Assembly: GCA_027068975.1 (NCBI GenBank)
Contig: JALXFN010000049.1
Span: 1 to 63,955, forward strand
Source: Campylobacteraceae bacterium
Lineage (GTDB): Bacteria > Campylobacterota > Campylobacteria > Campylobacterales > Sulfurovaceae
Length of the DNA stretch: 63,955 bases
Reading direction: 5' to 3'
The position numbers and the translations under genes were made by a program. Below are positions 1 to 63,955 of the stretch, piece by piece. How positions within the stretch are numbered: position 1 is the first letter of the stretch; each line of letters starts with the position of its first letter. The notes under the pieces were generated by a model that worked only from the letters and a program-made list of their open reading frames with translations, was not told the DNA's origin and made no database searches.

Positions 1-31
1 CAGTATATTGTTATCATTCTTTGTTCCATAA

Positions 32-253
32 TCTGCCTCTCACAGCTTTTATGGAACTCTACTATTTTTTTCCTTTATCTCTTTTCAACTAGCAGTTTGG
101 GTTAATGAAATAAAAAAAACTAGAACATGGTATGGTGGAACATACTATACAAAAAGAGATGAATATAACTATTTGTATCATGCAAAAGCATCACTAAAAT
201 TTAACCATGCTAAAAATAGATGGTACATTCAAACTAGTTATCCAAGTAAATAA
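32..253 (+). pseudogene. 3' fragment of an unrecognised coding sequence
   Basis: An open frame runs from just after a stop at 29-31 to a TAA at 251-253, directly abutting the next ATG. It has no ATG. Its protein-like part (about residues 25-73) is rich in Tyr, Lys and Trp and ends in TSYPSK. The 5' part of the frame passes through a repeat half-site at 81-104, which suggests that the original gene was cut there and only its 3' end survives. I do not recognise the family. It could instead be non-coding. Confidence 0.3.
81..104 (+). repeat. Half-site of the palindromic element found at 2711-2762
   Basis: AACTAGCAGTTTGGGTTA (87-104) is identical to the reverse complement of part of the left arm of the hairpin at 2711-2762, and the match extends into a preceding CTTTT. 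The two copies are inverted relative to each other and bracket about 2.6 kb of disrupted genes. Confidence 0.6.
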
Positions 254-1453
254 ATGAAAATAAAAGTTTTATATATAGCCATCTCTATGGCTATATTAGG
301 ATATCTATTTTTAGATAAAAAAAAATCAACTGCATATTCTAATACAACTTTAGACAAAAAATCTGCTATTATACATAAACCAAATTCCTTTCTTCACAAA
401 GATAAAGAAAAAAAACTAAATAATGAAAGTAAAAATATCCCTTTGAGTAAAATAATTAATACACAAGTAATTGAACCTGATGCAACTAAATTATGGAATA
501 TCCTTCAAAAAAGTGATTTTAATAGTTCTAATACAATTGAGATTCTAAATGAGCTATGGTTTGCACGTGGTGCTTTTAAATACTATAAAGAGTTGATTGA
601 AATAGCTAATAGTAGAGAGCTTCCTGATAACGTTCTAGCCAATTTAATAGCAGGTATTTCCACAGCTTATGAAGGAGATAGACATAATGAAAACTCATCT
701 GTACCCTTTAATCAAAAAGATAAAACTATTCAGAAATTTCTTACCAATCAAATAGAAAATCCAAAAGGTAAAGAGTCTTATTTTATGGCACTTGAGCGTA
801 TACGATTTACAATTGATTCAGAGGATATACAAGATAAAATGGATAAATTGTTAGAAGCTGATAATCTGCCAATTGAAAAGAGTGATATTTATGCTTTAAA
901 ATTACGTTTTTCAACATATACCTTGATGAATAGTGAAAATGAGTTGTTTCTATTAGAAAAAATTTCTCAAATGGATTCTATCAAAAATCCAAAATTACAA
1001 GAAGAATTATATGATTTTTCATATAGAATTAAAAGTAGTGAAGATGAAAATTTAGTACATAAATATCAAGAAATCTTAGAGAAAAATCCTATTGAAGTTA
1101 AGGATAAACCGATTGAGCCTGATAGTGAAAATATACCAATATTTGCAAATGATGAAGAGCTACAAGAGTATGCTGATGAACACATTTTACCTAAATATGA
1201 AGAGAAACTTCATGAACTCAATAGAGAAAAAGAGAAATATGCACAATATATAGAAGCATATTCATCTACACTAAATTCATTTGATGAGAAAATTGATTTC
1301 TATAAATCTAAGATAAAAAATGGAAATAAATTTGAGCAAGAGGCTATTTTATTTATGTTAGAAGAGAAGGCTGAATTAAGTAATGATACTAAGGATATAG
1401 AATTGATTGAACAGTTAAGAGTGGATTCTGACTTAGAAGGTCTATTTGGCTAA
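254..1453 (+). CDS. Membrane-anchored hypothetical protein, 399 aa
   Basis: I do not recognise the family. The first 25 residues form an uncleaved signal-anchor (Lys-rich start, then a hydrophobic helix IAISMAILGYLFL followed by DKKK), so the remainder is probably periplasmic. That remainder is charged, mostly alpha-helical and Lys/Glu-rich, with a coiled-coil-like stretch around residues 300-365. The ATG follows the stop of the upstream fragment directly and no Shine-Dalgarno is visible, so expression may once have depended on translational coupling. The gene overlaps the next ORF by 8 bases. Confidence 0.7.
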   Translation: MKIKVLYIAISMAILGYLFLDKKKSTAYSNTTLDKKSAIIHKPNSFLHKDKEKKLNNESKNIPLSKIINTQVIEPDATKLWNILQKSDFNSSNTIEILNELWFARGAFKYYKELIEIANSRELPDNVLANLIAGISTAYEGDRHNENSSVPFNQKDKTIQKFLTNQIENPKGKESYFMALERIRFTIDSEDIQDKMDKLLEADNLPIEKSDIYALKLRFSTYTLMNSENELFLLEKISQMDSIKNPKLQEELYDFSYRIKSSEDENLVHKYQEILEKNPIEVKDKPIEPDSENIPIFANDEELQEYADEHILPKYEEKLHELNREKEKYAQYIEAYSSTLNSFDEKIDFYKSKIKNGNKFEQEAILFMLEEKAELSNDTKDIELIEQLRVDSDLEGLFG

Positions 1454-1652
1454 AAAAACCTTTTCTAAAATAGCGACTGTCATAGAATATTATCATAATT
1501 TTCCTCCTAAAATATCTTCTAATAAATATAGAAAGCTAAAAGTTCCCAATGCAACAACCATTCAAGCAATGAAAGAGGCAGAACAAAATATTGGTGAAAC
1601 CATTAGTTTCGAGGAGTTTTTAGAGGAGAGCCAAGCTCAAACATCCCCATAA
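1446..1652 (+). pseudogene. Antitoxin-like ORF, 3' end replaced at a junction
   Basis: This ORF starts with TTG, overlaps the previous gene by 8 bases and would encode 68 aa. Residues 32-58 (PNATTIQAMKEAEQN, then ISFEEFLEE) resemble the C-terminal half of RelB/DinJ-type antitoxins. The last residues (SQAQTSP) are encoded antisense to the conserved catalytic region of the C11 protease fragment on the other strand, so the native C terminus was lost at a recombination junction near 1630. No toxin gene follows. The antitoxin assignment is an inference from a short motif only. Confidence 0.45.
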
Positions 1653-2145
1653 GACAAGCATCAAAGCCTAAAACATCTATTTTGACATCTACATCTAACG
1701 CCTTTTGTAGCTCTATGTTGTCTAAAAAGTCTTGAGCCGAGTCATCATAAGAGATGGCTATCTCTTCTATCTCCTCTTTAGGCACAAAGTAAAGCTCTCG
1801 TTTTCTATCGTAAATGTTAGCATCATCCACCCCCGAACCATGAGACCAAATCACCACCATAAGTTTGTCAGATGGGTAAGCCTTGGCTGACTCTTCTATA
1901 AAGCTCTTCAAAACAGCAGGGTCACCAGCATTGGTCTCACCCAAACGCTTTATCTCGGTGAGTTCCCCGTCTTTTATAAGGTAACGAATGGTCTCCTCCA
2001 CATCCACAAACTCCCAACGGTCAAGCTGTACTATAACGGTTATGTCACTGTTAAAAGAGCCTCTACGCAGACTTTCTAGGTCTTGCATGGCTGAATCGTT
2101 TAGGTTGTTGTCGGCTGATAGGTAGATTAGTAGGGTTAAGGTCAT
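1603..2145 (-). pseudogene. Clostripain-like (C11) cysteine protease, truncated
   Basis: The intact N-terminal part of a caspase-fold C11 peptidase. It has a good start (AAGGA seven bases before the ATG at 2145), the early strand LIYLSADNNLN, the catalytic His in WSHGSG (His102) and the catalytic Cys in GFDACLMGMFE (Cys164). Homology stops at about residue 171. The last nine residues are junk encoded opposite the antitoxin-like ORF. Family members are usually 350-400 aa and continue well past the catalytic Cys, so this 180-aa product lacks more than half of the protein and is probably inactive. The break lies near position 1630. Confidence 0.8.
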
Positions 2146-2238
2146 GGGGTTTCCTTTTTATTGGTTTTGTTTTTTGTTCCCCTTATAGTTGTATTTTTAC
2201 TTTGGTTAATTGACATAGGAGATTAACAATTTATATAG

Positions 2239-2658
2239 TTAATCTTTTATAAATGGTCCAATACAAGTTTTTAAACTTATATCTGTACAGAATGTAAATT
2301 GTTGAGGATTTTCTTTGATTATTAAATAGAGTTGTACTTTATCATTTGTCATATCCATAGTAGAACCTGTACAATCTTGTAATGCATTATCTTCTAAGAC
2401 AGTATCTGTCAAAAGATAGAGATTCTTATCTTTTGATATGGATTGAATACTATATTTTGCTTTTACCTTTTCCAAGTTGCTTTTTGACAATCGAATACCA
2501 CTTGGTAAAAACTTGTATGTTTCAATACAACCATTTTTTGGGTAAGTATAACTCCATGAACCAAGTAAAGGGTTATCTATATTTGTCTTATTTGTAGTTA
2601 CATTACATCCAATTAGTATTGAGATAGATAAGGTGATAAAATATTTTGCCTTATTCAT
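2239..2658 (-). CDS. Small lipoprotein with lipocalin-like sequence
   Basis: A 139-aa protein with a type II signal peptide: MNKAKYF, a hydrophobic helix, then lipobox LIGC with Cys18. After a short Asn/Thr linker comes NPLLGSWSYTYP, which resembles the start of lipocalin-like domains (G-x-W), followed by alternating beta-strand sequence with two or three Cys pairs. It probably sits on the periplasmic side of an envelope membrane. It lies alone between the broken C11 gene and the palindromic repeat. The specific function is unknown. Confidence 0.65.
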   Translation of the reverse strand: MNKAKYFITLSISILIGCNVTTNKTNIDNPLLGSWSYTYPKNGCIETYKFLPSGIRLSKSNLEKVKAKYSIQSISKDKNLYLLTDTVLEDNALQDCTGSTMDMTNDKVQLYLIIKENPQQFTFCTDISLKTCIGPFIKD

Positions 2659-2710
2659 AGATTTCCTTTTTTGATTAGAGTTTATTATGGTCAGCTACTT
2701 AAGTTTAATT

Positions 2711-2762
2711 ATAACCCAAACTGCTAGTTAAAAGCCAATTTTTGATTAGCAGTTTGGGTTAT
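2711..2762. repeat. 52-nt palindromic element (MITE/REP-like)
   Basis: The two 23-base arms (2711-2733 and 2740-2762) pair along their whole length around a six-base loop. The outer 15 bp (ATAACCCAAACTGCT) pair perfectly and the inner eight include two G-T wobbles. A related half-site, inverted, lies at 81-104. It could double as a terminator but lacks a clear U-run on the outward strands. Confidence 0.7.
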
Positions 2763-2902
2763 TTTAATATGCTTTAAACCATAATACAATATAATAAAAC
2801 ATAATATATTTTATTATGTTAAACATAAATCTATTGATTAGGGGATAGTTAGCTTTATAAACGACATACTATTTTATGTTGAAATTAAATAAGGACTCAA
2901 CT

Positions 2903-4270
2903 ATGAACCACAAAAAGCTACTAACAATTATCATACTAACTATGCAGATTTTATCTGCTACAGGAATAGAAGAGGAGTTAAACTCTGGAGATGTTATTAA
3001 CAAATCTATAGAACAAATGGAGAAACACTACTATAAAATAAAAGTGCCTAAAAACAGAAGCATAAGAGTTGACTTAACAAAGCTTAGTGCAGATGTTGAC
3101 CTCTATGTAAAAAGAGATAAAATACCTACTATTAGGTCAAATGACTGCTTCTCTTCAAACAGTAACACAGATAATGAAGAGTGTATTTTAAACAATGAAG
3201 ATAAAGAGTCTTTCTACCATATTTTTGTATATGGATTTAAAACAGCTGACTATCAACTCTCTGTCTTTGTAGAAGAGCTAGAAGATATACCTGTTTTGAC
3301 TCATGAAGAGAGACGAGATAGTGTTAAAAGAGGAGAATCAAAAAATTATAAAATCCCTGCAAAAAAGGCTGAAACAGTAAAGGTTAAGCTTTTTAATTTA
3401 ACAGAAAATGCTAATTTAAGACTTAGAATTGGAAGAAAATCAAACAGACATAGTTTTGATTGTAAATCAATAAATGGTGGCACAAAAGATGATAGTTGTT
3501 CTGTAACTTTAAAGAGTGATAATGATGTCTATGTTAATGTAGATGGGTATAGAAGTGCTAACTACTCCATATCATTAGTTACAACAGTAGATAACTTCCC
3601 TAAAAAAGTACTATTAAATGGTAATGGAAATCCAGAAAATGGTGTCTACATTAAATATGTGAAAGATAAGAGAAAAGCTTATATCTTTGTAGATAAAAAG
3701 AGTAGATATTTTGAAAAACATAAAGGAGTAACAACTGTAGATATCTCTGACAAAGAGCATCCTATTATTACTATGCACTCTACTACAGTATATTCGAATC
3801 CTAGAAATTTTTATATAACAGAAAATGGAAATATATTAGTATTTACATATACAGACACTCATCAATATATGGGAACGATAAATCTTAATACTTTAGAGCT
3901 TGTAGACAATGTTATGTTAACACATGAAGGTTGGGGTGCTTGGGCTAGTTTATCAAAAACTAATACAAATGTAGACCTCTTCTATACCATTCATGATACA
4001 CCTGAACAAGGTCTTTATAGATATTATCATGTATCTGAAGATGGACATATTAGTAAAATCTCAGGAATTGATGCAGGAGGAAGTGACTACCATTATATTT
4101 GGGAGCAAGGACCAATAGGTACAGATAAGTACTTTATAACCTATTTAGATGAACATGCATCAGGAAATACACAATATTTAAAATTTACAAAAAAAATTTA
4201 TGATATAAGTAACCTACCTGATATGCCACTTATAGATACTATTGTTACTGAAGAGGAGCGACCTATTTAG
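2903..4270 (+). CDS. Exported protein with two PPC-type domains
   Basis: The start at 2903 is preferred over an in-frame ATG at 2876, because AAGGA lies seven bases upstream and the protein then opens with a clean signal peptide (MNHKKLLTIIILTMQILSATG). Two tandem pre-peptidase C-terminal (PPC) beta-sandwich units follow: each has a YYKIKVP/NYKIPA strand, a Val-Asp-Leu-x-Leu-like core, a Cys pair and a YxLSVFV/YSISLV end. The C-terminal ~230 residues look beta-propeller-like (repeated DISDKEHP-type turns and short strands). PPC domains usually accompany secreted enzymes, but no catalytic motif is visible here. Its role is probably in binding or assembly outside the cytoplasm. Confidence 0.75.
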   Translation: MNHKKLLTIIILTMQILSATGIEEELNSGDVINKSIEQMEKHYYKIKVPKNRSIRVDLTKLSADVDLYVKRDKIPTIRSNDCFSSNSNTDNEECILNNEDKESFYHIFVYGFKTADYQLSVFVEELEDIPVLTHEERRDSVKRGESKNYKIPAKKAETVKVKLFNLTENANLRLRIGRKSNRHSFDCKSINGGTKDDSCSVTLKSDNDVYVNVDGYRSANYSISLVTTVDNFPKKVLLNGNGNPENGVYIKYVKDKRKAYIFVDKKSRYFEKHKGVTTVDISDKEHPIITMHSTTVYSNPRNFYITENGNILVFTYTDTHQYMGTINLNTLELVDNVMLTHEGWGAWASLSKTNTNVDLFYTIHDTPEQGLYRYYHVSEDGHISKISGIDAGGSDYHYIWEQGPIGTDKYFITYLDEHASGNTQYLKFTKKIYDISNLPDMPLIDTIVTEEERPI

Positions 4271-4462
4271 AGAAGATTAACGTAAGAGAAAAAGCACTTA
4301 TTCTAACTATTAGTTTCATTAAACTTAAAAAATATTTTATTTTAATTTTAAGAATTTTTTTTGGGATTCTAATTATAAAGATTATGCTATCATCATCGGA
4401 AAAAGTTATAAAAAATATAAGTTTTTATAATTTATTTTGGAAATAGTTAAATGGGAGAAAAG

Positions 4463-7400
4463 ATGAAACAGATAGTTATGTTTGGGTTGCTTGTAATGGC
4501 GTTTACCTCTTGTGGTAGTGTCTCTACCAGTTGTGGTGACTCCTCTACGGGATGTAGCAACAATAGTAATAATGCTGCTCAACGTCTAGTTGATGATAAT
4601 GATACAGTAGCTGATGACAATAATACAGAGGTTAAAGTAGTTGATATATTGCCACCAGCGATTGTAGATTTGAATAAAACGCATAATCCCAATAAGACAG
4701 TAACAGTTTATGTGCATGGATTTAGTGGGCATGGTGCAGGTAAAACAGATACGGTATATGGGGAAGATGAGCATGAGAGTTTTATGGATGATATTCCAGT
4801 ATTTTTAGCTTTGCCAACCATTAACAATCCTAAAGATGAAAACAAAACAAATGTTTTTGCTGCTACAAGTTACTATGGAGACACCCCTCCTAGTTACTAT
4901 ACAAAACAAGATATTAAAGATATTGAAGCTGTTACAGAGGAGTTTGGAGGAGGAATACCTCGTTATGCTCTGGTAGTTGCTAAATATGCTAAACATCTTA
5001 TGAAAAGAACTGGTGCAAAACAGGTCAATTTTGTAAGTGGTAGTATGGGGGCTTTAGTGACTCGTTATCTTATTGAAAAGAATCTAGAGGGACTTGCAGG
5101 TGACAAAAAAATAGCACGTTGGTTGACTCTTGAAGGGGTTGTCAATGGTAACTATGCAGCGAGTAATGATGATTTACTAAAAATAGTCAAGCTTTTTGAG
5201 CGACCCAATATTGATGTTGACCACATGAGTTATGATTGGATTGAAGATAATCTTGCATCGGGGAGAACAACAGCAACAAGCCCTTACTATAAAGATATTT
5301 TAGTAGGACATGAAACCTCTACAAAAGATGATTTAAAAGAACATGCATTAACATGGTTATTGGTCGCAAATGGGCAATATCAACCCAATGATGCTTATCA
5401 GACAGTTGAAGATACCTATTTTCATGATATCTCTGACTCATCTAAATTTAAAGGATTGCCTCCAACACATAGTTATTTTCACGAAAACCATTTAAGCATT
5501 AAAAACAACAAAGGCGTGTGGGCAGAGATAGGAACATTTTTAACCTCTAATAAACGGGTTAAAATTACCCTAACAAAAGCAAAAATATTTAATAAGCATG
5601 AACATGATATCAAAATAAAAGCTTTTGGACATACTATTTTTAGCCGAACCAACCCAGCAGAAGTGGTCTTTAGTTCTAAAATATTTTCTCCTGAAGTTAA
5701 AAGACGCTGGAAGATTAACGATGCGATTTCCAATATAAATATACATGGGGCTGTTCCAGGTGTTGTAAAATATCGGCATAGTGGTGACGAAGAGATTGTA
5801 AACAAAGTCCTTTTTGATGATTTGGTTTTAGAAAATGAAAAAGAGTTACAGCTTGACTTAGATGTTAATGAAATTGACCAAGACTTTAGATATGGTGTTC
5901 ATGAAAATTTATTAAAAACAGTTGATAGAGATTATGATTATATAGGCTCCTCAAGTGTCAAGGTTCCTTTAAAAGAGGGAACCTATTCATTTAAAAATGA
6001 GTACTATAACTATGATGTTAAGGTAGAGTTGTTTGATTATGATTTCCCAATTTTAGGTGATGCATCCGTCTCTAACAGTGACTTACTTGCAACTATAAAT
6101 CACTTCTATAAATCTATTCTAAAAAGAGAACCGACCCAAAAAGAGAGTGCTGAGTGGTTAGAGTACCTAAAAGTTGACCCATACAACAATGTAAAGGTCT
6201 TAGGAAAAGCTCTGTTAAACACAAAAGAGGTAGAAGCTTTAGATGATGAAAATTATTTAGAACGTGCAAATCTTGCTTTTGCAAACAACCAAGTTACCTT
6301 ACAACATGATACAAAAGATGAAGGTCTAAAAGAGATTGTAGAGTCAGATGAGAGTAGACTCTTTTTAGATTCACTCTTTGGAGAACAAGCAGGAGACAGT
6401 AGCCGATTAGGTGAGAGAGGGGAGCTTATATCTTTTGAAAAAGTCACGTCAAAAGATGCCAATTATATGAAACAACTCTATCAGCCACTATTAAAAAATT
6501 ATCCTGCACTTGCAAATAGCAAATATTATGGTGTAGAGGCATATAAAGTTGTCTATACCACCGTTGATGAGAACAATCAAAAAATTAACGCATCAGGACT
6601 CATTACCCTACCACTTAATGTAAAAAAACCAGTAGCATTGGTTAGTGACCAACATGGTACACTGTTTGGGGACAAATATGCACCATCTGAACATGCACCA
6701 CTAAAAACAACTGGTGCATTAATCTCTACCTTAAAGGGACAAGCAGTAGCCATGCCAGACTATATTGGTTATGGGATTACATCTAAATCATATCACCCTT
6801 ATCAAGTTAAAGAGAGTTTAGCTCCAGTGGTAGTTGACCTTATTTTAGCAAGTAAAGAGTTTATGAACAAGAGACATATAGAGAGTAACAACAAACTCTT
6901 CCTCACTGGTTACTCTGAAGGTGGCTATGCAACCATGGCTGCACTTGAACTCTTAGAAAAAGAGTATGGTGATACTATCCCCGTTACAGCAGCAGCTCCT
7001 ATGGCTGGTTCGTATGACATGAAAGGTACAGCAGATTATATTTTATTGAGTAAAGATGAGTATTCAGAGCCTCATCTTCCTCTCTTTTTACTCTACAGTT
7101 ATAACCGATATTATAAATGGGACATTTTAGGAAGTATAATACAAGCTCCTATTTATGAGCAAATAACGACTTATGTAGCTGAAAAAGAGAAAGGGAATAT
7201 AATCGAAACTGATTTCCCAATAGAGCGTAGTAAACTTTATGAAGAGAGTTTTTTAAGCAGTTACAAAAATGGTGAAGAGACTCAGTTAAATGATGCTCTA
7301 AAAGAGAACTCTTTAATGGATTGGAAACCAACCATGCCAATACACCTTTTCCACTGTAAAGGTGATAAAGTTGTTCCATCATTCAACTCACAGAATGCTT

Positions 7401-7522
7401 ATGATAGCTTTGTAAAAAACGGTTCAACATCAACAAAGTTAATTTTAAAAGATGGTGGAACACATGATAGTTGTTCTATTCCTTTGTATTTGGAAGCGTT
7501 TGCGTGGTTTGATACACTCTAA
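4463..7522 (+). CDS. Large lipoprotein with two alpha/beta-hydrolase (lipase/esterase) domains
   Basis: Starting at 4463 (GGAGA just upstream; an in-frame ATG at 4451 is less likely) gives a lipoprotein signal with lipobox AFTSC. After an Asn/Asp/Cys-rich linker, the first hydrolase domain has VYVHGFSGHG (oxyanion-type HG) and nucleophile motif GSMGA (Ser near residue 194). A middle segment (NHFYKSILKREPT and onward) resembles a DUF4214-like helical module. The C-terminal domain has GYSEGGYA (Ser near 820), Asp in CKGDKVVP and His in GGTHDSC, a complete triad as in secretory lipases. Overall length is about 1019 aa. Fusing two hydrolases in one lipoprotein is unusual. The substrate is unknown; an ester or lipid is likely. 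Confidence 0.85.
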   Translation: MKQIVMFGLLVMAFTSCGSVSTSCGDSSTGCSNNSNNAAQRLVDDNDTVADDNNTEVKVVDILPPAIVDLNKTHNPNKTVTVYVHGFSGHGAGKTDTVYGEDEHESFMDDIPVFLALPTINNPKDENKTNVFAATSYYGDTPPSYYTKQDIKDIEAVTEEFGGGIPRYALVVAKYAKHLMKRTGAKQVNFVSGSMGALVTRYLIEKNLEGLAGDKKIARWLTLEGVVNGNYAASNDDLLKIVKLFERPNIDVDHMSYDWIEDNLASGRTTATSPYYKDILVGHETSTKDDLKEHALTWLLVANGQYQPNDAYQTVEDTYFHDISDSSKFKGLPPTHSYFHENHLSIKNNKGVWAEIGTFLTSNKRVKITLTKAKIFNKHEHDIKIKAFGHTIFSRTNPAEVVFSSKIFSPEVKRRWKINDAISNINIHGAVPGVVKYRHSGDEEIVNKVLFDDLVLENEKELQLDLDVNEIDQDFRYGVHENLLKTVDRDYDYIGSSSVKVPLKEGTYSFKNEYYNYDVKVELFDYDFPILGDASVSNSDLLATINHFYKSILKREPTQKESAEWLEYLKVDPYNNVKVLGKALLNTKEVEALDDENYLERANLAFANNQVTLQHDTKDEGLKEIVESDESRLFLDSLFGEQAGDSSRLGERGELISFEKVTSKDANYMKQLYQPLLKNYPALANSKYYGVEAYKVVYTTVDENNQKINASGLITLPLNVKKPVALVSDQHGTLFGDKYAPSEHAPLKTTGALISTLKGQAVAMPDYIGYGITSKSYHPYQVKESLAPVVVDLILASKEFMNKRHIESNNKLFLTGYSEGGYATMAALELLEKEYGDTIPVTAAAPMAGSYDMKGTADYILLSKDEYSEPHLPLFLLYSYNRYYKWDILGSIIQAPIYEQITTYVAEKEKGNIIETDFPIERSKLYEESFLSSYKNGEETQLNDALKENSLMDWKPTMPIHLFHCKGDKVVPSFNSQNAYDSFVKNGSTSTKLILKDGGTHDSCSIPLYLEAFAWFDTL

Positions 7523-7528
7523 AAGAGA

Positions 7529-7552
7529 TAGGGGGGTAAAAATCACCCCCTA
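7529..7552. terminator. Hairpin terminator between convergent genes
   Basis: TAGGGGGGT and ACCCCCTA pair around an AAAAATC loop, immediately after the stop of the double-hydrolase gene and before the stop of the convergent pectate-lyase-like gene. It probably serves both directions. Confidence 0.75.
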
Positions 7553-7580
7553 CTTAGCTATTTTAAAGTATAGCATACAA

Positions 7581-9338
7581 CTATCTCTTGTCATTTGCTA
7601 ACATATGAAAGTCACCTGCAATATCAGCAAGATACAGCTCTAAATCGGTATACCCTGCATTATTAATAACAAGATAGTCACCCATATGCCATTTTCTATC
7701 TGCACGAACAACATTATTGTTAGCTACATCAGGGTCAAGGTGATGGGAGAGTTCCCAACTATTGGGCATACCATCCCTATCGGTATCGTATTGGTCTAAA
7801 TCAACAGCTGCTTGAGTACTATATTGAGGATAAACAAAGCGTACAGAGTTCCCTAACGCAGTTGTTCCTTTATATTCAGCTATAGTTTTAGGTCCTCCAT
7901 TATTTTTTGCCCACTGGTTGATATATATTTTATCTATCTCATCATCTATATAGCTTGTACCATCTTTTTTAAATCGTATATTTCCCCCCACATTGTCTAA
8001 GATATTTGATTTTACTTTATCTGCCTCTAAAACAGTCACTTTATAAGGTGAATCTGTAGGTTTATCTCTCAAAATAAGATTATGCTCATCTTTTGTAAGA
8101 TTGGTACGTGGATAAGGATGGTTTGTTGTATTTTTCCATCTAAAAAGCATCTGTGTTGGGTCTTTTTGAATTTTATTACTAATGTCAAGTATATTTTCTA
8201 CTGGGTCTAAAAATAAGTTACCAGATATATAGTAGTTTGGTTTGTTCAATAATATCTGATTCTTTACAATTGGCATAAAGTTTCCAAAGTCATAGAGTAA
8301 CAGGTTTTCATTACTAAACTCTGGAGAGTATGTTGTTCTTTGAAATACATTATTGATAAAGTCATTTTTTGAATTTCCTGCAGTTCTTGCGAGTCTTTGT
8401 GTTCCATCACCTAAAAAACCATAAGAGTAGTTGTTGATGATTCTAAATTTTCCAGCATCACTTCCTGCTATGTTAGGAAGCCTATGGCTTACACCTATGT
8501 AGGCATTTTTAGTAATAGTAAACTCACCCATCATGTTCCACTCATTATATTTACCACCATGCCCTTTTCTTCCTAAAAGCATACCTACATTGTGATTATG
8601 TTGATTTGCTTCTACATCTGACGGAATCATCTCACCTTCATGTATGAGTGAGCGTTGTACAGTGATGTCGCCTAGTACCTTTCTTGGTGTTAGAAAATAG
8701 TTTGTAATAATAAATCCATACGATGACCAACCAGAAGTAACATGGTCAATAATCATACGATTTACATCTATAAATCGTAGGCTTGGTACATGTTGTTGTT
8801 TGTCTTCGGGTCTGTAAAACCACTGCCAGTTATAACGACTATCAAAATATCGTAATATTATATTTTCTTGTCCTGCTATAGTAAATGCCTCTTCACCACG
8901 ACGCAAGTCTATACCTTTATTAGCTAAGTGAACACCTCCCTTGTCATTGGCTGTTTGTCCAGCAAGTGTAAAGTTACTATATTTATCAAACTCCTCATTA
9001 AAGGTATCAAAGGTACCATTTGTTTTTTTAATTCTCTTTCTTTGCCCAAGGGATATTGCTTTTTCTATATTAAACCTACCTCCGATGGCAAAAACAATTG
9101 TTCTTTTACCTTCTGTAAGCAGTGCCTCTCTCAAACTTCCATTTCCATCTGCATCTCTATTGGTCACATAGATAACTTTTCCACCACGACCACCACTTGA
9201 CTTTGCCCCTGCACCCTCTGCTGTAGGAAAGGCTTTAAGTTCATTTAGAGTGATAGTGTTAACATTAGTGTTAGAATTACTTTTACACCCACTTAAAAAC
9301 AGACCAATAATAATTGATATATAAAATAACTTTTTCAT
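7581..9338 (-). CDS. Pectate-lyase-like lipoprotein (PL1-type beta-helix)
   Basis: The start at 9338 has AAGGA eight bases upstream. Upstream in-frame ATGs at 9368 and 9356 lack this. The signal ends in lipobox FLSGC. The mature N terminus carries the hallmark opening of family-1 polysaccharide lyases (FPTAEGAGAKSSGGRGGK, then VTNRDADGNGSLREAL), followed by parallel beta-helix sequence with many short V/I-rich rungs and Asn/Gly turns. A calcium-type motif DTDRDGMPNSWE sits near the C terminus, as in many secreted pectate lyases. It probably cleaves uronate-containing polysaccharide by beta-elimination at the cell surface. Substrate specificity cannot be read from the sequence. Confidence 0.85.
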   Translation of the reverse strand: MKKLFYISIIIGLFLSGCKSNSNTNVNTITLNELKAFPTAEGAGAKSSGGRGGKVIYVTNRDADGNGSLREALLTEGKRTIVFAIGGRFNIEKAISLGQRKRIKKTNGTFDTFNEEFDKYSNFTLAGQTANDKGGVHLANKGIDLRRGEEAFTIAGQENIILRYFDSRYNWQWFYRPEDKQQHVPSLRFIDVNRMIIDHVTSGWSSYGFIITNYFLTPRKVLGDITVQRSLIHEGEMIPSDVEANQHNHNVGMLLGRKGHGGKYNEWNMMGEFTITKNAYIGVSHRLPNIAGSDAGKFRIINNYSYGFLGDGTQRLARTAGNSKNDFINNVFQRTTYSPEFSNENLLLYDFGNFMPIVKNQILLNKPNYYISGNLFLDPVENILDISNKIQKDPTQMLFRWKNTTNHPYPRTNLTKDEHNLILRDKPTDSPYKVTVLEADKVKSNILDNVGGNIRFKKDGTSYIDDEIDKIYINQWAKNNGGPKTIAEYKGTTALGNSVRFVYPQYSTQAAVDLDQYDTDRDGMPNSWELSHHLDPDVANNNVVRADRKWHMGDYLVINNAGYTDLELYLADIAGDFHMLANDKR

Positions 9339-9682
9339 CTTCTTGTTCCTTTTCATATAAAATAACATAAAATGTTTTTAAGATACTTAATTTCACTTTT
9401 TCTTAATGTGTAGTATCTACACATTTATTGAAAATTATTAAAGAATTATTTTTAATATTAAAAAATTATTTATAATTATATTTGTTTTATTTAGTGCCAC
9501 AGTATCTATTTTCTTCTCTCTAACCTATATTTATTATTAAAATATTTTTTTATATTAGAATATTATTATTATTTTAATATTAATAAATCTTTAACTTTAT
9601 AAATTAATTTATAAAAATTATTTATAAATTATTAAATTGTTATATGATAATAATGTTACATATATTTACAAAGGAGTTTTTT
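9339..9682. promoter_or_regulatory. Divergent intergenic region, very AT-rich
   Basis: These 344 bases separate divergent starts (pectate-lyase-like gene on minus, calcium-repeat lipoprotein on plus). They consist almost entirely of A/T runs with many TATTAT-like words and must hold promoters for both genes, but no single -10 stands out. I see no coding sequence or RNA gene in it. AAGGAG at 9671-9676 is the ribosome binding site of the plus-strand gene and fixes its start at 9683. Confidence 0.5.
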
Positions 9683-12600
9683 ATGTACAAAACAATACGT
9701 AATGTTGGGTTTAGTTTAAGTATTGCACTTAACTTAATCGGGTGTGGTGGAAGTAGTTCTTCTACTTCCATTAAACAGTCTGTTCAGGGAATAGCAGAAC
9801 TAGGAAGAGTAGCAGGGGCAAAAGTTGAAATTTATGAACTTCATAATGGTGAAAAAAAACTAAGATGGACGGAAACAACTTCTGGTGATGCAAATTCAGA
9901 TTTAAATACAATGGGGATATTTGATTCTCATTCTGTTGATATGGATTTGAATAGACTCTATATCTTTGAAGTTACTGGTGGGACAGATTGGGATGTTAAC
10001 GATGATGGCATAAAAGATGCTCCAGCTGAAGCCAAAGCCAATACTGGAATCTTAAGATCCGTTACAAAAGGTGAATGGTGTTACACCTGTAAAGGTGATG
10101 CCATTAGAGTTACCTATGCTACTGAAATGCAAACTAGAATGCTAGATGAAAAAATATCAGCAGGAACGTTAACAGAAAATGACATCACAGCTACTGTGAA
10201 TGAAATCTTATCTACAGCAGATTTAGATGGAGATGGTAAACCTGATGGTGACATTGATGGTGATGGTAAAGTTAATGGTCGAGACATGATACTTTTTGGA
10301 CCAACCACAAATTCAAATGCCTTAAATGAAGCATTTGTTCCAACGATACCTACTATTTTACAAAGTATTCACAATGCAGAAAATATATCAGCTGACCAAA
10401 AAGATAGCGATGGTGATGGTATTTTAGATAAAGATGAATTTGATGGAGATAGTGATGGTGATGGTATTTTAGATAAATTTGATTTAGATGATGATAATGA
10501 TGGAATACCAACTAGAGATGAAGGCAATGCTGGTGCAGATAAAAATAGAGATACAGATGCTGATGGTATACCTGATTATTTAGATAATGACGATGGTCTT
10601 CCAGCTAATGCAGAGACTGACCCTGTAAAACCATATGCAGACCCTGCGAATCCAACAGAAAGTGAGATTCAAGCAATAATAGATGCTAAAAATGCTGGGG
10701 TGGTTTCTTTACCAAGTATTGGTGGTATTTACAATGACATTGTAACCGTATACGAAGGTGATACCGTTGAATTACTAGGAAATGAAAGTTATGATATAGA
10801 TGGTGGACCTATCGCAAACTACAAATGGTACAGAGCTTGTAGAGGTGGGGTAGCTGGTTGGAAAGTTCTATCAGATGAAGCAAACGCAGACATTAACGAT
10901 ACCATACCTGCTGGAGCAAAGTTTTGTGAATATAGACTTCTTGTTACAGATGAAGAAACACAAAGAGTAGACCACAATAGAAACGGATTTGGAGAGCAAC
11001 GTATTCTTCGTGTAAAAGTAGAACCTGCTGTTGCTGAAAATGAGAGACCTGTTGCTTTAGCTAAAGCCAATGGAGCAAATACTCCAATGTGGAGAGATAT
11101 CACAATTGGTGATACCGTTACACTTGATGCAACGGGTAGTTACGATGGAGAGACTAGCAAAACAAGTGACGATGATATAGTTAAATACGAGTGGTATAGA
11201 GTAGTAAGTGGTCTTGGTGGCTGGAAAAAGATAGGCGAAGGTAAAGAGCTTGTAGATGAGCTTCCAGTGGTTACAAGAAGAAGTGTGGTTAGATATTATG
11301 TTAAAGTAAGCGATGCAGATGGTCATATTGATACCTCTATAAATGGTTACAAAGAGAGAGCATTGTTAAACTTTAAAATGGATACTGAAAACAAAATTAA
11401 CAGTAAGCCTATTGGATTACTTTTCTTTAAAAAAGGCTCAACGTATCGTGCTACTACGGTAATTAGAAAAGATGGAGCAACGGAAGAGATAACTCTTGAT
11501 GCAACCAGAAGTAGAGACAAAGAGGGTGTAAAGCTTTATACATTTGAAAAATCAGAAGACAATGGAGCAACTTGGGATGTGGCTTGTGAAGAGAGTGCAA
11601 CCCCAACATGTTCTGATATCCCAAGTGCTGATTTGTCTGGTTCAAATAGATATTGGTCAAGAACACTCTATAGAGTACTTGTTAAAGATGCAGATAGCAA
11701 CGAAGATTACTCTGTAAATAGAGTAGCTTTAGTAAGAAATGCAACTGAAGATACACACCCTCCTGTAGGAATAGTACGTGTTGATAATAGAGCTTCTAAA
11801 TTTATACGTAAAGATGGAGAAAGTGAAGAGATAACAATTGATGTTTCAAAAAGTAGAGATGATGATGAAGTCGTAAACTATAAAATCGAAAAATCAAATG
11901 ACAACAAAGCTACTTGGGAAGTTATTTCAGAGGGAACAGCAACGAGTGTAAACGATACACCAAATGCAGATAATTCAGATGTAAGTCCTATTTGGTCGAG
12001 AACATTCTATAGAGTAACCGTAACAGACCCTGCTGGTAATGTGGGTAATTCTAATATTCTACCTGTATATGTTAAAACAGCTACGGTAGATACAGTTAAA
12101 CCAATAGGTAGAGTGCAAATAGAGGGTACCAATAGAAAAATCATTGACAATGGTGGCGTAAGTGAAGAGTTAACACTAGATGCAAGTACTTCAACAGACA
12201 ACTCTGGCATTATTACAAAATATACGTTCTTGAAATCTGAAGACAATAAACGTAACTATACAGAAATAGCTGGATGTGTAGATATAGAAGAGACAACTTG
12301 TAAAGATACACCTAGTATAACGGCTTTTGGAGTTGCAGGAAATCGTGCTAGAACATGGTACAAAGTTGTAGTGAAAGATGGAGAAGGATTAGAAAGTACT
12401 GTAGCTGTTCAAGCTTTTGCTGATGTTGCTAAACCTGTTACAGATACCGTAAAACCTATAGCAAGATTAACAGCAAACAAGTTTGAAAATGGAGATACTG
12501 CACCTGTTAATATACAAGGAGCTGATATTGGTAGAAAAGTTATTTTAGATGCGTCTACAAGTACAGATAATGTAGGAATTGTTAAATATGAATTCTATGT

Positions 12601-12808
12601 AAATACAACTTCGGCTGCTCCTGCTGATTATGTGCTAATTTCAGGATGTGATACTGCAAGTCCTACTTGTGCCTATGCACCTGGGCAGACAAACTTCCCA
12701 GCAGCTGGAAATTGGTCAAGAACTTACTTTAAAGTTAAAGCTATTGATGGGGCAGGAAATGAAAGTAATTTCTCTGGACAGAGATATAAACAAGTTAAAA
12801 GACCATAA
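9683..12808 (+). CDS. Large lipoprotein with calcium-binding repeats and Ig/PKD-like domains
   Basis: The start at 9683 follows AAGGAG, giving a lipoprotein signal with lipobox NLIGC and a Ser-rich tether. Residues about 170-310 contain thrombospondin-type-3/dockerin-like calcium motifs (DLDGDGKPDGDIDGDG, DSDGDGILD, DDDNDGIP). The remaining ~700 residues are at least five tandem beta-sandwich modules of PKD/Ig-like type, each with a variant of EEITLDATxSxD, a central YxxEKSxDNxxTW strand and a final WSRTxYRVxVxDxxGN strand. It is probably a surface adhesin or carbohydrate-binding scaffold. It is followed after 11 bases by an outer-membrane barrel gene and is likely cotranscribed with it. Confidence 0.8.
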   Translation: MYKTIRNVGFSLSIALNLIGCGGSSSSTSIKQSVQGIAELGRVAGAKVEIYELHNGEKKLRWTETTSGDANSDLNTMGIFDSHSVDMDLNRLYIFEVTGGTDWDVNDDGIKDAPAEAKANTGILRSVTKGEWCYTCKGDAIRVTYATEMQTRMLDEKISAGTLTENDITATVNEILSTADLDGDGKPDGDIDGDGKVNGRDMILFGPTTNSNALNEAFVPTIPTILQSIHNAENISADQKDSDGDGILDKDEFDGDSDGDGILDKFDLDDDNDGIPTRDEGNAGADKNRDTDADGIPDYLDNDDGLPANAETDPVKPYADPANPTESEIQAIIDAKNAGVVSLPSIGGIYNDIVTVYEGDTVELLGNESYDIDGGPIANYKWYRACRGGVAGWKVLSDEANADINDTIPAGAKFCEYRLLVTDEETQRVDHNRNGFGEQRILRVKVEPAVAENERPVALAKANGANTPMWRDITIGDTVTLDATGSYDGETSKTSDDDIVKYEWYRVVSGLGGWKKIGEGKELVDELPVVTRRSVVRYYVKVSDADGHIDTSINGYKERALLNFKMDTENKINSKPIGLLFFKKGSTYRATTVIRKDGATEEITLDATRSRDKEGVKLYTFEKSEDNGATWDVACEESATPTCSDIPSADLSGSNRYWSRTLYRVLVKDADSNEDYSVNRVALVRNATEDTHPPVGIVRVDNRASKFIRKDGESEEITIDVSKSRDDDEVVNYKIEKSNDNKATWEVISEGTATSVNDTPNADNSDVSPIWSRTFYRVTVTDPAGNVGNSNILPVYVKTATVDTVKPIGRVQIEGTNRKIIDNGGVSEELTLDASTSTDNSGIITKYTFLKSEDNKRNYTEIAGCVDIEETTCKDTPSITAFGVAGNRARTWYKVVVKDGEGLESTVAVQAFADVAKPVTDTVKPIARLTANKFENGDTAPVNIQGADIGRKVILDASTSTDNVGIVKYEFYVNTTSAAPADYVLISGCDTASPTCAYAPGQTNFPAAGNWSRTYFKVKAIDGAGNESNFSGQRYKQVKRP

Positions 12809-12819
12809 AAGGAAAATAA

Positions 12820-13542
12820 ATGAAAACAATACTATTATCACTACTAACCATATCAGCACTTTCTGCTGATGTAGTACAAAGTACAGAGATTCAACTAGAA
12901 GGTTGGCAAACAGGAACTTATGGTACTTTCCAAAATGCAGGAAGTGTTATAGACTTAAAAGAGAGAGGTTTGGAGAAAGAAATTTCTCCTTCTCTTGTTT
13001 TAGATTTAAAAGGAACAAACCAATATGTGAATTTTAAACTTGGATATACCAAGATTGCAAATGAAGGCAAAAAAGTATTGGCTTCAGACATGCAACACAA
13101 TGGTGTTAATTTTGACAGGGGTGAGCTACAAAAAAGTACACTTGATTTAGATATAATAGATGCTATATACTATATATCAAAACCTGAAGATGACCTAGTT
13201 GATTTAGAGGTAGGTGCAGGGCTAAGATATGTAGATGGTAGTTTCCAAACTAAAGTATGTTCAAAAGAGACAACAAGCTCATTTGATAAGTATTTTCCAA
13301 TAGGATACGTACGTATAGAAGTTACTCCTCCATGGACAGAATCATTAAAATGGGTAAATCAACTCATTATGTCACCTACAGATGATATTCATATGGATAT
13401 TAGAACAGCTTTAAAAACAGATATATATAACGACATTGGTTTAGAAGTTGGATATAGACATAACCAGTTTAATACAAACGATGGATACGATGCAGATATT
13501 GTTTCACAAGGTATGTACGGAGCCTTATCTTATAAGTTTTAA
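12820..13542 (+). CDS. Outer-membrane beta-barrel protein, TIGR04219-like
   Basis: A 240-aa protein with a short signal peptide (MKTILLSLLTISALSA) and AAAGGA ahead of the ATG. It then alternates amphipathic strands and ends in a C-terminal aromatic residue (GALSYKF), the usual outer-membrane insertion signal. The strands LGYTKIANEG, VGAGLRYVDG and VGYRHNQFN fit the small barrel family annotated TIGR04219. Two Cys residues are unusual for a barrel. Location eleven bases after the calcium-repeat lipoprotein suggests a functional link, perhaps export or anchoring, but this is inference. Confidence 0.75.
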   Translation: MKTILLSLLTISALSADVVQSTEIQLEGWQTGTYGTFQNAGSVIDLKERGLEKEISPSLVLDLKGTNQYVNFKLGYTKIANEGKKVLASDMQHNGVNFDRGELQKSTLDLDIIDAIYYISKPEDDLVDLEVGAGLRYVDGSFQTKVCSKETTSSFDKYFPIGYVRIEVTPPWTESLKWVNQLIMSPTDDIHMDIRTALKTDIYNDIGLEVGYRHNQFNTNDGYDADIVSQGMYGALSYKF

Positions 13543-13883
13543 GTGTTAAAAGTCAGAGTGGGGAGTGTAAAAAAGTCCTTAGTAAAATAGGGACTACCCC
13601 TTCGGACTCAAAACCAATTTAACTTTTAAGTTAACCAACCTCTTACATTTGGCAATAAAAATATTCCCCTAAGCCAAAAACCGAATATCTATCTCTATTT
13701 CCATCATGAGACACTTATCTGGTTTTATTAATTTCATTACCATTTGCTTACTCCATTATATTTTTATATTTAAAATTTATCTTAATAAAAAAACACTAAA
13801 AATCACATTATTTTAAAAATAAGCTACAATTATTAATTATTGGGTTATCATTAATAATATTTAATTAAAAAAAAGGATTAGAT
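13543..13883. other. Gene-free stretch with small hairpins
   Basis: No convincing ORF is present. Just after the barrel gene, AGTCC (13577-13581) can pair with GGACT about 12 bases on, inside an outer GGGGAGT/ACTACCCC-like pairing, a possible terminator without a U-run. TTAACTT-TTAAGTTAA forms a small palindrome near 13620. The last 100 bases are A/T-rich promoter-like DNA, and AAAGGA serves the lipoprotein gene at 13884. Confidence 0.4.
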
Positions 13884-14666
13884 ATGAAACGATTATTACC
13901 ATTAAGTTCACTTGTTCTTCTACTACTATTTACTGCTTGTGACCCAAAAGTTAAACCTACAGTTACCTATGAAGAGAATGTAAAAAAGAACCTTCGACTC
14001 TCTCATGTTTTTGTACCACCTTCCGATGCTTACCCTCCCTATACACTACTACACTATTTAAAAGGTGAAGGATTCCAACAGGTTTGTGAAGCATCTGAAG
14101 TTACTGGCATAGCAGAAGAGAACCTAAATAAAGTGCTTGTCTCTAAAAACCTCTCAAACAGTACAATGTCTAAAAGTTACAATCTTAACTACGGTGTAAA
14201 TCTTTCACAAAAAGGGGTAGGTTTTGGTGGCGTTGATTATCAAAATATAAAAAATGTTGTTATCACCTTAGAGAATGGGAAAATCATCTCCATGCCCTCT
14301 GTACATATCTCAGATGTTAATAAAACCCTCTCAACAGGAAAATGTGCTGAAGATATTAAGTTTTTTAAAAATGACAATCCAAATTCAAAGTTTTATATTC
14401 CTAGAGAGGTATATCAATACAGTATGAAGTACTCTATATTAGATAAAGAGGGAGTAGATGTTACAGCAAAACTATCTAAAAACTTACAAAAAGTTGTCTT
14501 AGCCAATGCTGGTATTGATATAGATAAAGAGAGTGTAATGACCATGAATGGAAAAAAACTCTATGTTGGTTTTAAAGGTGCATCCATAGGTAAAGGTATT
14601 ACCCCCAAAGGCATACATGAAAATAGTTTTCTTGATGTCACTGACTTGGTTAAAAGTATTAAATAA
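13884..14666 (+). CDS. Lipoprotein of unknown function, 260 aa
   Basis: Opens with a type II signal: MKRLLP, a Leu-rich helix and lipobox LFTAC (Cys19). The mature protein contains LRLSHVFVPPSDAYPPYTLLHYL, then predominantly beta sequence with two Cys that could form a disulfide (Val-Cys near 67 and Lys-Cys near 150), and ends DLVKSIK. I do not recognise the family. AAAAGGA lies seven bases before the ATG. Transcription is monocistronic: the next gene is convergent and a structured repeat separates them. Confidence 0.7.
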   Translation: MKRLLPLSSLVLLLLFTACDPKVKPTVTYEENVKKNLRLSHVFVPPSDAYPPYTLLHYLKGEGFQQVCEASEVTGIAEENLNKVLVSKNLSNSTMSKSYNLNYGVNLSQKGVGFGGVDYQNIKNVVITLENGKIISMPSVHISDVNKTLSTGKCAEDIKFFKNDNPNSKFYIPREVYQYSMKYSILDKEGVDVTAKLSKNLQKVVLANAGIDIDKESVMTMNGKKLYVGFKGASIGKGITPKGIHENSFLDVTDLVKSIK

Positions 14667-14695
14667 ATATTTATAAACCTGACAAGTAGTTAACC

Positions 14696-14755
14696 TTTAG
14701 GGACAAGTGACTTTAGTCGCTGTTGATTTCATGAACTAAAGTTCATGCCCCTAAA
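14696..14755. repeat. Two-hairpin repeat element, copy A
   Basis: A 7-bp outer stem (TTTAGGG 14696-14702 with CCCTAAA 14749-14755) encloses hairpin 1, GTGAC-TTTA-GTCGC (14707-14720), and hairpin 2, CATGAAC-TAAA-GTTCATG (14730-14747). The same architecture with the same loops occurs at 42897-42947. It lies between convergent genes. Confidence 0.7.
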
Positions 14756-14762
14756 ATCAATG

Positions 14763-15533
14763 CTAAATGTAATCCTCATCTCGAAAACTCCGAGCTGTAG
14801 GATTACGTACCTTTTTTAACTCCATATCTACATACTCAAACTCTTCTAACATTTTTACAGAAGCAATGATTGAGTTACGAGCCATCTCTGGATAATAGAG
14901 AAAAATTAAAAATCCATTCTCATAAAGCCCTAAACGTGTAGCTGCGGCTGTTGAATAGGTAGTTAAAATTGTATCAGTTTTTGAGATTTTTGCTATATCT
15001 TCAAAAAACTCTCTTGTCCAAAGTAGAGGATTCTGTGTAGGAGAGAAAGCATCTTGATAGACAATATCTACTCTCTCTTTTATTTGGGGAACCGTTTTTC
15101 GTGCATCACCTATTAAAATCTCTATTTTAAACTGCTCATCTTCATAATATTGTTTTTTGCTAACAGCTTCAATAATATCTTTTATAGAGTCAAATTCAGA
15201 GGGGTAAGCAAAGGTAGAAAGAGAGGAGACAAGCTCCTCATCAAACTCTGGAGAGAGTATATGTACTTTGGTTTTTAGATTATATTTTTTAATATAGTAG
15301 ATGGTCGTAAAAGTGTTATAACCAAGCCCAAAACAGATGTCTAAGATGGTGAGTGAACATTTGTTCTTATGAATGTTAAGTGCAGGTTTTACATGTTTTT
15401 CAAGCGATTCATGTAACGCTCCATCTTTAGTAGAGTGGTAGGGTTCATTAAACTCTTTAGAAAAAAGTGTATTGGTTCCATCTTCACAAAGCACCAACTC
15501 TTTTTGGGGTCGTAAGGTTTGGTTATACATCAA
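14763..15533 (-). CDS. mnmD: tRNA wobble-uridine methyltransferase, MnmD type
   Basis: A 256-aa stand-alone version of the methyltransferase half of MnmC, which converts 5-aminomethyl-2-thiouridine at tRNA position 34 to the methylaminomethyl form. Visible family features are the opening CEDGTNTLFS, then EPYHSTKDGALHES, the SAM-binding motif LDICFGLGYNTF, the acidic motif VDIVYQDAFSPTQNPLLW and TYSTAAATRLGL. The FAD-dependent oxidoreductase half of bifunctional MnmC is absent, as is normal for the MnmD subgroup. The next gene lies three bases upstream on the same strand, so they probably form an operon with luxS. Confidence 0.85.
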   Translation of the reverse strand: MMYNQTLRPQKELVLCEDGTNTLFSKEFNEPYHSTKDGALHESLEKHVKPALNIHKNKCSLTILDICFGLGYNTFTTIYYIKKYNLKTKVHILSPEFDEELVSSLSTFAYPSEFDSIKDIIEAVSKKQYYEDEQFKIEILIGDARKTVPQIKERVDIVYQDAFSPTQNPLLWTREFFEDIAKISKTDTILTTYSTAAATRLGLYENGFLIFLYYPEMARNSIIASVKMLEEFEYVDMELKKVRNPTARSFRDEDYI

Positions 15534-15536
15534 AAG

Positions 15537-15839
15537 TTATAACCCAACCTCATCAAGCTCTTTAAATACAAAAGCTTCTACAATTTCAGCAATCGTCTCC
15601 TCTTCTCTAGTAGTAAGAACCATCATTCCTTCATTCATAAAATCCATATACGACTCATACTTATCTTTTATAATAATAAAATCAACCCACTCTGTAAAAT
15701 CTTCACGTTTATCATAAAAAGTAGTTGCTTTTCTTTCTCCACCATCCATCTCTATAAGAGCCCAATATTTTACATCTATTACTTTTGTAATTTTAGCATT
15801 TTCTACATCTTTGCTATCTACACAAATCCAAATTAACAT
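15537..15839 (-). CDS. Small conserved-looking protein, possibly NifX-like fold
   Basis: A 100-aa acidic soluble protein without a signal peptide, between luxS and mnmD on the same strand. Its pattern of alternating beta-strands and helices (MLIWICVDS, then YWALIEMDGG, VDFIIIKD, EGMMVLTTREEETIAEIVEAF) is reminiscent of the NifX/dinitrogenase-cofactor fold, but diagnostic residues are missing, so this is a weak suggestion. Gaps of 3 and 17 bases to its neighbours indicate cotranscription. Confidence 0.6.
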   Translation of the reverse strand: MLIWICVDSKDVENAKITKVIDVKYWALIEMDGGERKATTFYDKREDFTEWVDFIIIKDKYESYMDFMNEGMMVLTTREEETIAEIVEAFVFKELDEVGL

Positions 15840-15856
15840 ACTCTTCCCTTTTTAAT

Positions 15857-16372
15857 TTATCTGTTTATCTTTTTCAACTTCTTTTCAGAAAGCTCTAAAT
15901 CTTTATTGCTCATGGTTCCTATACCTTGGTCAAGTACCTCTTGAGCAATATTTTTAGCATCTTCTAAAGAGTGCATCTTAAATGTACCACACTGATAGAT
16001 ATTAAGTTCAGGAATATCGCTCTGCTTAGCAACATTTAGTACATCTACCATAGACTTCTCCCACGCTTTTACAACCTTCTTCTTTTTAGGTCTTCCAAGC
16101 AGTGACATATAGAAACCTGTTCTACATCCCATAGGAGAAATATCAATAATCTCTACTTTTTTAGAGTTTAAATGGTCTCTCATAAAACCTGCAAAAAGGT
16201 GCTCTAAGGTATGGATACCTGTCTCTGAGAGTATCGCCTTATTTGGTCTACAAAAACGTAAATCAAATACAGTAATGTCATCTCCACTTGGAGTATTCAT
16301 GTACTTTGCTACTCTTACTGCTGGAGCAGGCATCTTTGTGTGGTCTACTGTAAAACTGTCTAATAATGGCAT
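15857..16372 (-). CDS. luxS: S-ribosylhomocysteine lyase (AI-2 synthase)
   Basis: A 171-aa LuxS that cleaves S-ribosylhomocysteine to homocysteine and the autoinducer-2 precursor DPD in the activated methyl cycle. The metal site HTLEH is present together with the third ligand region MGCRTGFYM, and the family opening [19 protein letters not shown] is intact. Length is typical. It is the first gene of a short minus-strand run luxS / 100-aa protein / mnmD, divergent from folE, with which it shares the promoter region 16373-16469. Confidence 0.95.
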
Positions 16373-16469
16373 ATTTATATTCCTTATATTTTTAATCTTT
16401 AGGAATATACAATAAAAACCATAAAAGATGGTAAAATATCGAGTAAAATATAAATCAGGTAGGAATCTT

Positions 16470-17048
16470 ATGGAAAAACAACAAGAGTTTGAGGCTGCTA
16501 TAACTAAGGTTTTAGAGCTTTTAGGTGAAGACCCAAAAAGAGAGGGGCTACTAAAAACACCAAGCCGTGTAGCAAAAGCATGGGGCTTTCTTACAGAAGG
16601 ATACCACCAAGACCCAAAAGAGATTCTAAGCCAAGCACTCTTTACCTCCAGTAATGACGAAATGGTTGTGGTAAGAGATATAGAGTTCTACTCCACTTGT
16701 GAACACCACATGTTGCCTATTATAGGAAGAGCTCATGTAGCTTATATTCCAGATGGTAAAGTAGTAGGTCTCTCCAAAATTCCTAGAATTGTAAATCTGT
16801 TTGCAAGAAGATTACAGATTCAAGAGCAAATGACAGAGCAGATAGCAGATGCCATTTCTGAAACCATAAACCCAAAAGGTGTAGCTGTAGTTCTTCATGC
16901 TCGTCATATGTGTATGGAGATGAGAGGTGTAGAGAAAATCAACTCAACCACTGTTAGTTCTGCTCTAAGAGGTCTATTTAAAAGTGACCAACGTACAAGA
17001 AGTGAGTTTTATAATATTATTAATACAGCTTCTCCGTCTCACTTTTAA
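16470..17048 (+). CDS. folE: GTP cyclohydrolase I
   Basis: Catalyses the first step of folate/pterin synthesis (GTP to dihydroneopterin triphosphate). The ATG at 16470 (AGGA eight to nine bases upstream) gives 192 aa, matching the family; the in-frame ATG at 16428 lies over promoter-like DNA. Conserved features are [19 protein letters not shown], the zinc and catalytic motif [29 protein letters not shown] and [14 protein letters not shown]. It is monocistronic, and a 630-base gene-poor region follows. Confidence 0.95.
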
Positions 17049-17078
17049 TAAAAATGAGTAAAAAAGAGATTTTACTCC

Positions 17079-17430
17079 TTACCTATATAAAAATTTGATA
17101 CTATGGTGAGGGTATTCACGAACTGGGTAATAAGTATCAGGGTTACTATTAATTCCTCCACCACATCCAATAAATTAAGTAATTTTTAGGGTTAACTAAG
17201 TAGGTTTTTCCAGCAGTATTAATTTTTTTTTACTATTTAAACTGTCTCTTTAACATAAGTAATAAAAAAGATTTTGTGGACAGAACTACCCACCTAAATA
17301 TGTAATTACCCCATTGATAAGAAAAGGACTCCCCTCCTCTAAAATATAACCTAAGCTAGTGGCAGCATAACTTAGGTTATGATGTGCTTCTACTATTGTG
17401 CCTATTCAGCTGTAGCAGTAATAAAAATAT
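17079..17430 (-). pseudogene. Possible decayed gene (coding-like fragments in shifted frames)
   Basis: The 630-base gap 17049-17678 lacks an intact gene, but its minus strand has two protein-like strings in broken frames. One (about 17400 down to a stop at 17286) reads EAHHNLSYAATSLGYILEEG, continuing SPFLINGVITYLGG. The other (17174 to a stop at 17079) reads FIGCGGGINSNPDTYYPVRE, continuing YPHHSIKFLYR. Neither has a start, and stops and frame changes lie between them. ATAACCTAAG and CTTAGGTTAT (around 17345-17380) also form an inverted repeat. I do not recognise the parent gene. Confidence 0.3.
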
Positions 17431-17678
17431 AAAGTAAAAGCAAAAAAATTATGAGAAAAATATCTAAAAAATAGGAATAAAAAAATATGTTTCTCATGGG
17501 CGTAATATAACAGTAATATGTGTTTTAATTGTGTTACACAAATAGTACACAAACCCTTATATTTAGGGAAGAAAACCCAATATAATAGAAAAAAATAATC
17601 CTTCATATTTTTTATCTTAAAAGGTGAAAAAACAAATTTACTCTAAATTATGATACTTTTCATATCTTTAGTTTGGCT

Positions 17679-17996
17679 CTAAGACGAGACCTTATCTAAA
17701 AGCTCTTTATACTTTTGTGTGATATCTATTCTCTCTTGAAGAAAGGCATCAACCTCTTGTTCATGCTGCTTTTTTAAATTTTGAATCTCATTTTTTAACA
17801 TAGTTATCTCGTTTGCTTGGTTTCTACTTTGAGTATCAATACTACTCGTGTTAGCATCATAGTTTATGCTTAATGCTTCTATCTGCTCTTCAAACTTCTC
17901 TTTAAATATAGCTTTGGCGATAAACCAACCAAATGTAAAACCCAATAATATAGCTGCTATTATGTATACACTTATAGAAAAAATTATATCTATCAT
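17679..17996 (-). CDS. Single-pass membrane protein with coiled coil
   Basis: A 105-aa protein. Residues 4-25 form a transmembrane helix (IIFSISVYIIAAILLGFTFGWF), followed by about 75 residues of heptad-rich charged sequence (EEQIEALSI through EQEVDAFLQERIDITQKYKEL), a likely cytoplasmic or periplasmic coiled coil. The start codon overlaps the stop of the upstream OmpA-family gene by four bases, so the two are translationally coupled and probably act together at the envelope. The family is not recognised. Confidence 0.65.
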   Translation of the reverse strand: MIDIIFSISVYIIAAILLGFTFGWFIAKAIFKEKFEEQIEALSINYDANTSSIDTQSRNQANEITMLKNEIQNLKKQHEQEVDAFLQERIDITQKYKELLDKVSS

Positions 17997-18538
17997 CTCT
18001 TCACTCCTTTTAAATTTATCTCAACACGTCTATTTGAAACGTTATCTTTACTTTTTGGAAGAGGTAACTCTTCACCGTAACCAATCGCCGTTATTAAAAG
18101 AATATGACTTCTTTCTCGAATGTACTCTTTAAGCATATCTGCACGTTCTTGTGAAAGTTTTAGATTTTTCTGTGCAGAACCATCACTATCTGTATGTGTT
18201 GAAATACTTAAGATAACATCCTCATTAATATTATTTAAAATATCAATAAGAGCTTTTAGCGTAACTTTATCTTCTATAGAGATACTAGAAGGCTTAAAGT
18301 GTATTGGTTTTTTTTCTAAAAGTTTTACTATCTTTTCTGATGCTTCTACAATTGTACGTTGAAGTATTTTTTTATCTCTCTTTCTTGGATACTCTTTCTT
18401 ACATACTTTTTGTATATTAGCAATTCGCTCTTCTTCTAACCTTTTCAGATGTAAAGGTTTTGCAAAGATATAAAGATATAAAGATATAAGTATAATAGAG
18501 GAGAGTATAAATAATAAAAATATTCCTCTTGCTTTCAT
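17993..18538 (-). CDS. OmpA-family peptidoglycan-binding membrane protein
   Basis: A 181-aa protein with an N-terminal signal anchor (GIFLLFILSSIILISLYLYIF). Residues about 80-178 are an OmpA/MotB-like domain: KVTLKALIDILNN, then LSISTHTDSDGSAQKNLKLS, QERADMLKEYI, ITAIGYGEELP and SNRRVEINLKG. The Asp and Arg that bind diaminopimelate in this family are visible in THTDSDG and NRRVEI. It presumably ties an inner-membrane complex to peptidoglycan. GGAG precedes the ATG, and a small coiled-coil partner overlaps its end by four bases. Confidence 0.8.
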   Translation of the reverse strand: MKARGIFLLFILSSIILISLYLYIFAKPLHLKRLEEERIANIQKVCKKEYPRKRDKKILQRTIVEASEKIVKLLEKKPIHFKPSSISIEDKVTLKALIDILNNINEDVILSISTHTDSDGSAQKNLKLSQERADMLKEYIRERSHILLITAIGYGEELPLPKSKDNVSNRRVEINLKGVKR

Positions 18539-18834
18539 ATTGACACTCCCGTAATATAAACTCTATATCATTTTATCATAAAAATAGTTTTTAACAGATA
18601 TAATTACTATTATTTCTAATCTGTTTTATACTATTTATATTTATATAATCTTTCACAAAGCTGCACTTTTTTATTTTTTTAATACAAATGCCTATTTTTA
18701 GGACTTCTACAAGAACTTATCACTCTTTTCTTAATTTTTTCTTTAATTTTTATAATAGATTTTAAGTTAAGTTACTATTTATTTGATATAAACTATTCCT
18801 ATCCAAAACATAAAACGAAAGGAATTTTTAAAAT

Positions 18835-19293
18835 ATGAAAATTAGTGTAATGGGAATAGAATATAATCAACTTTTAAGTGGGAAAGTATTAGCTGAAATG
18901 GGAAATGATGTAATGCATGTCTCAAAAGACAACAAACGTATAGAGAATATCAAAAGAGGTTTCTATAATGCCGAAGAGGCAATGGTTATAAAAAACTCAA
19001 ACAATGATAACATCACTTTCACTAGCAATATCAAAGATGCTCTACGTGACACAAACATGTGTTTTATTTCAGAAGGAATTTCTGAAAACCATGAAGAGCA
19101 GATGGAAAACCTACTTAAAACAGCCAAAGAGGTTGGTGCGAATATGACTAAACATATGTTTATTATTGACCGTGCTGCTAAATCACCTGAAAGAGTGTCC
19201 TATATTAAGTCTGCTATTCAAGAAGAGTTAGCTAAACGTAATGAAAAATTGACATTTGAAGTCATATCTGACCCAGATTTTTTAAGAGTTTAA
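18835..19293 (+). CDS. Stand-alone, degenerate UDP-glucose-dehydrogenase-type NAD-binding domain
   Basis: 152 aa that align with only the N-terminal Rossmann domain of UDP-glucose/GDP-mannose dehydrogenases (normally 390-450 aa): MKISVMGIEYNQLLSGKVLAEMGNDVMHVSKDNKRI, a CFISEGIS strand and a terminal FEVISDPDFLRV where the family usually has SNPEFLREG. The dinucleotide motif G-x-G-x-x-G is degraded to G-I-E-Y-N-Q-L-L-S-G, and the catalytic and C-terminal sugar-binding domains are absent. The gene has its own AAAGGA and ends cleanly, and nothing homologous continues downstream, so it looks like a retained stand-alone paralog. Enzyme activity is doubtful. Confidence 0.7.
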   Translation: MKISVMGIEYNQLLSGKVLAEMGNDVMHVSKDNKRIENIKRGFYNAEEAMVIKNSNNDNITFTSNIKDALRDTNMCFISEGISENHEEQMENLLKTAKEVGANMTKHMFIIDRAAKSPERVSYIKSAIQEELAKRNEKLTFEVISDPDFLRV

Positions 19294-19319
19294 TCAACTA
19301 GATTTATCTCTTTAAACAT

Positions 19320-19421
19320 ACGAATTATGCAAAAATGAAACTAGTCCCATAAAATAGGGCTCTTTTTTCATTTTAATTTAAAAATAAACCTAATATTTAT
19401 CATAACTACTGCATAATTCGT
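19320..19421. repeat. 102-bp unit bounded by 12-bp perfect inverted repeats
   Basis: ACGAATTATGCA (19320-19331) and TGCATAATTCGT (19410-19421) are exact inverted repeats bracketing a hairpin terminator. The unit fills the gap between two plus-strand genes. Confidence 0.55.
19343..19368 (+). terminator. Rho-independent terminator
   Basis: AGTCCC and GGGCT pair around a short ATAAAATA loop and are followed directly by CTTTTTT, downstream of the stand-alone dehydrogenase-like domain gene. Confidence 0.75.
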
Positions 19422-19434
19422 AAAAAAGAATTTT

Positions 19435-19977
19435 ATGAACTTAAAGTTAATCGAAAAAATAACCCAAAAATCTATTATTCCCCTATTTTTATCAACACTT
19501 ATTGTAGGGATATTTTATTGGCAATTTACTAAAATATATCCGTTTATAATAGAACACTTTACAAATGATAAACTCTCTATACTTTATGCTCATTTACTTA
19601 TTTATATTTTCTTAGTTCATCTACTTTTTGTATCATTAACCAATCTCATAAATAATCTTATTGTCAAATCCAAAGTTTTTGTTATCGCTACCATCACCGT
19701 ACTACTTATCTTCTATATTTCTATGTACCCTATTTTAAAAGACACACTCAATTACTTTATGGTCTCTAATCCTCTAAGCGAAAATGCTACAATAGGTATG
19801 ATATTTTTTGTGGTTGGAACTATAGGATATAGCCTTTTTAGTATGGGCATACTCTTCTTTAAAAAAGTTATACCCTACAGCTATATTTTTATATTTACAT
19901 TGTTCTCTTTAGCTTATTCTGCTTGGTTTATTGATGCCTACTGCTATCCTATTGGAGATATTTTATCTAAGTTTTAA
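19435..19977 (+). CDS. Small polytopic membrane protein, unknown function
   Basis: A 180-aa hydrophobic protein with about five transmembrane helices (starting near residues 15, 50, 80, 115 and 145) and few charged residues outside the first 12. It has no motif that I recognise. The upstream region is the 102-bp inverted-repeat unit, and no strong ribosome binding site is visible. It is followed by a convergent gene. Confidence 0.6.
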   Translation: MNLKLIEKITQKSIIPLFLSTLIVGIFYWQFTKIYPFIIEHFTNDKLSILYAHLLIYIFLVHLLFVSLTNLINNLIVKSKVFVIATITVLLIFYISMYPILKDTLNYFMVSNPLSENATIGMIFFVVGTIGYSLFSMGILFFKKVIPYSYIFIFTLFSLAYSAWFIDAYCYPIGDILSKF

Positions 19978-20007
19978 GAGATAAAAATAACTTTTATCCC
20001 TATCGAC

Positions 20008-20739
20008 TTATTCCATTTCACCCTTATAGGTATAGATTCCATGGGCTAAGTTCCCTACTTTTTTAAAGCCAAGCGACTTCATGGCATGTTGAACTTGAAA
20101 ACTTCTACTTCCTGAAAGACAATAGACGATAATCTGTTCATCTTTTTTATCATTAAGCTCTTCTATTTTTGCATAAAAATTTGAAGTAGGAACAAGCTTG
20201 TCTGTACCTTTAATATGAGACTGTCTATACTCCATCTCCTCACGTACATCTAACAGTATAAAGTCAACCATTTTTAATGCTCTAGCTTCCATTAGAGCTT
20301 CTAGTTCATCTCCATCCAGTTGCTCTTTTTCAAGAAGTTGTGCTGCTTCTTCTTTGCTTAGACCACGAGAATGCGTATGAACAACCTCCTCGATTACTTC
20401 TGCTTTAGCTTGAGAAGCAGCATACTCAGGTGTACAGAAAATTCCACAATGACAATGCCCATCTTCGGGAATCTCTTTTTCAATAGCAGGTTTACAAGGA
20501 CAAATACGATTATCTGCTGCCTTTTGCTCCTCTTTAGTTTCACCTATGACCATAAAACATGGACAATAGCGTTTACCATACATAAGCTTGTTTCGAGCAA
20601 GACCCATGGCAACACCCTCATTGACATCTTCATTTGGGTTCTGAACCCAACCAAAAGATTTATTAACTTTTTCTACAAAAGCCCATGTTTTTTCAAATTC
20701 TGCTTTAAACTCAGGCGAGTTCATCTCTACAGGTTGCAT
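20008..20739 (-). CDS. Ferredoxin:thioredoxin reductase-like catalytic domain fused to rhodanese
   Basis: 243 aa. Residues 1-105 match the FTR beta subunit: RYCPC (Cys59, 61), ICPC (Cys80, 82) and CHCGIFC (Cys96, 98, 102), the CPC/CPC/CHC set that holds the [4Fe-4S] cluster and redox-active disulfide. After a linker with HTHSRG, residues ~155-240 form a rhodanese domain with FILLDVREEMEY and active-site loop CLSGSRS (Cys207). FTR reduces thioredoxin-like disulfides with ferredoxin electrons; a rhodanese handles sulfane sulfur. The fusion suggests disulfide or persulfide reduction, which is inference. AAGGA precedes the ATG. Confidence 0.85.
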   Translation of the reverse strand: MQPVEMNSPEFKAEFEKTWAFVEKVNKSFGWVQNPNEDVNEGVAMGLARNKLMYGKRYCPCFMVIGETKEEQKAADNRICPCKPAIEKEIPEDGHCHCGIFCTPEYAASQAKAEVIEEVVHTHSRGLSKEEAAQLLEKEQLDGDELEALMEARALKMVDFILLDVREEMEYRQSHIKGTDKLVPTSNFYAKIEELNDKKDEQIIVYCLSGSRSFQVQHAMKSLGFKKVGNLAHGIYTYKGEME

Positions 20740-20784
20740 TATACTTCCTTATTTATAAAATTCAGGAATTCTACAATAATAGTA

Positions 20785-21213
20785 TTAATTCTTACTATTG
20801 TTAATGTCTAAAAATATATCTTTCATTAAAACATTAATCTGCTGTAACATATTTTGGGTTTTATTTAAGTCCACACCTACCTGATTACCCTCAACTTTTA
20901 TACCCATTCCCTCTGTTATGTTTATATCGGCATTATCAATTTTTGACTCTATCTCTTTGGCTTTGGTTGATATTTTGGCTTCTAACTGCGTAAAAAAATT
21001 AGTGGTTTTATTAATATCTATAATAATTTTATCATCTTTAAAGTCAAACCCCAAATCTTCAAGTAAATCTTTCTCTTTAGTAGCATCTACTTTCTTTATC
21101 TCTATTTTTTCTGTTATATTCTTTTCAACCTCAAGAGTAGAACCCTCTTTTTTATCATCACATCCTACAAGTGATAATAAAAGTAGAACAGAAATTATTG
21201 TCTGTTTTCTCAT
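20785..21213 (-). CDS. Small lipoprotein, charged and coiled-coil-like
   Basis: 142 aa with a type II signal (lipobox SLVGC, Cys18) and an acidic spacer. The rest consists of two similar stretches, each containing G(I/F)xxxxxxIxIDxNKTxNxxxQ-like sequence (DKIIIDINKTTNFFTQL, then VGVDLNKTQNMLQQI), which suggests an internal duplication. It is probably periplasmic. It sits just upstream of the FTR-rhodanese gene (45 bases) on the same strand. The family is unknown. Confidence 0.6.
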   Translation of the reverse strand: MRKQTIISVLLLLSLVGCDDKKEGSTLEVEKNITEKIEIKKVDATKEKDLLEDLGFDFKDDKIIIDINKTTNFFTQLEAKISTKAKEIESKIDNADINITEGMGIKVEGNQVGVDLNKTQNMLQQINVLMKDIFLDINNSKN

Positions 21214-21379
21214 ATTTTAATCCTTCTTAACAAATTCTAATAGCTATTATATCAATATTTCTTTATATAAATTACAATTTTGTAACAGATAGCTACACAA
21301 TTATTACACAATTTTTATATAAATTTTGAATCAAATACAACCTTTTTGTTGTAAAAATTAGAATTATGAAGGAAACTTT

Positions 21380-22153
21380 TTGAGAAGAATCAAGAGAGTT
21401 TCTCTCGCATTATTGACAGTTCCCCTGCTTTTTACAGGGTGTATGCAAGAGAAAGTATCAACGATTATCCCACCAAAGTCAACGGATAATATAGCTAAAT
21501 TTAATTTAGACGATAAAAATCAAACCTTACTTTTAGAAAACAATGTTTCTAAAAACCATACTTCCGAAAACAATGTTTCTCTAAAGAATAATCTTACTCC
21601 TAAAATCATCAATAATCAAAATAAACTTTCAACAGACAATACACTTGATAGCTTAGCTCTCTCCGTGTTAGCTAATATGGACACTGAACTAAAGGGTGAT
21701 GACGAACATATTACCGAAGCTCTTGAAGTTGATGATGATTGGAAGGTTATCAGCGAAGAAGATGAAATAATTGAGACAGCCAAGGAGTTCTTAGGTGTTA
21801 AGTATGTATGGGCTGCAAATGGTCCAGATGCCTTTGACTGCTCAGGCTTTACCAAATATGTTTTTGAAAAGCATGGTATTACACTCCCTCGTTATTCAGG
21901 GTATCAAGCCAAGATAGGTACAAAAGTTGCCTATAATGAACTTCAAAAAGGTGATTTGGTTTTTTTTGATACCGATAAAAAAGGAAAAGTTAATCACGTA
22001 GGTATATATTTAGGAGACCATAAATTTATTCATGCCAGTTCTGGTGGAAAAAAAGTAATGATTACTTCCTTTATTCAAAAAAAGTTTTATAAAAGGCGTT
22101 TCCTTCATGGACAACGTATAGTCCATTCAAACAATTTTTTAGCTTCTCTATAG
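21380..22153 (+). CDS. NlpC/P60 peptidoglycan hydrolase lipoprotein
   Basis: Starts with TTG (AAGGA six bases upstream), giving a lipoprotein signal with lipobox LFTGC. A ~110-residue Asn/Ser/Thr-rich linker precedes an NlpC/P60 cysteine peptidase domain: AKEFLGVKYVWAANGPDAFD, the catalytic Cys in DCSGFTKYVF, LPRYSGYQ, GDLVFFDTD, catalytic His in VNHVGIYLGD and the final KFIHASSGG. These enzymes cleave D-Glu-diaminopimelate bonds in stem peptides. The domain is intact, so an active cell-wall endopeptidase anchored at the envelope is expected. Confidence 0.88.
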   Translation: MRRIKRVSLALLTVPLLFTGCMQEKVSTIIPPKSTDNIAKFNLDDKNQTLLLENNVSKNHTSENNVSLKNNLTPKIINNQNKLSTDNTLDSLALSVLANMDTELKGDDEHITEALEVDDDWKVISEEDEIIETAKEFLGVKYVWAANGPDAFDCSGFTKYVFEKHGITLPRYSGYQAKIGTKVAYNELQKGDLVFFDTDKKGKVNHVGIYLGDHKFIHASSGGKKVMITSFIQKKFYKRRFLHGQRIVHSNNFLASL

Positions 22154-22167
22154 GCTAAAAATATCTT

Positions 22168-22197
22168 ATGTTTAAGCTAGATTACTCTAGCTAAACA
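22168..22197. terminator. Bidirectional hairpin terminator
   Basis: ATGTTTAAGCTAGA pairs with TCTAGCTAAACAT (one bulged A, TTAC loop) between convergent genes and overlaps the stop codon of the PAS gene; on the plus strand it runs into CTTTTTAAAA. Confidence 0.65.
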
Positions 22198-22750
22198 TCT
22201 TTTTAAAAGCTGATAATAGCGTAGCAATAATCCCTTTTGGTTTTACTAGCTCACCCAAGAAATCATCATAACTCAACTCATGTTCTTCTAAAAAAGCTTC
22301 CAAGTAAGAGAGGGAACCTTCCATGCCATGCTTCTTCTCTATTTTAAGCATTGTTGCATAAAGATCTTCTATCTCTTCTATAACTTGGTCAGGAGCTGCT
22401 CTTCTAAATGCTGTTAATGAAGTGATAGTTCCTCTTGCATCTTTTTTGGGAGAAAAATCTGCAATAACCCAATAGTATCTACCATCTTTAGCCAAGTTTT
22501 TAATAACTCCAGAGACCTCTTTTCCAGCCAAAAGTGAACTCCATATTAAATAAAAAATAGACCTTGGCATATCAGGATGTCTCAAAGCATTATGATTTAC
22601 CCCAATAAGCTCCTCTTCTGAATAACCTGAAATTTCACAAAAATTTTTATTTATAAAAAGTATGTTGCCTTTTAAATCAGTTTTACTCACTATAAATTTC
22701 TTTTTAGAAAAAACTATCTCTTCATCAATCACAATGGGTCTATATATCAT
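22187..22750 (-). CDS. Single-PAS-domain sensor, Aer-like
   Basis: Starting at 22750 (AAGGTAGAG upstream; the ATG at 22792 lacks one) gives 187 aa. Residues ~15-115 form a PAS domain of the Aer/energy-taxis type: FIVSKTDLKGNILFINKNFC, EISGYSEEELIG, HNALRHPDMPRSIFYLIWSSL, NLAKDGRYYWVIADFSP. The remainder is a helical acidic tail, with no methyl-accepting, kinase or cyclase output domain. Campylobacterota often encode such PAS-only redox sensors separately from their chemotaxis partners. The partner is not in this window. The cofactor (often FAD) is not determinable. Confidence 0.75.
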   Translation of the reverse strand: MIYRPIVIDEEIVFSKKKFIVSKTDLKGNILFINKNFCEISGYSEEELIGVNHNALRHPDMPRSIFYLIWSSLLAGKEVSGVIKNLAKDGRYYWVIADFSPKKDARGTITSLTAFRRAAPDQVIEEIEDLYATMLKIEKKHGMEGSLSYLEAFLEEHELSYDDFLGELVKPKGIIATLLSAFKKMFS

Positions 22751-22979
22751 TATCTCTACCTTATTAAAGTACCTATTATTTATAGTAACCATTTTAACTA
22801 ACTCTTACTAAAAATCAATAATTATAAACACTATTTATGCCATATGATTTTTTAAATTAATATTTTTATATATTTTTAAGAACAATAAACAATAAAAAAT
22901 AAGTATAGATTTTTATATTATTATATGCTAAACTATATGCAAATATACGTTGAGTTACAATTTACTTGAAAGGTCTATT

Positions 22980-24644
22980 ATGTTTAAAAAGCTATTTAAA
23001 ACATTACCCTTTGTCATTTTTTTCTCTTTTATGGCAGGATGTTCGCAGATTGGTGGTGTTAGCCATAAAGATGGTATTAAGATTACAGGAACTGTGACCT
23101 TTGACAGAGTTCCTGTTAAAATAGAAACCTATGGAATGATTAAACTTGACTACAATAATATTCAAAAAGTTACAGCAAAAAATGTTCTTGTTAAAGCCAT
23201 TTCCGATAGTGGGGAATCGCTTGATGAAACCACCACAGATAAAAATGGTGTATATAACCTATATGTTCCCAAAAACAGTAATGTAAAGGTACGTGTCTAT
23301 GCTCGAATGTTTAAAGAGGGGAAATGGGATGTCTCAGTGGTTGATAACACTGCACAAAAAGCAATGTATGTAATAGAAGGACAATTTCATAATGTAGGAA
23401 CTTCTACCACAAAACGAAACCTTCACGCAGCTTCTGGTTGGAGTGGATATGGTTATACAGGAAGCAGAGATGCAGCTCCATTTGCCATACTTAACAGCAT
23501 TAACCAAGCCATGCAAAAGGTTCTTGATGCTAAACCAAAAGCCACCTTTCCTCAATTAACCGTTAACTGGTCAATAAATAATGTAGCAGCAGGTGGAGAC
23601 CAGAACTTGGGTCAAATTGTAACTTCTAACTATGATGGAAACAGCAACCTATGGATTTTAGGCGATGCCAATTCGGATACTGATGAATACGATGACCACA
23701 TTATTGTACATGAGTGGGGTCACTTTTTTGAAGATAAATTTTCACGTTCAGACAGTATTGGTGGACCTCACTCTGCTGGGGATGCTCTCGATATTCGTGT
23801 AGCCTTTGGTGAAGGCTGGGGAAATGCTCTCTCAGCCATTGCAACCGATAATCCTATCTACTTTGATACAGCAGGACAAAATCAATCATCTGGTTGGTTT
23901 ATGGATATAGAAAATGCTTCTCCTCAAAATCCTGGTTGGTTCTCTGAAGCTTCTATTCAGCGTATACTCTATGACCTTTACGACTCAAATAATGATGGAA
24001 GTGATAAGCTTAGTTTGGGCTTTGAACCTATTTTTGATGTTATGGTAGACAAAGAAAAAAATACACCTGCATTTACCAGTATATTCTCTTTTATTCATGC
24101 TTTAAAATCTGAAAATTCTGGAGATGCTTATAAAATTGACCAAATTGTTGCAGCAGAACAGATTAGTTCTATTCGTGATGAGTATGGTAACTACAGAACC
24201 AACACAGCCAATGGTACCTATACAGAACCTCTCTACCATACCCTAGATGTAGGACGAAGCATTACCCAATGTAACAAAAATAGAAATGGTGTCTATAACA
24301 AACTTGGAAATCGTACATTTATAAAAATAAACATTCCATCATCAGGATACTACAACTTTACAGCACAACCTTATGGTGGAGAGTATGGTGACCCTGATAT
24401 TGTTATCTATAAAGCTGAGTACCCACTAGAGTCTATGGGGATGTCTCCACTTGAAGGTTCCACTTCTGATACACTAGAGATGAATCTAAATGCTGGGAAC
24501 TACTTGCTAGAAATTTATGATGCTTCATTCAATAACAGTTGTTTTAATGTGAGTCTTAACAAAATGGGTAGCAGTTATAAACCAACCAAATCGTTCTCTA
24601 AACAGCAGAGAAGTCGTAAACCAAAACGTTTACCTCAATACTAA
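22980..24644 (+). CDS. Putative HEWGH zinc metalloprotease, lipoprotein
   Basis: The start at 22980 (AAAGG upstream) gives 554 aa with lipobox FMAGC (Cys21). Order of regions: a carboxypeptidase-regulatory-like beta domain (KNVLVKAISDSGES to VRVYARMF), a linker, then a catalytic-looking region with HEWGHFFEDKFSRSDSIGG (HExxH near residue 244) and FGEGWGNALS about 30 residues on, whose Glu could be the third zinc ligand (gluzincin pattern). The C-terminal part has a PPC-like beta domain (DPDIVIYKAEYPLES) and a basic tail. It is paralogous to the next gene along its whole length. I know of no named family for certain; protease activity is inferred from the motif. Confidence 0.75.
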   Translation: MFKKLFKTLPFVIFFSFMAGCSQIGGVSHKDGIKITGTVTFDRVPVKIETYGMIKLDYNNIQKVTAKNVLVKAISDSGESLDETTTDKNGVYNLYVPKNSNVKVRVYARMFKEGKWDVSVVDNTAQKAMYVIEGQFHNVGTSTTKRNLHAASGWSGYGYTGSRDAAPFAILNSINQAMQKVLDAKPKATFPQLTVNWSINNVAAGGDQNLGQIVTSNYDGNSNLWILGDANSDTDEYDDHIIVHEWGHFFEDKFSRSDSIGGPHSAGDALDIRVAFGEGWGNALSAIATDNPIYFDTAGQNQSSGWFMDIENASPQNPGWFSEASIQRILYDLYDSNNDGSDKLSLGFEPIFDVMVDKEKNTPAFTSIFSFIHALKSENSGDAYKIDQIVAAEQISSIRDEYGNYRTNTANGTYTEPLYHTLDVGRSITQCNKNRNGVYNKLGNRTFIKINIPSSGYYNFTAQPYGGEYGDPDIVIYKAEYPLESMGMSPLEGSTSDTLEMNLNAGNYLLEIYDASFNNSCFNVSLNKMGSSYKPTKSFSKQQRSRKPKRLPQY

Positions 24645-24659
24645 CCTCCTCCTCCAAAA

Positions 24660-24690
24660 AGAGAGTATCTAGCTAAACTAGATACTCTCT
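24660..24690 (+). terminator. Hairpin terminator between the two metalloprotease paralogs
   Basis: AGAGAGTATCTAG (24660-24672) and CTAGATACTCTCT (24678-24690) form a perfect 13-bp stem with a CTAAA loop. It probably limits read-through between the paralogs. Confidence 0.75.
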
Positions 24691-24768
24691 CTACTTTAAA
24701 ACAATTCTTGTACAATAATATGGAACAATGTAAAAAAAAATTTTAAAAATTAAAAAAGGTATTAATTT

Positions 24769-26406
24769 ATGCAAGGTAAACTATCTACTCTAGCACTTAT
24801 TATTTTTAGCACCCTCTCTTTGAATGCTATTGATATTTTAGGAACAATTCAATATGAACGTATTCATCCTCTTCATAATGGTGGTTCTACCATACTAGAC
24901 CAAAATAATATCACAACAGAGACAGCCAAGCAAATTATTGTTGAAGCTATTAATCGTTCAGGACAAGCCATTGCAACTACTTCTACAGACGACAATGGTA
25001 ACTACTCTCTTACAAATCTACCAGAAAACACTTTTCTTAAAATTCGTGCTTATGCAAAGATGTTCAAAAATAATAAATGGGATATAAAAGTCATAGATAA
25101 TACCAATGAAGATGCTCAATATATTGTAGAAGGAAGCCTTGTCTCAACAGGTACTCAGAGTACACGACGTAATCTTAAAGTACTAGCTTCTACCAAACAG
25201 TCTCCTCCATTTGCCATTTTAGACTCTGTTTATCTTGCTATGAAAAAGGTTCTTGCTGCTGATAGTTCAATAGTTTTCCCTCCTCTAAAAATGAACTGGA
25301 CAATAAACAATATAGAGTCAGGAACCTACTTCGATGGAGATGACAACATTATGATTCAAGGTGACCAAAAAGGTGACAGTGATGAGTATGATGACCATAT
25401 TATGACTCATGAGTGGGGTCACTACTTTGAAACCAAATTTTCAAGAGCAGATAGTATTGGAGGGGGTCATACTTCAGGAGACCACTTAGACATTCGTTTA
25501 GCTTTTGGAGAAGGTTTTGGAAATGCCCTCTCTGGAATCGTAACAGACAATCCTATCTATTTTGACACCATGGGTTCTAATGGATGGAACATGAATCTTG
25601 AAACAGCAACACATGAAACCCCAGGTTGGTTCTCAGAAGCTTCTATTCAGCGTATACTTTATGATTTATATGATAACAATGATGATGGGGAAGATACTTT
25701 ATCCCTTGGGTTTAAACCACTTTATGATGTTTTAGTAGGACCTCAAAAAACAACCCAAGCCTTTACTTCTATATTTTCATTTGTTACAGGACTTAAAAGT
25801 ATAACACCAAGCAATAATGAACAGATAGATAGTATTGTTTCTGATGAAAACATCTCGACTATAGATGATATTTATGGGAAAAATCGTCATAAGAATCTGG
25901 AAGCAACTACTTTTCCTATTTACAAGGATTTAAAAATTGATACAACGCTAGATGAAGTCTGTACAAGTAATACTTATGGTGTACAAAATAAACTAAACAA
26001 CCATAAGTTTGTAAAATTCACTATTGATAATGACAAATCCTACCCTATTAGAGTAGAGCAAAATAATGGAGCTACTTCTGACCCAGACTTTGTCCTATAC
26101 AAAACTTCTCCATTTGAAAAAGTTTCCATAAACGAATCTCCAAGAAGAGGGCTAGAAGAAGGTTCTTTCAATTTATCATCAGGTGACTATCTGCTTGATA
26201 TTTACAACACAAATAATATTAAAAAAGCATGTTTTTATGTTTCGGTAGGGAAAGTAACACTAAAAGGTAATAAAATATCAAACAACTCAAATAATTCAAA
26301 TAGTGTTGGCATAGAACTTCCCAAAAATCCACTATTAGCTTTTATTTTCTTGCTAATAATATTCATTATACCTGCAATATTCATACGAAAAGAACTAAAA
26401 ATATAG
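24769..26406 (+). CDS. Putative HEWGH zinc metalloprotease with C-terminal membrane tail
   Basis: 545 aa, the tandem paralog of the previous lipoprotein, but with a signal peptide (ending LSLNAID) instead of a lipobox. It keeps the regulatory-like beta domain, HEWGHYFETKFSRADSIGG (HExxH at residues 214-218), FGEGFGNALSG, NPGWFSEASIQRILYD-type sequence (here TPGWFSEASIQ) and a C-terminal PPC-like domain. It ends with an Asn/Ser-rich spacer and a hydrophobic helix followed by IRKELKI, a tripartite sorting-like tail absent from its paralog. A small exported protein gene follows after 32 bases, probably cotranscribed. Confidence 0.75.
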   Translation: MQGKLSTLALIIFSTLSLNAIDILGTIQYERIHPLHNGGSTILDQNNITTETAKQIIVEAINRSGQAIATTSTDDNGNYSLTNLPENTFLKIRAYAKMFKNNKWDIKVIDNTNEDAQYIVEGSLVSTGTQSTRRNLKVLASTKQSPPFAILDSVYLAMKKVLAADSSIVFPPLKMNWTINNIESGTYFDGDDNIMIQGDQKGDSDEYDDHIMTHEWGHYFETKFSRADSIGGGHTSGDHLDIRLAFGEGFGNALSGIVTDNPIYFDTMGSNGWNMNLETATHETPGWFSEASIQRILYDLYDNNDDGEDTLSLGFKPLYDVLVGPQKTTQAFTSIFSFVTGLKSITPSNNEQIDSIVSDENISTIDDIYGKNRHKNLEATTFPIYKDLKIDTTLDEVCTSNTYGVQNKLNNHKFVKFTIDNDKSYPIRVEQNNGATSDPDFVLYKTSPFEKVSINESPRRGLEEGSFNLSSGDYLLDIYNTNNIKKACFYVSVGKVTLKGNKISNNSNNSNSVGIELPKNPLLAFIFLLIIFIIPAIFIRKELKI

Positions 26407-26438
26407 TAAAATTAAATAAAGTCAAAAAAGGAACCAAA

Positions 26439-27008
26439 ATGAAAAAAACAAAACTACTACTAGCCCCTCTACTTATAGTTATGGGACTAAATGCAAAACC
26501 AACGGAGACAAACCAAGTGCAAAACATAGATACTACAACATCAAACGTTAAAACAGGAACAACCATTGGTCACTATCAAAAACCTGGTGCACCTATTGAT
26601 ATGACATACAAGTCAACAACTGTTAAGGCTGGTGAACCCTCTGATGTCAATATTTCACTTACTACAACTGTAAAGTCTGGAAGCATGAGCGTTACCATAA
26701 CTTTAGATGATGAACTTAAACAAGAAGAGAGTGTCTCTAAAGAGATGACATTTCAACTCTCTCCTGAACAAAAATCATACCCTATTAACTTACAAGTTTC
26801 TGCTGAGAAAAATGGTCTTTATTACATTAGACTCCTTACAAAAATAGACAAAGCCCAAAGTTCAAAACTACGTGCCTTTGCTGTACCTGTATATGTTGGA
26901 GCAAATCCTCAACCCAAAAATAAAGGTTTAAACATTATGAAAGCTAAAAGTGGTGAAAACTTATCTGTTTCAAAAGCTGTTGAGACTATTGAAGTTATAA
27001 ATGACTAA
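26439..27008 (+). CDS. Exported beta-rich protein downstream of the metalloproteases
   Basis: 189 aa with a signal peptide (MKKTKLLLAPLLIVMGLNA) and AAAGGA ahead of the ATG. The rest is a single Ig-like beta-sandwich: MTYKSTTVKAGEPSDVNISL, GSMSVTITLDDEL, YPINLQVSAEKNGLYYIRLL, then a short polar tail. No catalytic residues are evident. Its position 32 bases behind the second metalloprotease suggests a partner, substrate or inhibitor in the periplasm or on the surface. The family is not recognised. Confidence 0.65.
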   Translation: MKKTKLLLAPLLIVMGLNAKPTETNQVQNIDTTTSNVKTGTTIGHYQKPGAPIDMTYKSTTVKAGEPSDVNISLTTTVKSGSMSVTITLDDELKQEESVSKEMTFQLSPEQKSYPINLQVSAEKNGLYYIRLLTKIDKAQSSKLRAFAVPVYVGANPQPKNKGLNIMKAKSGENLSVSKAVETIEVIND

Positions 27009-27019
27009 CTCACTCCTAG

Positions 27020-27052
27020 ATTTATCGACCAATATAAATGGTCGGTAAACCA
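27020..27052 (+). terminator. Hairpin terminator before rpmI
   Basis: TTTATCGACCA pairs with TGGTCGGTAAA (one wobble) around ATATAAA, separating the metalloprotease operon from the ribosomal protein genes. Confidence 0.65.
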
Positions 27053-27097
27053 ACCTACTCTTCTCTTACATTTTAGTACATATTAAAATAATCTCGG

Positions 27098-27103
27098 TAT
27101 AAT
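27098..27103 (+). promoter_or_regulatory. Extended -10 promoter of rpmI-rplT
   Basis: GGTATAAT upstream of rpmI is an extended -10 element. No -35 is recognisable in the A/T-rich upstream DNA. The expected start is near 27110, giving a leader of about 40 bases. Confidence 0.6.
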
Positions 27104-27148
27104 ACGCGACCTCATTCTCTATGAGTAAAAAATACGAAAGGAACAGAT

Positions 27149-27340
27149 ATGCCAAAAATGAAAAGCGTTAAAGGTGCTGTAAAGCGTTTTAAAGTTAAGA
27201 AATCTGGTAAAATCAAAAGAGGGACTGCATTTAGATCTCACATTTTGACAAAAGTAGATGGTGCACATCATAGAGCTAATAGACAAGCAAAATATGTAGA
27301 CCCAGCAGATGCTAAAAAAATCAAAGAGATGATTAACTAA
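27149..27340 (+). CDS. rpmI: 50S ribosomal protein L35
   Basis: A 63-aa basic protein with the L35 signature: [33 protein letters not shown] and the C-terminal [15 protein letters not shown] lies upstream of the ATG. It is followed by rplT after 115 bases. The usual upstream partner infC is not adjacent, a split also seen in Campylobacter. Confidence 0.97.
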
Positions 27341-27455
27341 GTTAATTTTATCTTACAAAGCAATAACTCCTAATAATTAGGACAAGTTCATTTTAAATTT
27401 AATATTATAAAAATGACACCAATACTAGAAGATAGTACATAGGTAAAGGAACACA

Positions 27456-27812
27456 ATGAGAGTAAAAACTGGTACAGTTAGACATAAACGTCACAAAAGA
27501 TTATTAAAACAAGCTAGAGGGTTCTACTCAGGTAGAAGAAAACACTTTAGAAAAGCTAAAGAGCAATTAGAACGTTCATTAGTATATGCTTATAGAGACA
27601 GAAGACAGAAGAAAAGAGACTTCAGAAGATTATGGATAGTTAGAATCAATGCTGCTGCAAGACTAAATGGTATGAATTACTCAACATTTATGCATGGTCT
27701 TAAAGTTGCAAATATTGAACTTGATAGAAAAATCTTAGCCGATATGGCTATGAATGCACCTGAAGCATTTACAAAAGTTGCAGAAGCTTCTAAATCTGCA
27801 CTTGCTGCATAA
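27456..27812 (+). CDS. rplT: 50S ribosomal protein L20
   Basis: A 118-aa rRNA-binding protein required early in large-subunit assembly: [60 protein letters not shown] and [14 protein letters not shown]. Length is typical. AAAGGA precedes the start. It is the last gene of the rpmI-rplT unit; in many bacteria L20 represses this operon, but no control structure is evident here. Confidence 0.97.
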
Positions 27813-28099
27813 GCAGTAAGTTTACCGAGGGGTCTCGACTCCTCATCACCAACAGTTCATCTCTCCTCTTTTTTAATACACCTTATTTCTTTGTTATAAC
27901 GCTTCATAACATTTTTTTTCAAATACTATTTTTTTATAACTTTATATCATACATAAGCACATTTAAGCTAAAATACCTTAATATATTTTTCTAATTTCAA
28001 AAAATATTAATTTGTTTTTTTCTGTTTAAATTTATTTTAATTTAATATTCGCTATACTTTCTTATTGGGAAATAAAAAATCAAAGATAGGAGCATATCC

Positions 28100-28792
28100 A
28101 TGACATTATCTATTCAAAAATACAATCATAATACAATTAAAATATCTAATAAAAAAAATGAGTTTGCGATGAAGAAAACCATAAGTAAGAGCCAACAACC
28201 AATGGGATACACAAAATTTCAGTACTTCCAAAAAAGAATGGTTGACCTTCTTGTAGGGGGTTCACTCTTTTTAGTTTCTCTTCCTTTAGCAGTATATTCT
28301 ATTTACCGTATAAAAAAAGAGTCTCCAGGTTCAATATTTTTTAAACAATCACGTATTGGATTAGATGGTAAAGCATTTACTTGTTACAAATTTAGAAGTA
28401 TGCATGAAGATGGTCAATTTAATCCTTACACACAAGAGAATGATTCAAGAATTTTTTCTTATGGTAATACTATGAGAAAAATGCGTATTGACGAACTTCC
28501 ACAACTATTAAATGTACTAAAAGGCGAAATGCACCTTATTGGTCCAAGAGCAGAGTGGGATATACTGGTAAAAGATTATGAAAAAATCATTCCTAATTAT
28601 CATGATAGACACTTAGTAGCTCCAGGAATCACTGGTCTAGCTCAAGTATGTTACCCTTATGGTCGTAATGTAGAAGATGCAAAAGAGAAACTTAAATTTG
28701 ATATGGAATATATTAATAACTGGTCACTATGGCAAGAGATAAAAGTTGTTTATAAAACTATTGAAGTAGTACTCGGAAAAAGAGGAATGTAA
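28100..28792 (+). CDS. Polyprenyl-phosphate phosphoglycosyl transferase
   Basis: 230 aa of the bacterial sugar transferase (WcaJ/PglC catalytic core) type, which moves a sugar-1-phosphate from a nucleotide sugar to undecaprenyl phosphate and starts a surface glycan. Features are a basic N terminus, a re-entrant hydrophobic segment (KRMVDLLVGGSLFLVSLPLA), FFKQSRIGLDGKAF, CYKFRSM, the catalytic-type MRKMRIDELPQLLNVLKGEM, LIGPRAEW and the conserved PGITGLAQV. It lacks the extra N-terminal membrane domain of long WcaJ enzymes. AGGAG precedes the ATG. A convergent GT4 gene follows, and both may feed the polysaccharide cluster 20 kb away. Confidence 0.88.
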   Translation: MTLSIQKYNHNTIKISNKKNEFAMKKTISKSQQPMGYTKFQYFQKRMVDLLVGGSLFLVSLPLAVYSIYRIKKESPGSIFFKQSRIGLDGKAFTCYKFRSMHEDGQFNPYTQENDSRIFSYGNTMRKMRIDELPQLLNVLKGEMHLIGPRAEWDILVKDYEKIIPNYHDRHLVAPGITGLAQVCYPYGRNVEDAKEKLKFDMEYINNWSLWQEIKVVYKTIEVVLGKRGM

Positions 28793-28797
28793 AACCC

Positions 28798-28823
28798 ATA
28801 GCTAAACCTAAAGGTTTAGCTAT
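28798..28823. terminator. Bidirectional terminator
   Basis: ATAGCTAAACCT and AGGTTTAGCTAT form a perfect 12-bp stem with an AA gap, sitting exactly between two convergent stop codons. Confidence 0.8.
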
Positions 28824-28824
28824 A

Positions 28825-29970
28825 TTAGACTGCAACTGAAGGAGAAACTACTCTCTTATCTGAATATTTCCCCAAAACTTCTAAATATTTTCCAATTACT
28901 ATTCTTTCATCAAACTCATTTGCAACTTTTTCTCTGCTCTTCATTCCCATTTTATGTCTCTCTTCCATACTCAAGGCTAAAAACATCTCTAATTTTTCAA
29001 CCAAGTCTTCCACAGAGCGAGGCTCACATAAGTAACCATTTACACCATGGTCTACAACATCTCTACAACCAACATTATCTGTAGTAATAATTGGTTTAGC
29101 AGAACTTGCACTCTCTAGTAGAGTTTTAGGGGTACCTTCTCTATAATAAGAAGCCAACACCATACAATCAGATGTCGCAATAACTTCATCTACATTGTCA
29201 CTGGTACCCAAGTAATTTATTACACCCTCCTCTACCCACTCATTCATCTGTTCACGTGAAATAGCACCAGGGTTTTCCACATCTAAAAAACCTAAAAGGC
29301 AAAACTCTACATTTGGATATTTTGCTTTTATAATTCGTGCAGCATCTACATACTCACCTATTCCTTTTTCCCAAATCATCCTAGATACATGTAAAAAACG
29401 AACAACATCACTTTTAGGTTTTACTTGTGGTCTAAAACGTTTCATATCTACTCCAGAACCTGGTAAAATGTCACAATTACTTCTATCTACTATACCCTCT
29501 CCTGTAAAAAGCTCAAAATCATCTCTATTTTGAAAGAAAATCTTATCTGCTTTTGCTTGTGATATTTTATATAGAAACTTTGCAACATGAGTAATGGGTC
29601 CCTGATTAACGAAAAGCGTCCCTAGTCCTGCTATATTATTAATCATTTTAATATTTAATGTTCTAGCTACCAATGAAGCATAAATATTAGGTTTTATTGT
29701 ATAATTACATATAAAATCAGGAGATAAAGTTTTAAAAAGTTTATAAAACTTCACGGTTGTTTGCATATCTTGCAAAGGGTTTATTCCTTGAGAATTTAGT
29801 TTTATAGGGTAAAACTCAAAACCTGCATCTATAATTTTTTGACTATATTCATCTTGTGGTGCAATAGCAACAACCTCATAACCTGCATTTTGCATGGCTT
29901 TCATTAGAGAAAGTCTAAAGTTGTAGAGATTCCAAGACACATTGGATATTATTGCGATTTTTTTCTTCAT
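28825..29970 (-). CDS. Glycosyltransferase family 4 (GT-B fold)
   Basis: A 381-aa cytoplasmic/membrane-peripheral glycosyltransferase with the two Rossmann-like halves of GT-B enzymes. The N-terminal acceptor domain has IAIISNVSWNLYNFRLSLMK, NNIAGLGTLFVN and ADKIFFQN. The C-terminal donor domain has RFLHVSRMIWEKGIGEYVDA, FCLLGFLD and the sugar-nucleotide region YYREGTPKTLLESASSAKPI. It resembles capsule/O-antigen enzymes such as CapM/PglA. Donor and linkage cannot be assigned. Confidence 0.85.
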   Translation of the reverse strand: MKKKIAIISNVSWNLYNFRLSLMKAMQNAGYEVVAIAPQDEYSQKIIDAGFEFYPIKLNSQGINPLQDMQTTVKFYKLFKTLSPDFICNYTIKPNIYASLVARTLNIKMINNIAGLGTLFVNQGPITHVAKFLYKISQAKADKIFFQNRDDFELFTGEGIVDRSNCDILPGSGVDMKRFRPQVKPKSDVVRFLHVSRMIWEKGIGEYVDAARIIKAKYPNVEFCLLGFLDVENPGAISREQMNEWVEEGVINYLGTSDNVDEVIATSDCMVLASYYREGTPKTLLESASSAKPIITTDNVGCRDVVDHGVNGYLCEPRSVEDLVEKLEMFLALSMEERHKMGMKSREKVANEFDERIVIGKYLEVLGKYSDKRVVSPSVAV

Positions 29971-30192
29971 ATTATAAGCCTTTATATTCTATTCAGTTTA
30001 CTTTTATATTTTTTTATATTAAAAAATGTATTTTATTGTTACTTTGTATGATATCATTTTTATAGTTAAAATCTCCAAAATGAGAGATAACACCACACAA
30101 CTCTTCTTCTTTTCAAGAAATGTTACAATTAAGAGTAAATTCATCCTATTTAAACTATAATCTCAACATAAATAACAATATAAGGAAAAAAA

Positions 30193-30711
30193 ATGGCAAC
30201 AGTAACATTTAAAAATGACATCGTATGTAACCTAGCAGGTACAGAAGTAAACGTAGGTGACACAGCACCAGTAGTAACAGTAGTAAACTGTAACCCAATG
30301 CTTCAAGATGAGCAAGTTGGTGGAGAAGGTAAAGTTCAACTAGTAATTGCAGTACCATCATTAGACACAGGTGTATGTGACGCAGAGACAAGAAGATTTA
30401 ACCAAGAGGCTGCTGACCTTGATGGTGTAGAGGTAATCACAGTATCTATGGACTTACCATTCGCTGCTGCTAGATGGTGTGGAGCTGCTGAAATTGAAAA
30501 CATCAAAGTATGTTCAGACTTCAGAAATAAAGACTTTGCAAATGCTTATGGTGTTCTTTTAGCTGATGGTCCTTTAGCTGGTGTAACTGCTAGAGTTATC
30601 TTTGTAATTGGTAAAGATGGAAAAGTTGCTTATAAACAAACTGTTCCAGAAATTACAGAAGAGCCTAACTACGAAGAAGCTCTTGCTGCTGCAAAACAAG
30701 CAAACGCGTAG
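30193..30711 (+). CDS. tpx: Thiol peroxidase (atypical 2-Cys peroxiredoxin)
   Basis: A 172-aa periplasmic/cytosolic peroxiredoxin that reduces hydroperoxides using thioredoxin. The peroxidatic cysteine lies in PSLDTGVCDAETRRFN and the resolving cysteine in IKVCSDFRNKDFA, the Tpx arrangement, with GPLAGVTARVIFVI as the conserved C-terminal strand. It uses many GCT/GCA and GTA codons, consistent with strong expression. AAGGA lies upstream and a strong hairpin terminator follows. Confidence 0.95.
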   Translation: MATVTFKNDIVCNLAGTEVNVGDTAPVVTVVNCNPMLQDEQVGGEGKVQLVIAVPSLDTGVCDAETRRFNQEAADLDGVEVITVSMDLPFAAARWCGAAEIENIKVCSDFRNKDFANAYGVLLADGPLAGVTARVIFVIGKDGKVAYKQTVPEITEEPNYEEALAAAKQANA

Positions 30712-30744
30712 TTTCTGTGAAAAGCTGCTTGTTAAGCACTTTTT

Positions 30745-30780
30745 GAGAGACTTTTAACGTCTCTCAGCCTCTCTCTTTTT
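30745..30780 (+). terminator. Terminator of tpx
   Basis: GAGAGAC (30745-30751) pairs with GTCTCTC (30759-30765) around TTTTAAC, with a pyrimidine-rich CTCTCTTTTT tail. Confidence 0.75.
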
Positions 30781-30798
30781 ACTCCCTAACTTTTTCGC

Positions 30799-30804
30799 TA
30801 TAAT
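30799..30804 (+). promoter_or_regulatory. -10 element placed for a leaderless mRNA
   Basis: TATAAT preceded by CGC ends only seven bases before the ATG at 30812, so transcription would start at or next to the initiation codon. No Shine-Dalgarno lies between. Confidence 0.5.
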
Positions 30805-30811
30805 ATCTTCA

Positions 30812-31183
30812 ATGAGATACACACCCAAACAGATAGAAAAATACCAACGCCAACGCTACATTACCTTTTTAGAAAAAGTAACTAAAAATCTTTTTAGAAT
30901 GTTTCGTGATGAGACAACAACACAAGAGCAGTTTTTAAAAAAGTTCTCTGAACTCAAAAAAAAACTGGATGAGCAAGTAGAGGTACAACTCAACTCTGAG
31001 TACCATCAACAGATGAAAGAGTACATAGAACGACTCAATAATGAACTCAAAGTAGAGTTTAAACTTGATGATATGAGAGAAGCCAATATGACGCTACTTA
31101 ATCGTCTACAAAAACTCAAAAATGGTACCTCTTATAAAAAAGACAAACATAAGTACAGTAGTAGAAATCAAGATTGGGGTTAA
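30812..31183 (+). CDS. Coiled-coil protein of unknown function
   Basis: A 123-aa soluble, highly charged, all-helical protein: RYTPKQIEKYQRQRYITFLE, then long heptad stretches (QFLKKFSELKKKLDEQ, EYIERLNNELKVEF) and a basic tail. It has no signal peptide. The only plausible promoter places its start at the ATG itself. Its stop is two bases before the ATG of the next gene, so the pair is translationally coupled. The family is not recognised. Confidence 0.65.
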   Translation: MRYTPKQIEKYQRQRYITFLEKVTKNLFRMFRDETTTQEQFLKKFSELKKKLDEQVEVQLNSEYHQQMKEYIERLNNELKVEFKLDDMREANMTLLNRLQKLKNGTSYKKDKHKYSSRNQDWG

Positions 31184-31185
31184 GT

Positions 31186-32637
31186 ATGAAGTGGATTGTA
31201 CTTTTAACGCTAGTTCTCTCTCTCACTATTGCTTCTGACACTAAACGTGATTACTATTATGATTTTTTACAACCACTAACAATCAACCTTGACAAAAATC
31301 AAAGTCAAACTGACTTTAACAGAACAAATTCCCTTTTAGAATTTGAAGCCCTTGCAAAAACAGCCCCTAAATCCAAAAAGTTTTATTATCTTAACTACAA
31401 ACTTATGCAAGATTTTCAACAACAGCATTTTAATATGACCATAAAAGATAAAAAAATCTATAACAGAGAGAAAAACCACTTTGTTAAAATCTTAAAATCT
31501 ATAGAAGAACCATCTTTTTTTACACTCTATTCTAAACTTTACATCGAAACATTGACAACAAAAAGTTTAAAACATAACGATATTCTAAAACTCTACTCCC
31601 TTGCAAGTAAAAAAGAGCAACCCTATGTACAACTACTAAGCTATCTAAATAGCCTTAACCAACTCAATAGCATATCTCTCACCGACCAACAAAATCTCCA
31701 TAAACAACTAACTCTTCTACTTATAGGTTTACCCAAAAAACAACAAGAGTATATTTTACGGCTTACTGCTCTTCAACTCTCCTCTTTTTATGATAAAGAT
31801 AGTATAGAGTTTGACTTTAATAGACTTTTTGCTCAAAACAATGAGATAAAAAGAGAACAAGTCCTTAAAGCTCTTAACTTTAAAGATGCAAAAGTTTTTT
31901 ATAAATATATTATGAAAGAGAGCCGTTCTTTTTTTGAACAAAGAGTCTATAAACGTACAATGAAAGCGTTAAAGCGTAATGATGTTGCAATGATTTTAGC
32001 AACACTCTATATGCAAAATAACAACTTTTCTGAAGCACTCTCCTATATAAGACAAGCACCAAGAACTAACCTCTTTAATCAATATAACCCCTTTAACAGC
32101 TCTATAGATATTAATAATAGTAAAAAATTTAGTAGTTCTTCCAATACAAGAAAGTTTGCTGAAACCATGTCAAGACTAGAAAAGAGAACAATAGAAAATA
32201 AAACTCCTAAAGCCAGAGACTACTATCTGTATGGAAATGGACTTTACAACAAAAGTTGGTTTGGTAACTTCCCTATGAGTTCGGTATTTTTCCGTAATGA
32301 AGATATTTATAAAAACTCTATCCCACCAACAACCAATTTAGAAAAAGCACTTGATGCCTACGAAAATGCTTTGAAAATAACTTCTAATGAAGAGTTTAAA
32401 GCAGAAATTGCCTATCAAATTCTAAAAATTAAATTTAATATGGCAAGAATAAATATAAAACTCTACCCTAAAGAACTCAATAAAATGCCACAACTTGATG
32501 AGAAAAAAAATCTTACTTATCTTCTAAAAGCGTCCAGAGGTTTTAAAGAAGCCATTGAAGATTATAAATCTGACTATGGTCATACCAAGTATGGAACAAG
32601 AGTTATTAAAGAGTCCATACTTTTCACCTATTTATAA
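31186..32637 (+). CDS. Exported helical-repeat (TPR-like) protein
   Basis: Starting at ATG 31186 (GGGG at 31177-31180 and coupling to the upstream stop; the longer TTG start is unlikely) gives 483 aa with a signal peptide (MKWIVLLTLVLSLTIASD). The rest is helix-rich with TPR-like pairs: NDVAMILATLYMQNNNFSEA, LSYIRQAP, NLEKALDAYENALKITSNEE and FKAEIAYQILKIKFN. It probably acts as a periplasmic scaffold. It ends six bases inside the convergent murB stop. Function is unknown, though coupling to the coiled-coil gene suggests a joint role. Confidence 0.7.
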   Translation: MKWIVLLTLVLSLTIASDTKRDYYYDFLQPLTINLDKNQSQTDFNRTNSLLEFEALAKTAPKSKKFYYLNYKLMQDFQQQHFNMTIKDKKIYNREKNHFVKILKSIEEPSFFTLYSKLYIETLTTKSLKHNDILKLYSLASKKEQPYVQLLSYLNSLNQLNSISLTDQQNLHKQLTLLLIGLPKKQQEYILRLTALQLSSFYDKDSIEFDFNRLFAQNNEIKREQVLKALNFKDAKVFYKYIMKESRSFFEQRVYKRTMKALKRNDVAMILATLYMQNNNFSEALSYIRQAPRTNLFNQYNPFNSSIDINNSKKFSSSSNTRKFAETMSRLEKRTIENKTPKARDYYLYGNGLYNKSWFGNFPMSSVFFRNEDIYKNSIPPTTNLEKALDAYENALKITSNEEFKAEIAYQILKIKFNMARINIKLYPKELNKMPQLDEKKNLTYLLKASRGFKEAIEDYKSDYGHTKYGTRVIKESILFTYL

Positions 32638-33408
32638 TATTTGTACTTCCTCTTTAAGTAAAATACCAAACTTTTCAAATACCTTCTCTTTGGCTAAATC
32701 CATTAAGTATTTAGCCTCGTCAAAAGTTCCATCACCATGGTTTACTAAAAAGTTTGCATGAACCTCAGACCACTGCATGTCACCTTTTGAAACTCCCTTA
32801 AGTCCAACTGCTTCAATCAATCGTCCTGCATAGTCCCCTTCTGGATTTTTAAATGCAGAACCAGCACTTGGAGTTTTTGGTTGGTTAGAGCGTAGATTGA
32901 CCAACTCATCAAGTAACTCTTTAGAGAAGCCTCTTTTAACCCTAAATCGAGCCTCGGTAACCACCCCATTTAACTTAGCAAATCGGTAACCATGCTCTAT
33001 CTCTCTTTTCTCTACCCACTCACCATCTATTTTAATGGCATCTACTATATTAAATATCTCATAGCTCTTCACTCCTGCATTCATCGCCAACATTCCACCA
33101 ACAGAACCAGGAAGTTTAGAGACAAACTCAAACCCTGCAAGGTCATTTTTTTTAGCAAAAGAGAGCAGTTTTCCTGTAGGGGTAGCACAACCAACTGTTA
33201 AAACGTCCTCTTCTAACTCCATAAAAGAGAAATCTTTAGAGAGCATCATTAAAGGTGGAGGAGTGGGAGAGACCAAAAGGTTATTTGCATGACCAATAAT
33301 CACTCTGTCGTTAGGTATCTCATCTCCACACTCCAACATCAACACCTCAATAGGAGTTCCCACTTTTATACTTGAAAATTTTGAAAAATCTATGGTTTTA
33401 AAATACAT
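32632..33408 (-). CDS. murB: UDP-N-acetylenolpyruvoylglucosamine reductase
   Basis: The 258-aa flavoenzyme that makes UDP-MurNAc in peptidoglycan synthesis. It has FAD-binding sequence KVGTPIEVLML, ...GCATPTGKLLSFAKKNDLAG, GFEFVSKLPGSVGGMLAMNA, NAGVKSYEIFNIVDAI and the C-terminal catalytic region SAGSAFKNPEGDYAGRLIEA and VHANFLVNHGDGTFDEAKYL. It is the short version typical of Campylobacter and Helicobacter. Its stop overlaps the end of the convergent TPR-like gene. Confidence 0.95.
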   Translation of the reverse strand: MYFKTIDFSKFSSIKVGTPIEVLMLECGDEIPNDRVIIGHANNLLVSPTPPPLMMLSKDFSFMELEEDVLTVGCATPTGKLLSFAKKNDLAGFEFVSKLPGSVGGMLAMNAGVKSYEIFNIVDAIKIDGEWVEKREIEHGYRFAKLNGVVTEARFRVKRGFSKELLDELVNLRSNQPKTPSAGSAFKNPEGDYAGRLIEAVGLKGVSKGDMQWSEVHANFLVNHGDGTFDEAKYLMDLAKEKVFEKFGILLKEEVQIL

Positions 33409-33436
33409 TCTATTCCTATTTTAAATAATATCGTGA

Positions 33437-33442
33437 TATGAT
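33437..33442 (+). promoter_or_regulatory. -10 element of tRNA-Ala
   Basis: TATGAT within CGTGATATGATACC lies 17 bases before the mature tRNA 5' end, a fitting distance for a short precursor leader. Confidence 0.4.
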
Positions 33443-33459
33443 ACCATTTCAAAACTTGT

Positions 33460-33535
33460 GGGGCATTAGCTCAGCTGGGAGAGCGTTTCGCTGGCAGCGA
33501 AAAGGTCAACGGTTCGAACCCGTTATGCTCCACCA
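33460..33535 (+). tRNA. tRNA-Ala (anticodon GGC)
   Basis: A 76-nt cloverleaf with encoded CCA. Acceptor GGGGCAT pairs with ATGCTCC (one G-T), the D arm is GCTC/GAGC, the anticodon stem is TTTCG/CGAAA with loop CTGGCAG (anticodon GGC at 33493-33495), variable AGGTC, T arm AACGG-TTCGAAC-CCGTT, discriminator A and CCA. Confidence 0.95.
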
Positions 33536-33547
33536 CTCCAAAATATT

Positions 33548-34411
33548 TTAACTATTCCGTAAAGCCTTATACTCTCTAGGAATCAAATAATCCTCTGTCT
33601 TAAGAGGCTCAGAAAAAATCCCTTTTTCAAACCCAAGCTCATAGAGTTTATCTAACGCTTTTAGTTGTAACTCACTTAACTCTACCGACTCATCAGAAGC
33701 ATACATATCAAGATATTTAGTTAACATAGTATCAGAGATTCGTACTAAATTCTCCTCTTCAAGGCGTTTACACAACTCCTCTTTTTTAGCATTGGCAACT
33801 TTGACCCCATCTATAAGTATATTTTCTATATCAATAGCACGATTCAAAGGAAGTGAACGACGAATAGCCATACCACCCAAAGGCAAAGGAAGCCCCTCTC
33901 CTGCTAGTTCTACCCAAATATCCCATATCTCTTTTTCTACCTCTAAACGCTCATCAAAATCCAAAATCGACTCATGAATAAGCACTCCTGCATCTACCTC
34001 ACCTTTGACCACAGCCATTTCTATTTCTAAAAAGTCCATGTAAACAGGTCGTGCTTCAGGGTAATAGAGTTTAAAGAGCATGGCATTTGTAGTATACTTT
34101 CCAGAGAGAGCTACTTTAAAGTTTCGTTTGAGCTGTTTATCTTTTCGTTTTATGAGTTTTGGTCCATAACCATCACCAAAGCTAACAGCTGTTCGTAGCA
34201 GAGCATACTCATCTTTAATAAGTGGATACATCCCAAAACTAATGGCACTGACATCGTAAGTACCTTTTAGGGCTTCTACATTGAGTGTCTCTATATCTAA
34301 GCCAATATTGCTAAACTCATAATCTTTAGTATCTACCCAACCAAATTTAATGGCAAAGTACATAAATATATCGTCAGCATCTGGGGAGTGGGCTAGTTCT
34401 ATTGTTTTCAT
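33548..34411 (-). CDS. mqnD: 1,4-dihydroxy-6-naphthoate synthase (futalosine pathway)
   Basis: A 287-aa enzyme that releases 1,4-dihydroxy-6-naphthoate from cyclic de-hypoxanthine futalosine in the alternative menaquinone pathway used by Campylobacterota. It opens with LAHSPDADDIFMYFAIKFGW, the MqnD signature, and continues with a periplasmic-binding-like fold: DVSAISFGMYPLIKDEYALL, FGDGYGPKLI, KYTTNAMLFKLYYPE, VDAGVLIHESILDF and GEGLPLPLGGMAIRRSL. Other mqn genes are not in this window. It is transcribed away from the palindrome at 34425. Confidence 0.92.
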   Translation of the reverse strand: MKTIELAHSPDADDIFMYFAIKFGWVDTKDYEFSNIGLDIETLNVEALKGTYDVSAISFGMYPLIKDEYALLRTAVSFGDGYGPKLIKRKDKQLKRNFKVALSGKYTTNAMLFKLYYPEARPVYMDFLEIEMAVVKGEVDAGVLIHESILDFDERLEVEKEIWDIWVELAGEGLPLPLGGMAIRRSLPLNRAIDIENILIDGVKVANAKKEELCKRLEEENLVRISDTMLTKYLDMYASDESVELSELQLKALDKLYELGFEKGIFSEPLKTEDYLIPREYKALRNS

Positions 34412-34424
34412 AATCTCTCTTTAC

Positions 34425-34456
34425 TCTCGTTCCCAAGCTCTAGCTTGGGAACGAGA
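34425..34456. repeat. 32-nt perfect palindrome (15-bp stem)
   Basis: TCTCGTTCCCAAGCT (34425-34439) and AGCTTGGGAACGAGA (34442-34456) pair perfectly around CT. It lies just upstream of mqnD in a divergent gap of 266 bases and is more GC-rich than its surroundings. It resembles the widely scattered GTTCCCAAGCT-type palindromic repeats of other genomes. Confidence 0.75.
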
Positions 34457-34677
34457 AATATTTTATTTTGTGTATTTTATCTAATCTTTCCCATACAATC
34501 CATTAGACTCTGCCACCATATCAATGCCATAGATATTATTAACAATTTCAAATAAAATCCATATAAAAAAAACTATTATTTTAGAATTAAAATAGTAAAA
34601 GATTAAGTAAAAACTACTATAATTATTAAAGTTTATTTAAATAAATAATCTAAATAATATAATTAAGGAAAATATAA

Positions 34678-35127
34678 ATGAAAAATTTACTCATATTCGT
34701 TAGCATTATAGCTACAAACACACTATTTGCATCAACAGTACCTTCAGAGACAATGAAAAAACAGGAAACTATTGATATTTTAATCAAAAATGACAACCTT
34801 ATAGAGAAGGAACTCTCTACAAGTAGGATTGCACGTATAAGCAGAGAAGTTAATGAAAACCCTATTATTAGTATAGAAAGAAGAAGTAGAGAAGTTCGTG
34901 AAAATAGAGTTGTTCGTATGGGAAAAAACAGCAGAGGGATTCGTGAAAATAGAGTTGCTCGTATAGCAAGAAACTGTAGAGAAGTTCGTGAAAATAGAGT
35001 TGTTCGTATGGGAAAAAACAGCAGAGGGATTCGTTTAGCAAGAGTTGTTCGTTTTATTGATGAAGTCAAAGAAAACAACCACCCTTCTATAAAACTTTCA
35101 GCACTTATCAAAAAGCTACCTCTCTAA
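34678..35127 (+). CDS. Exported Arg-rich protein of five 15-residue repeats
   Basis: 149 aa. A signal peptide (MKNLLIFVSIIATNTLFAST) is followed by a short acidic/Lys region and residues 55-129 made of five tandem 15-residue units of the type S-R-E-V-R-E-N-R-V-V-R-M-G-K-N; units 2 and 4 are nearly identical, as are 3 and 5 at their starts. The repeat region is very basic (over 30% Arg) with regularly spaced Val/Ile, a pattern that could form a beta-solenoid or a polyanion-binding surface. The tail KENNHPSIKLSALIKKLPL is different. AAGGA precedes the ATG. I do not recognise the family. Confidence 0.75.
   Translation: MKNLLIFVSIIATNTLFASTVPSETMKKQETIDILIKNDNLIEKELSTSRIARISREVNENPIISIERRSREVRENRVVRMGKNSRGIRENRVARIARNCREVRENRVVRMGKNSRGIRLARVVRFIDEVKENNHPSIKLSALIKKLPL
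34840..35064 (+). repeat. Five tandem 45-bp coding repeats
   Basis: Units start at 34840, 34885, 34930, 34975 and 35020. Units 2 and 4 are almost identical in DNA sequence and units 3 and 5 share their first 15 bases, which implies duplication of a 90-bp pair. The repeats are in frame and inside the Arg-rich protein gene. Confidence 0.85.
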
Positions 35128-35296
35128 AAATCTTAGTACGATGGAATAGCATCAGTTATAGCCACTTCTACAAATTGTATATTTTGTAACATTTTATAAT
35201 TCTTACAAAAAACATTACAATTTGTCATATTTTTAGTTTATTTAGAAAAATCATACTACAATACAAATAATATTTAATATACAAAGGATTTTAAGC

Positions 35297-36337
35297 ATGG
35301 ATGCAAACAAACAAAAAGCTTTAGATATGGCAATGAAACAGATTGACAAAACATTTGGAAAAGGAACAGTAGTTCGTCTTGGTGATAAGGTGATAGAACC
35401 AATTGCTGCAATTAGTACAGGTTCATTAGGACTTGACATGGCACTTGGAATTGGTGGTGTTCCTGAGGGTAGAATCATTGAGATTTATGGTCCTGAGAGT
35501 TCAGGTAAAACTACTTTGGCTCTACAGATTACAGCTTCTGCTCAAAAAGATAACAAAGTATGTGCCTTTATAGATGCTGAACATGCTTTAGATGTTTTAT
35601 ATGCTAAAAATTTAGGTGTCGATGTAGAGAACCTTTTGGTATCTCAACCTGACTTTGGAGAACAAGCTCTTGATGTTTTAGAGACCTTAGCACGTTCAGG
35701 AGCTGTCGATGTTATCGTAGTTGACTCCGTAGCTGCACTTACACCAAAAGCAGAGATAGAGGGTGAAATGGGTGACCTTCAAGTGGGGCTTCAAGCGCGT
35801 TTAATGTCTAAAGCACTTAGAAAAATTACAGGAGTACTTCATAAAACCAATACAACTGTAATTTTCATTAACCAAATTCGTATGAAAATTGGAATGATGG
35901 GTTATGGTTCGCCTGAAACAACAACAGGGGGAAATGCTCTTAAGTTTTATGCTTCCGTTAGAATAGACGTAAGAAGAATTGCAACACTAAAACAGGGTGA
36001 AGCTCAAATTGGTAACCGTGTAAAAGCCAAAGTTATTAAAAATAAAGTAGCTCCTCCATTTAGACAAGCTGAATTTGATATTATGTTTGGTGAGGGTATT
36101 TCTATGGAAGGCGAACTGGTTGACTACGGTGTAAAACTGGACATTATTGACAAATCGGGTGCTTGGTTCTCTTATGGTGAGGGAAAACTAGGACAAGGTA
36201 AAGAGAATGTTAAAAAGAAATTTAAAGAAGATACCCAGCTTCGTGATGAGATAGAAGCAAAAGTCAAAGAGGCTCTTGGGATTACAAGTATGCTTACTAT
36301 GGATACCAACGCCATAAAAGAGAGTGAAGAGGAGTAA
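35297..36337 (+). CDS. recA: Recombinase RecA
   Basis: A 346-aa ATP-dependent strand-exchange protein for homologous recombination and SOS induction. Walker [29 protein letters not shown], Walker [18 protein letters not shown]-binding loop [20 protein letters not shown], and [22 protein letters not shown] are intact, and the C-terminal tail is acidic (KESEEE). AAGGA precedes the ATG. It is monocistronic and followed by the convergent heme d1 locus. Confidence 0.98.
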
Positions 36338-36367
36338 ATATCTTACACTCTACCACTATTTGTAGAT

Positions 36368-37375
36368 TTATTCCACTAATGCTAACTTATCAGACTCCCA
36401 CTCTTCAAACTCCGATGAGAAATATTTGATGCGAACCTTTTTAAACTCACGTGTGGAATAGAGTGGTCGTCGTGAAAAATGTTCTATCTCATCTGCCATC
36501 TCTCTTATTATTTTATTGGTCTCGTCTGTAGTTTTACCATGTACCATAGTAAAGAGATTATAGGGCCAGTTTGGATACTTAGGGCGTAAGTAACAGTGAC
36601 TTACAGCTGAAAACTCAGCTGCTTTTTTACCCATGGTCTCACCTTTTTCTTCATCAACAGCCCAAACAACCATGGCATTGGCATTGAACCCTGCTTTCCT
36701 ATGGTTAAGTATTCCAGCAAAACGACGCATAACCCCAGCATCTTTGAGTTCATTTAAAATAGAGAAGAACTCATCATAACTTAAGCCAAGCTCTTCAACA
36801 ATATCTTTAAATGGTTCAGAGACAATAGGTATGTCATTTTGTGCCAGAGCAATCACTTTATGATGTAAAGGCGTTAACTCTATAGACTTTTTATTTGGTT
36901 GTACAACTTTCTCTTTTTTAGCATCTTTTCCTGTAGTATTCAGTTTTACAGAGATTTTAAAAAGTTTTAGTGTGGGAAGCATAATATACTCTATGGCATT
37001 TGCCTCTTTGGCTAAAAGTTCAACTGTTTTTTTTAAACCAAATTTAGAATCAGGAGCAACAGCCAAAGTAAACCAAATATTAAAAGGATGCTCCCTCTCA
37101 TAGTTATGAGAGACTCCAGGGTGAGCGTTAATCACTTCAACAGCTCTATCAATCTCATCACGTCTTACTTTAAATGAGACTAAGGAAGAGCTATACCCTA
37201 AACGTTTTGTATCAAAAATAGGTGAAATTTGCCTGATTATATTATTGTTTTTCTCTTCAGATATAAGTTTTATAATCGTCTCTTCATCTGTCCCCAACTC
37301 TTCTGCAATAACCACAAAAGGCTTGGCAACCAATGGAAATTTTTTTTGAATAATAGAGAGTAGTTCATTCTTCAT
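36368..37375 (-). CDS. Siroheme decarboxylase, two Lrp/AsnC-like halves fused
   Basis: 335 aa containing two tandem NirD/L/G/H-type (AhbA/AhbB) modules, each a winged helix plus a RAM-like domain. Half 1 (~1-145) has VSHNYEREHPFNIWFTLAVA. Half 2 (~165-335) has VSHCYLRPKYPNWPYNLFTM. The His-Asn/Cys-Tyr-x-Arg motif belongs to siroheme decarboxylases, which convert siroheme to didecarboxysiroheme for heme d1 (or alternative heme) synthesis. Normally two subunits form a heterodimer; here both are on one chain. It has its own FNR-type box upstream. Confidence 0.85.
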   Translation of the reverse strand: MKNELLSIIQKKFPLVAKPFVVIAEELGTDEETIIKLISEEKNNNIIRQISPIFDTKRLGYSSSLVSFKVRRDEIDRAVEVINAHPGVSHNYEREHPFNIWFTLAVAPDSKFGLKKTVELLAKEANAIEYIMLPTLKLFKISVKLNTTGKDAKKEKVVQPNKKSIELTPLHHKVIALAQNDIPIVSEPFKDIVEELGLSYDEFFSILNELKDAGVMRRFAGILNHRKAGFNANAMVVWAVDEEKGETMGKKAAEFSAVSHCYLRPKYPNWPYNLFTMVHGKTTDETNKIIREMADEIEHFSRRPLYSTREFKKVRIKYFSSEFEEWESDKLALVE

Positions 37376-37434
37376 TGTATTGCCCCTAATATAAATATTT
37401 AAGAACAGTATACTAGATTTACAAGAGACTATAT

Positions 37435-37448
37435 TTGACCAAAATCAA
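37435..37448 (-). promoter_or_regulatory. FNR-type operator upstream of the siroheme decarboxylase
   Basis: TTGAC-CAAA-ATCAA matches TTGAT-N4-ATCAA at nine of ten positions, centred about 66 bases before the ATG. A TATACT -10 near 37407-37412 would place it close to -41.5. Confidence 0.65.
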
Positions 37449-37465
37449 GTGTTTAAAAATATTAT

Positions 37466-38038
37466 TTATTGTTTAAAATTTTCAGCTATAAATTTATCGG
37501 TCTTCTCTTCAAAGAACTTCATACGCTCTTTACCTTTTGGCATGGTTTTGCGTAGGGCTTTCATCTCTTTTAAAAAACTCTCTATTGAAGAGGGAATGAG
37601 CTTTTCTATATAGGCACGAAAACGCTTTGCAAAAGCAGGTGAAGCACCTGAAGTAGAGATAGAGATGGTCAAATCACCTCTTTTAACATAAGAGGGAAAG
37701 ATAAAATCACAATAAGCCGTATCATCAACGGAGTTAACTAAAATACGAGAAGTTCTACTCTCTTCAAATATCGCTTTATGTAAAGTTACTGTATTGGTAG
37801 CAACAATAACAACATCAAAACCATCTATGTCCCCCTTAACATAGGGACACTCTTTCATTTCAATATTATGCTTTTTAGCAAAAGAGCTAAACTCTTCTGA
37901 AAACTCTTTAGAGATAACAGTAATCTCTTTGGTAAAATCAACAAGTTTTTCCAGTTTTTCTAAGGCGATATAGCCTCCACCAACCAAAAGAATTTTTTTA
38001 TGATTTAGGTTAAAATAAGCAGGGAAAAAAGACGTCAT
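37466..38038 (-). CDS. Precorrin-2 dehydrogenase / sirohydrochlorin ferrochelatase
   Basis: A 190-aa protein equivalent to the N-terminal part of CysG (Met8p family), which oxidises precorrin-2 with NAD and inserts iron to give siroheme. It has the Rossmann start KKILLVGGGYIALEKLEKLV, VIVATNTVTLHKAIFEES, NSVDDTAYCDFIFPSYVKRG, and DLTISISTSGASPAFAKRFR, the conserved catalytic segment. The methyltransferase half of CysG is encoded separately at 38878. Its start overlaps the regulator's stop by four bases, so it is cotranscribed with the FNR-type gene. It supplies siroheme for heme d1. Confidence 0.9.
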   Translation of the reverse strand: MTSFFPAYFNLNHKKILLVGGGYIALEKLEKLVDFTKEITVISKEFSEEFSSFAKKHNIEMKECPYVKGDIDGFDVVIVATNTVTLHKAIFEESRTSRILVNSVDDTAYCDFIFPSYVKRGDLTISISTSGASPAFAKRFRAYIEKLIPSSIESFLKEMKALRKTMPKGKERMKFFEEKTDKFIAENFKQ

Positions 38039-38742
38039 TTATTCTTTTCCATCGCTAACTTTGCCTTAAATAAATCGATACAGTTACTACACTCTTTAAC
38101 CGTGTTGGTCTCAACAATCATATAGAGTGCCTCTTCATTAAGAATTTTCAACTCACCATTAACCATGTGAATAATACTCTCTTTTTTGAACTTAGTAATA
38201 ACCCGTGAAAAAGTCTCAGGAGTCAAGTTTAACATAGCTGCTATTTCATTATTTTTTAAACGATTAAATGTTGCAATATTTTCAAGCATCAAATCAGCAA
38301 CCTTTGCTTCAGAAGAGAGTATGGTCTCTTTATGAACAAGAGATGATAAAACCATAACTTTAGAAGTAAGAGAACGAATAAGACCTAACGAGAACTCTTT
38401 GTTATCAAGGTACTGATAAACCTTATCAAAATGTAGTAGCCCCATGACTCCATCGGTCAAAAACTCACAACTTGCAGGAAAAGGTTGTTTTTCAAAACAT
38501 GCATATTCACCTATGACATTAGGAGCTTTCATACGTTTTATCTGTATTTGGGAACCTTTAGGAGAAGTTTTATAAAGTTGAATACTACCCTCAAGCAAAA
38601 TATACAGATAGTCACTCTCATCACCTTCATAAAAAACAATACTCTTTTTAGTAAACTTTTTTATATGAATGCTATCTTGTAGTTCTTTATGAAACTTTTT
38701 ATCCAAGTCTGAAAACATTGGAATATCTTGTATATCAACCAT
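38035..38742 (-). CDS. Crp/Fnr-family regulator, DNR-like
   Basis: 235 aa. Residues ~15-125 form a cyclic-nucleotide-type beta barrel (FYEGDESDYLYILLEGSIQL, NVIGEYACFEKQPFPASCEF), then a dimer helix and a winged helix with LKNNEIAAMLNLTPETFSRV. The recognition helix carries E-T-x-S-R, the same residues FNR uses to read TTGA. It lacks the N-terminal Fe-S cysteines of FNR, so direct oxygen sensing through a cluster is unlikely; an NO-sensing DNR/NnrR role fits the heme d1 context. A C-terminal CSNC is unusual. Three matching boxes lie in this locus. Confidence 0.85.
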   Translation of the reverse strand: MVDIQDIPMFSDLDKKFHKELQDSIHIKKFTKKSIVFYEGDESDYLYILLEGSIQLYKTSPKGSQIQIKRMKAPNVIGEYACFEKQPFPASCEFLTDGVMGLLHFDKVYQYLDNKEFSLGLIRSLTSKVMVLSSLVHKETILSSEAKVADLMLENIATFNRLKNNEIAAMLNLTPETFSRVITKFKKESIIHMVNGELKILNEEALYMIVETNTVKECSNCIDLFKAKLAMEKNK

Positions 38743-38877
38743 CTGTTATACCTTTTTACTATAAAAAACATTATATATTGTTATATTTTTATATACTACT
38801 CAATGAATCTTCAACTCATCTTAAGTATACGCTATAAAAAAGTATAAAGCCAAAATAGTGAGCATTTACAGCACACC

Positions 38878-39612
38878 TTATTTCTGCTCAAACCAGCTTA
38901 ACTCTTCTCTTAATTCAACCACTTTTCCAACAACAATAAGAGCTGGTGTTGGTAAATCTTTTGCCAACTCCCAAATGGTATCTAGTGTTCCTACTACTGT
39001 TTTTTCATCTTTGGTTGTACCTTTACTAATCACTGCTACAGGATAATCTTTTGATTTACCTATCTCCATTAGCTTTTTACTAATATAGTTCAAACGGTGA
39101 AGCCCCATTAAAAACACAATGGTATCATCACTCTTAAAATTCTCCCATGTTATTTGAGAATGCTCTTTGTTTTTACTCTCGTGACCTGTCACCACCCTAA
39201 ACGAAACCGTAATTCCACGATGCGTTACAGGAATTCCTGCATATTCAGGAACAGCTATCGCAGAAGTAATCCCAGGAATAAACTCAAACTTTATGCCTCG
39301 TTCACGCAAGTAAATTCCCTCTTCTCCACCTCGTCCAAAGACCAATGGGTCTCCCCCTTTTAGGCGAACCACATTTTTATATTTTAAAGCATTTTGATAA
39401 ATGGTCTCATTAATCTGCTCTTGTGGCATAGAGTGATGGGAATCTTTTTTCCCCACGTAGACAAATTTACAACCATCTTTTGCCTCTTTTAAAATATCAG
39501 GGTTTGCCAATCTATCATAGATAATCACATCAGCCTCACGTACCACACGTAAAGCTTTAATGGTTAACAACTCCATATCTCCAGGTCCTGCCCCTGTTAA
39601 ATAAACCATCAC
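38878..39612 (-). CDS. nirE: Uroporphyrinogen-III C-methyltransferase
   Basis: A 244-aa SUMT that methylates uroporphyrinogen III at C2 and C7 to precorrin-2, the entry to siroheme and heme d1. Features are MVYLTGAGPGDMELLTIKAL (SAM site), ADVIIYDRLANPDIL, YVGKKDSHHSMPQEQIN, VVRLKGGDPLVFGRGGEE, IPGITSAIAVPEYAGIPVTH and ALIVVGKVVELREEL. It could equally be called cobA; nirE is chosen because it directly follows nirF and nirJ, with no gap to nirF. Confidence 0.9.
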   Translation of the reverse strand: MMVYLTGAGPGDMELLTIKALRVVREADVIIYDRLANPDILKEAKDGCKFVYVGKKDSHHSMPQEQINETIYQNALKYKNVVRLKGGDPLVFGRGGEEGIYLRERGIKFEFIPGITSAIAVPEYAGIPVTHRGITVSFRVVTGHESKNKEHSQITWENFKSDDTIVFLMGLHRLNYISKKLMEIGKSKDYPVAVISKGTTKDEKTVVGTLDTIWELAKDLPTPALIVVGKVVELREELSWFEQK

Positions 39613-40737
39613 TTACTCCTTTAATTTATTTTCTACTTTTTGCTCATAAATAAAAATCCCTGATGGATGCTTTACCTGAAAAATCTCACGCTCTAAAAAC
39701 CACTCTTTGGTATTGATAACATTGACTTGATTGGCATCGTTAACCGATACATAAAGAGACTCATCCACATTTGACCAACGTAGATGTAAAACTTTACCTT
39801 TAAATGTAAAGGTTTTCATAATTTTCAATGTTTTCGTATCAATTATTTGAACGGTTGGGAAATCTTTTCCCGAAAAAGTCACTGCTAAGTACTTTTTATC
39901 TGGACTAAGTGCTGTAAATACAGGTAAACCTTGTACCTCTATGTTTTGAATAAATTTGAAATTTTTATCATAAACCATGACAGCATTGTCACCTACAGCA
40001 GGTATAAAAGTTTTATCATCACTAAGCGACCAAAAACCAAAATGTGGGACTTTTAATACAGGCTTATTGTCTTTAGCTGTTACTTTTATCTCATTAAACT
40101 TCATGCTATCTAAGTCTATCACTCCAAATGCTTTGGTTAAAAAGAATCCAACGATATACGTGTTATCTTTTATCATCGCATCAAAAGGCATCTCCCCTAC
40201 TTTAAACTCTTTAAAAATTTCAAATTTAGGAGTAGCTTTTCCAAAGTTTTTATCTTTTAAAATGGTTACTTTGTCATTGTCCATCTGTGCAAAGATTATC
40301 ATATCTTTATAGATTTTAATCCCTACATTTTTAGAACCTGTTTTTATTTTGTCTATTGGTTTTAGGTCACGTGTCAAAATATCTACCGATTTATCATCGT
40401 AGTTAGCAACGGCTACATAGTTTTTACCTATCACAAACCCAATAGCAGATTTAGAGGTTTTATACTCATTGAGTACTTTTTCACTCTTAGGGTCAAAATG
40501 GACCACATAACCATCACGAGAAATCAAATAGGCATCATCACCATCAAATTTAACAATTCCATGGTTCATATTGTGCATGTTTTTCATGTATCTTTTGGTC
40601 AGTCCATCTTCAATAATTGCTAACGATTCACTCTCTCGCTCTACTACAAACACTTTCTCTTTAGTAGTTGGATTTCCTGCAAATAGTGTAGTTGCTAACA
40701 TTGCACAGGTTAGCAGACCTAAAATTATTTTTTTCAT
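39613..40737 (-). CDS. nirF: Heme d1 biosynthesis protein NirF
   Basis: Starting at 40737 (AAGGA upstream; the ATG at 40776 adds a basic leader) gives 374 aa with a signal peptide (MKKIILGLLTCAMLATTLFA). The mature part is an eight-bladed propeller of the cytochrome cd1 d1-domain type, with repeated blades such as KTSKSAIGFVIGKNYVAVAN and VTALSPDKKYLAVTF-like sequence. No CxxCH is present, so it is neither NirS nor NirN; NirF acts late in heme d1 synthesis as a periplasmic dehydrogenase/precursor-binding protein. Genes nirJ and nirE flank it. Confidence 0.85.
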   Translation of the reverse strand: MKKIILGLLTCAMLATTLFAGNPTTKEKVFVVERESESLAIIEDGLTKRYMKNMHNMNHGIVKFDGDDAYLISRDGYVVHFDPKSEKVLNEYKTSKSAIGFVIGKNYVAVANYDDKSVDILTRDLKPIDKIKTGSKNVGIKIYKDMIIFAQMDNDKVTILKDKNFGKATPKFEIFKEFKVGEMPFDAMIKDNTYIVGFFLTKAFGVIDLDSMKFNEIKVTAKDNKPVLKVPHFGFWSLSDDKTFIPAVGDNAVMVYDKNFKFIQNIEVQGLPVFTALSPDKKYLAVTFSGKDFPTVQIIDTKTLKIMKTFTFKGKVLHLRWSNVDESLYVSVNDANQVNVINTKEWFLEREIFQVKHPSGIFIYEQKVENKLKE

Positions 40738-40782
40738 ATCTTTTTTCCTTTTATATATTTGTCGGGAAGAGGACATCCCGAC

Positions 40783-41886
40783 CTACAAATAACATGAGGG
40801 GTCTTCTGCCCACATGTCACCATGTATGGCGTAGGCTCTGCTTCGTGAACCACCATTACAAATTTCCAAATATTGACACGTAGCACACTTTCCACCCAAA
40901 ACTCTAGGGTGAACTCGTAACTTTTGTAACAACTCTATGGGTTTATCTGTCCAAATATCTGCAAAGTCTTGTTGAAAAATATTTCCTATAATACTTGGAA
41001 AAAATGGGTCAGGTTTTACATTACCCTCTGCATCAATATTGAGCAATTTTCGCCCTGCCGAGTTTCCACCCCATGTAATGAGTCGCTTTTTCATCTCATC
41101 TGCATGTTGTGGGTATTTTTCTACAAATCGGTTATAAAACAACATTGCATCCATCTCCATATTACCTGTAACTATCTCTATGTCTCGCTTAGTTTCATGG
41201 TACTCAAAGGCTTTGTCTAAAATGTAGTTAACAGCTATAACTCTCTGCTCTTTGCTCAAGTCCATCTCCAAGTTATCTAGTCCCCTACCCGAATAGACCA
41301 AGTGAGAAATATAGACTTTTGGAATATTATGCTTCTCTGCCAAGTCAAATATAAATGCCAAATCATCATAGGTATCTTTTGTAATCGTAAAACGAATACC
41401 CACTTTGGTTTTACCATAAGAGTTGAGTAAATCAACAGCCTTCATAGAGGCTTCAAACGAACCCTCTAACCCACGAAAAGCATCATGTACCTTTTGGCTA
41501 CCATCTATACTTATTCCAATGTAGTTAAAAGTATCTAAGATTTTCTCTGCGTTGCTCTTTTTAACGTAGAGTCCATTAGTCGAAAGGTAAGTAACAATCC
41601 CAAGCTCTTTACAACATCCTGCTATCTCATAAATATCATGACGAGTTAAAGGTTCACCACCTGAAAAGATAAGAAATTTTACACCATTGGCTTTAAGCTT
41701 TGGCAAGGTATCCATAATTTTTTCAGTAGACAAGGTATCGACCGAATCAAGCTCTGCTTTAGAGTAGCAGTGCAGACAGGAGAGATTACAACGGTTGGTA
41801 AAGTTCCAAATAGCGATGCTTCCATCAAGAGAACGAGCAGGTTTATCTTCGGTTACAGTTTTTAAAAGGTTTGAGAGTCTAAACAT
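40783..41886 (-). CDS. nirJ: Heme d1 biosynthesis radical SAM protein NirJ
   Basis: A 367-aa radical SAM enzyme that replaces the propionates of didecarboxysiroheme by oxo groups. The SAM cluster motif CNLSCLHC (in NFTNRCNLSCLHCYSKAEL) lies near residue 33, followed by FSGGEPLTRHDIYEIAG, LSTNGLYV and GISIDGSQKVHDAFRGLEGS. The C-terminal SPASM-like part has GKCATCQYLEICNGGSRSRA and a final Cys in DPSCYL for an auxiliary cluster. It overlaps the upstream cytochrome gene by one base. Confidence 0.92.
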   Translation of the reverse strand: MFRLSNLLKTVTEDKPARSLDGSIAIWNFTNRCNLSCLHCYSKAELDSVDTLSTEKIMDTLPKLKANGVKFLIFSGGEPLTRHDIYEIAGCCKELGIVTYLSTNGLYVKKSNAEKILDTFNYIGISIDGSQKVHDAFRGLEGSFEASMKAVDLLNSYGKTKVGIRFTITKDTYDDLAFIFDLAEKHNIPKVYISHLVYSGRGLDNLEMDLSKEQRVIAVNYILDKAFEYHETKRDIEIVTGNMEMDAMLFYNRFVEKYPQHADEMKKRLITWGGNSAGRKLLNIDAEGNVKPDPFFPSIIGNIFQQDFADIWTDKPIELLQKLRVHPRVLGGKCATCQYLEICNGGSRSRAYAIHGDMWAEDPSCYL

Positions 41887-42299
41887 TATTTTAACTCCTT
41901 TAGTAGAGAGGCAACATTGGTATTTGTCTCCTCTATAATTGTTTTATTGACCTCTTCTGTACTGTTGCTTTCTACTGTTACATTACTCTCAGGCTTATAA
42001 GACAAAATATAATCTGTAATTTCCGTTAAATTATTATCAGAAAGAGTAAATGAAGGCATAGCATTTCGTTTATAGCCAAAAACCTTAGAGACAGAGGCAG
42101 GGTCAGTAATCATCGCTTTTATCTCTTCGGCACTTCGCTTAGAGGCTATCTCTTCAAATGGAGGTCCAAAAGCTACTGCTGTTTGATGATGACAACCCCA
42201 ACAGTAAGTCTCAAAAACTTTTTTACCACTTGTTGCATAAAGTGATGAGCTTGTTAAACTAAGAATAACAATAGATAAAAAGCCAATATTTTTTCTCAT
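41886..42299 (-). CDS. Monoheme c-type cytochrome, NirC-like
   Basis: The start at 42299 (AAGGT upstream) gives 137 aa with a signal peptide (MRKNIGFLSIVILSLTSSSL). The heme c site is YCWGCHHQ and the distal Met is in NAMPSFTLS. An Asn/Glu/Thr-rich tail follows the cytochrome fold. It is first in the operon leading to nirJ-nirF-nirE, as nirC is in other denitrifiers, and probably passes electrons in the periplasm or assists heme d1 assembly. It is paralogous to the divergent cytochrome at 42493. Confidence 0.8.
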   Translation of the reverse strand: MRKNIGFLSIVILSLTSSSLYATSGKKVFETYCWGCHHQTAVAFGPPFEEIASKRSAEEIKAMITDPASVSKVFGYKRNAMPSFTLSDNNLTEITDYILSYKPESNVTVESNSTEEVNKTIIEETNTNVASLLKELK

Positions 42300-42355
42300 A
42301 ATGTACCTTATTATTTTACTTAAGAGAATCATAACACTCTTTGATTTTTTAATAC

Positions 42356-42369
42356 TTGATTTAAAACAA
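42356..42369. promoter_or_regulatory. FNR-type operator between divergent cytochrome genes
   Basis: TTGAT-TTAA-AACAA matches the FNR half-sites at nine of ten positions. It is centred about 63 bases before the minus-strand cytochrome ATG, with TTATGATTC as a matching -10 on that strand. Confidence 0.65.
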
Positions 42370-42492
42370 GTTGTAAAATGTTATTTTTTATTTAACTGAT
42401 AACTTTTTCATAACTAGAAATCAATTAAGAGTAATTTTATCCGATTTAGATTATTATGTTTATAACTTATAAAAATCATAATGGAGTATAAT

Positions 42493-42897
42493 ATGAAGAA
42501 ATTGCTAATTTCACTAACATTTTTAGCAGGTACAACGTTAACAGCAGATGTAGAAGCAGGAAAAAAAGTTTATAAAGAGAACTGTGCTATCTGTCATACC
42601 GTTAATGGAGGTTCAGCTCTTGGACCAGATTTTAACATGGTCTCCTACACAAGACACAAAGAGGAGATAGCAGCATATGCAAAAGACCCCTACTCACTTT
42701 TTAAAGCATTTGGACACTCTGCCAATGCTATGCCTACGCTACCTCTTGAAGATAAACAGTTTGAAGATGTGGCTGATTATATCTCCTCTTTACAGCCCTT
42801 TAAAAAGTGGATGATAAAGAAGAAAGTAGTAGTTGCACAAGAAGAGAGCAATGTGACTAAAGAAAATAATGAGACAATAGATAGCTTCTCAAACTAG
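42493..42897 (+). CDS. Monoheme c-type cytochrome
   Basis: The ATG at 42493 has GGAG eight bases upstream (an earlier in-frame ATG at 42481 overlaps that site). 134 aa with a signal peptide ending LTA-DVEAGKK. Heme c site NCAICHTVNGG, axial Met in NAMPTLPLE and terminal helix FEDVADYISSLQP, then a basic and Asn-rich tail. It shares the K-A-F-G-x-x-x-N-A-M-P pattern with the divergent cytochrome, so the two are paralogs. It probably carries electrons to or from the nitrite/nitric oxide enzymes. Confidence 0.85.
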   Translation: MKKLLISLTFLAGTTLTADVEAGKKVYKENCAICHTVNGGSALGPDFNMVSYTRHKEEIAAYAKDPYSLFKAFGHSANAMPTLPLEDKQFEDVADYISSLQPFKKWMIKKKVVVAQEESNVTKENNETIDSFSN

Positions 42898-42947
42898 GAA
42901 CTGATGGCTTTAGCCTCGCTCTATTCGGGACTAAAGTCTCCGATTCC
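42897..42947. repeat. Two-hairpin repeat element, copy B
   Basis: GGAA (42897-42900) pairs with TTCC (42944-42947) around hairpin 1, GGC-TTTA-GCC (42906-42915), and hairpin 2, CGGGAC-TAAA-GTCTCCG (42926-42942, one bulge). The architecture and loops equal copy A at 14696-14755, again between convergent genes. Confidence 0.65.
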
Positions 42948-42993
42948 AAAAAGTTTAATAGAGAAAAGTTAAGGTCAATTTAGTGACCCTTCC

Positions 42994-43980
42994 TTATTCA
43001 TCCCAATCCAACAGCCTCTTCTCTCCCTCTAGCTCACGAACATGAGTCACATCTTGGCTCATCTCTATGACTCCACGGTAAGTACCATCGGGGTCACGTA
43101 CGGCAAAGTATTGAATGTGGATAAACTGCCCTTTAAAGTTTATCCAAAACTCTGCTAAATCTTGAGTTCCAGCTTTAAATGCTTCAAGTATTTTAATCAC
43201 TTGGTCAACGCTTTTTGGTGGGTGGCAAAACTTCACCTCACGACCAATAATCCCTGCACTTCGTGGAAATACTCTATCATCTCCACGGTTATAGAAAACC
43301 ACTTGGTCATGCTCGTTAACGTAGGTAATGTCCACAGGTAAGATTCTAAAAATGGAGTTGACCTGTTCAGGAGTTAAGTACCCCTCATCATAATGTGTTT
43401 TATCCTCTATAGCAAAAGGAAGTTTTCGTTTTTTGGTGTCTTGACTTGGGTGAATGTACTCATCTGCAGGGTAAGGAGTTGGCTCTTTATCAAACATCCA
43501 CCCTATCTCTTTGTCACCCTCTTTAAACTCTTTCCACTCATCTTCGGTGAGCATTCCCATGGCTCTTGGAAAAAGTCTCTGCTCCTCTACATTCATAATC
43601 TGCTCTAAAAACTTAAAAAGCTGTTGCGTCTCTATTAAGGTGGTCATTACCTTTCTACCAGCCAACTCTTTACGAACCAATTTTATTTGGTCACGTATCT
43701 GGTCATGAAAAGTCCACATACCTTGTGAGGGACTTGTCCATCCATATTTTTCTAGGTAAGGAAAAAGTTGGTTCTCTTTACGTGTAAAGTGCAAATCTAC
43801 CTTGGCAAGTTTTTCAAAAATGGCTTTAAAAAGCTCAAACTCTTCATTGATGTTGGTACTCTCCAACTGAGCCATAAGCTTACGAATAAGAAGGTTCTCT
43901 TCTAAGTAGGTACGGACAGGGTGTCCATCGGGGTACTGCCCCTCAAATGGAGAGGTATCATTGTTTAAAAATTCGCTCAT
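42994..43980 (-). CDS. Hemerythrin-like plus PAS domain protein (DUF438-type)
   Basis: 328 aa, no signal peptide. Residues ~20-165 form a hemerythrin-like four-helix bundle with His/Glu ligands in VDLHFTRKENQLFPYLEKYG, MWTFHDQIRDQIK and EEQRLFPRAMG. Residues ~210-320 are a PAS domain with FRILPVDITYVNEHDQVVFY, FPRSAGIIGREVKFCHPPKS and the C-terminal IEMSQDVTHVRELEGEKRLL. Hemerythrin-like diiron sites bind O2 or NO; DUF438/RIC-type proteins are tied to nitrosative stress. A FNR-type box upstream supports coregulation with the heme d1 genes. A sensing or NO-handling role is inferred. Confidence 0.8.
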   Translation of the reverse strand: MSEFLNNDTSPFEGQYPDGHPVRTYLEENLLIRKLMAQLESTNINEEFELFKAIFEKLAKVDLHFTRKENQLFPYLEKYGWTSPSQGMWTFHDQIRDQIKLVRKELAGRKVMTTLIETQQLFKFLEQIMNVEEQRLFPRAMGMLTEDEWKEFKEGDKEIGWMFDKEPTPYPADEYIHPSQDTKKRKLPFAIEDKTHYDEGYLTPEQVNSIFRILPVDITYVNEHDQVVFYNRGDDRVFPRSAGIIGREVKFCHPPKSVDQVIKILEAFKAGTQDLAEFWINFKGQFIHIQYFAVRDPDGTYRGVIEMSQDVTHVRELEGEKRLLDWDE

Positions 43981-44033
43981 GTAGATTGTCCTTTAATTTT
44001 TATAAAGCATAACCTAATGAACAGAGATAATTA

Positions 44034-44047
44034 TTGAGTTAAATCAA
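44034..44047 (-). promoter_or_regulatory. FNR-type operator upstream of the hemerythrin-PAS gene
   Basis: TTGAG-TTAA-ATCAA, nine of ten matches, centred about 61 bases before the ATG at 43980. TATGCT near 44006-44011 is a suitable -10 on the minus strand. Confidence 0.65.
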
Positions 44048-44057
44048 GCGATTAAGA

Positions 44058-44405
44058 TTAATAATAGATAGGCTCTCTCAAAAAACTCTCAGTCATACTA
44101 TCTACAAAAAAGAGCGTAGGAAAGGTCGTAGAGAAAAACATCTCTATTGGGTAAGTAAGCTTCCCCTCATAGGTAATAATAACTGCTACATATTTTTCAT
44201 TTAGCTCATCTACCTCATCAGAATTCATAAAATGCTCTACTATAACCTCATTACAACGCTTACAATTCTTTTTTACCAGCAAGACCATCATGGGTTTCTT
44301 CTCTTCTTGTGCCTTTTGCAACGCTTTGTCATAATCTCCAAGCCATGAAATGTGGTTGGCACTTCCAAACGATACCAAAAGTAGTAAAAGAAGTAGTATT
44401 CTCAT
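44058..44405 (-). CDS. Periplasmic thioredoxin-fold protein
   Basis: 115 aa with a signal peptide (MRILLLLLLLVSFGSAN). A DsbD-gamma/thioredoxin-like segment follows: ALQKAQEEKKPMMVLLVKKN, then the redox motif CKRC, KYVAVIITYEG and a cis-Pro type FPTLFFVDS. It starts one base after the upstream diheme peroxidase gene ends, so the two are cotranscribed. It may keep the peroxidase heme-binding cysteines or another periplasmic partner reduced. Confidence 0.75.
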   Translation of the reverse strand: MRILLLLLLLVSFGSANHISWLGDYDKALQKAQEEKKPMMVLLVKKNCKRCNEVIVEHFMNSDEVDELNEKYVAVIITYEGKLTYPIEMFFSTTFPTLFFVDSMTESFLREPIYY

Positions 44406-44406
44406 G

Positions 44407-45489
44407 CTATTTTATCTCATACTCTACAAGTTCACCATCAAGTGTTTTTAAAAACTCCACTACCTCATCTATCTGCTTTGGTGTAAACTCATTGCCTAGT
44501 TGATACTTACTCATGATTCTTACCACCTCTTTTAGCTCTTTAATAGCTCCATTATGAAAATAGGGAGCTGTTTTTGAGATGTTTCTAAGTATCGGTACAC
44601 GAAATTTTAACCTGTCATCTTTTCCAAGAAACCCACCCTCATTTGCAAAAGGAAATGGACTCTCTTTTATGTGTAAGTCTGGCTCAAATATCATTCCCAC
44701 ATAGTCAGAAAAATAGCGTCGAAGAGGAAAGTGCTGAACCGACTGTCCACCCACCGACATACCTGAATGACACCCTTTGCACCCCTTGGTCAAAAAGAGC
44801 GTCATCCCTCGTTTGGCTTTAGCACTCATAGCAGAGTTGTCACCCTCTAAAAATTCATCATACGCTCCATAGGTCAAAAGTGTTCGCTCATACGCTCCAA
44901 TGGCTTTTCGAACATTTTCAAAACGTATAGCAGTACCAAAAACCTCTTGAAACTTGCTTACATAAGCAGGTACAGCTTTTAATCTCTCTACGACTTCTTG
45001 AGGTTTCATGTTCATCTCAAAAGGTGCTTGAATAGGTCCTCCTGCTTGTTCCTCTACATCTTTAGCACGAGCATTCCAAAACTCTGCCTTTGCCAAAGCA
45101 GAGTTAAGTACTGTAGGAGAGTTTAAGTGAAAAGGGTTTGCTCTACCATGAAAACCGATTGCTGTGGGTAAATTGTCATCTCCCCCTTTGTCCAAGAGGT
45201 GACATGTTGCACAGGATATATCTTTATCTTTTGACATCAACTTCTCATTAAACAGTTCCTTTCCCAAAGCTATCTTTTGAGCTGTCATAGGGTTTTGGGG
45301 ATTATCTAGCACTTTTAAAAGTTCATCGTATGTTTTAGGAGTAGGTAACATATTGGTAGAAAGGGCTCTCTCTCGTAAAGTATCATCTGTCAAAACTTTT
45401 ACCTTTTTAGAGGGCAAAATAGAAGGCAATAGAAATATAAAAGTAATAACTAAAAATGTAATGGTTATAGGGTGGAAAAGTTTTTTCAT
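44407..45489 (-). CDS. Diheme cytochrome c peroxidase
   Basis: A 360-aa periplasmic enzyme that reduces hydrogen peroxide with cytochrome c electrons. It has an N-terminal signal/anchor (FHPITITFLVITFIFLLPSI), the low-potential heme site ISCATCHLLDKGG, family sequence FHGRANPFHLNSPTVLNSAL and EFWNARAKDVEEQAGGPIQA, and the second heme site GCKGCHSG. The conserved RVPILRNISKTAPYFHNGAI and a C-terminal FLKTLDGE complete the MauG/CCP fold. It is the first gene of a two-gene unit with the thioredoxin-like protein. Confidence 0.92.
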   Translation of the reverse strand: MKKLFHPITITFLVITFIFLLPSILPSKKVKVLTDDTLRERALSTNMLPTPKTYDELLKVLDNPQNPMTAQKIALGKELFNEKLMSKDKDISCATCHLLDKGGDDNLPTAIGFHGRANPFHLNSPTVLNSALAKAEFWNARAKDVEEQAGGPIQAPFEMNMKPQEVVERLKAVPAYVSKFQEVFGTAIRFENVRKAIGAYERTLLTYGAYDEFLEGDNSAMSAKAKRGMTLFLTKGCKGCHSGMSVGGQSVQHFPLRRYFSDYVGMIFEPDLHIKESPFPFANEGGFLGKDDRLKFRVPILRNISKTAPYFHNGAIKELKEVVRIMSKYQLGNEFTPKQIDEVVEFLKTLDGELVEYEIK

Positions 45490-45777
45490 AATGAACTCCT
45501 CAAACTCAAGTTTATACTTATCATAGAATAAAGTTGGGATAAATACAAGAAGATTTTAGCAGAGGAGGAATTTTATTTTAGCAGAAGAGGTTTTTTTATG
45601 CTCAAAATTCATCATCATTTTACAAAGCTCAAATAGCTGTAACTTCCATAAATATTCTCAATATTTATGAAAAACATTAATTAGTAAATTAATTTAAATT
45701 CTTTATTATTAAATAATGTTATTCTGATATACTATTATGGTTATATAATGTTTAATTAAAATCAAAGGATTTTCACA

Positions 45778-48018
45778 ATGAATAAAAAACAAAGCATTGG
45801 GCTCTGTTCCCTACTCTTGACATCTGCTATTGCAAATGCGAATGTAAGTGGTATAGTATATCATGACTTACCTTTAAATGTGGCTAATTTAAACACATTT
45901 GGTACAAAAGACAGCAACGAAAAAGGAGTAGCTGGTATTACAGTAAAAGCTTATTCTGATTCAGGTACTACTACAACTACAACCGACGCAAATGGTTCAT
46001 GGTCTTTAGCCTCTACTGGTAAAGTAAAAGTAGAGTTTACAAATATTCCCTCTTATTTAAAAGAGAGTGCTGGTCAATCATCAGTACAGTTTATAGATGA
46101 TGGTACAACTACAGTAAATTTGGCACTTTATAACCCTGCAGAATATGCAGACTCTACTACAAACAGCGTTGCTATGACACTTCAACCTAACTCAGCGGTT
46201 GAAGGTGTAGTTTCAATTAAAACACTTGATAAAGATGACATTCCTAGTGGGGAAAACGACTCTCTTCCAGCAACAGCTAATGATACGACTCTAACACAAA
46301 CTGGTTCTATATGGGGTCTTGCTTATGATAGCTCGAATAAGACATTTTATGCTTCAGCTGTAGTTAGACGACATACTGCTATGGGAGATGAAGGTCCAGG
46401 TGCTATTTATCAAATAAAAGATGGAGTAGCTACTCTTTTTACAAAAGTTGAAAACGTAGGAACCATTCCATCAAATACAGAAAGAGCAATAACAGAAAAG
46501 CAAAATCACGACTCTCTTTTTAATGAAGTAGGACGTGTAGGACTAGGAGATATAGATATAAGTGCAGACGGTACAAAACTTTATACTATTAATTTAAATA
46601 CAAATCAACTGGTCGAAATAGATATTGCAACAAAAGCACAAAAAACTTATGATATTGGAAATCCATTTGGTGATTGTACAGATGTAAAATCATGGGGTAT
46701 CGGTCAAAACAGTGGTAAAGTTTATGTTGGTTCTGTTTGTACCACAGATACTACAAAGGGTGCATACATTTCAGAATTTAATGGCGCTTTATTTACCCCA
46801 TTCCATCAAATACCACTTGACATGGATGGTGAAACATCACTTTATAGTGCTGTTTTTGGTCATACAAATGGTAACAAAAGATGGAGAACTTGGATTACAA
46901 ATCCAACAGATTTATTTGATGGTTTTGGAACAAGAGTTAGTTTAGCAGCACCAATTCTTTCAGATATTGTTTTTGATGAAAACAGAGGAATGATTTTAGG
47001 CTTTACAGACCGTACAGCAATGCAAGCAGGGCTTCAAAATTTTAGTCCAGTTACTACAGATAATAAACCATACAAATATGATGCTGCTGGAGATATCTAC
47101 AAAGTATGTAAAACAGATGCAGGATATGTTAATGAAGGTGAAAATGGATGTGATAGAGAAGCAGATGAATTTTTTAATGAAGATGAGTGGAGCAATAATA
47201 TTGGAGAACATAAAGAGATAGCTTTAGGTGGATTAGCATATCTACCAGGTTCAAACAGTGTTTTAACCACTGCGTTTGACCCTGTGAATAGAGGTACCTA
47301 TGACTCCTCTGGAATTATATGGATGAATACAGAAGAGGGAAAAAGAACAGCAGCACAAAGAATGGTTGGAGGACATGCAGACCCAAGCTATCATGGTAAA
47401 GCAGGAGGAATAGGTGATATTGAAATTTTAACAGCTGCTGCTCCAACAGAAATAGGAAACAGAGTTTGGTTTGATGAAAATAAAAACTGTGTTCAAGATG
47501 CTAATGAATCAGGTATTGGTGGAGTAGAAGTTAGTTTATATGCCTCTACAGATTGTACAGGTATAGCTGAAGGAACAACAACTACAGATGAAAAGGGTAG
47601 ATATCTATTCCCTGTTGAGGCTGGTAAAGATTACAGTGTATGTATTAACAATATAGCTGGTCAATCTGTACTCAATGATAAAAAATTAACTTGTAATACA
47701 AAGGGTACATCTATCAATAACAGTGATGCTATAGTTGATGGTAGTGGTGCTAAAATAGCTGTTGCCCCATTAACAACGGGAGCGAATGATCACTCATTTG
47801 ACTTTGGATTTGTTAATAAAGATGCTAACACTCCTACCCCTGTTGTAGTACCAGAACAAAACAATACTGTAAACCATGGAGATGGTTCTTGTGATTGTCA
47901 TAGTTATACAGAAGACTCATCCCCTGCATTAAATGTATGGAGTACAATGCTACTTATAACGTTAACATCTTTTATGGCTTTTCTTTTCAGAAAAGAACTT
48001 GAACAACCAAGTAAATAG
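45778..48018 (+). CDS. Exported SdrD-B-like protein with beta-propeller and C-terminal sorting tail
   Basis: 746 aa. A signal peptide (ending IANAN) precedes an SdrD B-like domain (GIVYHDLPLNVANLN, KGVAGITVKAYSDSG, TTTTDANGSW). A central ~350-residue propeller-like region follows (LGDIDISADGTKLYTINLNT). A second SdrD B-like domain reads GNRVWFDENKNCVQDANESG. The C terminus has SSPALNVWSTMLL, a hydrophobic helix and FRKELEQPSK, a tripartite tail like IPTL-CTERM sorting signals. AAAGGA precedes the ATG. It is probably a surface-attached adhesin or matrix protein. Confidence 0.78.
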   Translation: MNKKQSIGLCSLLLTSAIANANVSGIVYHDLPLNVANLNTFGTKDSNEKGVAGITVKAYSDSGTTTTTTDANGSWSLASTGKVKVEFTNIPSYLKESAGQSSVQFIDDGTTTVNLALYNPAEYADSTTNSVAMTLQPNSAVEGVVSIKTLDKDDIPSGENDSLPATANDTTLTQTGSIWGLAYDSSNKTFYASAVVRRHTAMGDEGPGAIYQIKDGVATLFTKVENVGTIPSNTERAITEKQNHDSLFNEVGRVGLGDIDISADGTKLYTINLNTNQLVEIDIATKAQKTYDIGNPFGDCTDVKSWGIGQNSGKVYVGSVCTTDTTKGAYISEFNGALFTPFHQIPLDMDGETSLYSAVFGHTNGNKRWRTWITNPTDLFDGFGTRVSLAAPILSDIVFDENRGMILGFTDRTAMQAGLQNFSPVTTDNKPYKYDAAGDIYKVCKTDAGYVNEGENGCDREADEFFNEDEWSNNIGEHKEIALGGLAYLPGSNSVLTTAFDPVNRGTYDSSGIIWMNTEEGKRTAAQRMVGGHADPSYHGKAGGIGDIEILTAAAPTEIGNRVWFDENKNCVQDANESGIGGVEVSLYASTDCTGIAEGTTTTDEKGRYLFPVEAGKDYSVCINNIAGQSVLNDKKLTCNTKGTSINNSDAIVDGSGAKIAVAPLTTGANDHSFDFGFVNKDANTPTPVVVPEQNNTVNHGDGSCDCHSYTEDSSPALNVWSTMLLITLTSFMAFLFRKELEQPSK

Positions 48019-48027
48019 AAGATAAAA

Positions 48028-48052
48028 GGCTATGGATACTCTGTCCATAGCC
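48028..48052. terminator. Bidirectional terminator
   Basis: GGCTATGGA (48028-48036) and TCCATAGCC (48044-48052) form a perfect 9-bp stem preceded by AAAA, between the convergent SdrD-like and nucleotidyltransferase genes. Confidence 0.75.
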
Positions 48053-48065
48053 ACTAACTTAATCT

Positions 48066-49538
48066 CTATCTAAACTCTTGCTCAAAACTTCTAAACTTTT
48101 TATCCAACTCTTCAATCTTGTTTTGATTAACCAAACTATCTTTTTCTAACGAGTAAGGATGCCACTCTACTTTGTGGAAAAAACTTTGCCAATAGCAGTA
48201 TGTTTCATAATCATAAGCACTCTCCCAAGCAATAAGATTAGACACTTCAAAAGTCTCCACGGTATAATCATACTCATTTTTTAAAATTTCAATAAGCTCT
48301 TTATCTTCTAATCTAGTTGATATTTTATTAAATATTTCTACATTACGACTGTAAACCGTACCAAATGGCTGACCATTAGAGGTAAAAACAATAATATCCG
48401 TAGCATCATTATTAATCAGTGACAAATACTTATCTTTATTATAGACAATACTCTTGTCATAAGAGCTAAAAAGAATAGAAGCGTTTTTATCTAAAAAACT
48501 TAATTTTTTATCACTACTTATGGTAGCATTAGGATACTCTTCTTTTAACAACTCTACTAAATTTTCATTTTTAAGATGTTTTTCTGAAAGCAAAAAAACA
48601 TTTTGTTCACTACTTGGCATAGAGTTAAGTACTTGTGTAATCATCGGTTTTCCAGAAATCTCAAGAAAAGGTTTTGCTTGACTGTACTCTTTGTAGCCAA
48701 CTTTTTCAAACTCTATGCTCTCATCAAGTAAAGAAATAACCGTTACACTATTGGCTTTAATAGATAAAGACTCTTTTGGCTTTTTGATTAAGTCAGCAAA
48801 ATAATCAGACCAATAGTTATAATCTTCTACCTCTTCAGGAACTCCCCACTGTAACATATGCTGAATATTATAAATTGAGACTTTTAAATTATCTTTTACC
48901 AATAAGTTATAAACCAATGAGACATAATATTCATCATTATAGGTAATTTTTTTATCAATTAGCTCTTTAAAATACTTCTTTAAAATACTACCTTTTTTAA
49001 AATAGTATGTTCCATTAGAGACATACTTCTCCATAGCAGCATCAATAGGCTCTTTCTCTTTAATCTCATCCATCCACTGCTCTGTATCGGTAGAGAGTGC
49101 ATAGTTTGTACCACTAAACATATGAGGATGAAATTTCTTATAGGAGACAACTGCACCATCGGCATCCCTGTCTCGTGTATGTTTTAAGAAATCTTCATAA
49201 TCCCAATAGATTCCAAAATCACAATAGTTAATAATAATCTCTTCATCATCCTCTATCAAGTCCAATATCTGTAACACTGTATATACCGGTCCTTCTGTAT
49301 GATTAGGAATCTCTATAATATTTGCATTGGGTTGAATTTTTAGCAACTCTTCTCTCATGTTTGTCTCTGCCAAGTGTTTAGCATTACAGATAAAAGTAAA
49401 CTTTGTCTCAGTTGGGAAGATATCACAAGCATGACCTACAATAGTTTTACCATTAATCTTAATTAGTGGTTTTGGTTCTTTGTATCCTGCTCGAACAAAT
49501 CTATTTCCTACTCCAGCCATAGGTATAATAATATGCAT
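48066..49538 (-). CDS. Nucleotidyltransferase with an internally duplicated, degenerate second domain
   Basis: 490 aa. Residues 1-248 are a sugar-phosphate/alcohol-phosphate nucleotidyltransferase: IIPMAGVGNRFVRAGYKEPK (the G-x-G-x-R loop and Lys), FICNAKHLAE, TEGPVYTVLQ, INYCDFGIYWD, SNGTYYFKKG, ending EEVEDYNYWSDYF. Residues ~265-480 repeat the fold: FEKVGYKEYSQAKPFLEISG, VFLLSEKHLKN, FGTVYSRNVEIF and YDYETYCYWQSFF, but the nucleotide loop is replaced by VTVISLLDESIE. So one active and one pseudo-domain are on one chain. It lies 20 bases after the HAD gene and probably activates a novel precursor for the surface glycan. Confidence 0.8.
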   Translation of the reverse strand: MHIIIPMAGVGNRFVRAGYKEPKPLIKINGKTIVGHACDIFPTETKFTFICNAKHLAETNMREELLKIQPNANIIEIPNHTEGPVYTVLQILDLIEDDEEIIINYCDFGIYWDYEDFLKHTRDRDADGAVVSYKKFHPHMFSGTNYALSTDTEQWMDEIKEKEPIDAAMEKYVSNGTYYFKKGSILKKYFKELIDKKITYNDEYYVSLVYNLLVKDNLKVSIYNIQHMLQWGVPEEVEDYNYWSDYFADLIKKPKESLSIKANSVTVISLLDESIEFEKVGYKEYSQAKPFLEISGKPMITQVLNSMPSSEQNVFLLSEKHLKNENLVELLKEEYPNATISSDKKLSFLDKNASILFSSYDKSIVYNKDKYLSLINNDATDIIVFTSNGQPFGTVYSRNVEIFNKISTRLEDKELIEILKNEYDYTVETFEVSNLIAWESAYDYETYCYWQSFFHKVEWHPYSLEKDSLVNQNKIEELDKKFRSFEQEFR

Positions 49539-49558
49539 TTTTTTTCCTTTTTTATAAA

Positions 49559-50233
49559 TTAAATTTTTATCTCATCAAATGAATAAACCTCTGTTACAAT
49601 ATTAGTATTATATAGTTTATTTTCCTTTTTTAAATTAATCCAAATTGCATCTATTCCTAAATTAGAAGCACCGACTATATCTTTGTTAAAGCTATCCCCT
49701 ATCATACAAACTTCATCTGGAATCAAGTTCATTTTTTTTAATGCAACCATAAACATATAAGGGTGCGGTTTTTCTCTACCTGCCTCTTCGCTTGTTACCA
49801 TAAGAAAACTATATTGGTCTAATTTTAACTGTTTAATTTTTCTATGTTGTATATGTGCTGTTAAATCTGTAAGCAAACAAAGTCTATTTTTATATTTTTC
49901 TAAAAACTCATAAATTCCATCAAAAGGTTTCATGGAAACCAAAAAGGTATCCCAATATAAGTTATAAACAGTTAAACTATATCTTAAAGGATTAAGCTCT
50001 AATAGCTCTAGCATCTTTTGAAAATAGAGTAGTCTGTTATGGGATGCAGCTGTATCTCCCAATTCAATTTGAACCAAACTTCTTGCTTTAGAATAGCATA
50101 TAGATATCTCTTCTTCTGATAGAGAAAACTTTTCTTTTAGAAACGTTATAACTCTATTTAAAGCTATTTTATGGCTATTGTCATAATCGTATAATGTATT
50201 GTCAATATCTAGTAATATGCCTTTATACTTCAT
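49559..50233 (-). CDS. HAD-superfamily phosphatase
   Basis: 224 aa. Motif I LLDIDNTLYDYD (nucleophile Asp plus Asp two residues on), a helical cap, motif II CLLTDLTAHI, motif III Lys in REKPHPYMFM and motif IV MIGDSFNKDIVGASNLGIDA are all intact, so it should be an active phosphohydrolase of the HAD-IA type. It lies three bases after the membrane-kinase fusion gene and 20 bases before the nucleotidyltransferase, suggesting that kinase, phosphatase and nucleotidyltransferase act in one activation pathway. Substrate unknown. Confidence 0.85.
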   Translation of the reverse strand: MKYKGILLDIDNTLYDYDNSHKIALNRVITFLKEKFSLSEEEISICYSKARSLVQIELGDTAASHNRLLYFQKMLELLELNPLRYSLTVYNLYWDTFLVSMKPFDGIYEFLEKYKNRLCLLTDLTAHIQHRKIKQLKLDQYSFLMVTSEEAGREKPHPYMFMVALKKMNLIPDEVCMIGDSFNKDIVGASNLGIDAIWINLKKENKLYNTNIVTEVYSFDEIKI

Positions 50234-50236
50234 CCC

Positions 50237-52228
50237 TTATCTATCCTCTTTTAATTTCTCACTGATAAGTAAGACCAGCATAAATTGAACAAAACCGTCA
50301 TAACCATGTTTCCATCTTGCATTTTTATCAATAATTTGGTCAACATTTAAAATAAAATTTTTAGACAACTGTGTATAATTATTTGTTGGTGCTTCTCTTA
50401 ACTCTATATATTGTGTTAATAAATCTTCATTGTAATCCCAAGTATAATTGGCTTTTAAGTTTTCTAAAATATGCTCAATATTAATACTTGCATCAAAAGT
50501 AATTTTTACTCCATGTGCTACTTTTTCTGGTTCACCTAAGCTAAAATCATGTAATGGAAAGTAATGAATAACAACATCTGCAAACTTCTTTTGAGGGTAA
50601 ATATACTTAGTAGTATCTTCAACTCTTGTTGCAATTTGTTCTAAAATCTTCTCTTTACTATAGCCTCTTTTTTTTGTATCACGTAAAATTTTCCAATGCC
50701 GTCTAAGTCTCTCATCTGTATCCATATAAACTTTTATATCTATAATTTTACGGAGTTTAGGAAGGTAAAATGGATGCAGTCCAGAAATAACAATAATCTC
50801 TTTTGGTAACAGTTTTGAAGGGGTCGTAAACTTACCAGTATCATGGTCATATTCACTTCTATAAATGGCTCTATTTTGCTTTAATTCATTTATTCCCTCA
50901 GCCTGTTTATGAATATAGTTTGCCTTTGGGTCTAAATGCGTAAATTTATCCCAATTTTTATCTCCTCTTTCCCATTTATGCTCTCCATCACCCTCTATTT
51001 CCAATAGTTTATCTCTAAAAATCAAAGTCAAGTTTGTAAGAAGCAAACTCTTTCCAACACCACTGTCTCCACCAATTCCTATTGCCAAATTTCTTTTTTG
51101 TCGATATATAGAGTTCATTCCAATACTATAACCATATGCAGATACTGTAATAAGGGTCATTACTTCAAGAAATGTATAGAAAATATTTTTTAAATTTTCA
51201 TTATCAACTTTAAAACCAATAGGCATATCTAAAAATTGTATAACTAAATCTTTTTCTTGATAAAGAAAGATAAAAAAAATCAAATAAAAAATAGTAAACA
51301 GAGAGTAAAAAGCAAGAGATTTTTCTTGATTTTCATGTTTTATAAGATAGATGGACAAATAAGGAACCATAAATACATACAGTTCAGGACGAGGAAAGAT
51401 AAATAGTATACTAACGGTAAACAATAGACCAAAATACAAATAAAGTAACTGGTCATTTACCTGTTTTTGATTAAAAAAGTAATAATAGACCAACAATATA
51501 GAAGACAAAGAAGCCAATACTTTTAGCTCTCCTATAGCAAAAGATGCTCCATTAAATGATTCTTTTAACAATAAAGTAACCATAGTAACAAACTCACCAT
51601 TTAATAGATAAGGTATATTAAGTACAATAAATATAGATAGAGCAATAAATATATATCTAACTGATTCTTTCAGATTTTCTTTGGTATAAATAAAATAAAA
51701 AATAATAGGTAACACAATTATCATATATATCTCTGAAGCCATTGCTAGTCCCATAAATAGAGCTGAATAGTACTGTTCTTTTTTTACGGTTAACATATAG
51801 GCAGTTAACAGTAATAATGATGTAGAGATAATAGTAAGATGAGTATTTATATATGTTATATAAATTATTATGGGGTTAAGAAAATAATAAATATATATTC
51901 TTTTTCTATAATCCACAAATAATTTAAGTAAAATATAGAGGATTATAAAATCAGCAAAAAGCAATGGTAATTTAAAAAATAGATTAATTAAAACTATAGA
52001 ATTAATATTTAAAAAGTTTACCATAGAGGCTAAAAAGGAATATATATATATCAATAATGAATGAAATGGATATATTAAAAATTCATTATTAAAATAAGAC
52101 TCTCCCCTATTGGTAGCTTCTAAAAAAGTCATAAACATATTATTTGTATAACTTGAGCTAAAGAGAGCAAGTAAAGCTATTTTCATTAACAACATAATAC
52201 CAATTTTCATACTAAATACTTTTAACAT
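50237..52228 (-). CDS. Polytopic membrane protein fused to a uridine-kinase-like P-loop domain
   Basis: 663 aa. Residues 1-375 have roughly 10-11 transmembrane helices and resemble GT-C glycosyltransferases in layout (an early loop NRGESYFNNEFLIYPFHSLL with a Tyr-Pro before helix 2), although the catalytic acidic residues are not certain. Residues ~380-663 are a phosphoribulokinase/uridine-kinase-like domain: Walker A GIGGDSGVGKSLLL (near residue 385), LEIEGDGEHKWERGDKNWDK, IIVISGLHPFYLPKLRKIID (Walker B region), a lid-like RLRRHWKILRDTKKRGYSKE and KFADVVIHYFPLHDF. I know of no characterised protein with this fusion. It may phosphorylate a precursor at the membrane for the adjacent HAD and nucleotidyltransferase. 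Confidence 0.8.
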   Translation of the reverse strand: MLKVFSMKIGIMLLMKIALLALFSSSYTNNMFMTFLEATNRGESYFNNEFLIYPFHSLLIYIYSFLASMVNFLNINSIVLINLFFKLPLLFADFIILYILLKLFVDYRKRIYIYYFLNPIIIYITYINTHLTIISTSLLLLTAYMLTVKKEQYYSALFMGLAMASEIYMIIVLPIIFYFIYTKENLKESVRYIFIALSIFIVLNIPYLLNGEFVTMVTLLLKESFNGASFAIGELKVLASLSSILLVYYYFFNQKQVNDQLLYLYFGLLFTVSILFIFPRPELYVFMVPYLSIYLIKHENQEKSLAFYSLFTIFYLIFFIFLYQEKDLVIQFLDMPIGFKVDNENLKNIFYTFLEVMTLITVSAYGYSIGMNSIYRQKRNLAIGIGGDSGVGKSLLLTNLTLIFRDKLLEIEGDGEHKWERGDKNWDKFTHLDPKANYIHKQAEGINELKQNRAIYRSEYDHDTGKFTTPSKLLPKEIIVISGLHPFYLPKLRKIIDIKVYMDTDERLRRHWKILRDTKKRGYSKEKILEQIATRVEDTTKYIYPQKKFADVVIHYFPLHDFSLGEPEKVAHGVKITFDASINIEHILENLKANYTWDYNEDLLTQYIELREAPTNNYTQLSKNFILNVDQIIDKNARWKHGYDGFVQFMLVLLISEKLKEDR

Positions 52229-52267
52229 ATTACTATACTATTCCTTCTATAGATTCTTATTTATTTT

Positions 52268-53533
52268 TTAGTTGTTTAAGTTATAAAATTTATTTTCTTG
52301 CTTTCTTTTTTTATTCTCTATTATACTTTCCTTTTTATTCTCTACAATTGTATAGTGAAGCATTAGAGTTATCCAAAAAAGTGGATTTGAAAAATATATT
52401 TCAGAGGTTAATAAAAGTAATATAAGTAATACTATAGAAATGCCCATATAATCACCGTTCTTCCAATGATATCTACTATACATTGAAAATGACTTATACA
52501 TAAAAAAAAGCATTGTTATAAAAAAGGGTAAACCAAATCGTACAATTACATCGGTACTACCAACTGTTCTAATATCAACTACTTTTCCTGTACTATATAT
52601 CGTTGTAAATCTAGTAAGTTCATTGGGACCACGACCTATCAGCTCATGACCTTGAAAATCACGCCAGTCTTTAAGAATACTAGCGAATCTACCTGAATCA
52701 GCCTCTTCTAAATTTGGTAATTTTGCTAATTCACGAGCTTCTTCAAACTGTTTTTCAATTTTTTTACCTAAAAAGTCTAAATTTGTATAAGCGATATATC
52801 CTATAGATATTAAGGAAAAGAACAATATGATTTTTAGTAAAATATTTTTTACTTCTCGATTAAATATAAAAGCCAAAAACAAAAGAAGTACAATATAAGC
52901 TGTTGATGATTGTGTTGTTAATATAGCTATAATTAAAACAATATTTGTTCTATTGTACAATTCTGCTTTTTTCAAATAACTAATTATTAATGATAGTAGT
53001 AAAAAACCTCCAAATGCTCCCATTTCCCAAAATGCTCCTGAATTTCTCATCTCATATCCAGGTACGATAGTATATAAGCCCATAATACTGTATCTCGATT
53101 GCATATAGTCTCCTTCTTGTACATACAAAAGAAGCTTCTCAATTAAAATATCACTAAAGCCAGGTATCAATACAATTGGTATATAAAAAATAAAACTTAT
53201 TAAAGTAAGATAATACATAACTTTAACAAATTTATCAGGAAAATCCACAACACTTTTTAGAATAAAATAAGCTATTAAAATCCTAACAAAAACCCCTGCA
53301 AAAGTCAGAACTGGAAAAAAGTTGAATTTAAATGTTTGTAAAATCAGTATAACCATTAGTCCTACAAGAAAATAAACAAAACTAACATCAAATTTACTTT
53401 TTCTATAAAAAAACAATCCTGTTGCCAATATAAAAACTATAAACAGGCTTATTTTATTTTGAAAAACAATATTCCCTGATATAAAAATAAGTGCTAGAAC
53501 CATGAAGTAGTCTATGATTGTATTGATACGCAT
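52268..53533 (-). CDS. Wzy/O-antigen ligase-like membrane protein
   Basis: The start at 53533 (AAAGGAGAGAG upstream) is preferred over 53623, which would overlap the flippase gene. The product is 421 aa with about 11-12 transmembrane helices and a long periplasmic loop containing ADSGRFASILKDWRDFQGHE and GRGPNELTRF, the Arg and Gly-Arg-Gly-x-Asn-type signature of O-antigen polymerases and ligases. It probably polymerises or transfers the fucose-containing repeat unit made by this cluster. The C-terminal tail is very Lys/Asn-rich. Confidence 0.82.
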   Translation of the reverse strand: MRINTIIDYFMVLALIFISGNIVFQNKISLFIVFILATGLFFYRKSKFDVSFVYFLVGLMVILILQTFKFNFFPVLTFAGVFVRILIAYFILKSVVDFPDKFVKVMYYLTLISFIFYIPIVLIPGFSDILIEKLLLYVQEGDYMQSRYSIMGLYTIVPGYEMRNSGAFWEMGAFGGFLLLSLIISYLKKAELYNRTNIVLIIAILTTQSSTAYIVLLLFLAFIFNREVKNILLKIILFFSLISIGYIAYTNLDFLGKKIEKQFEEARELAKLPNLEEADSGRFASILKDWRDFQGHELIGRGPNELTRFTTIYSTGKVVDIRTVGSTDVIVRFGLPFFITMLFFMYKSFSMYSRYHWKNGDYMGISIVLLILLLLTSEIYFSNPLFWITLMLHYTIVENKKESIIENKKRKQENKFYNLNN

Positions 53534-53567
53534 TATAACTCTCTCCTTTAATTTTAACTCAATATGA

Positions 53568-54809
53568 CTATTGTGTTTTATACAATTGCTTTTGCTTAAT
53601 ATAGTAAACCCTAAAACCAACACTAGCTAAAGTATACACTACCAATGAAAATGATACGATATAAATATCCTTTGTTACATACGCTACTAATGTTATAAAT
53701 AAAACATAGATTATTGATGCATATATTAAACTGATATTAGCCTCTTTTATATACCCAAATGCAGCCAATAAAGGATATCCTAGTAAAGCATTAATAACAC
53801 CAAATAGAGTACCTGAAAACATTATTAAAAATATGTACCCCATTATCTCATTATTCATATTAAAAACTAATAATAAAATTTCTTTATAAAAATATATTAT
53901 AGGAATTAACAAAGCAATTGATGCTAAAACAACAAATAAAAAAGTTTTTTTGAAAAAAGTGATATTTTTTGTTCTACTCATATAAGGGTAAATGGTCTGT
54001 GCAACAATACCTCCTAAACTCATAAATGCATAGTAAAGTTTTTCAATCATAGAGTAATATCCTACAATAACATTTCCGAAAGACATACCAATAATAGTAA
54101 TAGCATAAAATCTACTACCATCATTGGCTACACGAGATAAAAAGAAAGCATAACTCTCTTTTAAATGCAAAATAAAATCTTCTCTATTGGGCATAACTAT
54201 CTTAATTTTATATAAACGAAATACCAACCATAGAGAATACAACCCTCCAATAACAGTACCAAGCGTATTTAAGAGAGGTACATATATATAATCATCACTC
54301 TCTTTTACAAGAACAAAAATCAAGATAGTAAATAAAACCCTAGAGACAAAATTAATATAGGTTATATATTTCATTCTCTCCATCCCCTGAAAAAACCATG
54401 TGGGAAAAAGTAAATTACCAAATACAAAACCAAATGTTACATAATAGAGCGTGATATGTTCACTTAATTTATCTACAAAAATCAGTAATAAAGTGAGAAC
54501 GATATAAGAAAAGATAAATAATAAGATTTTAATTAACATAACTGTTGAAAATATTTTTGATACTTTTTCTAAATTATCTCTATTTATAGAAATCTCTCTT
54601 GTTGCAGAGAGTTCAAATCCAAAACTTACCAAAATATTAAAATACATTATAATAGAGAGAGAAAAATTTACCAGTCCAAAGTTTTCAGCACCAAGTATCC
54701 GTACTAAATACGGTAGGGTAAATAGAGGTAAAAACATATTTAACGCTTGCAACACGGAGAGTGAAAAGAAATTTGATATTAAGGCTTTTTTATCCTCCAA
54801 TGCTGCCAT
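53568..54809 (-). CDS. Wzx-type polysaccharide flippase
   Basis: A 413-aa, 12-14-helix membrane protein of the MOP/RfbX family that moves undecaprenyl-linked repeat units across the inner membrane. It opens with the family pattern NFFSLSVLQALNMFLPLFTL, PYLVRILGAENFGLVNFSLS and YFNILVSFGFELSATREIS. A second conserved region is FVFGNLLFPTWFFQGMERMK. It lies eight bases after fcl and upstream of the polymerase gene, all on the minus strand. Confidence 0.9.
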   Translation of the reverse strand: MAALEDKKALISNFFSLSVLQALNMFLPLFTLPYLVRILGAENFGLVNFSLSIIMYFNILVSFGFELSATREISINRDNLEKVSKIFSTVMLIKILLFIFSYIVLTLLLIFVDKLSEHITLYYVTFGFVFGNLLFPTWFFQGMERMKYITYINFVSRVLFTILIFVLVKESDDYIYVPLLNTLGTVIGGLYSLWLVFRLYKIKIVMPNREDFILHLKESYAFFLSRVANDGSRFYAITIIGMSFGNVIVGYYSMIEKLYYAFMSLGGIVAQTIYPYMSRTKNITFFKKTFLFVVLASIALLIPIIYFYKEILLLVFNMNNEIMGYIFLIMFSGTLFGVINALLGYPLLAAFGYIKEANISLIYASIIYVLFITLVAYVTKDIYIVSFSLVVYTLASVGFRVYYIKQKQLYKTQ

Positions 54810-54817
54810 CTATTCTC

Positions 54818-55870
54818 TTACCTTTGCCCGATGTACCATGCATACATCTTCTTTATACCCTCTTCAAGCTCAACCTTATGCTTCCAACCCAAAGCATGAA
54901 GCTTAGATGGGTCTGTCAACTTAATCATAGTACCATCTGGTTTTTCAGTATTGAAATAGAATTCACCTTTAAATCCAATAATATCTTGAATAATATATGC
55001 CAACTCTTTAATAGAAATATCAATACCTGTACCAATATTGATATGCGTATTTCGTATCTCTTTATCATCTGGACTATAAGTATCTTTAAAGTCTCTATTT
55101 TCAAGTAAATAGACACAAGCATCTGCCATATCTTCACTGTATAAAAACTCTCTTCTGGGATTACCTGTTCCCCAAATTTCAACTTTTTTAGCATCTACAC
55201 CAAAACCAGTTAAATACTCTTTGGCTTCTTCTATAGTGTTTAGACCCAAATCAGCAATAACTTCCTTATCTTTACCCTCATTAAGCAGTTTTGCTAAATG
55301 AATTTTACGAATAAGTGCAGGTAAAACATGAGATTTTTCTAAATCGAAGTTGTCATTAGGTCCATAAAGATTCGTAGGCATTACAGAAATAAAGTTGGTT
55401 CCATACTGAAGATTATAAGATTCACACATTTTAATACCTGCTATTTTAGCTATGGCATAAGGCTCATTTGTATACTCCAATGGAGAAGTTAAAAGAGAAT
55501 CCTCAGGCATAGGTTGTGGTGCATTTTTAGGATAGATACAAGTAGAACCAAGAAAAAGTAATTTTTCAACACCAGACTTATAAGCCTGATGAATTACATT
55601 GTTCTGAATTTGAAGGTTCTCATAAATAAAATCTGCTCGATAGACATTATTTGCAACAATACCACCTACCTTAGCAGCAGCCAAAATGACATATTCTGGT
55701 TTTTCTATTTGAAAAAATTCTTCTACAGCATTTGCATCTAAAAGGTTTAATTCTCTATGCGTTCTATAAACAAGATTGGTATAACCTTTTGCTTCTAAGT
55801 TTTTAACTATAGCAGAACCAACTAAACCTCTGTGTCCTGCTATATATATTTTACTCCTCTTGTCCATCAT
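54818..55870 (-). CDS. fcl: GDP-L-fucose synthase
   Basis: A 350-aa SDR epimerase-reductase that converts GDP-4-keto-6-deoxymannose to GDP-L-fucose with NADPH. Features are IYIAGHRGLVGSAIVKNLEA, AAKVGGIVANNVYRADFIYE, FLGSTCIYPKNAPQPM, catalytic YTNEPYAIAKIAG (Tyr-x3-Lys), PTNLYGPNDNFD, SHVLPALIRKIH and WGTGNPRREFLYSEDMADAC. About 30 residues longer than E. coli Fcl because of an insertion around residues 195-230 (NEGKDKEVIADLGLNTIEEA). It is followed closely by the flippase gene and preceded by gmd. Confidence 0.93.
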   Translation of the reverse strand: MMDKRSKIYIAGHRGLVGSAIVKNLEAKGYTNLVYRTHRELNLLDANAVEEFFQIEKPEYVILAAAKVGGIVANNVYRADFIYENLQIQNNVIHQAYKSGVEKLLFLGSTCIYPKNAPQPMPEDSLLTSPLEYTNEPYAIAKIAGIKMCESYNLQYGTNFISVMPTNLYGPNDNFDLEKSHVLPALIRKIHLAKLLNEGKDKEVIADLGLNTIEEAKEYLTGFGVDAKKVEIWGTGNPRREFLYSEDMADACVYLLENRDFKDTYSPDDKEIRNTHINIGTGIDISIKELAYIIQDIIGFKGEFYFNTEKPDGTMIKLTDPSKLHALGWKHKVELEEGIKKMYAWYIGQR

Positions 55871-55876
55871 ATAATC

Positions 55877-56998
55877 CTATTCAAAATAATTCATAATATC
55901 ATAACCACCATCTTTTAGATATTGGTCTTTTGTCATAAGCTTCAAATCACTCTCCATCATATCGTTTACCAATGATTCAAGTTTATACTCACGCTTCCAA
56001 CCAAGTTTAGTTTCAGCTTTTGTAGGGTCACCAAGAAGCAGGTCAACCTCTGTTGGTCTAAAGTATTTAGGGTCAACAGCAACAACTTCTCTTCCAATTT
56101 CTAGTTGATAATCAGGATTAGAACAAGATACTACATAGGCTTTCTCATCAACACCTTCCCCTTTAAATTCTAACTCAATACCAGCATAAGCAAATGACAT
56201 TCTGACAAAATCTCTTACTGTAGTAGTTTGACCTGTAGCAATAACCCAATCTTCTGGCTCATCAGCTTGAAGAATTAACCACATCATTTTGACATAATCT
56301 TTTGCGTGTCCCCAGTCTCTTTTTGCATCTAAGTTTCCAAGGTAAAGTTTATCTTGAAGTCCAAGTGCAATTTTACTTGCAGCTCTTGTGATTTTTCTCG
56401 TTACAAAAGTCTCCCCTCTCACTGGTGATTCATGGTTAAACAAAATACCATTACAAGCGAACATGTCATAAGCTTCTCGGTAGTTTACGGTAATCCAATA
56501 AGCATACATTTTAGCTACAGCATAAGGACTTCTTGGATAAAAAGGTGTTGTCTCACTCTGTGGTGTCTCTTGCACTTTTCCGTATAGTTCAGAGGTACTT
56601 GCTTGATAGATTCTAGTTTTTTTTGTAAGACCAAGTAGTTTAACAGCCTCTAAAATTCTTAGTGTTCCTGTACCATCAGCATTTGCTACATACTCTGGAG
56701 TCTCAAAAGAGACAGCAACATGACTCATAGCAGCTAAGTTATAAATCTCATCTGGTTGAGTCTCTTGAATAATTCGAGTAAGGTTCATTGAGTCTGTCAT
56801 CTCACCATAGTGTAAGATAAGGTTTCTATTTTCTACATGTGGGTCTTGGTATAAGTGGTCAATTCTATCAGTATTAAAAAGAGACGATCTTCTTTTTAAA
56901 CCATGTACTATATAGCCTTTTTTAAGTAAAAATTCTGCTAAATAAGATCCATCTTGTCCTGTAATTCCTGTAATTAATGCTACTTTTTGTTTTGCCAT
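55877..56998 (-). CDS. gmd: GDP-mannose 4,6-dehydratase
   Basis: The start at 56998 (GGAGAAAACA upstream) gives 373 aa. It makes GDP-4-keto-6-deoxymannose, the substrate of Fcl. It has the Rossmann motif [39 protein letters not shown], the active-site [37 protein letters not shown] (Tyr-x3-Lys), [20 protein letters not shown] and [20 protein letters not shown]. It lies six bases before fcl and 48 after manC: a complete GDP-mannose to GDP-fucose branch. Confidence 0.95.
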
Positions 56999-57046
56999 TG
57001 TTTTCTCCATATTATTTTTGTTTTTATTGTTTTTTATACTATTAAT

Positions 57047-58414
57047 TTATCTTTGAAAATCATCTTCGATTCTAACGATATCATCTTCACCTGTATACTC
57101 TCCCACTTGTGCTTCAATAAGTACAACTGGTATTTTACCTTCATTTTCTAATCTATGTATTTCCCCCATTTTAATATATGTTGACTCATTTGGTCGTATA
57201 AGTTTCTTCTCTTCACCAACTGTTACAGTTGCTGTACCACTTACTACTATCCAATGCTCATTTCGATGAAAATGTTTTTGCAAAGATAGTCTTTTACCCT
57301 GATTAACAATTATTCTTTTAATCTTATATTGGTTAGTAGAGAGTAAAACCTCATATGTTCCCCATGGTCTATGTGCTAAAGTATGTACTTTCGTTAAATC
57401 AGAATTCTTCTTTTTTAACGCTGCTACAACATTTTTAACCTTTTGCGTAGACTCTTTTTTTGAAATCAATAAAGCATCATCTGTATCGATAATAACCAAA
57501 TCTTCTATATCTATAGTCGCTACTTGTTTGTTAGAAACAATAAGATTATTTGAAGAATCAATAGCTATTGCTTTAGAATCTAAAGGTGTCATCTCTTCAA
57601 TCTCATTAGATAGAGCATTAAAATCACCTAAATCACTCCACATTATATCTGATGGAATCACTTTTACCCTCTCTGATTTTTCCATTACAGCATAATCAAT
57701 ACTATCTTCTGGAATATTTAGCATATCATCTGTTTTAATTTTAAACTGCTTATCTGAAATATTTAACTTTTTAGAAAATGCTACTTCTGATGTTTTATAT
57801 ATTTCTGGTGAGTATTTTTTTAGCTCCTCTAAGAAAACACCTGCTTTAAACATAAACATTCCACTATTCCAATAGTAATTCCCTTGTTCAATATAAGATT
57901 TTGCTGTCTCTAAATCAGGTTTCTCTTTAAAACTTTTAACATCTAAACCCTCTGCTTCAATATATCCAAATCCTATCTCAGGGTAAGAGGGAGTAATTCC
58001 AAAAGTAACTAAGTTATTATTTTTTACTTCTACCTTAGCTTGTAAAATTACTTTTTTATATGCTTCTTCATCTTTAATTAAATGGTCAGAAGGTGTTATT
58101 AACACAATTTCTTCTGCATCTAATGCCATACAAGCTAAAGCAATAGCTGGAGCTGTATTTCTTCCTACTGGCTCCAATAAATATAAAGAGCTATTATCTT
58201 TCTTTAAAACCTCTTCTTCTTGCTCTAGTGCTAAAAAATACTGTTCACTATTTGAAACAATAAAATTTGAATCACAAAGAAGAGAGTTTCGCTCTAAAGT
58301 TAGCTGAAACAACGATTTATCATTAAATAACTTTATAAATTGTTTTGGATATAAAGTCCTACTTAAGGGCCAAAGTCTCGTTCCTGAACCACCACATAAA
58401 ATAATATTTATCAT
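57047..58414 (-). CDS. manC: Mannose-1-phosphate guanylyltransferase / mannose-6-phosphate isomerase
   Basis: A bifunctional 455-aa enzyme. The N-terminal nucleotidyltransferase has IILCGGSGTRLWPLSRTLYP, YLLEPVGRNTAPAIALACMA, LITPSDHLIKDEEAY, SFKEKPDLETAKSY and YWNSGMFMFKAGVFL. The C-terminal type II isomerase cupin has HRPWGTYEVLL, KRIIVNQGKRLSLQKHFHRN and EHWIVVSGTATVTVGEEKKL. It supplies GDP-mannose to gmd. No phosphomannomutase gene is in this cluster. It is the most upstream gene of the fucose unit; the 135-base A/T-rich gap before it probably holds the promoter. Confidence 0.95.
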   Translation of the reverse strand: MINIILCGGSGTRLWPLSRTLYPKQFIKLFNDKSLFQLTLERNSLLCDSNFIVSNSEQYFLALEQEEEVLKKDNSSLYLLEPVGRNTAPAIALACMALDAEEIVLITPSDHLIKDEEAYKKVILQAKVEVKNNNLVTFGITPSYPEIGFGYIEAEGLDVKSFKEKPDLETAKSYIEQGNYYWNSGMFMFKAGVFLEELKKYSPEIYKTSEVAFSKKLNISDKQFKIKTDDMLNIPEDSIDYAVMEKSERVKVIPSDIMWSDLGDFNALSNEIEEMTPLDSKAIAIDSSNNLIVSNKQVATIDIEDLVIIDTDDALLISKKESTQKVKNVVAALKKKNSDLTKVHTLAHRPWGTYEVLLSTNQYKIKRIIVNQGKRLSLQKHFHRNEHWIVVSGTATVTVGEEKKLIRPNESTYIKMGEIHRLENEGKIPVVLIEAQVGEYTGEDDIVRIEDDFQR

Positions 58415-58549
58415 CTTAATCTCACCTATTTACTTTAAATTATTTTTAAATTTTTTTTAACGATTCAATAGTAAAAAATTTTGATTTATTATATCTCCTA
58501 TATTCTTAAATCATGTTAAATATTAATAAAAAAAATTAATATTTAAAAA

Positions 58550-59716
58550 TTATTTTTTTAATAAAAATTTTATACTCACCATAGATATAATAACCTCTAA
58601 AAGACTTGCTAAAATAACAGAATAATAGTCAGAATCACTTATCATCTCTTTTTCTACACCAATGGTTGCAACAGCAATCATAAGTGTCAAAGGCATAGAG
58701 AGAGCAAATCCACTTAAAAGAGCATCTCTTTTTCCAATAAGAGAAACCAGCATATATGCAGCTATAACTCGAATTATAAACATTGATCCCAATAAAATTG
58801 CTGTAGTTATTAGAACTTGAGGTATAAAAATATTCTCTAAACCAAATGAGGCTCCAACATGAACAAAAAAGATAGGTACTAAAAATCCAAATCCGAAACT
58901 TGACATTTTCTCTTCAAGTTCATGCTTATGATGAAAGAAAGTAGAGATAAAAAGCCCTGCAATAAATGCACCAAAAGCCAACTCTAAATGTAACTGCTTC
59001 ATGATAGCAATCATAATAAAAAAAACCCCCATCGCTAATCGTATATCCTGATACTTTCCATCATCATTTGGCATTAATATATTTTTAAACTCAGGATACC
59101 ACCAAAAAAGTAATTTAAAGAAAAGATAGAGTGCTATAATCACCACCATAAAACCAAAGAGCTGAACGATTTTATAAAAAAGTTCTTCTCCAAAGCCAAC
59201 CAAACTTGATGCTTCAAAGATAGTCAAAGCTAGAATACTAATAACCTCCCCTATACTTCCTACTAAAAAAGATATCTTTATCCATCTCTCTTCTTTACCA
59301 TACTCTTTAGATAGAGTAGCTAAGATTCCTATAGATATAAGAGGTAAAACTACAATTAATATCATGTGTAAATGAAAAATCAAACCAAAAAGTAGTGCCA
59401 AACACCAAAGAATTAATACAAAATATAGAGATTGCCTAATATAAACTTTAGGCATTTTCATAATACTTTTTAAGTTAACTTCTAACCCTGCTAAAAACAT
59501 CAAGTATAAAAATCCAATATGGGCAACCAGTTCAAAGTTACTCTCTTTTGCTTCTAGTACTCCTAAAAAAGCTAAAAAAGAACCTATTATAATCTCTATG
59601 GGGGCAGTAGGTAGACGAAACAGGCGTGATAAATGAGGAGAGAGTACCAAAACTAATGATAGTGTTAAGATAGAAACAACTATAGAGTTACTCATGACAA
59701 GATGTTGCCACTCCAT
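58550..59716 (-). CDS. Kef-type cation/proton antiporter (CPA2)
   Basis: 388 aa with about 12 transmembrane helices, monovalent cation:proton antiporter-2 family. It has LSLVLVLSPHLSRLFRLPTA, PIEIIIGSFLAFLG, FLYLMFLAGLEVNLKSI, LISIGILATLSKEYG, ELAFGAFIAGLFISTFFHHK and GFLVPIFFVHVGASFGLENI. No cytoplasmic TrkA-N domain follows, so regulation by NAD(H)/glutathione is not evident. The ATG at 59716 overlaps bioB by 29 bases; an alternative ATG at 59695 would shorten this to eight. It is coupled to bioB. Confidence 0.85.
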   Translation of the reverse strand: MEWQHLVMSNSIVVSILTLSLVLVLSPHLSRLFRLPTAPIEIIIGSFLAFLGVLEAKESNFELVAHIGFLYLMFLAGLEVNLKSIMKMPKVYIRQSLYFVLILWCLALLFGLIFHLHMILIVVLPLISIGILATLSKEYGKEERWIKISFLVGSIGEVISILALTIFEASSLVGFGEELFYKIVQLFGFMVVIIALYLFFKLLFWWYPEFKNILMPNDDGKYQDIRLAMGVFFIMIAIMKQLHLELAFGAFIAGLFISTFFHHKHELEEKMSSFGFGFLVPIFFVHVGASFGLENIFIPQVLITTAILLGSMFIIRVIAAYMLVSLIGKRDALLSGFALSMPLTLMIAVATIGVEKEMISDSDYYSVILASLLEVIISMVSIKFLLKK

Positions 59717-60536
59717 ATCCTAATGATTCTAACATTTTTCTATCTTTTAAGGGTGCATCACCAACTGTAGTTAAATAGTTACCAATAACCATAGAGTTTG
59801 CTCCTGCTTCAAACATAAGCTCTTCATAACCATCAAAAAGAAGCTCACGTCCAGCTGCAACCATTAATAGTTTATCTTCACCTAAAAGAGTTCTTGCTTT
59901 TTTTACTATCTCTAAAGCTTCATCACGTGAAATATTTCTACTCTTTATAGGTAGTGCTTCATTTGGGTGATAAAAGTTTAATGGAGTTGACTCAGGGTCG
60001 AGAGAGACAATAGCATTTAAAAGTGAGTCCCTGTCCTCAACAGACTCACCCATACCAAAAATACCACCTGTACAGAGTTGTAAGCCTACCTCTTTTGCAT
60101 TTTGACAGGTTTCATAACGCTCAGACCATGTATGTGTGGTACAGATGGTTTTATAATAGTTCTCAGAAGTTTCAAGATTATGGTTATAACTATCTATTCC
60201 GTGCTCTTTTAGGTACTTTAACTGTTCTGTATTTGCCGTACCATTACAAGCAATGAGATTAATATTATCAACCTCTGCTTTAATTGCCACTGCAGCTCTG
60301 GCTACAAAGTCAACTTTTTTATCATCTAAACCTTTACCTGCTGTCACCAAACAGTAACCCAAAGCACCATGAGACTTTGCTCTCTTCGCTTCTTCAACAA
60401 TGGTCTCAATAGATTTATAGTTATAACGTTCTATATCAGCATGATAACGTACACTCTGTGTACAAAACTTACAATCTTCTAGGCAAGTACCAGACAAAAT
60501 GTTATTGATGGCACATAAAAATATCTCTTTTTTCAT
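59688..60536 (-). CDS. bioB: Biotin synthase
   Basis: The start at 60536 (MKKEIFLCAINN) gives 282 aa, the short form common in Campylobacterota; the ATG at 60593 adds a non-conserved leader. It is a radical SAM enzyme that inserts sulfur into dethiobiotin. The SAM cluster motif is CLEDCKFC (in SGTCLEDCKFCTQSVRY), followed by YCLVTAGKG, NLIACNGTANTEQLKYLKEH, GIDSYNHNLETSENYYKTIC, GGIFGMGESVEDR and PLNFYHPNEALPI. The C-terminal VAAGRELLFDGYEELMFEAG and ANSMVIGNYLTT are intact. No other biotin genes are nearby. Confidence 0.93.
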   Translation of the reverse strand: MKKEIFLCAINNILSGTCLEDCKFCTQSVRYHADIERYNYKSIETIVEEAKRAKSHGALGYCLVTAGKGLDDKKVDFVARAAVAIKAEVDNINLIACNGTANTEQLKYLKEHGIDSYNHNLETSENYYKTICTTHTWSERYETCQNAKEVGLQLCTGGIFGMGESVEDRDSLLNAIVSLDPESTPLNFYHPNEALPIKSRNISRDEALEIVKKARTLLGEDKLLMVAAGRELLFDGYEELMFEAGANSMVIGNYLTTVGDAPLKDRKMLESLGYGVATSCHE

Positions 60537-60612
60537 AAAAGTATTATAATAGAGTTTGCTGAATAGTGGTTTGCCTTTTAGAAATAGAGACACTATTCAC
60601 TCTTTCTGTAGA

Positions 60613-62433
60613 TTATTCTACATTATGACTCTCTATAATTTCATGAAATAGCCCACTTAAGTAACGACTTCCTGTTAAGGTTAAATGCCCATTGTCAAAA
60701 TAGAGTGGCAGACCCTCTTCATTGATATAAGCACACTCATTTTTACAAAACAGAGGAGCAGTCTCATAGATTTTAAAATTTTTAGATTTTATTTTTGACA
60801 AAAAAGCAAAATTTTCTCTATTTTTTGACATATACTCCTTTTTTGTTTGCATAGGTAATGCTACATCATCATGTTTATGCTCCCACAATGCCTTAGGAAT
60901 ATTTATTTTATCCCAATAAGGAACAGGCATAATAAAGTCTACATTTATATGGTGTTTATCTGCTAAAATAGTTAAAGTTTCGATATTTTTTAATACTCTA
61001 GGAAGTTTAGCAAATGAGTAATGCAAGACAATCGTATCTATCTTATACTCCAAGGCATCATCAATAATCTCTTTAGGTCCAATTTGCCCTTTAAACATTG
61101 GTTCATTAGGGACAATAAAAAAAACTTCACTGTTTAACTTCTCTGCCTCTTTTGCAAATGTCTGCTTAATACTATCAGCATGACTGTTACCAATAAGCAT
61201 AATTTTCTGTTTTACCATATCAGCAGATAAATCGGTTAATTTACAATAGTGACTGTTTGGTTCCAAAATACGTTTCAGTTTACCACAACGATAAACATCT
61301 CTATCTTTAAATGCATTAGCAATCATTAGCTCTTTTTTAGAATATAAACTTTTTTGAATGCTTAGACCTCCAAATGCCATAGAGATAATGAGTAGAGGAG
61401 CAACCCATAAAAAAGCTAAAAGATGTTTTATCTTTTTAGAACCCACTTCTACGAGATGATACATCGCTACTGATGCCAAAATAATCAATATAAAAAGTAT
61501 GCCCCTGTCAACCATACTCTCTGGTTTTAGTTTTGTACCAGAAAAAGGTGTGTAGAGATAGAGAACAATAATAGGAAAATGTACCAAATAGATAGAGTAG
61601 GAGTATTGACCAAGCTTTTCAAGGATTGTACCTACTTTTGAGAACTCTAAACTTTTCAAAAGTCCAAAAGCAAGTACCAGCCCTGTTGCCAAAGCAATAA
61701 TGAGTGCATAGAGACCAGGGTGTCCTTTCAGATAATTCATTGCCTCCCCATCTACATGAAGAAGAGGAATAGAGAAGATAATAACAAATCCAATGGTACC
61801 TAAATATCTGTATCTATCTTGACGAACATTACCCGAATCTGTAAAATAATAAGCAATTCCATAACCAATCAAAAACTCCCAAATTCTCAAAGGCATCATG
61901 AAAAATGAAGTTTTTGGAGAGATACCTAAAAGAGTAAAACAGAGTAGCAGAGAGCTTAGTAAAATAATCATAAAAAGATAGCGATTTAATTGAAAGAAGA
62001 AAAAGAGTATCGGTATAATCAGATAAAATTGAATCTCAACACCCAATGACCACAAATGCAAAAGAGGGTTAAATTCAGCCTTACTAAAATAGGAATTTTG
62101 TAACCAAAACCCTATATTTGAGCTAAAACTACTGGCATAGATACTTTGTGAAAAAACTTGAGCATACTCATTTGGAGTTACTATAAAAATGGCTGAACAG
62201 ACAGTTAAAAAGGTTACCACAAAATAAGCAGGAAGTAGACGTTTTGCTCTACGTGCAAAAAATGCTTTTTTATTGTCATGAGTATAGAGTATTGCCATAA
62301 GGAATCCACTAATAACAAAAAATACATCCACCCCTAAAAAACCACTTTGAAAGAGTGTAAACCCCAAGTGAAACAGAACCACAAGCATAACAGATATGCC
62401 TCTTAATATTTGTATATCTTTTCTATAATGCAT
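60613..62433 (-). CDS. OafA/YrhL-type O-acyltransferase with SGNH domain
   Basis: 606 aa. Residues 1-355 are an acyltransferase-3 membrane domain (~10-11 helices): RKDIQILRGISVMLVVLFHL, GFLGVDVFFVISGFLMAILY, FFARRAKRLLPAYFVV, HLWSLGVEIQFYLIIPILFF and YSIYLVHFPIIVLYLY. A periplasmic SGNH-type esterase/transferase domain follows, with block I IMLIGNSHADSIKQTF and block V DNGHLTLTGSRYL (Asp-x2-His). It probably O-acetylates the surface polysaccharide made by the neighbouring cluster, by analogy with OafA and peptidoglycan acetyltransferases. It is separated from bioB by 76 bases. Confidence 0.9.
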   Translation of the reverse strand: MHYRKDIQILRGISVMLVVLFHLGFTLFQSGFLGVDVFFVISGFLMAILYTHDNKKAFFARRAKRLLPAYFVVTFLTVCSAIFIVTPNEYAQVFSQSIYASSFSSNIGFWLQNSYFSKAEFNPLLHLWSLGVEIQFYLIIPILFFFFQLNRYLFMIILLSSLLLCFTLLGISPKTSFFMMPLRIWEFLIGYGIAYYFTDSGNVRQDRYRYLGTIGFVIIFSIPLLHVDGEAMNYLKGHPGLYALIIALATGLVLAFGLLKSLEFSKVGTILEKLGQYSYSIYLVHFPIIVLYLYTPFSGTKLKPESMVDRGILFILIILASVAMYHLVEVGSKKIKHLLAFLWVAPLLIISMAFGGLSIQKSLYSKKELMIANAFKDRDVYRCGKLKRILEPNSHYCKLTDLSADMVKQKIMLIGNSHADSIKQTFAKEAEKLNSEVFFIVPNEPMFKGQIGPKEIIDDALEYKIDTIVLHYSFAKLPRVLKNIETLTILADKHHINVDFIMPVPYWDKINIPKALWEHKHDDVALPMQTKKEYMSKNRENFAFLSKIKSKNFKIYETAPLFCKNECAYINEEGLPLYFDNGHLTLTGSRYLSGLFHEIIESHNVE

Positions 62434-62503
62434 ACTTTTTCCTAATAATTTTCAAGCGATTATTATACTAAAATAAACAAAATTTAACAAATAAAAATAG
62501 GAT

Positions 62504-63010
62504 TTAAATATCTATTTCTCGTTCTTGCCAACTCTCTTTTGAAAGTTCTCTAAAATAATGCTTTACTTTATACTTATCATCAACTATCTCAATAACAGCA
62601 CACTCTGTCAAAGGCTTCTCTCTAGCACACACTTCACCAGGGTTTAAATAGAGTGTATCTCCTGTTTTTGAACAGGCAAACATATGGGTATGTCCTGAAA
62701 TAACAATGTCAGTATCAGCAGATAGATAGTAAGGTAGATGCATCATCTTAATTTTATGCTCTTTTATTTTAAAGTAGTAAGGCTCTTGATAAATATTATA
62801 CTTTTGTTGAAGAGAGATTAAATTGGCATCATTGTTACCAAAGAGACAAACATAAGGAACAGGAGCATCTTCTAACATTTGAAGATGCTCTTCAATCATA
62901 ATATCCCCTGCATGAAGAAGATAATCCACACCAAGACTAAGAAGATGTTCTATTGCCTCTTGATGTAAAGCAGTTTGGGCATGACTATCAGAGAGTACAC
63001 CCAGCTTCAT
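62504..63010 (-). CDS. YfcE-like metallophosphoesterase
   Basis: 168 aa of the calcineurin-like phosphodiesterase fold: MKLGVLSDSHAQTALHQEAI (D-x-H), YLLHAGDIMIEEH (G-D), CLFGNNDANL (G-N-x-D), an H in MMHLPYYLS and GHTHMFACSKTGDTLYLNPG (G-H-T-H plus N-P-G). All metal ligands are present. Small YfcE/MJ0936 proteins hydrolyse phosphodiesters in vitro; the physiological substrate is unknown. It starts two bases from the topA stop and is probably cotranscribed with it. Confidence 0.88.
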   Translation of the reverse strand: MKLGVLSDSHAQTALHQEAIEHLLSLGVDYLLHAGDIMIEEHLQMLEDAPVPYVCLFGNNDANLISLQQKYNIYQEPYYFKIKEHKIKMMHLPYYLSADTDIVISGHTHMFACSKTGDTLYLNPGEVCAREKPLTECAVIEIVDDKYKVKHYFRELSKESWQEREIDI

Positions 63011-63011
63011 A

Positions 63012-63955
63012 CTATTCTGCCTCTGCTTTACTTGTCTCTTTCTCTGCTTCAGTTGCTAAACCTTTTAATTTATCAGCAGGTACAGGCTCTTTAAATTTAC
63101 ATTTTTTCTCTATACATTCATAAACTTCTCCAGTTTTTAGCACTTTATGTACTATCATGCTTTCACACTCTGGACACTTACGCTCTTGTGGTTCCCCATT
63201 TGAGATAAAACGACATTTAGGATAGTTAGAACAACCATAAAACTTACCACGTTTTCCCTCTTTTTCATGCAGTTTAGAACCACACTTAGGACAAGGGATA
63301 GCCAACTCTCTTGGTGGAACCAAAGGCTGTGCATTTTTACATTTTGGATAAGCAGAACAAGCATAAAACTTACCACGACGGCTATCTTTAATCACCATCA
63401 TCTCACCACACTTTTCACATGGTCTGTCTGTCTTTTCAGGCTCAGGTGGTGCATTCCCTTCTAAGTCTGTAGTATATTTACACTTCGGAAAGTTTCCACA
63501 TGCTATAAATTCACCATAACGCCCTTTTCTTCTAAGAAGCTCATGCCCACACTTTGGACACATCTCTCCTGTAGGAATCGCCATCTTTTTACTTTTAATC
63601 TTCTCTTTACCCTCAACAATTTTTTTCATAAATGGTTCATAAAAATCAGCTAAAACTTTTTGCCAATCCAACTTACCTTCATCTACCTCATCAAGTTTAG
63701 CTTCCATATTTGAGGTAAATGCAGAGTCAACAATCTCTGCAAAATGCTCTTCAAGCATCTCTATGACAGTAAAAGCCACTTCCGTAGGGTGAATTCTCTT
63801 TTTCTCAATCTCAATATATTTTCTAGTTTGCAAAATAGTAACTGTAGGAGCATAGGTACTTGGTCGCCCTATTCCCAATGACTCAAGCTTTTTAATAAGA
63901 CTTGCTTCATTATAACGTGCAGGTGGCTCAGTAAAGTGTTGCTCTGGCTTAATAT
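63012..63955 (-). CDS. topA: DNA topoisomerase I, C-terminal part (runs off the window)
   Basis: The frame is open to the window edge, so only the last ~314 residues are present. They include the end of the catalytic gate (EPPARYNEASLIKKLESLGI, GRPSTYAPTVTILQTRKYIE) and four C-terminal zinc ribbons: CPKCGHELLRRKGRYGEF, CEKCGEMMVIKDSRRGKF, CPKCGSKLHEKEGKRGKF, and CPECESMIVHKV. The fourth has CPEC and a final ECIEKKC. The enzyme relaxes negative supercoils. The tail is Glu/Lys/Ala-rich. Confidence 0.95.
   Translation of the reverse strand, partial: IKPEQHFTEPPARYNEASLIKKLESLGIGRPSTYAPTVTILQTRKYIEIEKKRIHPTEVAFTVIEMLEEHFAEIVDSAFTSNMEAKLDEVDEGKLDWQKVLADFYEPFMKKIVEGKEKIKSKKMAIPTGEMCPKCGHELLRRKGRYGEFIACGNFPKCKYTTDLEGNAPPEPEKTDRPCEKCGEMMVIKDSRRGKFYACSAYPKCKNAQPLVPPRELAIPCPKCGSKLHEKEGKRGKFYGCSNYPKCRFISNGEPQERKCPECESMIVHKVLKTGEVYECIEKKCKFKEPVPADKLKGLATEAEKETSKAEAE

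Follow-up and report, generated by a model that had tools for sequence, protein, structure and literature searches.

A phosphoribulokinase-like kinase, a HAD phosphatase and a nucleotidyltransferase in a surface-glycan locus: a candidate bacterial module for nucleotide-ketose synthesis

Next to a run of surface-glycan genes, the window (the whole stretch of 63,955 nucleotides analyzed here) contains three adjacent genes that encode a membrane protein with a kinase domain, a HAD phosphatase and a nucleotidyltransferase (NTase), which raises the question of which precursor these enzymes might activate and whether they belong together at all. An earlier note on this DNA proposed that the trio is a precursor-activation pathway; the sizes and coordinates that it gave for the three minus-strand genes, and the spacing of 3 and 20 bases between consecutive genes, are exact (Table 1). 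Our main reading, to which we assign a probability of roughly 0.4, is that the trio represents the window's share of a conserved module for surface glycans that would convert a ketose phosphate to a nucleotide-activated ketose.

Table 1. Coordinates of the trio, its domains and motifs, and the neighboring glycan genes in the window
Feature	Position	Strand	Basis
663-aa fusion protein, membrane + PRK-like kinase	50237..52228	-	relatives in Campylobacterota, Lachnospirales, Alphaproteobacteria, E. coli plasmids
Membrane domain, GT-C-like (weakly supported), residues 1-376	51101..52228	-	hydropathy and sub-threshold Pfam matches of relatives
PRK-like kinase domain, residues 377-663	50237..51100	-	NCBIfam, PDB match, fold search, dN/dS
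P-loop GDSGVGKS, residues 387-394	51047..51070	-	alignment
EGDGEHKWER motif, residues 412-421 (catalytic-base D414; sugar-phosphate residues H417, R421)	50966..50995	-	alignment with 6kev
HAD phosphatase, 224 aa, all motifs intact	49559..50233	-	motifs and Pfam/NCBIfam
Tandem nucleotidyltransferase (NTase), 490 aa	48066..49538	-	Pfam and alignment
NTase domain 1, intact, residues 1-255	48774..49538	-	motifs, dN/dS
NTase domain 2, degenerate (signature loop and internal stretches lost)	48066..48773	-	alignment, dN/dS
Co-directional glycan genes upstream of the trio: wzy-like, wzx, fcl, gmd, manC	52268..58414	-	Pfam/NCBIfam; order kept in sister genome

The surface-polysaccharide setting claimed in the earlier note holds: the neighbors of the trio include Wzx (Pfam Polysacc_synt, 3e-48), a Wzy-like protein with only a sub-threshold match (Wzy_C, 0.007) and the GDP-fucose genes manC, gmd and fcl, and other copies lie in surface-glycan loci or with glycan-transfer genes. 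In a sister genome of the same genus, the entire block is collinear with the window. Comparison of the two genomes reveals purifying selection on every part of the trio (dN/dS of 0.043 for the kinase domain, 0.20 for the membrane domain, 0.23 for the HAD, and 0.051 and 0.24 for NTase domains 1 and 2, respectively); given this selection on each gene and the presence of a 91%-identical fusion protein in another genome, the trio is beyond chance. Adjoining the trio, in the sister genome as well, is a plus-strand gene (45778-48018) for a 746-aa secreted-looking protein with an SdrD B-like domain (1.2e-25) and, toward its C terminus, a hydrophobic stretch and then a charged tail. Close to the glycan genes, a minus-strand gene (60613-62433) encodes a 606-aa acyltransferase-3/SGNH fusion that may O-acylate the same polysaccharide.

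Domains of the three proteins

The fusion protein is polytopic and carries a P-loop (GGDSGVGKS) in its C-terminal half, as described previously, but the kinase, originally taken to be uridine-kinase-like, resembles phosphoribulokinase (PRK), the kinase of plant carbon fixation. The domain matches the Pfam PRK/uridine-kinase family (3.9e-35) and scores 188.5 bits (1.6e-55) with the NCBIfam model PRK07429, under the curated cut-off of 236 bits, compared to 77 and 67 bits with uridine-kinase models; the nearest solved structures are phosphoribulokinases (PDB 6kev, 4e-35). Alignment of 6kev with 12 module kinases, 8 of Form A and 4 of Form B (the two forms are described below), shows that D414, H417, R421, Y460, H462, K513 and R516 are kept in all 12, and that the D, H and R of the EGDGEHKWER motif are shared with 6kev as well. 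The counterparts of these conserved residues in PRK include the catalytic Asp/His pair (PMC9978339) and residues that bind ribulose 5-phosphate (Ru5P) or ATP in the M. hungatei and R. sphaeroides enzymes (PMC5241800). At the acidic position of the PRK motif IVIEGLH, every Form A kinase has S, A or C, whereas Form B keeps the acid; because of this loss in Form A and the score below the curated cut-off, we use the label "PRK-like". A low-confidence AlphaFold2 model of residues 370-663 (pLDDT 53) aligned with PRKs over the full length in a Foldseek search (E 4e-17, about 304 columns) and with uridine kinases over only about 190 columns, and VIA-align of the same model gave Z of 13.7 for PRK versus 9.1 for uridine kinase. 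Judging from sequence and model, the kinase domain is a full-length PRK-like domain. The residues and the weak fold model further indicate that a PRK-type substrate pocket, on which the pathway idea of the earlier note depended, is retained.

Two other identities of this kinase were rejected. A uridine kinase is disfavored by the HMM scores, the residues and the fold search, and a role in the Calvin cycle by the absence of RuBisCO from all six carrier genomes searched, with positive control searches. A small tree left the relationship of Form A, Form B and PRK unsettled.

The N-terminal ~375 aa of the 663-aa protein are hydrophobic, with 9 segments in a simple 19-residue hydropathy scan. The proposal that this half is GT-C-like is weakly supported, through sub-threshold Pfam matches of the membrane domains of relatives (GT87, 9e-4; ALG3, 7e-5); a full-length AlphaFold2 model built from 3 sequences was too poor (pLDDT 40) to bear on this half.

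The HAD phosphatase (Pfam HAD_2, 8e-21) is indeed intact: the four HAD motifs (DxD, T/S, K, GDxxxxD) are present, and D9, D11, T122, K155, G179, D180 and D185 are invariant in 12 members. Its best NCBIfam model is the haloarchaeal ribulose-1,5-bisphosphate (RuBP) 5-phosphatase NF053830, which matches 12 of the 12 module HADs; the window protein scores 155 bits against a cut-off of 330, and other related HAD models score not far below, so that this match can be considered a lead rather than proof. The 490-aa NTase (Pfam NTP_transf_3, 1.6e-9) is present as claimed, with the amendment that it comprises two tandem domains, the second one degenerate. Domain 1 keeps the GxGxRF...PKP loop, the YCDF motif and the metal-binding Asp in all members aligned; the signature and internal stretches of domain 2 are lost in the window and sister copies only. 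In modules elsewhere, the tandem NTase is about 550 aa long, or else is encoded by two separate genes (loci L041 and L042).

Occurrence and composition of the module

Sequence comparison delineates a recurrent module that consists of the GT-C-like/PRK fusion, the HAD, a class II aldolase and two NTase domains, usually with GtrA, a GT2 of ~235 aa and a GDPD-like protein of ~200 aa, and often with a second large membrane protein. These genes co-occur in at least 10 loci of four bacterial groups. The core proposed in the earlier note was thus right, in that the kinase, HAD and NTase genes are kept together in distant bacteria, but the set was incomplete, given that the aldolase and usually the GDPD-like protein, GtrA and GT2 also belong to it.

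Form A, with the fusion, was identified in Campylobacterota, Lachnospirales, Alphaproteobacteria and a plasmid segment of E. coli. The full fusion is encoded in 3 of 60 related genomes (the window's own, the sister genome G032, and G038), with a match to the kinase part only in one more (G042); in the Campylobacterota phylum sample, a further fusion was found in G153 and a broken copy in G423. In the latter (L024, 7431-9445), the kinase-fusion gene is split into two frames, and the NTase, aldolase and HAD genes are still open. Four of the 392 genomes of the order containing the Lachnospiraceae locus have the fusion. Among the module loci, one (L006) has its best HAD match on a different contig. 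The fusion is found on plasmids of E. coli, Azospirillum brasilense and Hirschia baltica; among 5426 E. coli genomes, the module is present in two, plasmid-borne in both. On the E. coli ES3 plasmid (L049, 2901-15077), the eight-gene module is flanked by two IS26 copies and adjoins a fragmentary AIDA-repeat adhesin gene, and the same segment recurs on another E. coli plasmid, one from human stool. No match was detected in phage records.

In Form B, detected in eight genomes of the phylum sample, seven from one genus and the eighth from a different one, the kinase match lies in a shorter frame that lacks the membrane domain. In the four loci that were read, HAD and kinase form a single soluble protein of about 432 aa, next to the GDPD-like protein, a class II aldolase of ~241 aa and a two-domain NTase; three of these loci are plainly glycan or capsule loci, and the fourth is at a contig start. 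This fusion, good evidence for a common pathway of HAD and kinase, also shows that the membrane domain is dispensable for the kinase step.

The best named solved relatives of the module aldolases are fuculose-1-phosphate aldolases. E110, H123, H125 and H186, which we take to be the FucA active-site positions (the catalytic Glu and three Zn-binding His), are invariant in 10 module aldolases, including that of the window's genome, which is encoded on a separate contig (C48) and is 65% identical to the G038 aldolase; the sister genome also encodes this enzyme (90%). The GDPD-like protein is present in both forms of the module (L008, 4775-5365; L022, 6513-7106) and has no match in Pfam or NCBIfam, with HR, ExD and HD/HN positions conserved. 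In the window's genome and its sister (G000 and G032), no match was found for GDPD, with the same query positive in two other genomes, or for GT2, in a search that had no positive control; GtrA and GT2 are not adjacent to the window trio. From these comparisons, the window copy is a reduced module, with NTase domain 2 degenerate, the aldolase off-locus and GDPD and GT2 not found.

A possible pathway and its alternatives

In the proposed scheme, the kinase would use a ketose phosphate, of which a pentulose 5-phosphate is the most likely, and phosphorylate its O1 to yield a 1,n-bisphosphate; the HAD would remove the distal phosphate, leaving a ketose-1-phosphate; the aldolase, encoded elsewhere in the window's genome, may make, cleave or stereochemically edit this compound; and NTase domain 1 would turn the ketose-1-phosphate into a nucleotide-activated ketose. 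Where the module is complete, GT2 and GtrA would place the activated ketose on a lipid carrier and flip it, and the GT-C-like proteins would attach it to the glycan; the window has a single module-specific candidate for this transfer, the fused GT-C-like domain. There are precedents for both halves of the scheme: in haloarchaea, a HAD phosphatase and then a FucA-like aldolase act on RuBP and ribulose-1-phosphate (Ru1P) (PMC9700705), and an NTase that makes a nucleotide-ketose is known from CDP-6-fructose (PMC10918830). A pentulose substrate is favored because the Ru5P-contacting residues are conserved in the module kinases. In the fully specified version, which is less likely than not, kinase chemistry of the Calvin-cycle type would have been recruited by bacteria for glycan synthesis: the PRK-like kinase, the HAD and the NTase would take a pentulose 5-phosphate through the 1,5-bisphosphate to a nucleotide-activated 1-pentulose, the module would be mobile and supply its own genes for lipid-carrier transfer, and the kinase of Form A would be tethered to a GT-C-like transferase. 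Several points weigh against the proposed scheme: if kinase and HAD suffice to yield the ketose-1-phosphate, there is no obvious need for the aldolase; a nucleotide on the C1 hydroxyl of a ketose would be a non-standard GT2 donor; the scheme does not account for the GDPD-like protein and NTase domain 2; and the kinase and HAD fall short of the curated PRK and RuBP-phosphatase cut-offs, with the IVIEGLH acid missing from Form A. The alternative order, with the aldolase acting first and the NTase on the distal phosphate, appears less likely because it would merely remake pentulose 5-phosphates that are available anyway.

The strongest competitor, a tentative but credible one, retains the logic of the module and changes the kinase substrate to another phosphorylated sugar (a hexulose, heptulose, tetrulose or aldose phosphate) or a phosphorylated polyol, so that the product would not be a pentulose. 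The kinase, HAD and aldolase are all below or outside the curated families, the acid of IVIEGLH is lost in Form A, and the CDP-6-fructose (PMC10918830) and heptose pathways illustrate other substrates in glycan loci; all the PRK residues that contact Ru5P are, however, retained in the module kinases. It is improbable that the window copy is a relic, unable to make the product after the loss of GDPD, GT2 and NTase domain 2. The decay of NTase domain 2, the relocated aldolase, the missing GDPD and GT2 matches in both genomes (for GT2, in a search lacking a positive control) and the broken kinase gene in a related genome (L024) would fit such a loss, whereas the strong purifying selection, chiefly on the kinase domain and NTase domain 1, and a reduced arrangement common to two species, both of which keep the aldolase, argue against it.

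It is quite improbable, too, that the HAD acts after transfer, removing phosphate from a transferred phosphosugar in the manner of the HAD domain of Cj1432, which acts after ribose-5-phosphate transfer from PRPP in a Campylobacter capsule (PMC12096443): the fusion partner of the Form B HAD is the kinase and not a transferase, and no PRPP-using transferase was seen in the module loci. A part in central metabolism, that is, catabolism of pentose bisphosphates or nucleoside salvage, is highly improbable despite the action of a HAD and a FucA-like aldolase on RuBP and Ru1P in haloarchaeal nucleoside degradation (PMC9700705), considering that NTase and glycan-transfer genes accompany the set time and again, on plasmids as well as in several phyla, that NTases have no place in catabolism, and that the HMM scores and fold search disfavor a uridine kinase.

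If the reading of the trio as part of a nucleotide-ketose module is right, several phyla would share a new donor-sugar pathway, present in plasmid and capsule loci among others, and PRK-like enzymes would have a function beyond carbon fixation. Genes in glycan loci that bear annotations such as uridine kinase, phosphoribulokinase or HAD would be explained, and glycans would be expected to contain ketose residues, which can be checked directly in structures.

Comparison with known systems

The module is widespread in bacteria and apparently undescribed. Searches of the open-access literature (capsule xylulose/ribulose, PRK with polysaccharide genes, aldolase with GtrA and NTase) yielded no published description and no characterized equivalent, in agreement with the earlier note. 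The module kinase shares with the phosphoribulokinases of the Calvin cycle and of archaea the full-domain fold, the P-loop, the catalytic Asp/His pair and the Ru5P-contacting residues; it differs in its fusion to a membrane domain or a HAD, its location in glycan loci of carriers without RuBisCO, the absence of the IVIEGLH acid from Form A and, for the window kinase, a score below the curated cut-off. The succession of kinase, HAD phosphatase and nucleotidyltransferase is already known from heptoses, in the nucleotide-heptose pathway (HddA/HddC, GmhB-type HAD). Relative to that logic, the new elements are a kinase of another fold family (PRK-like, not GHMP or PfkB-type), its fusion to a GT-C-like domain and the additional aldolase; no GmhA-type gene is present in the complete modules that were read.

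The non-carboxylating pentose bisphosphate pathway of haloarchaea (PMC9700705) likewise encodes a HAD and a class II aldolase together with a source of sugar bisphosphate, but it is catabolic and obtains its RuBP through ribose-1,5-bisphosphate isomerase, whereas the module has a PRK-like kinase, NTases and glycan-transfer genes. In the CDP-6-D-fructose/CDP-6-D-glucitol pathway of C. jejuni HS:5 (PMC10918830), an NTase also activates a ketose phosphate for the capsule, although without a kinase, HAD or aldolase and with an NADPH reductase as the following enzyme. Finally, the complete modules resemble the GtrA/GtrB/Gtr lipid-carrier systems in having GtrA, GT2 and GT-C-like membrane proteins, and differ from them in that they supply the enzymes of donor synthesis themselves and join a GT-C-like protein to a kinase.

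Follow-up and report, generated by a model that had tools for sequence, protein, structure and literature searches.

What can be the role of a P-loop kinase that is built, within one polypeptide chain, onto a multi-helix membrane domain and is encoded among genes for a surface polysaccharide? This question is raised by a gene of a Campylobacteraceae bacterium located in a stretch of DNA of 63,955 nucleotides, the whole of which is called the window throughout. The original prediction for this gene, made from the letters, stressed that enzymes of this kinase family are not normally membrane bound, and the ordinary relatives of the kinase half are soluble indeed.

The fusion gene and its surroundings

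Positions 52228..50237 (minus strand) form a single open reading frame with an ATG start, 663 codons and zero internal stops, which confirms that a membrane domain and a P-loop kinase are joined in one chain, as had been proposed (Table 1). The proposal also held for the parts: about 375 hydrophobic residues in 10–11 helices were claimed, and a crude hydropathy analysis of residues 1 to ~379 gives 11 hydrophobic segments on the mean of ten sequences and 10 on the window alone, with a probable further segment at residues 283–299. The Walker A motif and the complete kinase-like domain were likewise found as described.

Table 1. Features of the window in and around the fusion gene.
Feature	Position	Strand	Basis
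Fusion gene, GT-C-like membrane half + PRK-type kinase, 663 aa	50237..52228	minus	ORF list, Pfam, NCBIfam, PDB search, alignment
GT-C-like membrane half, residues 1-379	51092..52228	minus	Profile, residue changes, omega 0.202
Walker A GGDSGVGKS, residues 386-394	51047..51073	minus	ORF translation and kinase alignments
PRK-type kinase half, residues 380-663, Pfam core 383-561	50240..51091	minus	Pfam, NCBIfam, tree, omega 0.043
HAD phosphatase	49559..50233	minus	Pfam HAD_2 E 8e-21; NF053830 E 1.8e-45
Nucleotidyltransferase domain 1 (D1), residues 1-250, signature intact	48789..49538	minus	Pfam NTP_transf_3 E 1.6e-9; omega 0.040
Nucleotidyltransferase domain 2 (D2), residues 251-490, shortened, without the signature of relatives	48069..48788	minus	Alignment; omega 0.267
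Wzy-like membrane protein	52268..53623	minus	Pfam Wzy_C E 0.0072, below cut-off
Wzx-like flippase	53568..54809	minus	Pfam Polysacc_synt E 3.4e-48
fcl-, gmd-, manC-like genes (GDP-fucose supply)	54818..58414	minus	ORFs, named by eye

The frame was checked against sequencing error in an independent record, L015, which has the gene order of the window, encodes a protein with 91% identity and keeps the identical 663-codon frame. Ten uninterrupted fusions, besides one broken copy, were obtained from three phyla, and the ten could be aligned, so the two halves are not always separate in homologs. The merging of two genes by a sequencing or assembly error is a negligible possibility, given that L015 and eight more uninterrupted homologs share this frame and that omega across the whole gene is 0.125 (window against L015); we take the fusion as real with practical certainty.

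The eleven fusion loci are the window, L015, L016 (a Lachnospiraceae record), L046 (the same gene as L002), L047 (the interrupted copy), L095, L096, L097 and three plasmid-borne ones from E. coli (L037), Hirschia baltica (L038) and Azospirillum brasilense (L039). The named records alone cover Campylobacterota, Bacillota and Pseudomonadota. Few genomes carry such a fusion: 5 of 398 in the window's order (one of the five being interrupted), 2 of 398 in the phylum of L016, and two of 5426 for E. coli, on a plasmid each time; the other genomes listed in the window's genus (G393, G912 and G918) gave no fusion match. A long homolog consisting of the membrane half alone was not found; the only separate membrane matches are a piece of the interrupted copy of G380 and a 75-residue match with E 3.8e-4, the two 398-genome surveys having reported only matches with E ≤ 1e-20. 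A search of the open-licence literature gave no description of a membrane-kinase fusion, and the combination of a PRK-type kinase with a GT-C half did not come up in it.

Two of these loci deserve a separate remark. The fusion, GDPD-like, GT2 and second GT-C-like genes of G380 (L047:1841-12069) are interrupted, as if the set were decaying or switched off. The E. coli plasmid, of the IncR type, carries the whole gene set (L037:6022-14984) with an IS26 transposase gene downstream, and an identical copy of the set is present in 2 of the 5426 genomes.

The cluster around the fusion is a surface-polysaccharide cluster. The fusion gene lies 39 bases downstream of the Wzy-like gene, the HAD gene starts 3 bases after the fusion gene, and the gene of the two-domain nucleotidyltransferase begins 20 bases past the HAD gene, with the Wzx-like flippase and the fcl-, gmd- and manC-like genes all located upstream of the fusion. 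The best match of the HAD protein among 46 families is the RuBP 5-phosphatase family NF053830, at 155.4 bits and below the cut-off of 330. No cytosolic glycosyltransferase is apparent in the eight cluster genes at 48066–58414 (five scanned with Pfam, three judged by eye), and therefore the enzymes for repeat-unit assembly must lie elsewhere. Facing the cluster from the opposite strand, 45778–48018 (+) encodes a protein of 746 residues that is repeat-rich and, by eye, probably surface-anchored.

The recurrent gene set and the membrane half

The partners of the kinase were surveyed by a profile search of 42 loci, comprising the 11 fusion loci, three loci of a HAD:kinase fusion, 20 viral-contig loci, seven loci of Calvin-type PRKs and L105, the locus that holds the aldolase of the window's genome. 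Presence in the seed loci is partly by construction, because the profiles were built from those loci; read in this way, the fusion loci have a nucleotidyltransferase in all 11, a HAD in 10 (absent in L016), a class II aldolase in 9 (absent in the window and L015), and GT2, GtrA and GDPD-like genes in 8 each (absent in the window, in L015 and in L096, the contig of which stops within the nucleotidyltransferase). The informative part of the table lies in its absences, in the viral rows and in the Calvin rows. The HAD:kinase loci, which belong to the window's order and are presumably Campylobacter-like, show aldolase, nucleotidyltransferase and GDPD-like genes in all three, and GT2 and GtrA in none. 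Aldolase is present in 19 of the 20 viral loci, many of them near-identical, and nucleotidyltransferase in 11, with HAD, GDPD, GT2 and GtrA in none. The seven Calvin-type loci gave none of the partner families in the profile search. GT2 and GtrA thus accompany the GT-C-fused kinase in 8 of 11 loci, and they are missing from all 23 loci, bacterial or viral, in which the kinase has no membrane half.

Some details of the loci should be considered when reading these counts. The D2 profile also matches D1 (e.g., in L024, L030-L034, L036, L096 and the window), which means that the D2 column is not a clean count, and a GDPD-like gene in L017, L019 and L023 was left out of the counts, having a BLAST E of 1e-4 and failing the profile search. 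The two nucleotidyltransferase domains, one chain elsewhere, are separate adjacent genes in L095:7496-9090. The next gene after the viral aldolase-fused kinases is a single-domain nucleotidyltransferase, and in other viral loci (L017:7335-8783, also L025 and L028) the kinase is preceded by an N-terminal domain of ~210 residues, phrog_13607, of unknown function.

Besides the GT-C half, the kinase lineage is fused to HAD in the Campylobacterales loci L045, L048 and L049, and to the class II aldolase in viral contigs such as L024:1749-3095, L030:7986-9398, L031:7902-9404 and L032:7935-9404. Three different fusions of one kinase lineage argue for one pathway, and we think it likely that the kinase, HAD, aldolase and D1 act in it together. 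Close to the L016 fusion, a membrane protein is encoded that scores 138 bits, under the cut-off of 150, with the NCBIfam model 'AZOBR_p60025 family cell surface glycopolymer formation protein'. The gene set suggests a route by which a sugar is activated for use in a surface glycan.

The original prediction called the membrane domain GT-C-like, and this stands for the family, the window sequence alone matching no GT-C family. A profile of ten membrane halves retrieves GPI mannosyltransferase 1 from the PDB (E 2.2e-6, two sequences) with no other match up to E 10, and Pfam ALG3 (3.3e-5) and GT87 (2.9e-4) are matched by two of the ten members each. The GT-C reading of the window thus rests on its relatives, since its own half matches no such family. 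AlphaFold2 models made for the GT-C fold from three-sequence alignments reached pLDDT values of 38 and 40. The suggested conserved acidic pair in the first loop was looked for and not found: no loop-1 acid is common to all ten sequences, and the best-conserved position is N or D. From the profile matches, GT-C ancestry of the membrane half seems highly likely.

The window, by contrast with its relatives, has changed much of what they conserve. Deviations were counted in the columns of the membrane half that are invariant in seven other intact sequences: the window has 8 deviations in 21 such columns and L002, L096 and L097 have none, while the count is 2 of 23 for L016 (window 10) and 1 of 22 for L095 (window 9). 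The corresponding numbers for the kinase half are 0 of 41 for L002 (window 3), 1 of 42 for L096 (window 3), 1 of 42 for L097 (window 4), 3 of 44 for L095 (window 5) and 6 of 47 for L016 (window 5). The excess of change is confined to the membrane half, because the kinase half of L016 has diverged as far as that of the window. By these counts the window is a derived member of the fusion family. All 8 of the other sequences have D132 (in HGQLD), K166, W283 and W286; the window and L015 have lost each of the four, the window having T, E, L and F, respectively, and for this reason a working GT-C enzyme is doubtful there. D2 is shortened and without signature in both records, and judged from the alignment it is degenerate in the window lineage. 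Moreover, searches of the window's genome, an assembly of 146 contigs that is 96% complete, with GT2, GtrA and GDPD queries found nothing at E 1e-3. The aldolase was found in this genome on contig C48 (186-1277, 63% identity), unlinked to the window cluster.

Selection was estimated by the Nei-Gojobori method for one pair, the window against L015. The kinase half and D1, with omega values of 0.043 and 0.040, are under strong purifying selection, similar to fcl (0.043), gmd (0.048) and manC (0.055), whereas D2 (0.267), the HAD (0.227) and the membrane half (0.202) have higher values, the other controls being wzx (0.103) and wzy (0.193). The membrane half is still under selection, because its omega is close to that of wzy.

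These data bear on two readings of the membrane half in the window. It might still act as a GT-C glycosyltransferase, with another donor or acceptor than before and in concert with sugar activation by the kinase, which would agree with wzy-like purifying selection and with the retention of D93 and the other residues that are invariant in all ten sequences. We consider this possible but unlikely, as the four signature residues are changed in the window and L015, and GT2 and GtrA were not found in its genome. For the same reasons, the missing GT2/GtrA and the altered GT-C half, we lean towards a membrane half that serves the window chiefly as an anchor for the kinase.

The kinase half

Pfam PRK (PF00485) covers residues 383–561 with E 3.9e-35 and 121.9 bits against a cut-off of 22, while NCBIfam PRK07429, a phosphoribulokinase subfamily, covers residues 377–599 with E 1.6e-55, at 188.5 bits and below its cut-off of 236. 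The closest solved relatives are phosphoribulokinases (PDB 6hzk, 6kev and 5b3f, E about 1e-35), and the kinase half aligns residue for residue with the soluble phosphoribulokinases over the whole catalytic core. In MhPRK, excerpts of PMC5241800 report Arg59, Tyr98, His100, His55, Lys151 and Arg154 as residues for Ru5P/ATP binding. By alignment and spacing, their equivalents are R421, Y460, H462, H417, K513 and R516, kept in the fusion rows. All 11 fusion kinases have Ser, Ala or Cys in place of the Glu in the EGLHP motif of PRK. The substrate of the kinase may be Ru5P or something closely similar, with even chances in our opinion. As a side observation, two kinases of the Calvin-type clade (L100 and L101) have Arg where the motif Glu before GL is usual.

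It had been suggested that the substrate could be a sugar, either lipid-linked or newly imported, that is phosphorylated on the inner side of the membrane. The physical joining to a membrane protein is in line with this; nevertheless, the idea is not supported, and what speaks against it are the Ru5P-binding residues of soluble PRK that are kept, the regular partners, which are soluble sugar-phosphate enzymes, and the membrane-free fusions to HAD and aldolase. In addition, the kinase lineage occurs without a membrane half in 23 of the 34 partner-bearing loci, and we judge such a substrate improbable.

A tree of 32 kinases separates the remaining possibilities. The window and the other Campylobacterales fusions group with the Bacillota fusions (97/93), the Calvin-type PRKs, seven in all, make up a clade of their own (96/94), and the four uridine kinases stand apart at 100/100. 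The tree does not resolve how the proteobacterial fusions, the HAD-fused kinases and the viral ones branch at depth. A Calvin-cycle phosphoribulokinase that has turned membrane bound would explain why the closest solved relatives are phosphoribulokinases, yet it is very improbable when the Calvin-type enzymes have a clade of their own, their seven loci have no partner family in common with the window locus and the gene is located in a polysaccharide cluster. A membrane-fused uridine or nucleoside kinase would share the superfamily, the E. coli plasmid copy is labelled 'uridine kinase' in public records and the NCBIfam uridine kinase model gives E 1.9e-21; with 76.5 bits against a cut-off of 180, motif residues of the PRK type and the separation in the tree, it is extremely improbable. 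The sequence comparisons indicate that the kinase half is very probably phosphoribulokinase-type and not uridine-kinase-type.

Five strong kinase-only matches from the phylum of L016 (G724, G555, G587, G707 and G719) were tried as split-off kinases of the family and rejected for contexts without any partner family. By eye, their neighbours resemble Calvin-cycle genes in most, and their kinases cluster with those of L040 and L041, whose annotated neighbours are Calvin genes.

A proposed route and its known counterparts

We think that the window may encode a membrane-tethered PRK-type kinase of a surface-glycan cluster, running a route of phosphate relocation and NDP activation, a reading about which we are evenly divided. 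At the cytosolic face, the kinase would place a phosphate from ATP on the free primary hydroxyl of a ketose phosphate similar to ribulose-5-phosphate, giving a bisphosphate, and the adjacent HAD would then take off the original phosphate, in effect shifting the phosphate from one end of the sugar to the opposite one. The carbon skeleton might be reshaped by the class II aldolase, encoded on another contig of the window's genome, and D1 would activate the product as a nucleotide-linked building block to be used in the Wzx/Wzy-type glycan encoded alongside. In the relatives, a polyprenyl-phosphate sugar made by the co-encoded GT2 and flipped by GtrA is probably the donor from which the GT-C half transfers the sugar at the outer face. 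In the window lineage, the GT2/GtrA branch appears to be lost, and the main use left for the membrane half is probably to anchor the kinase. The GT2/GtrA association (8/11 against 0/23) is the best evidence on the former role of the membrane half, and it suggests polyprenyl-phosphate-sugar transfer.

Several observations count against this route: the HAD score (155 against 330 bits), the weak match of the aldolases to the Ru1P aldolase model (E 0.004 and 0.013 at best), the loss of the EGLHP Glu and the unlinked aldolase. Moreover, a ketose 1-phosphate is not anomeric, and its NDP activation would therefore yield a phospho-ketose and not a normal glycosyl donor. The bacterial sets add a nucleotidyltransferase to the phosphatase and aldolase known from a degradative pathway of haloarchaea, which argues for biosynthesis. 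On xylulofuranose or another pentulose as a glycan residue, the open-licence literature that was searched, PMC9614988 included, held nothing decisive.

A broader proposal can be made tentatively, at slightly less than even chances: a PRK lineage outside carbon fixation would serve to make surface glycan, its kinase, HAD, class II aldolase and nucleotidyltransferase forming an undescribed route from ketose phosphate to a nucleotide-activated product. This route would be present in distant bacteria and in viruses, with lineage-specific fusions, one branch having been tethered to a GT-C enzyme that has since become inactive. If true, it would be an unexpected way to make surface sugars, for which a pentulose phosphate could be tested as the substrate, and it would illustrate how membrane and soluble steps are joined and later uncoupled. 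Phosphoribulokinase is commonly taken as a Calvin-cycle marker. The public labels of these genes are phosphoribulokinase or uridine kinase, from which readers of the genomes would infer carbon fixation or nucleotide salvage.

Among known systems, the haloarchaeal non-carboxylating pentose bisphosphate pathway, as given in excerpts of PMC9700705, degrades nucleosides: an RuBP phosphatase gives ribulose-1-phosphate, which is then taken by a FucA-type Ru1P aldolase, and another kinase and an isomerase are used. The HAD described here is nearest to its RuBP phosphatase and a class II aldolase is present in both; the differences are the PRK-type kinase and the nucleotidyltransferase in glycan clusters, and a very weak similarity of the aldolase. 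In Campylobacter coli, BN865_07180, a HAD/phosphoribulokinase domain protein, is tabled beside capsular polysaccharide genes (PMC3928612), where no function is put forward for it. Matched by name alone, it is probably the same HAD:kinase fusion as L045, L048 and L049, and unlike the window fusion it has no membrane half.

Compared to phosphoribulokinase (PF00485), the fusion kinase is alike in the catalytic core, Walker A motif and Ru5P residues, and differs by the membrane half, by HAD, aldolase and nucleotidyltransferase partners in place of Calvin genes, by the replaced EGLHP Glu and by its position outside the Calvin-type clade. The GT-C glycosyltransferases (GPI mannosyltransferase 1, ALG3 and GT87) resemble the fusion in the profile of the membrane half and in the co-occurrence of GT2 and GtrA in the relatives, whereas the fusion carries a cytosolic-type kinase, has no common loop-1 acid and, in the window, has lost signature residues. 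In activation of the GDP-heptose type, the kinase HddA, the phosphatase GmhB and the nucleotidyltransferase HddC relocate a phosphate before NDP activation. That system uses an unrelated kinase family and has no counterpart of the aldolase, the GDPD-like protein or the GT-C half, but its logic of kinase, phosphatase and nucleotidyltransferase is like the one considered here.
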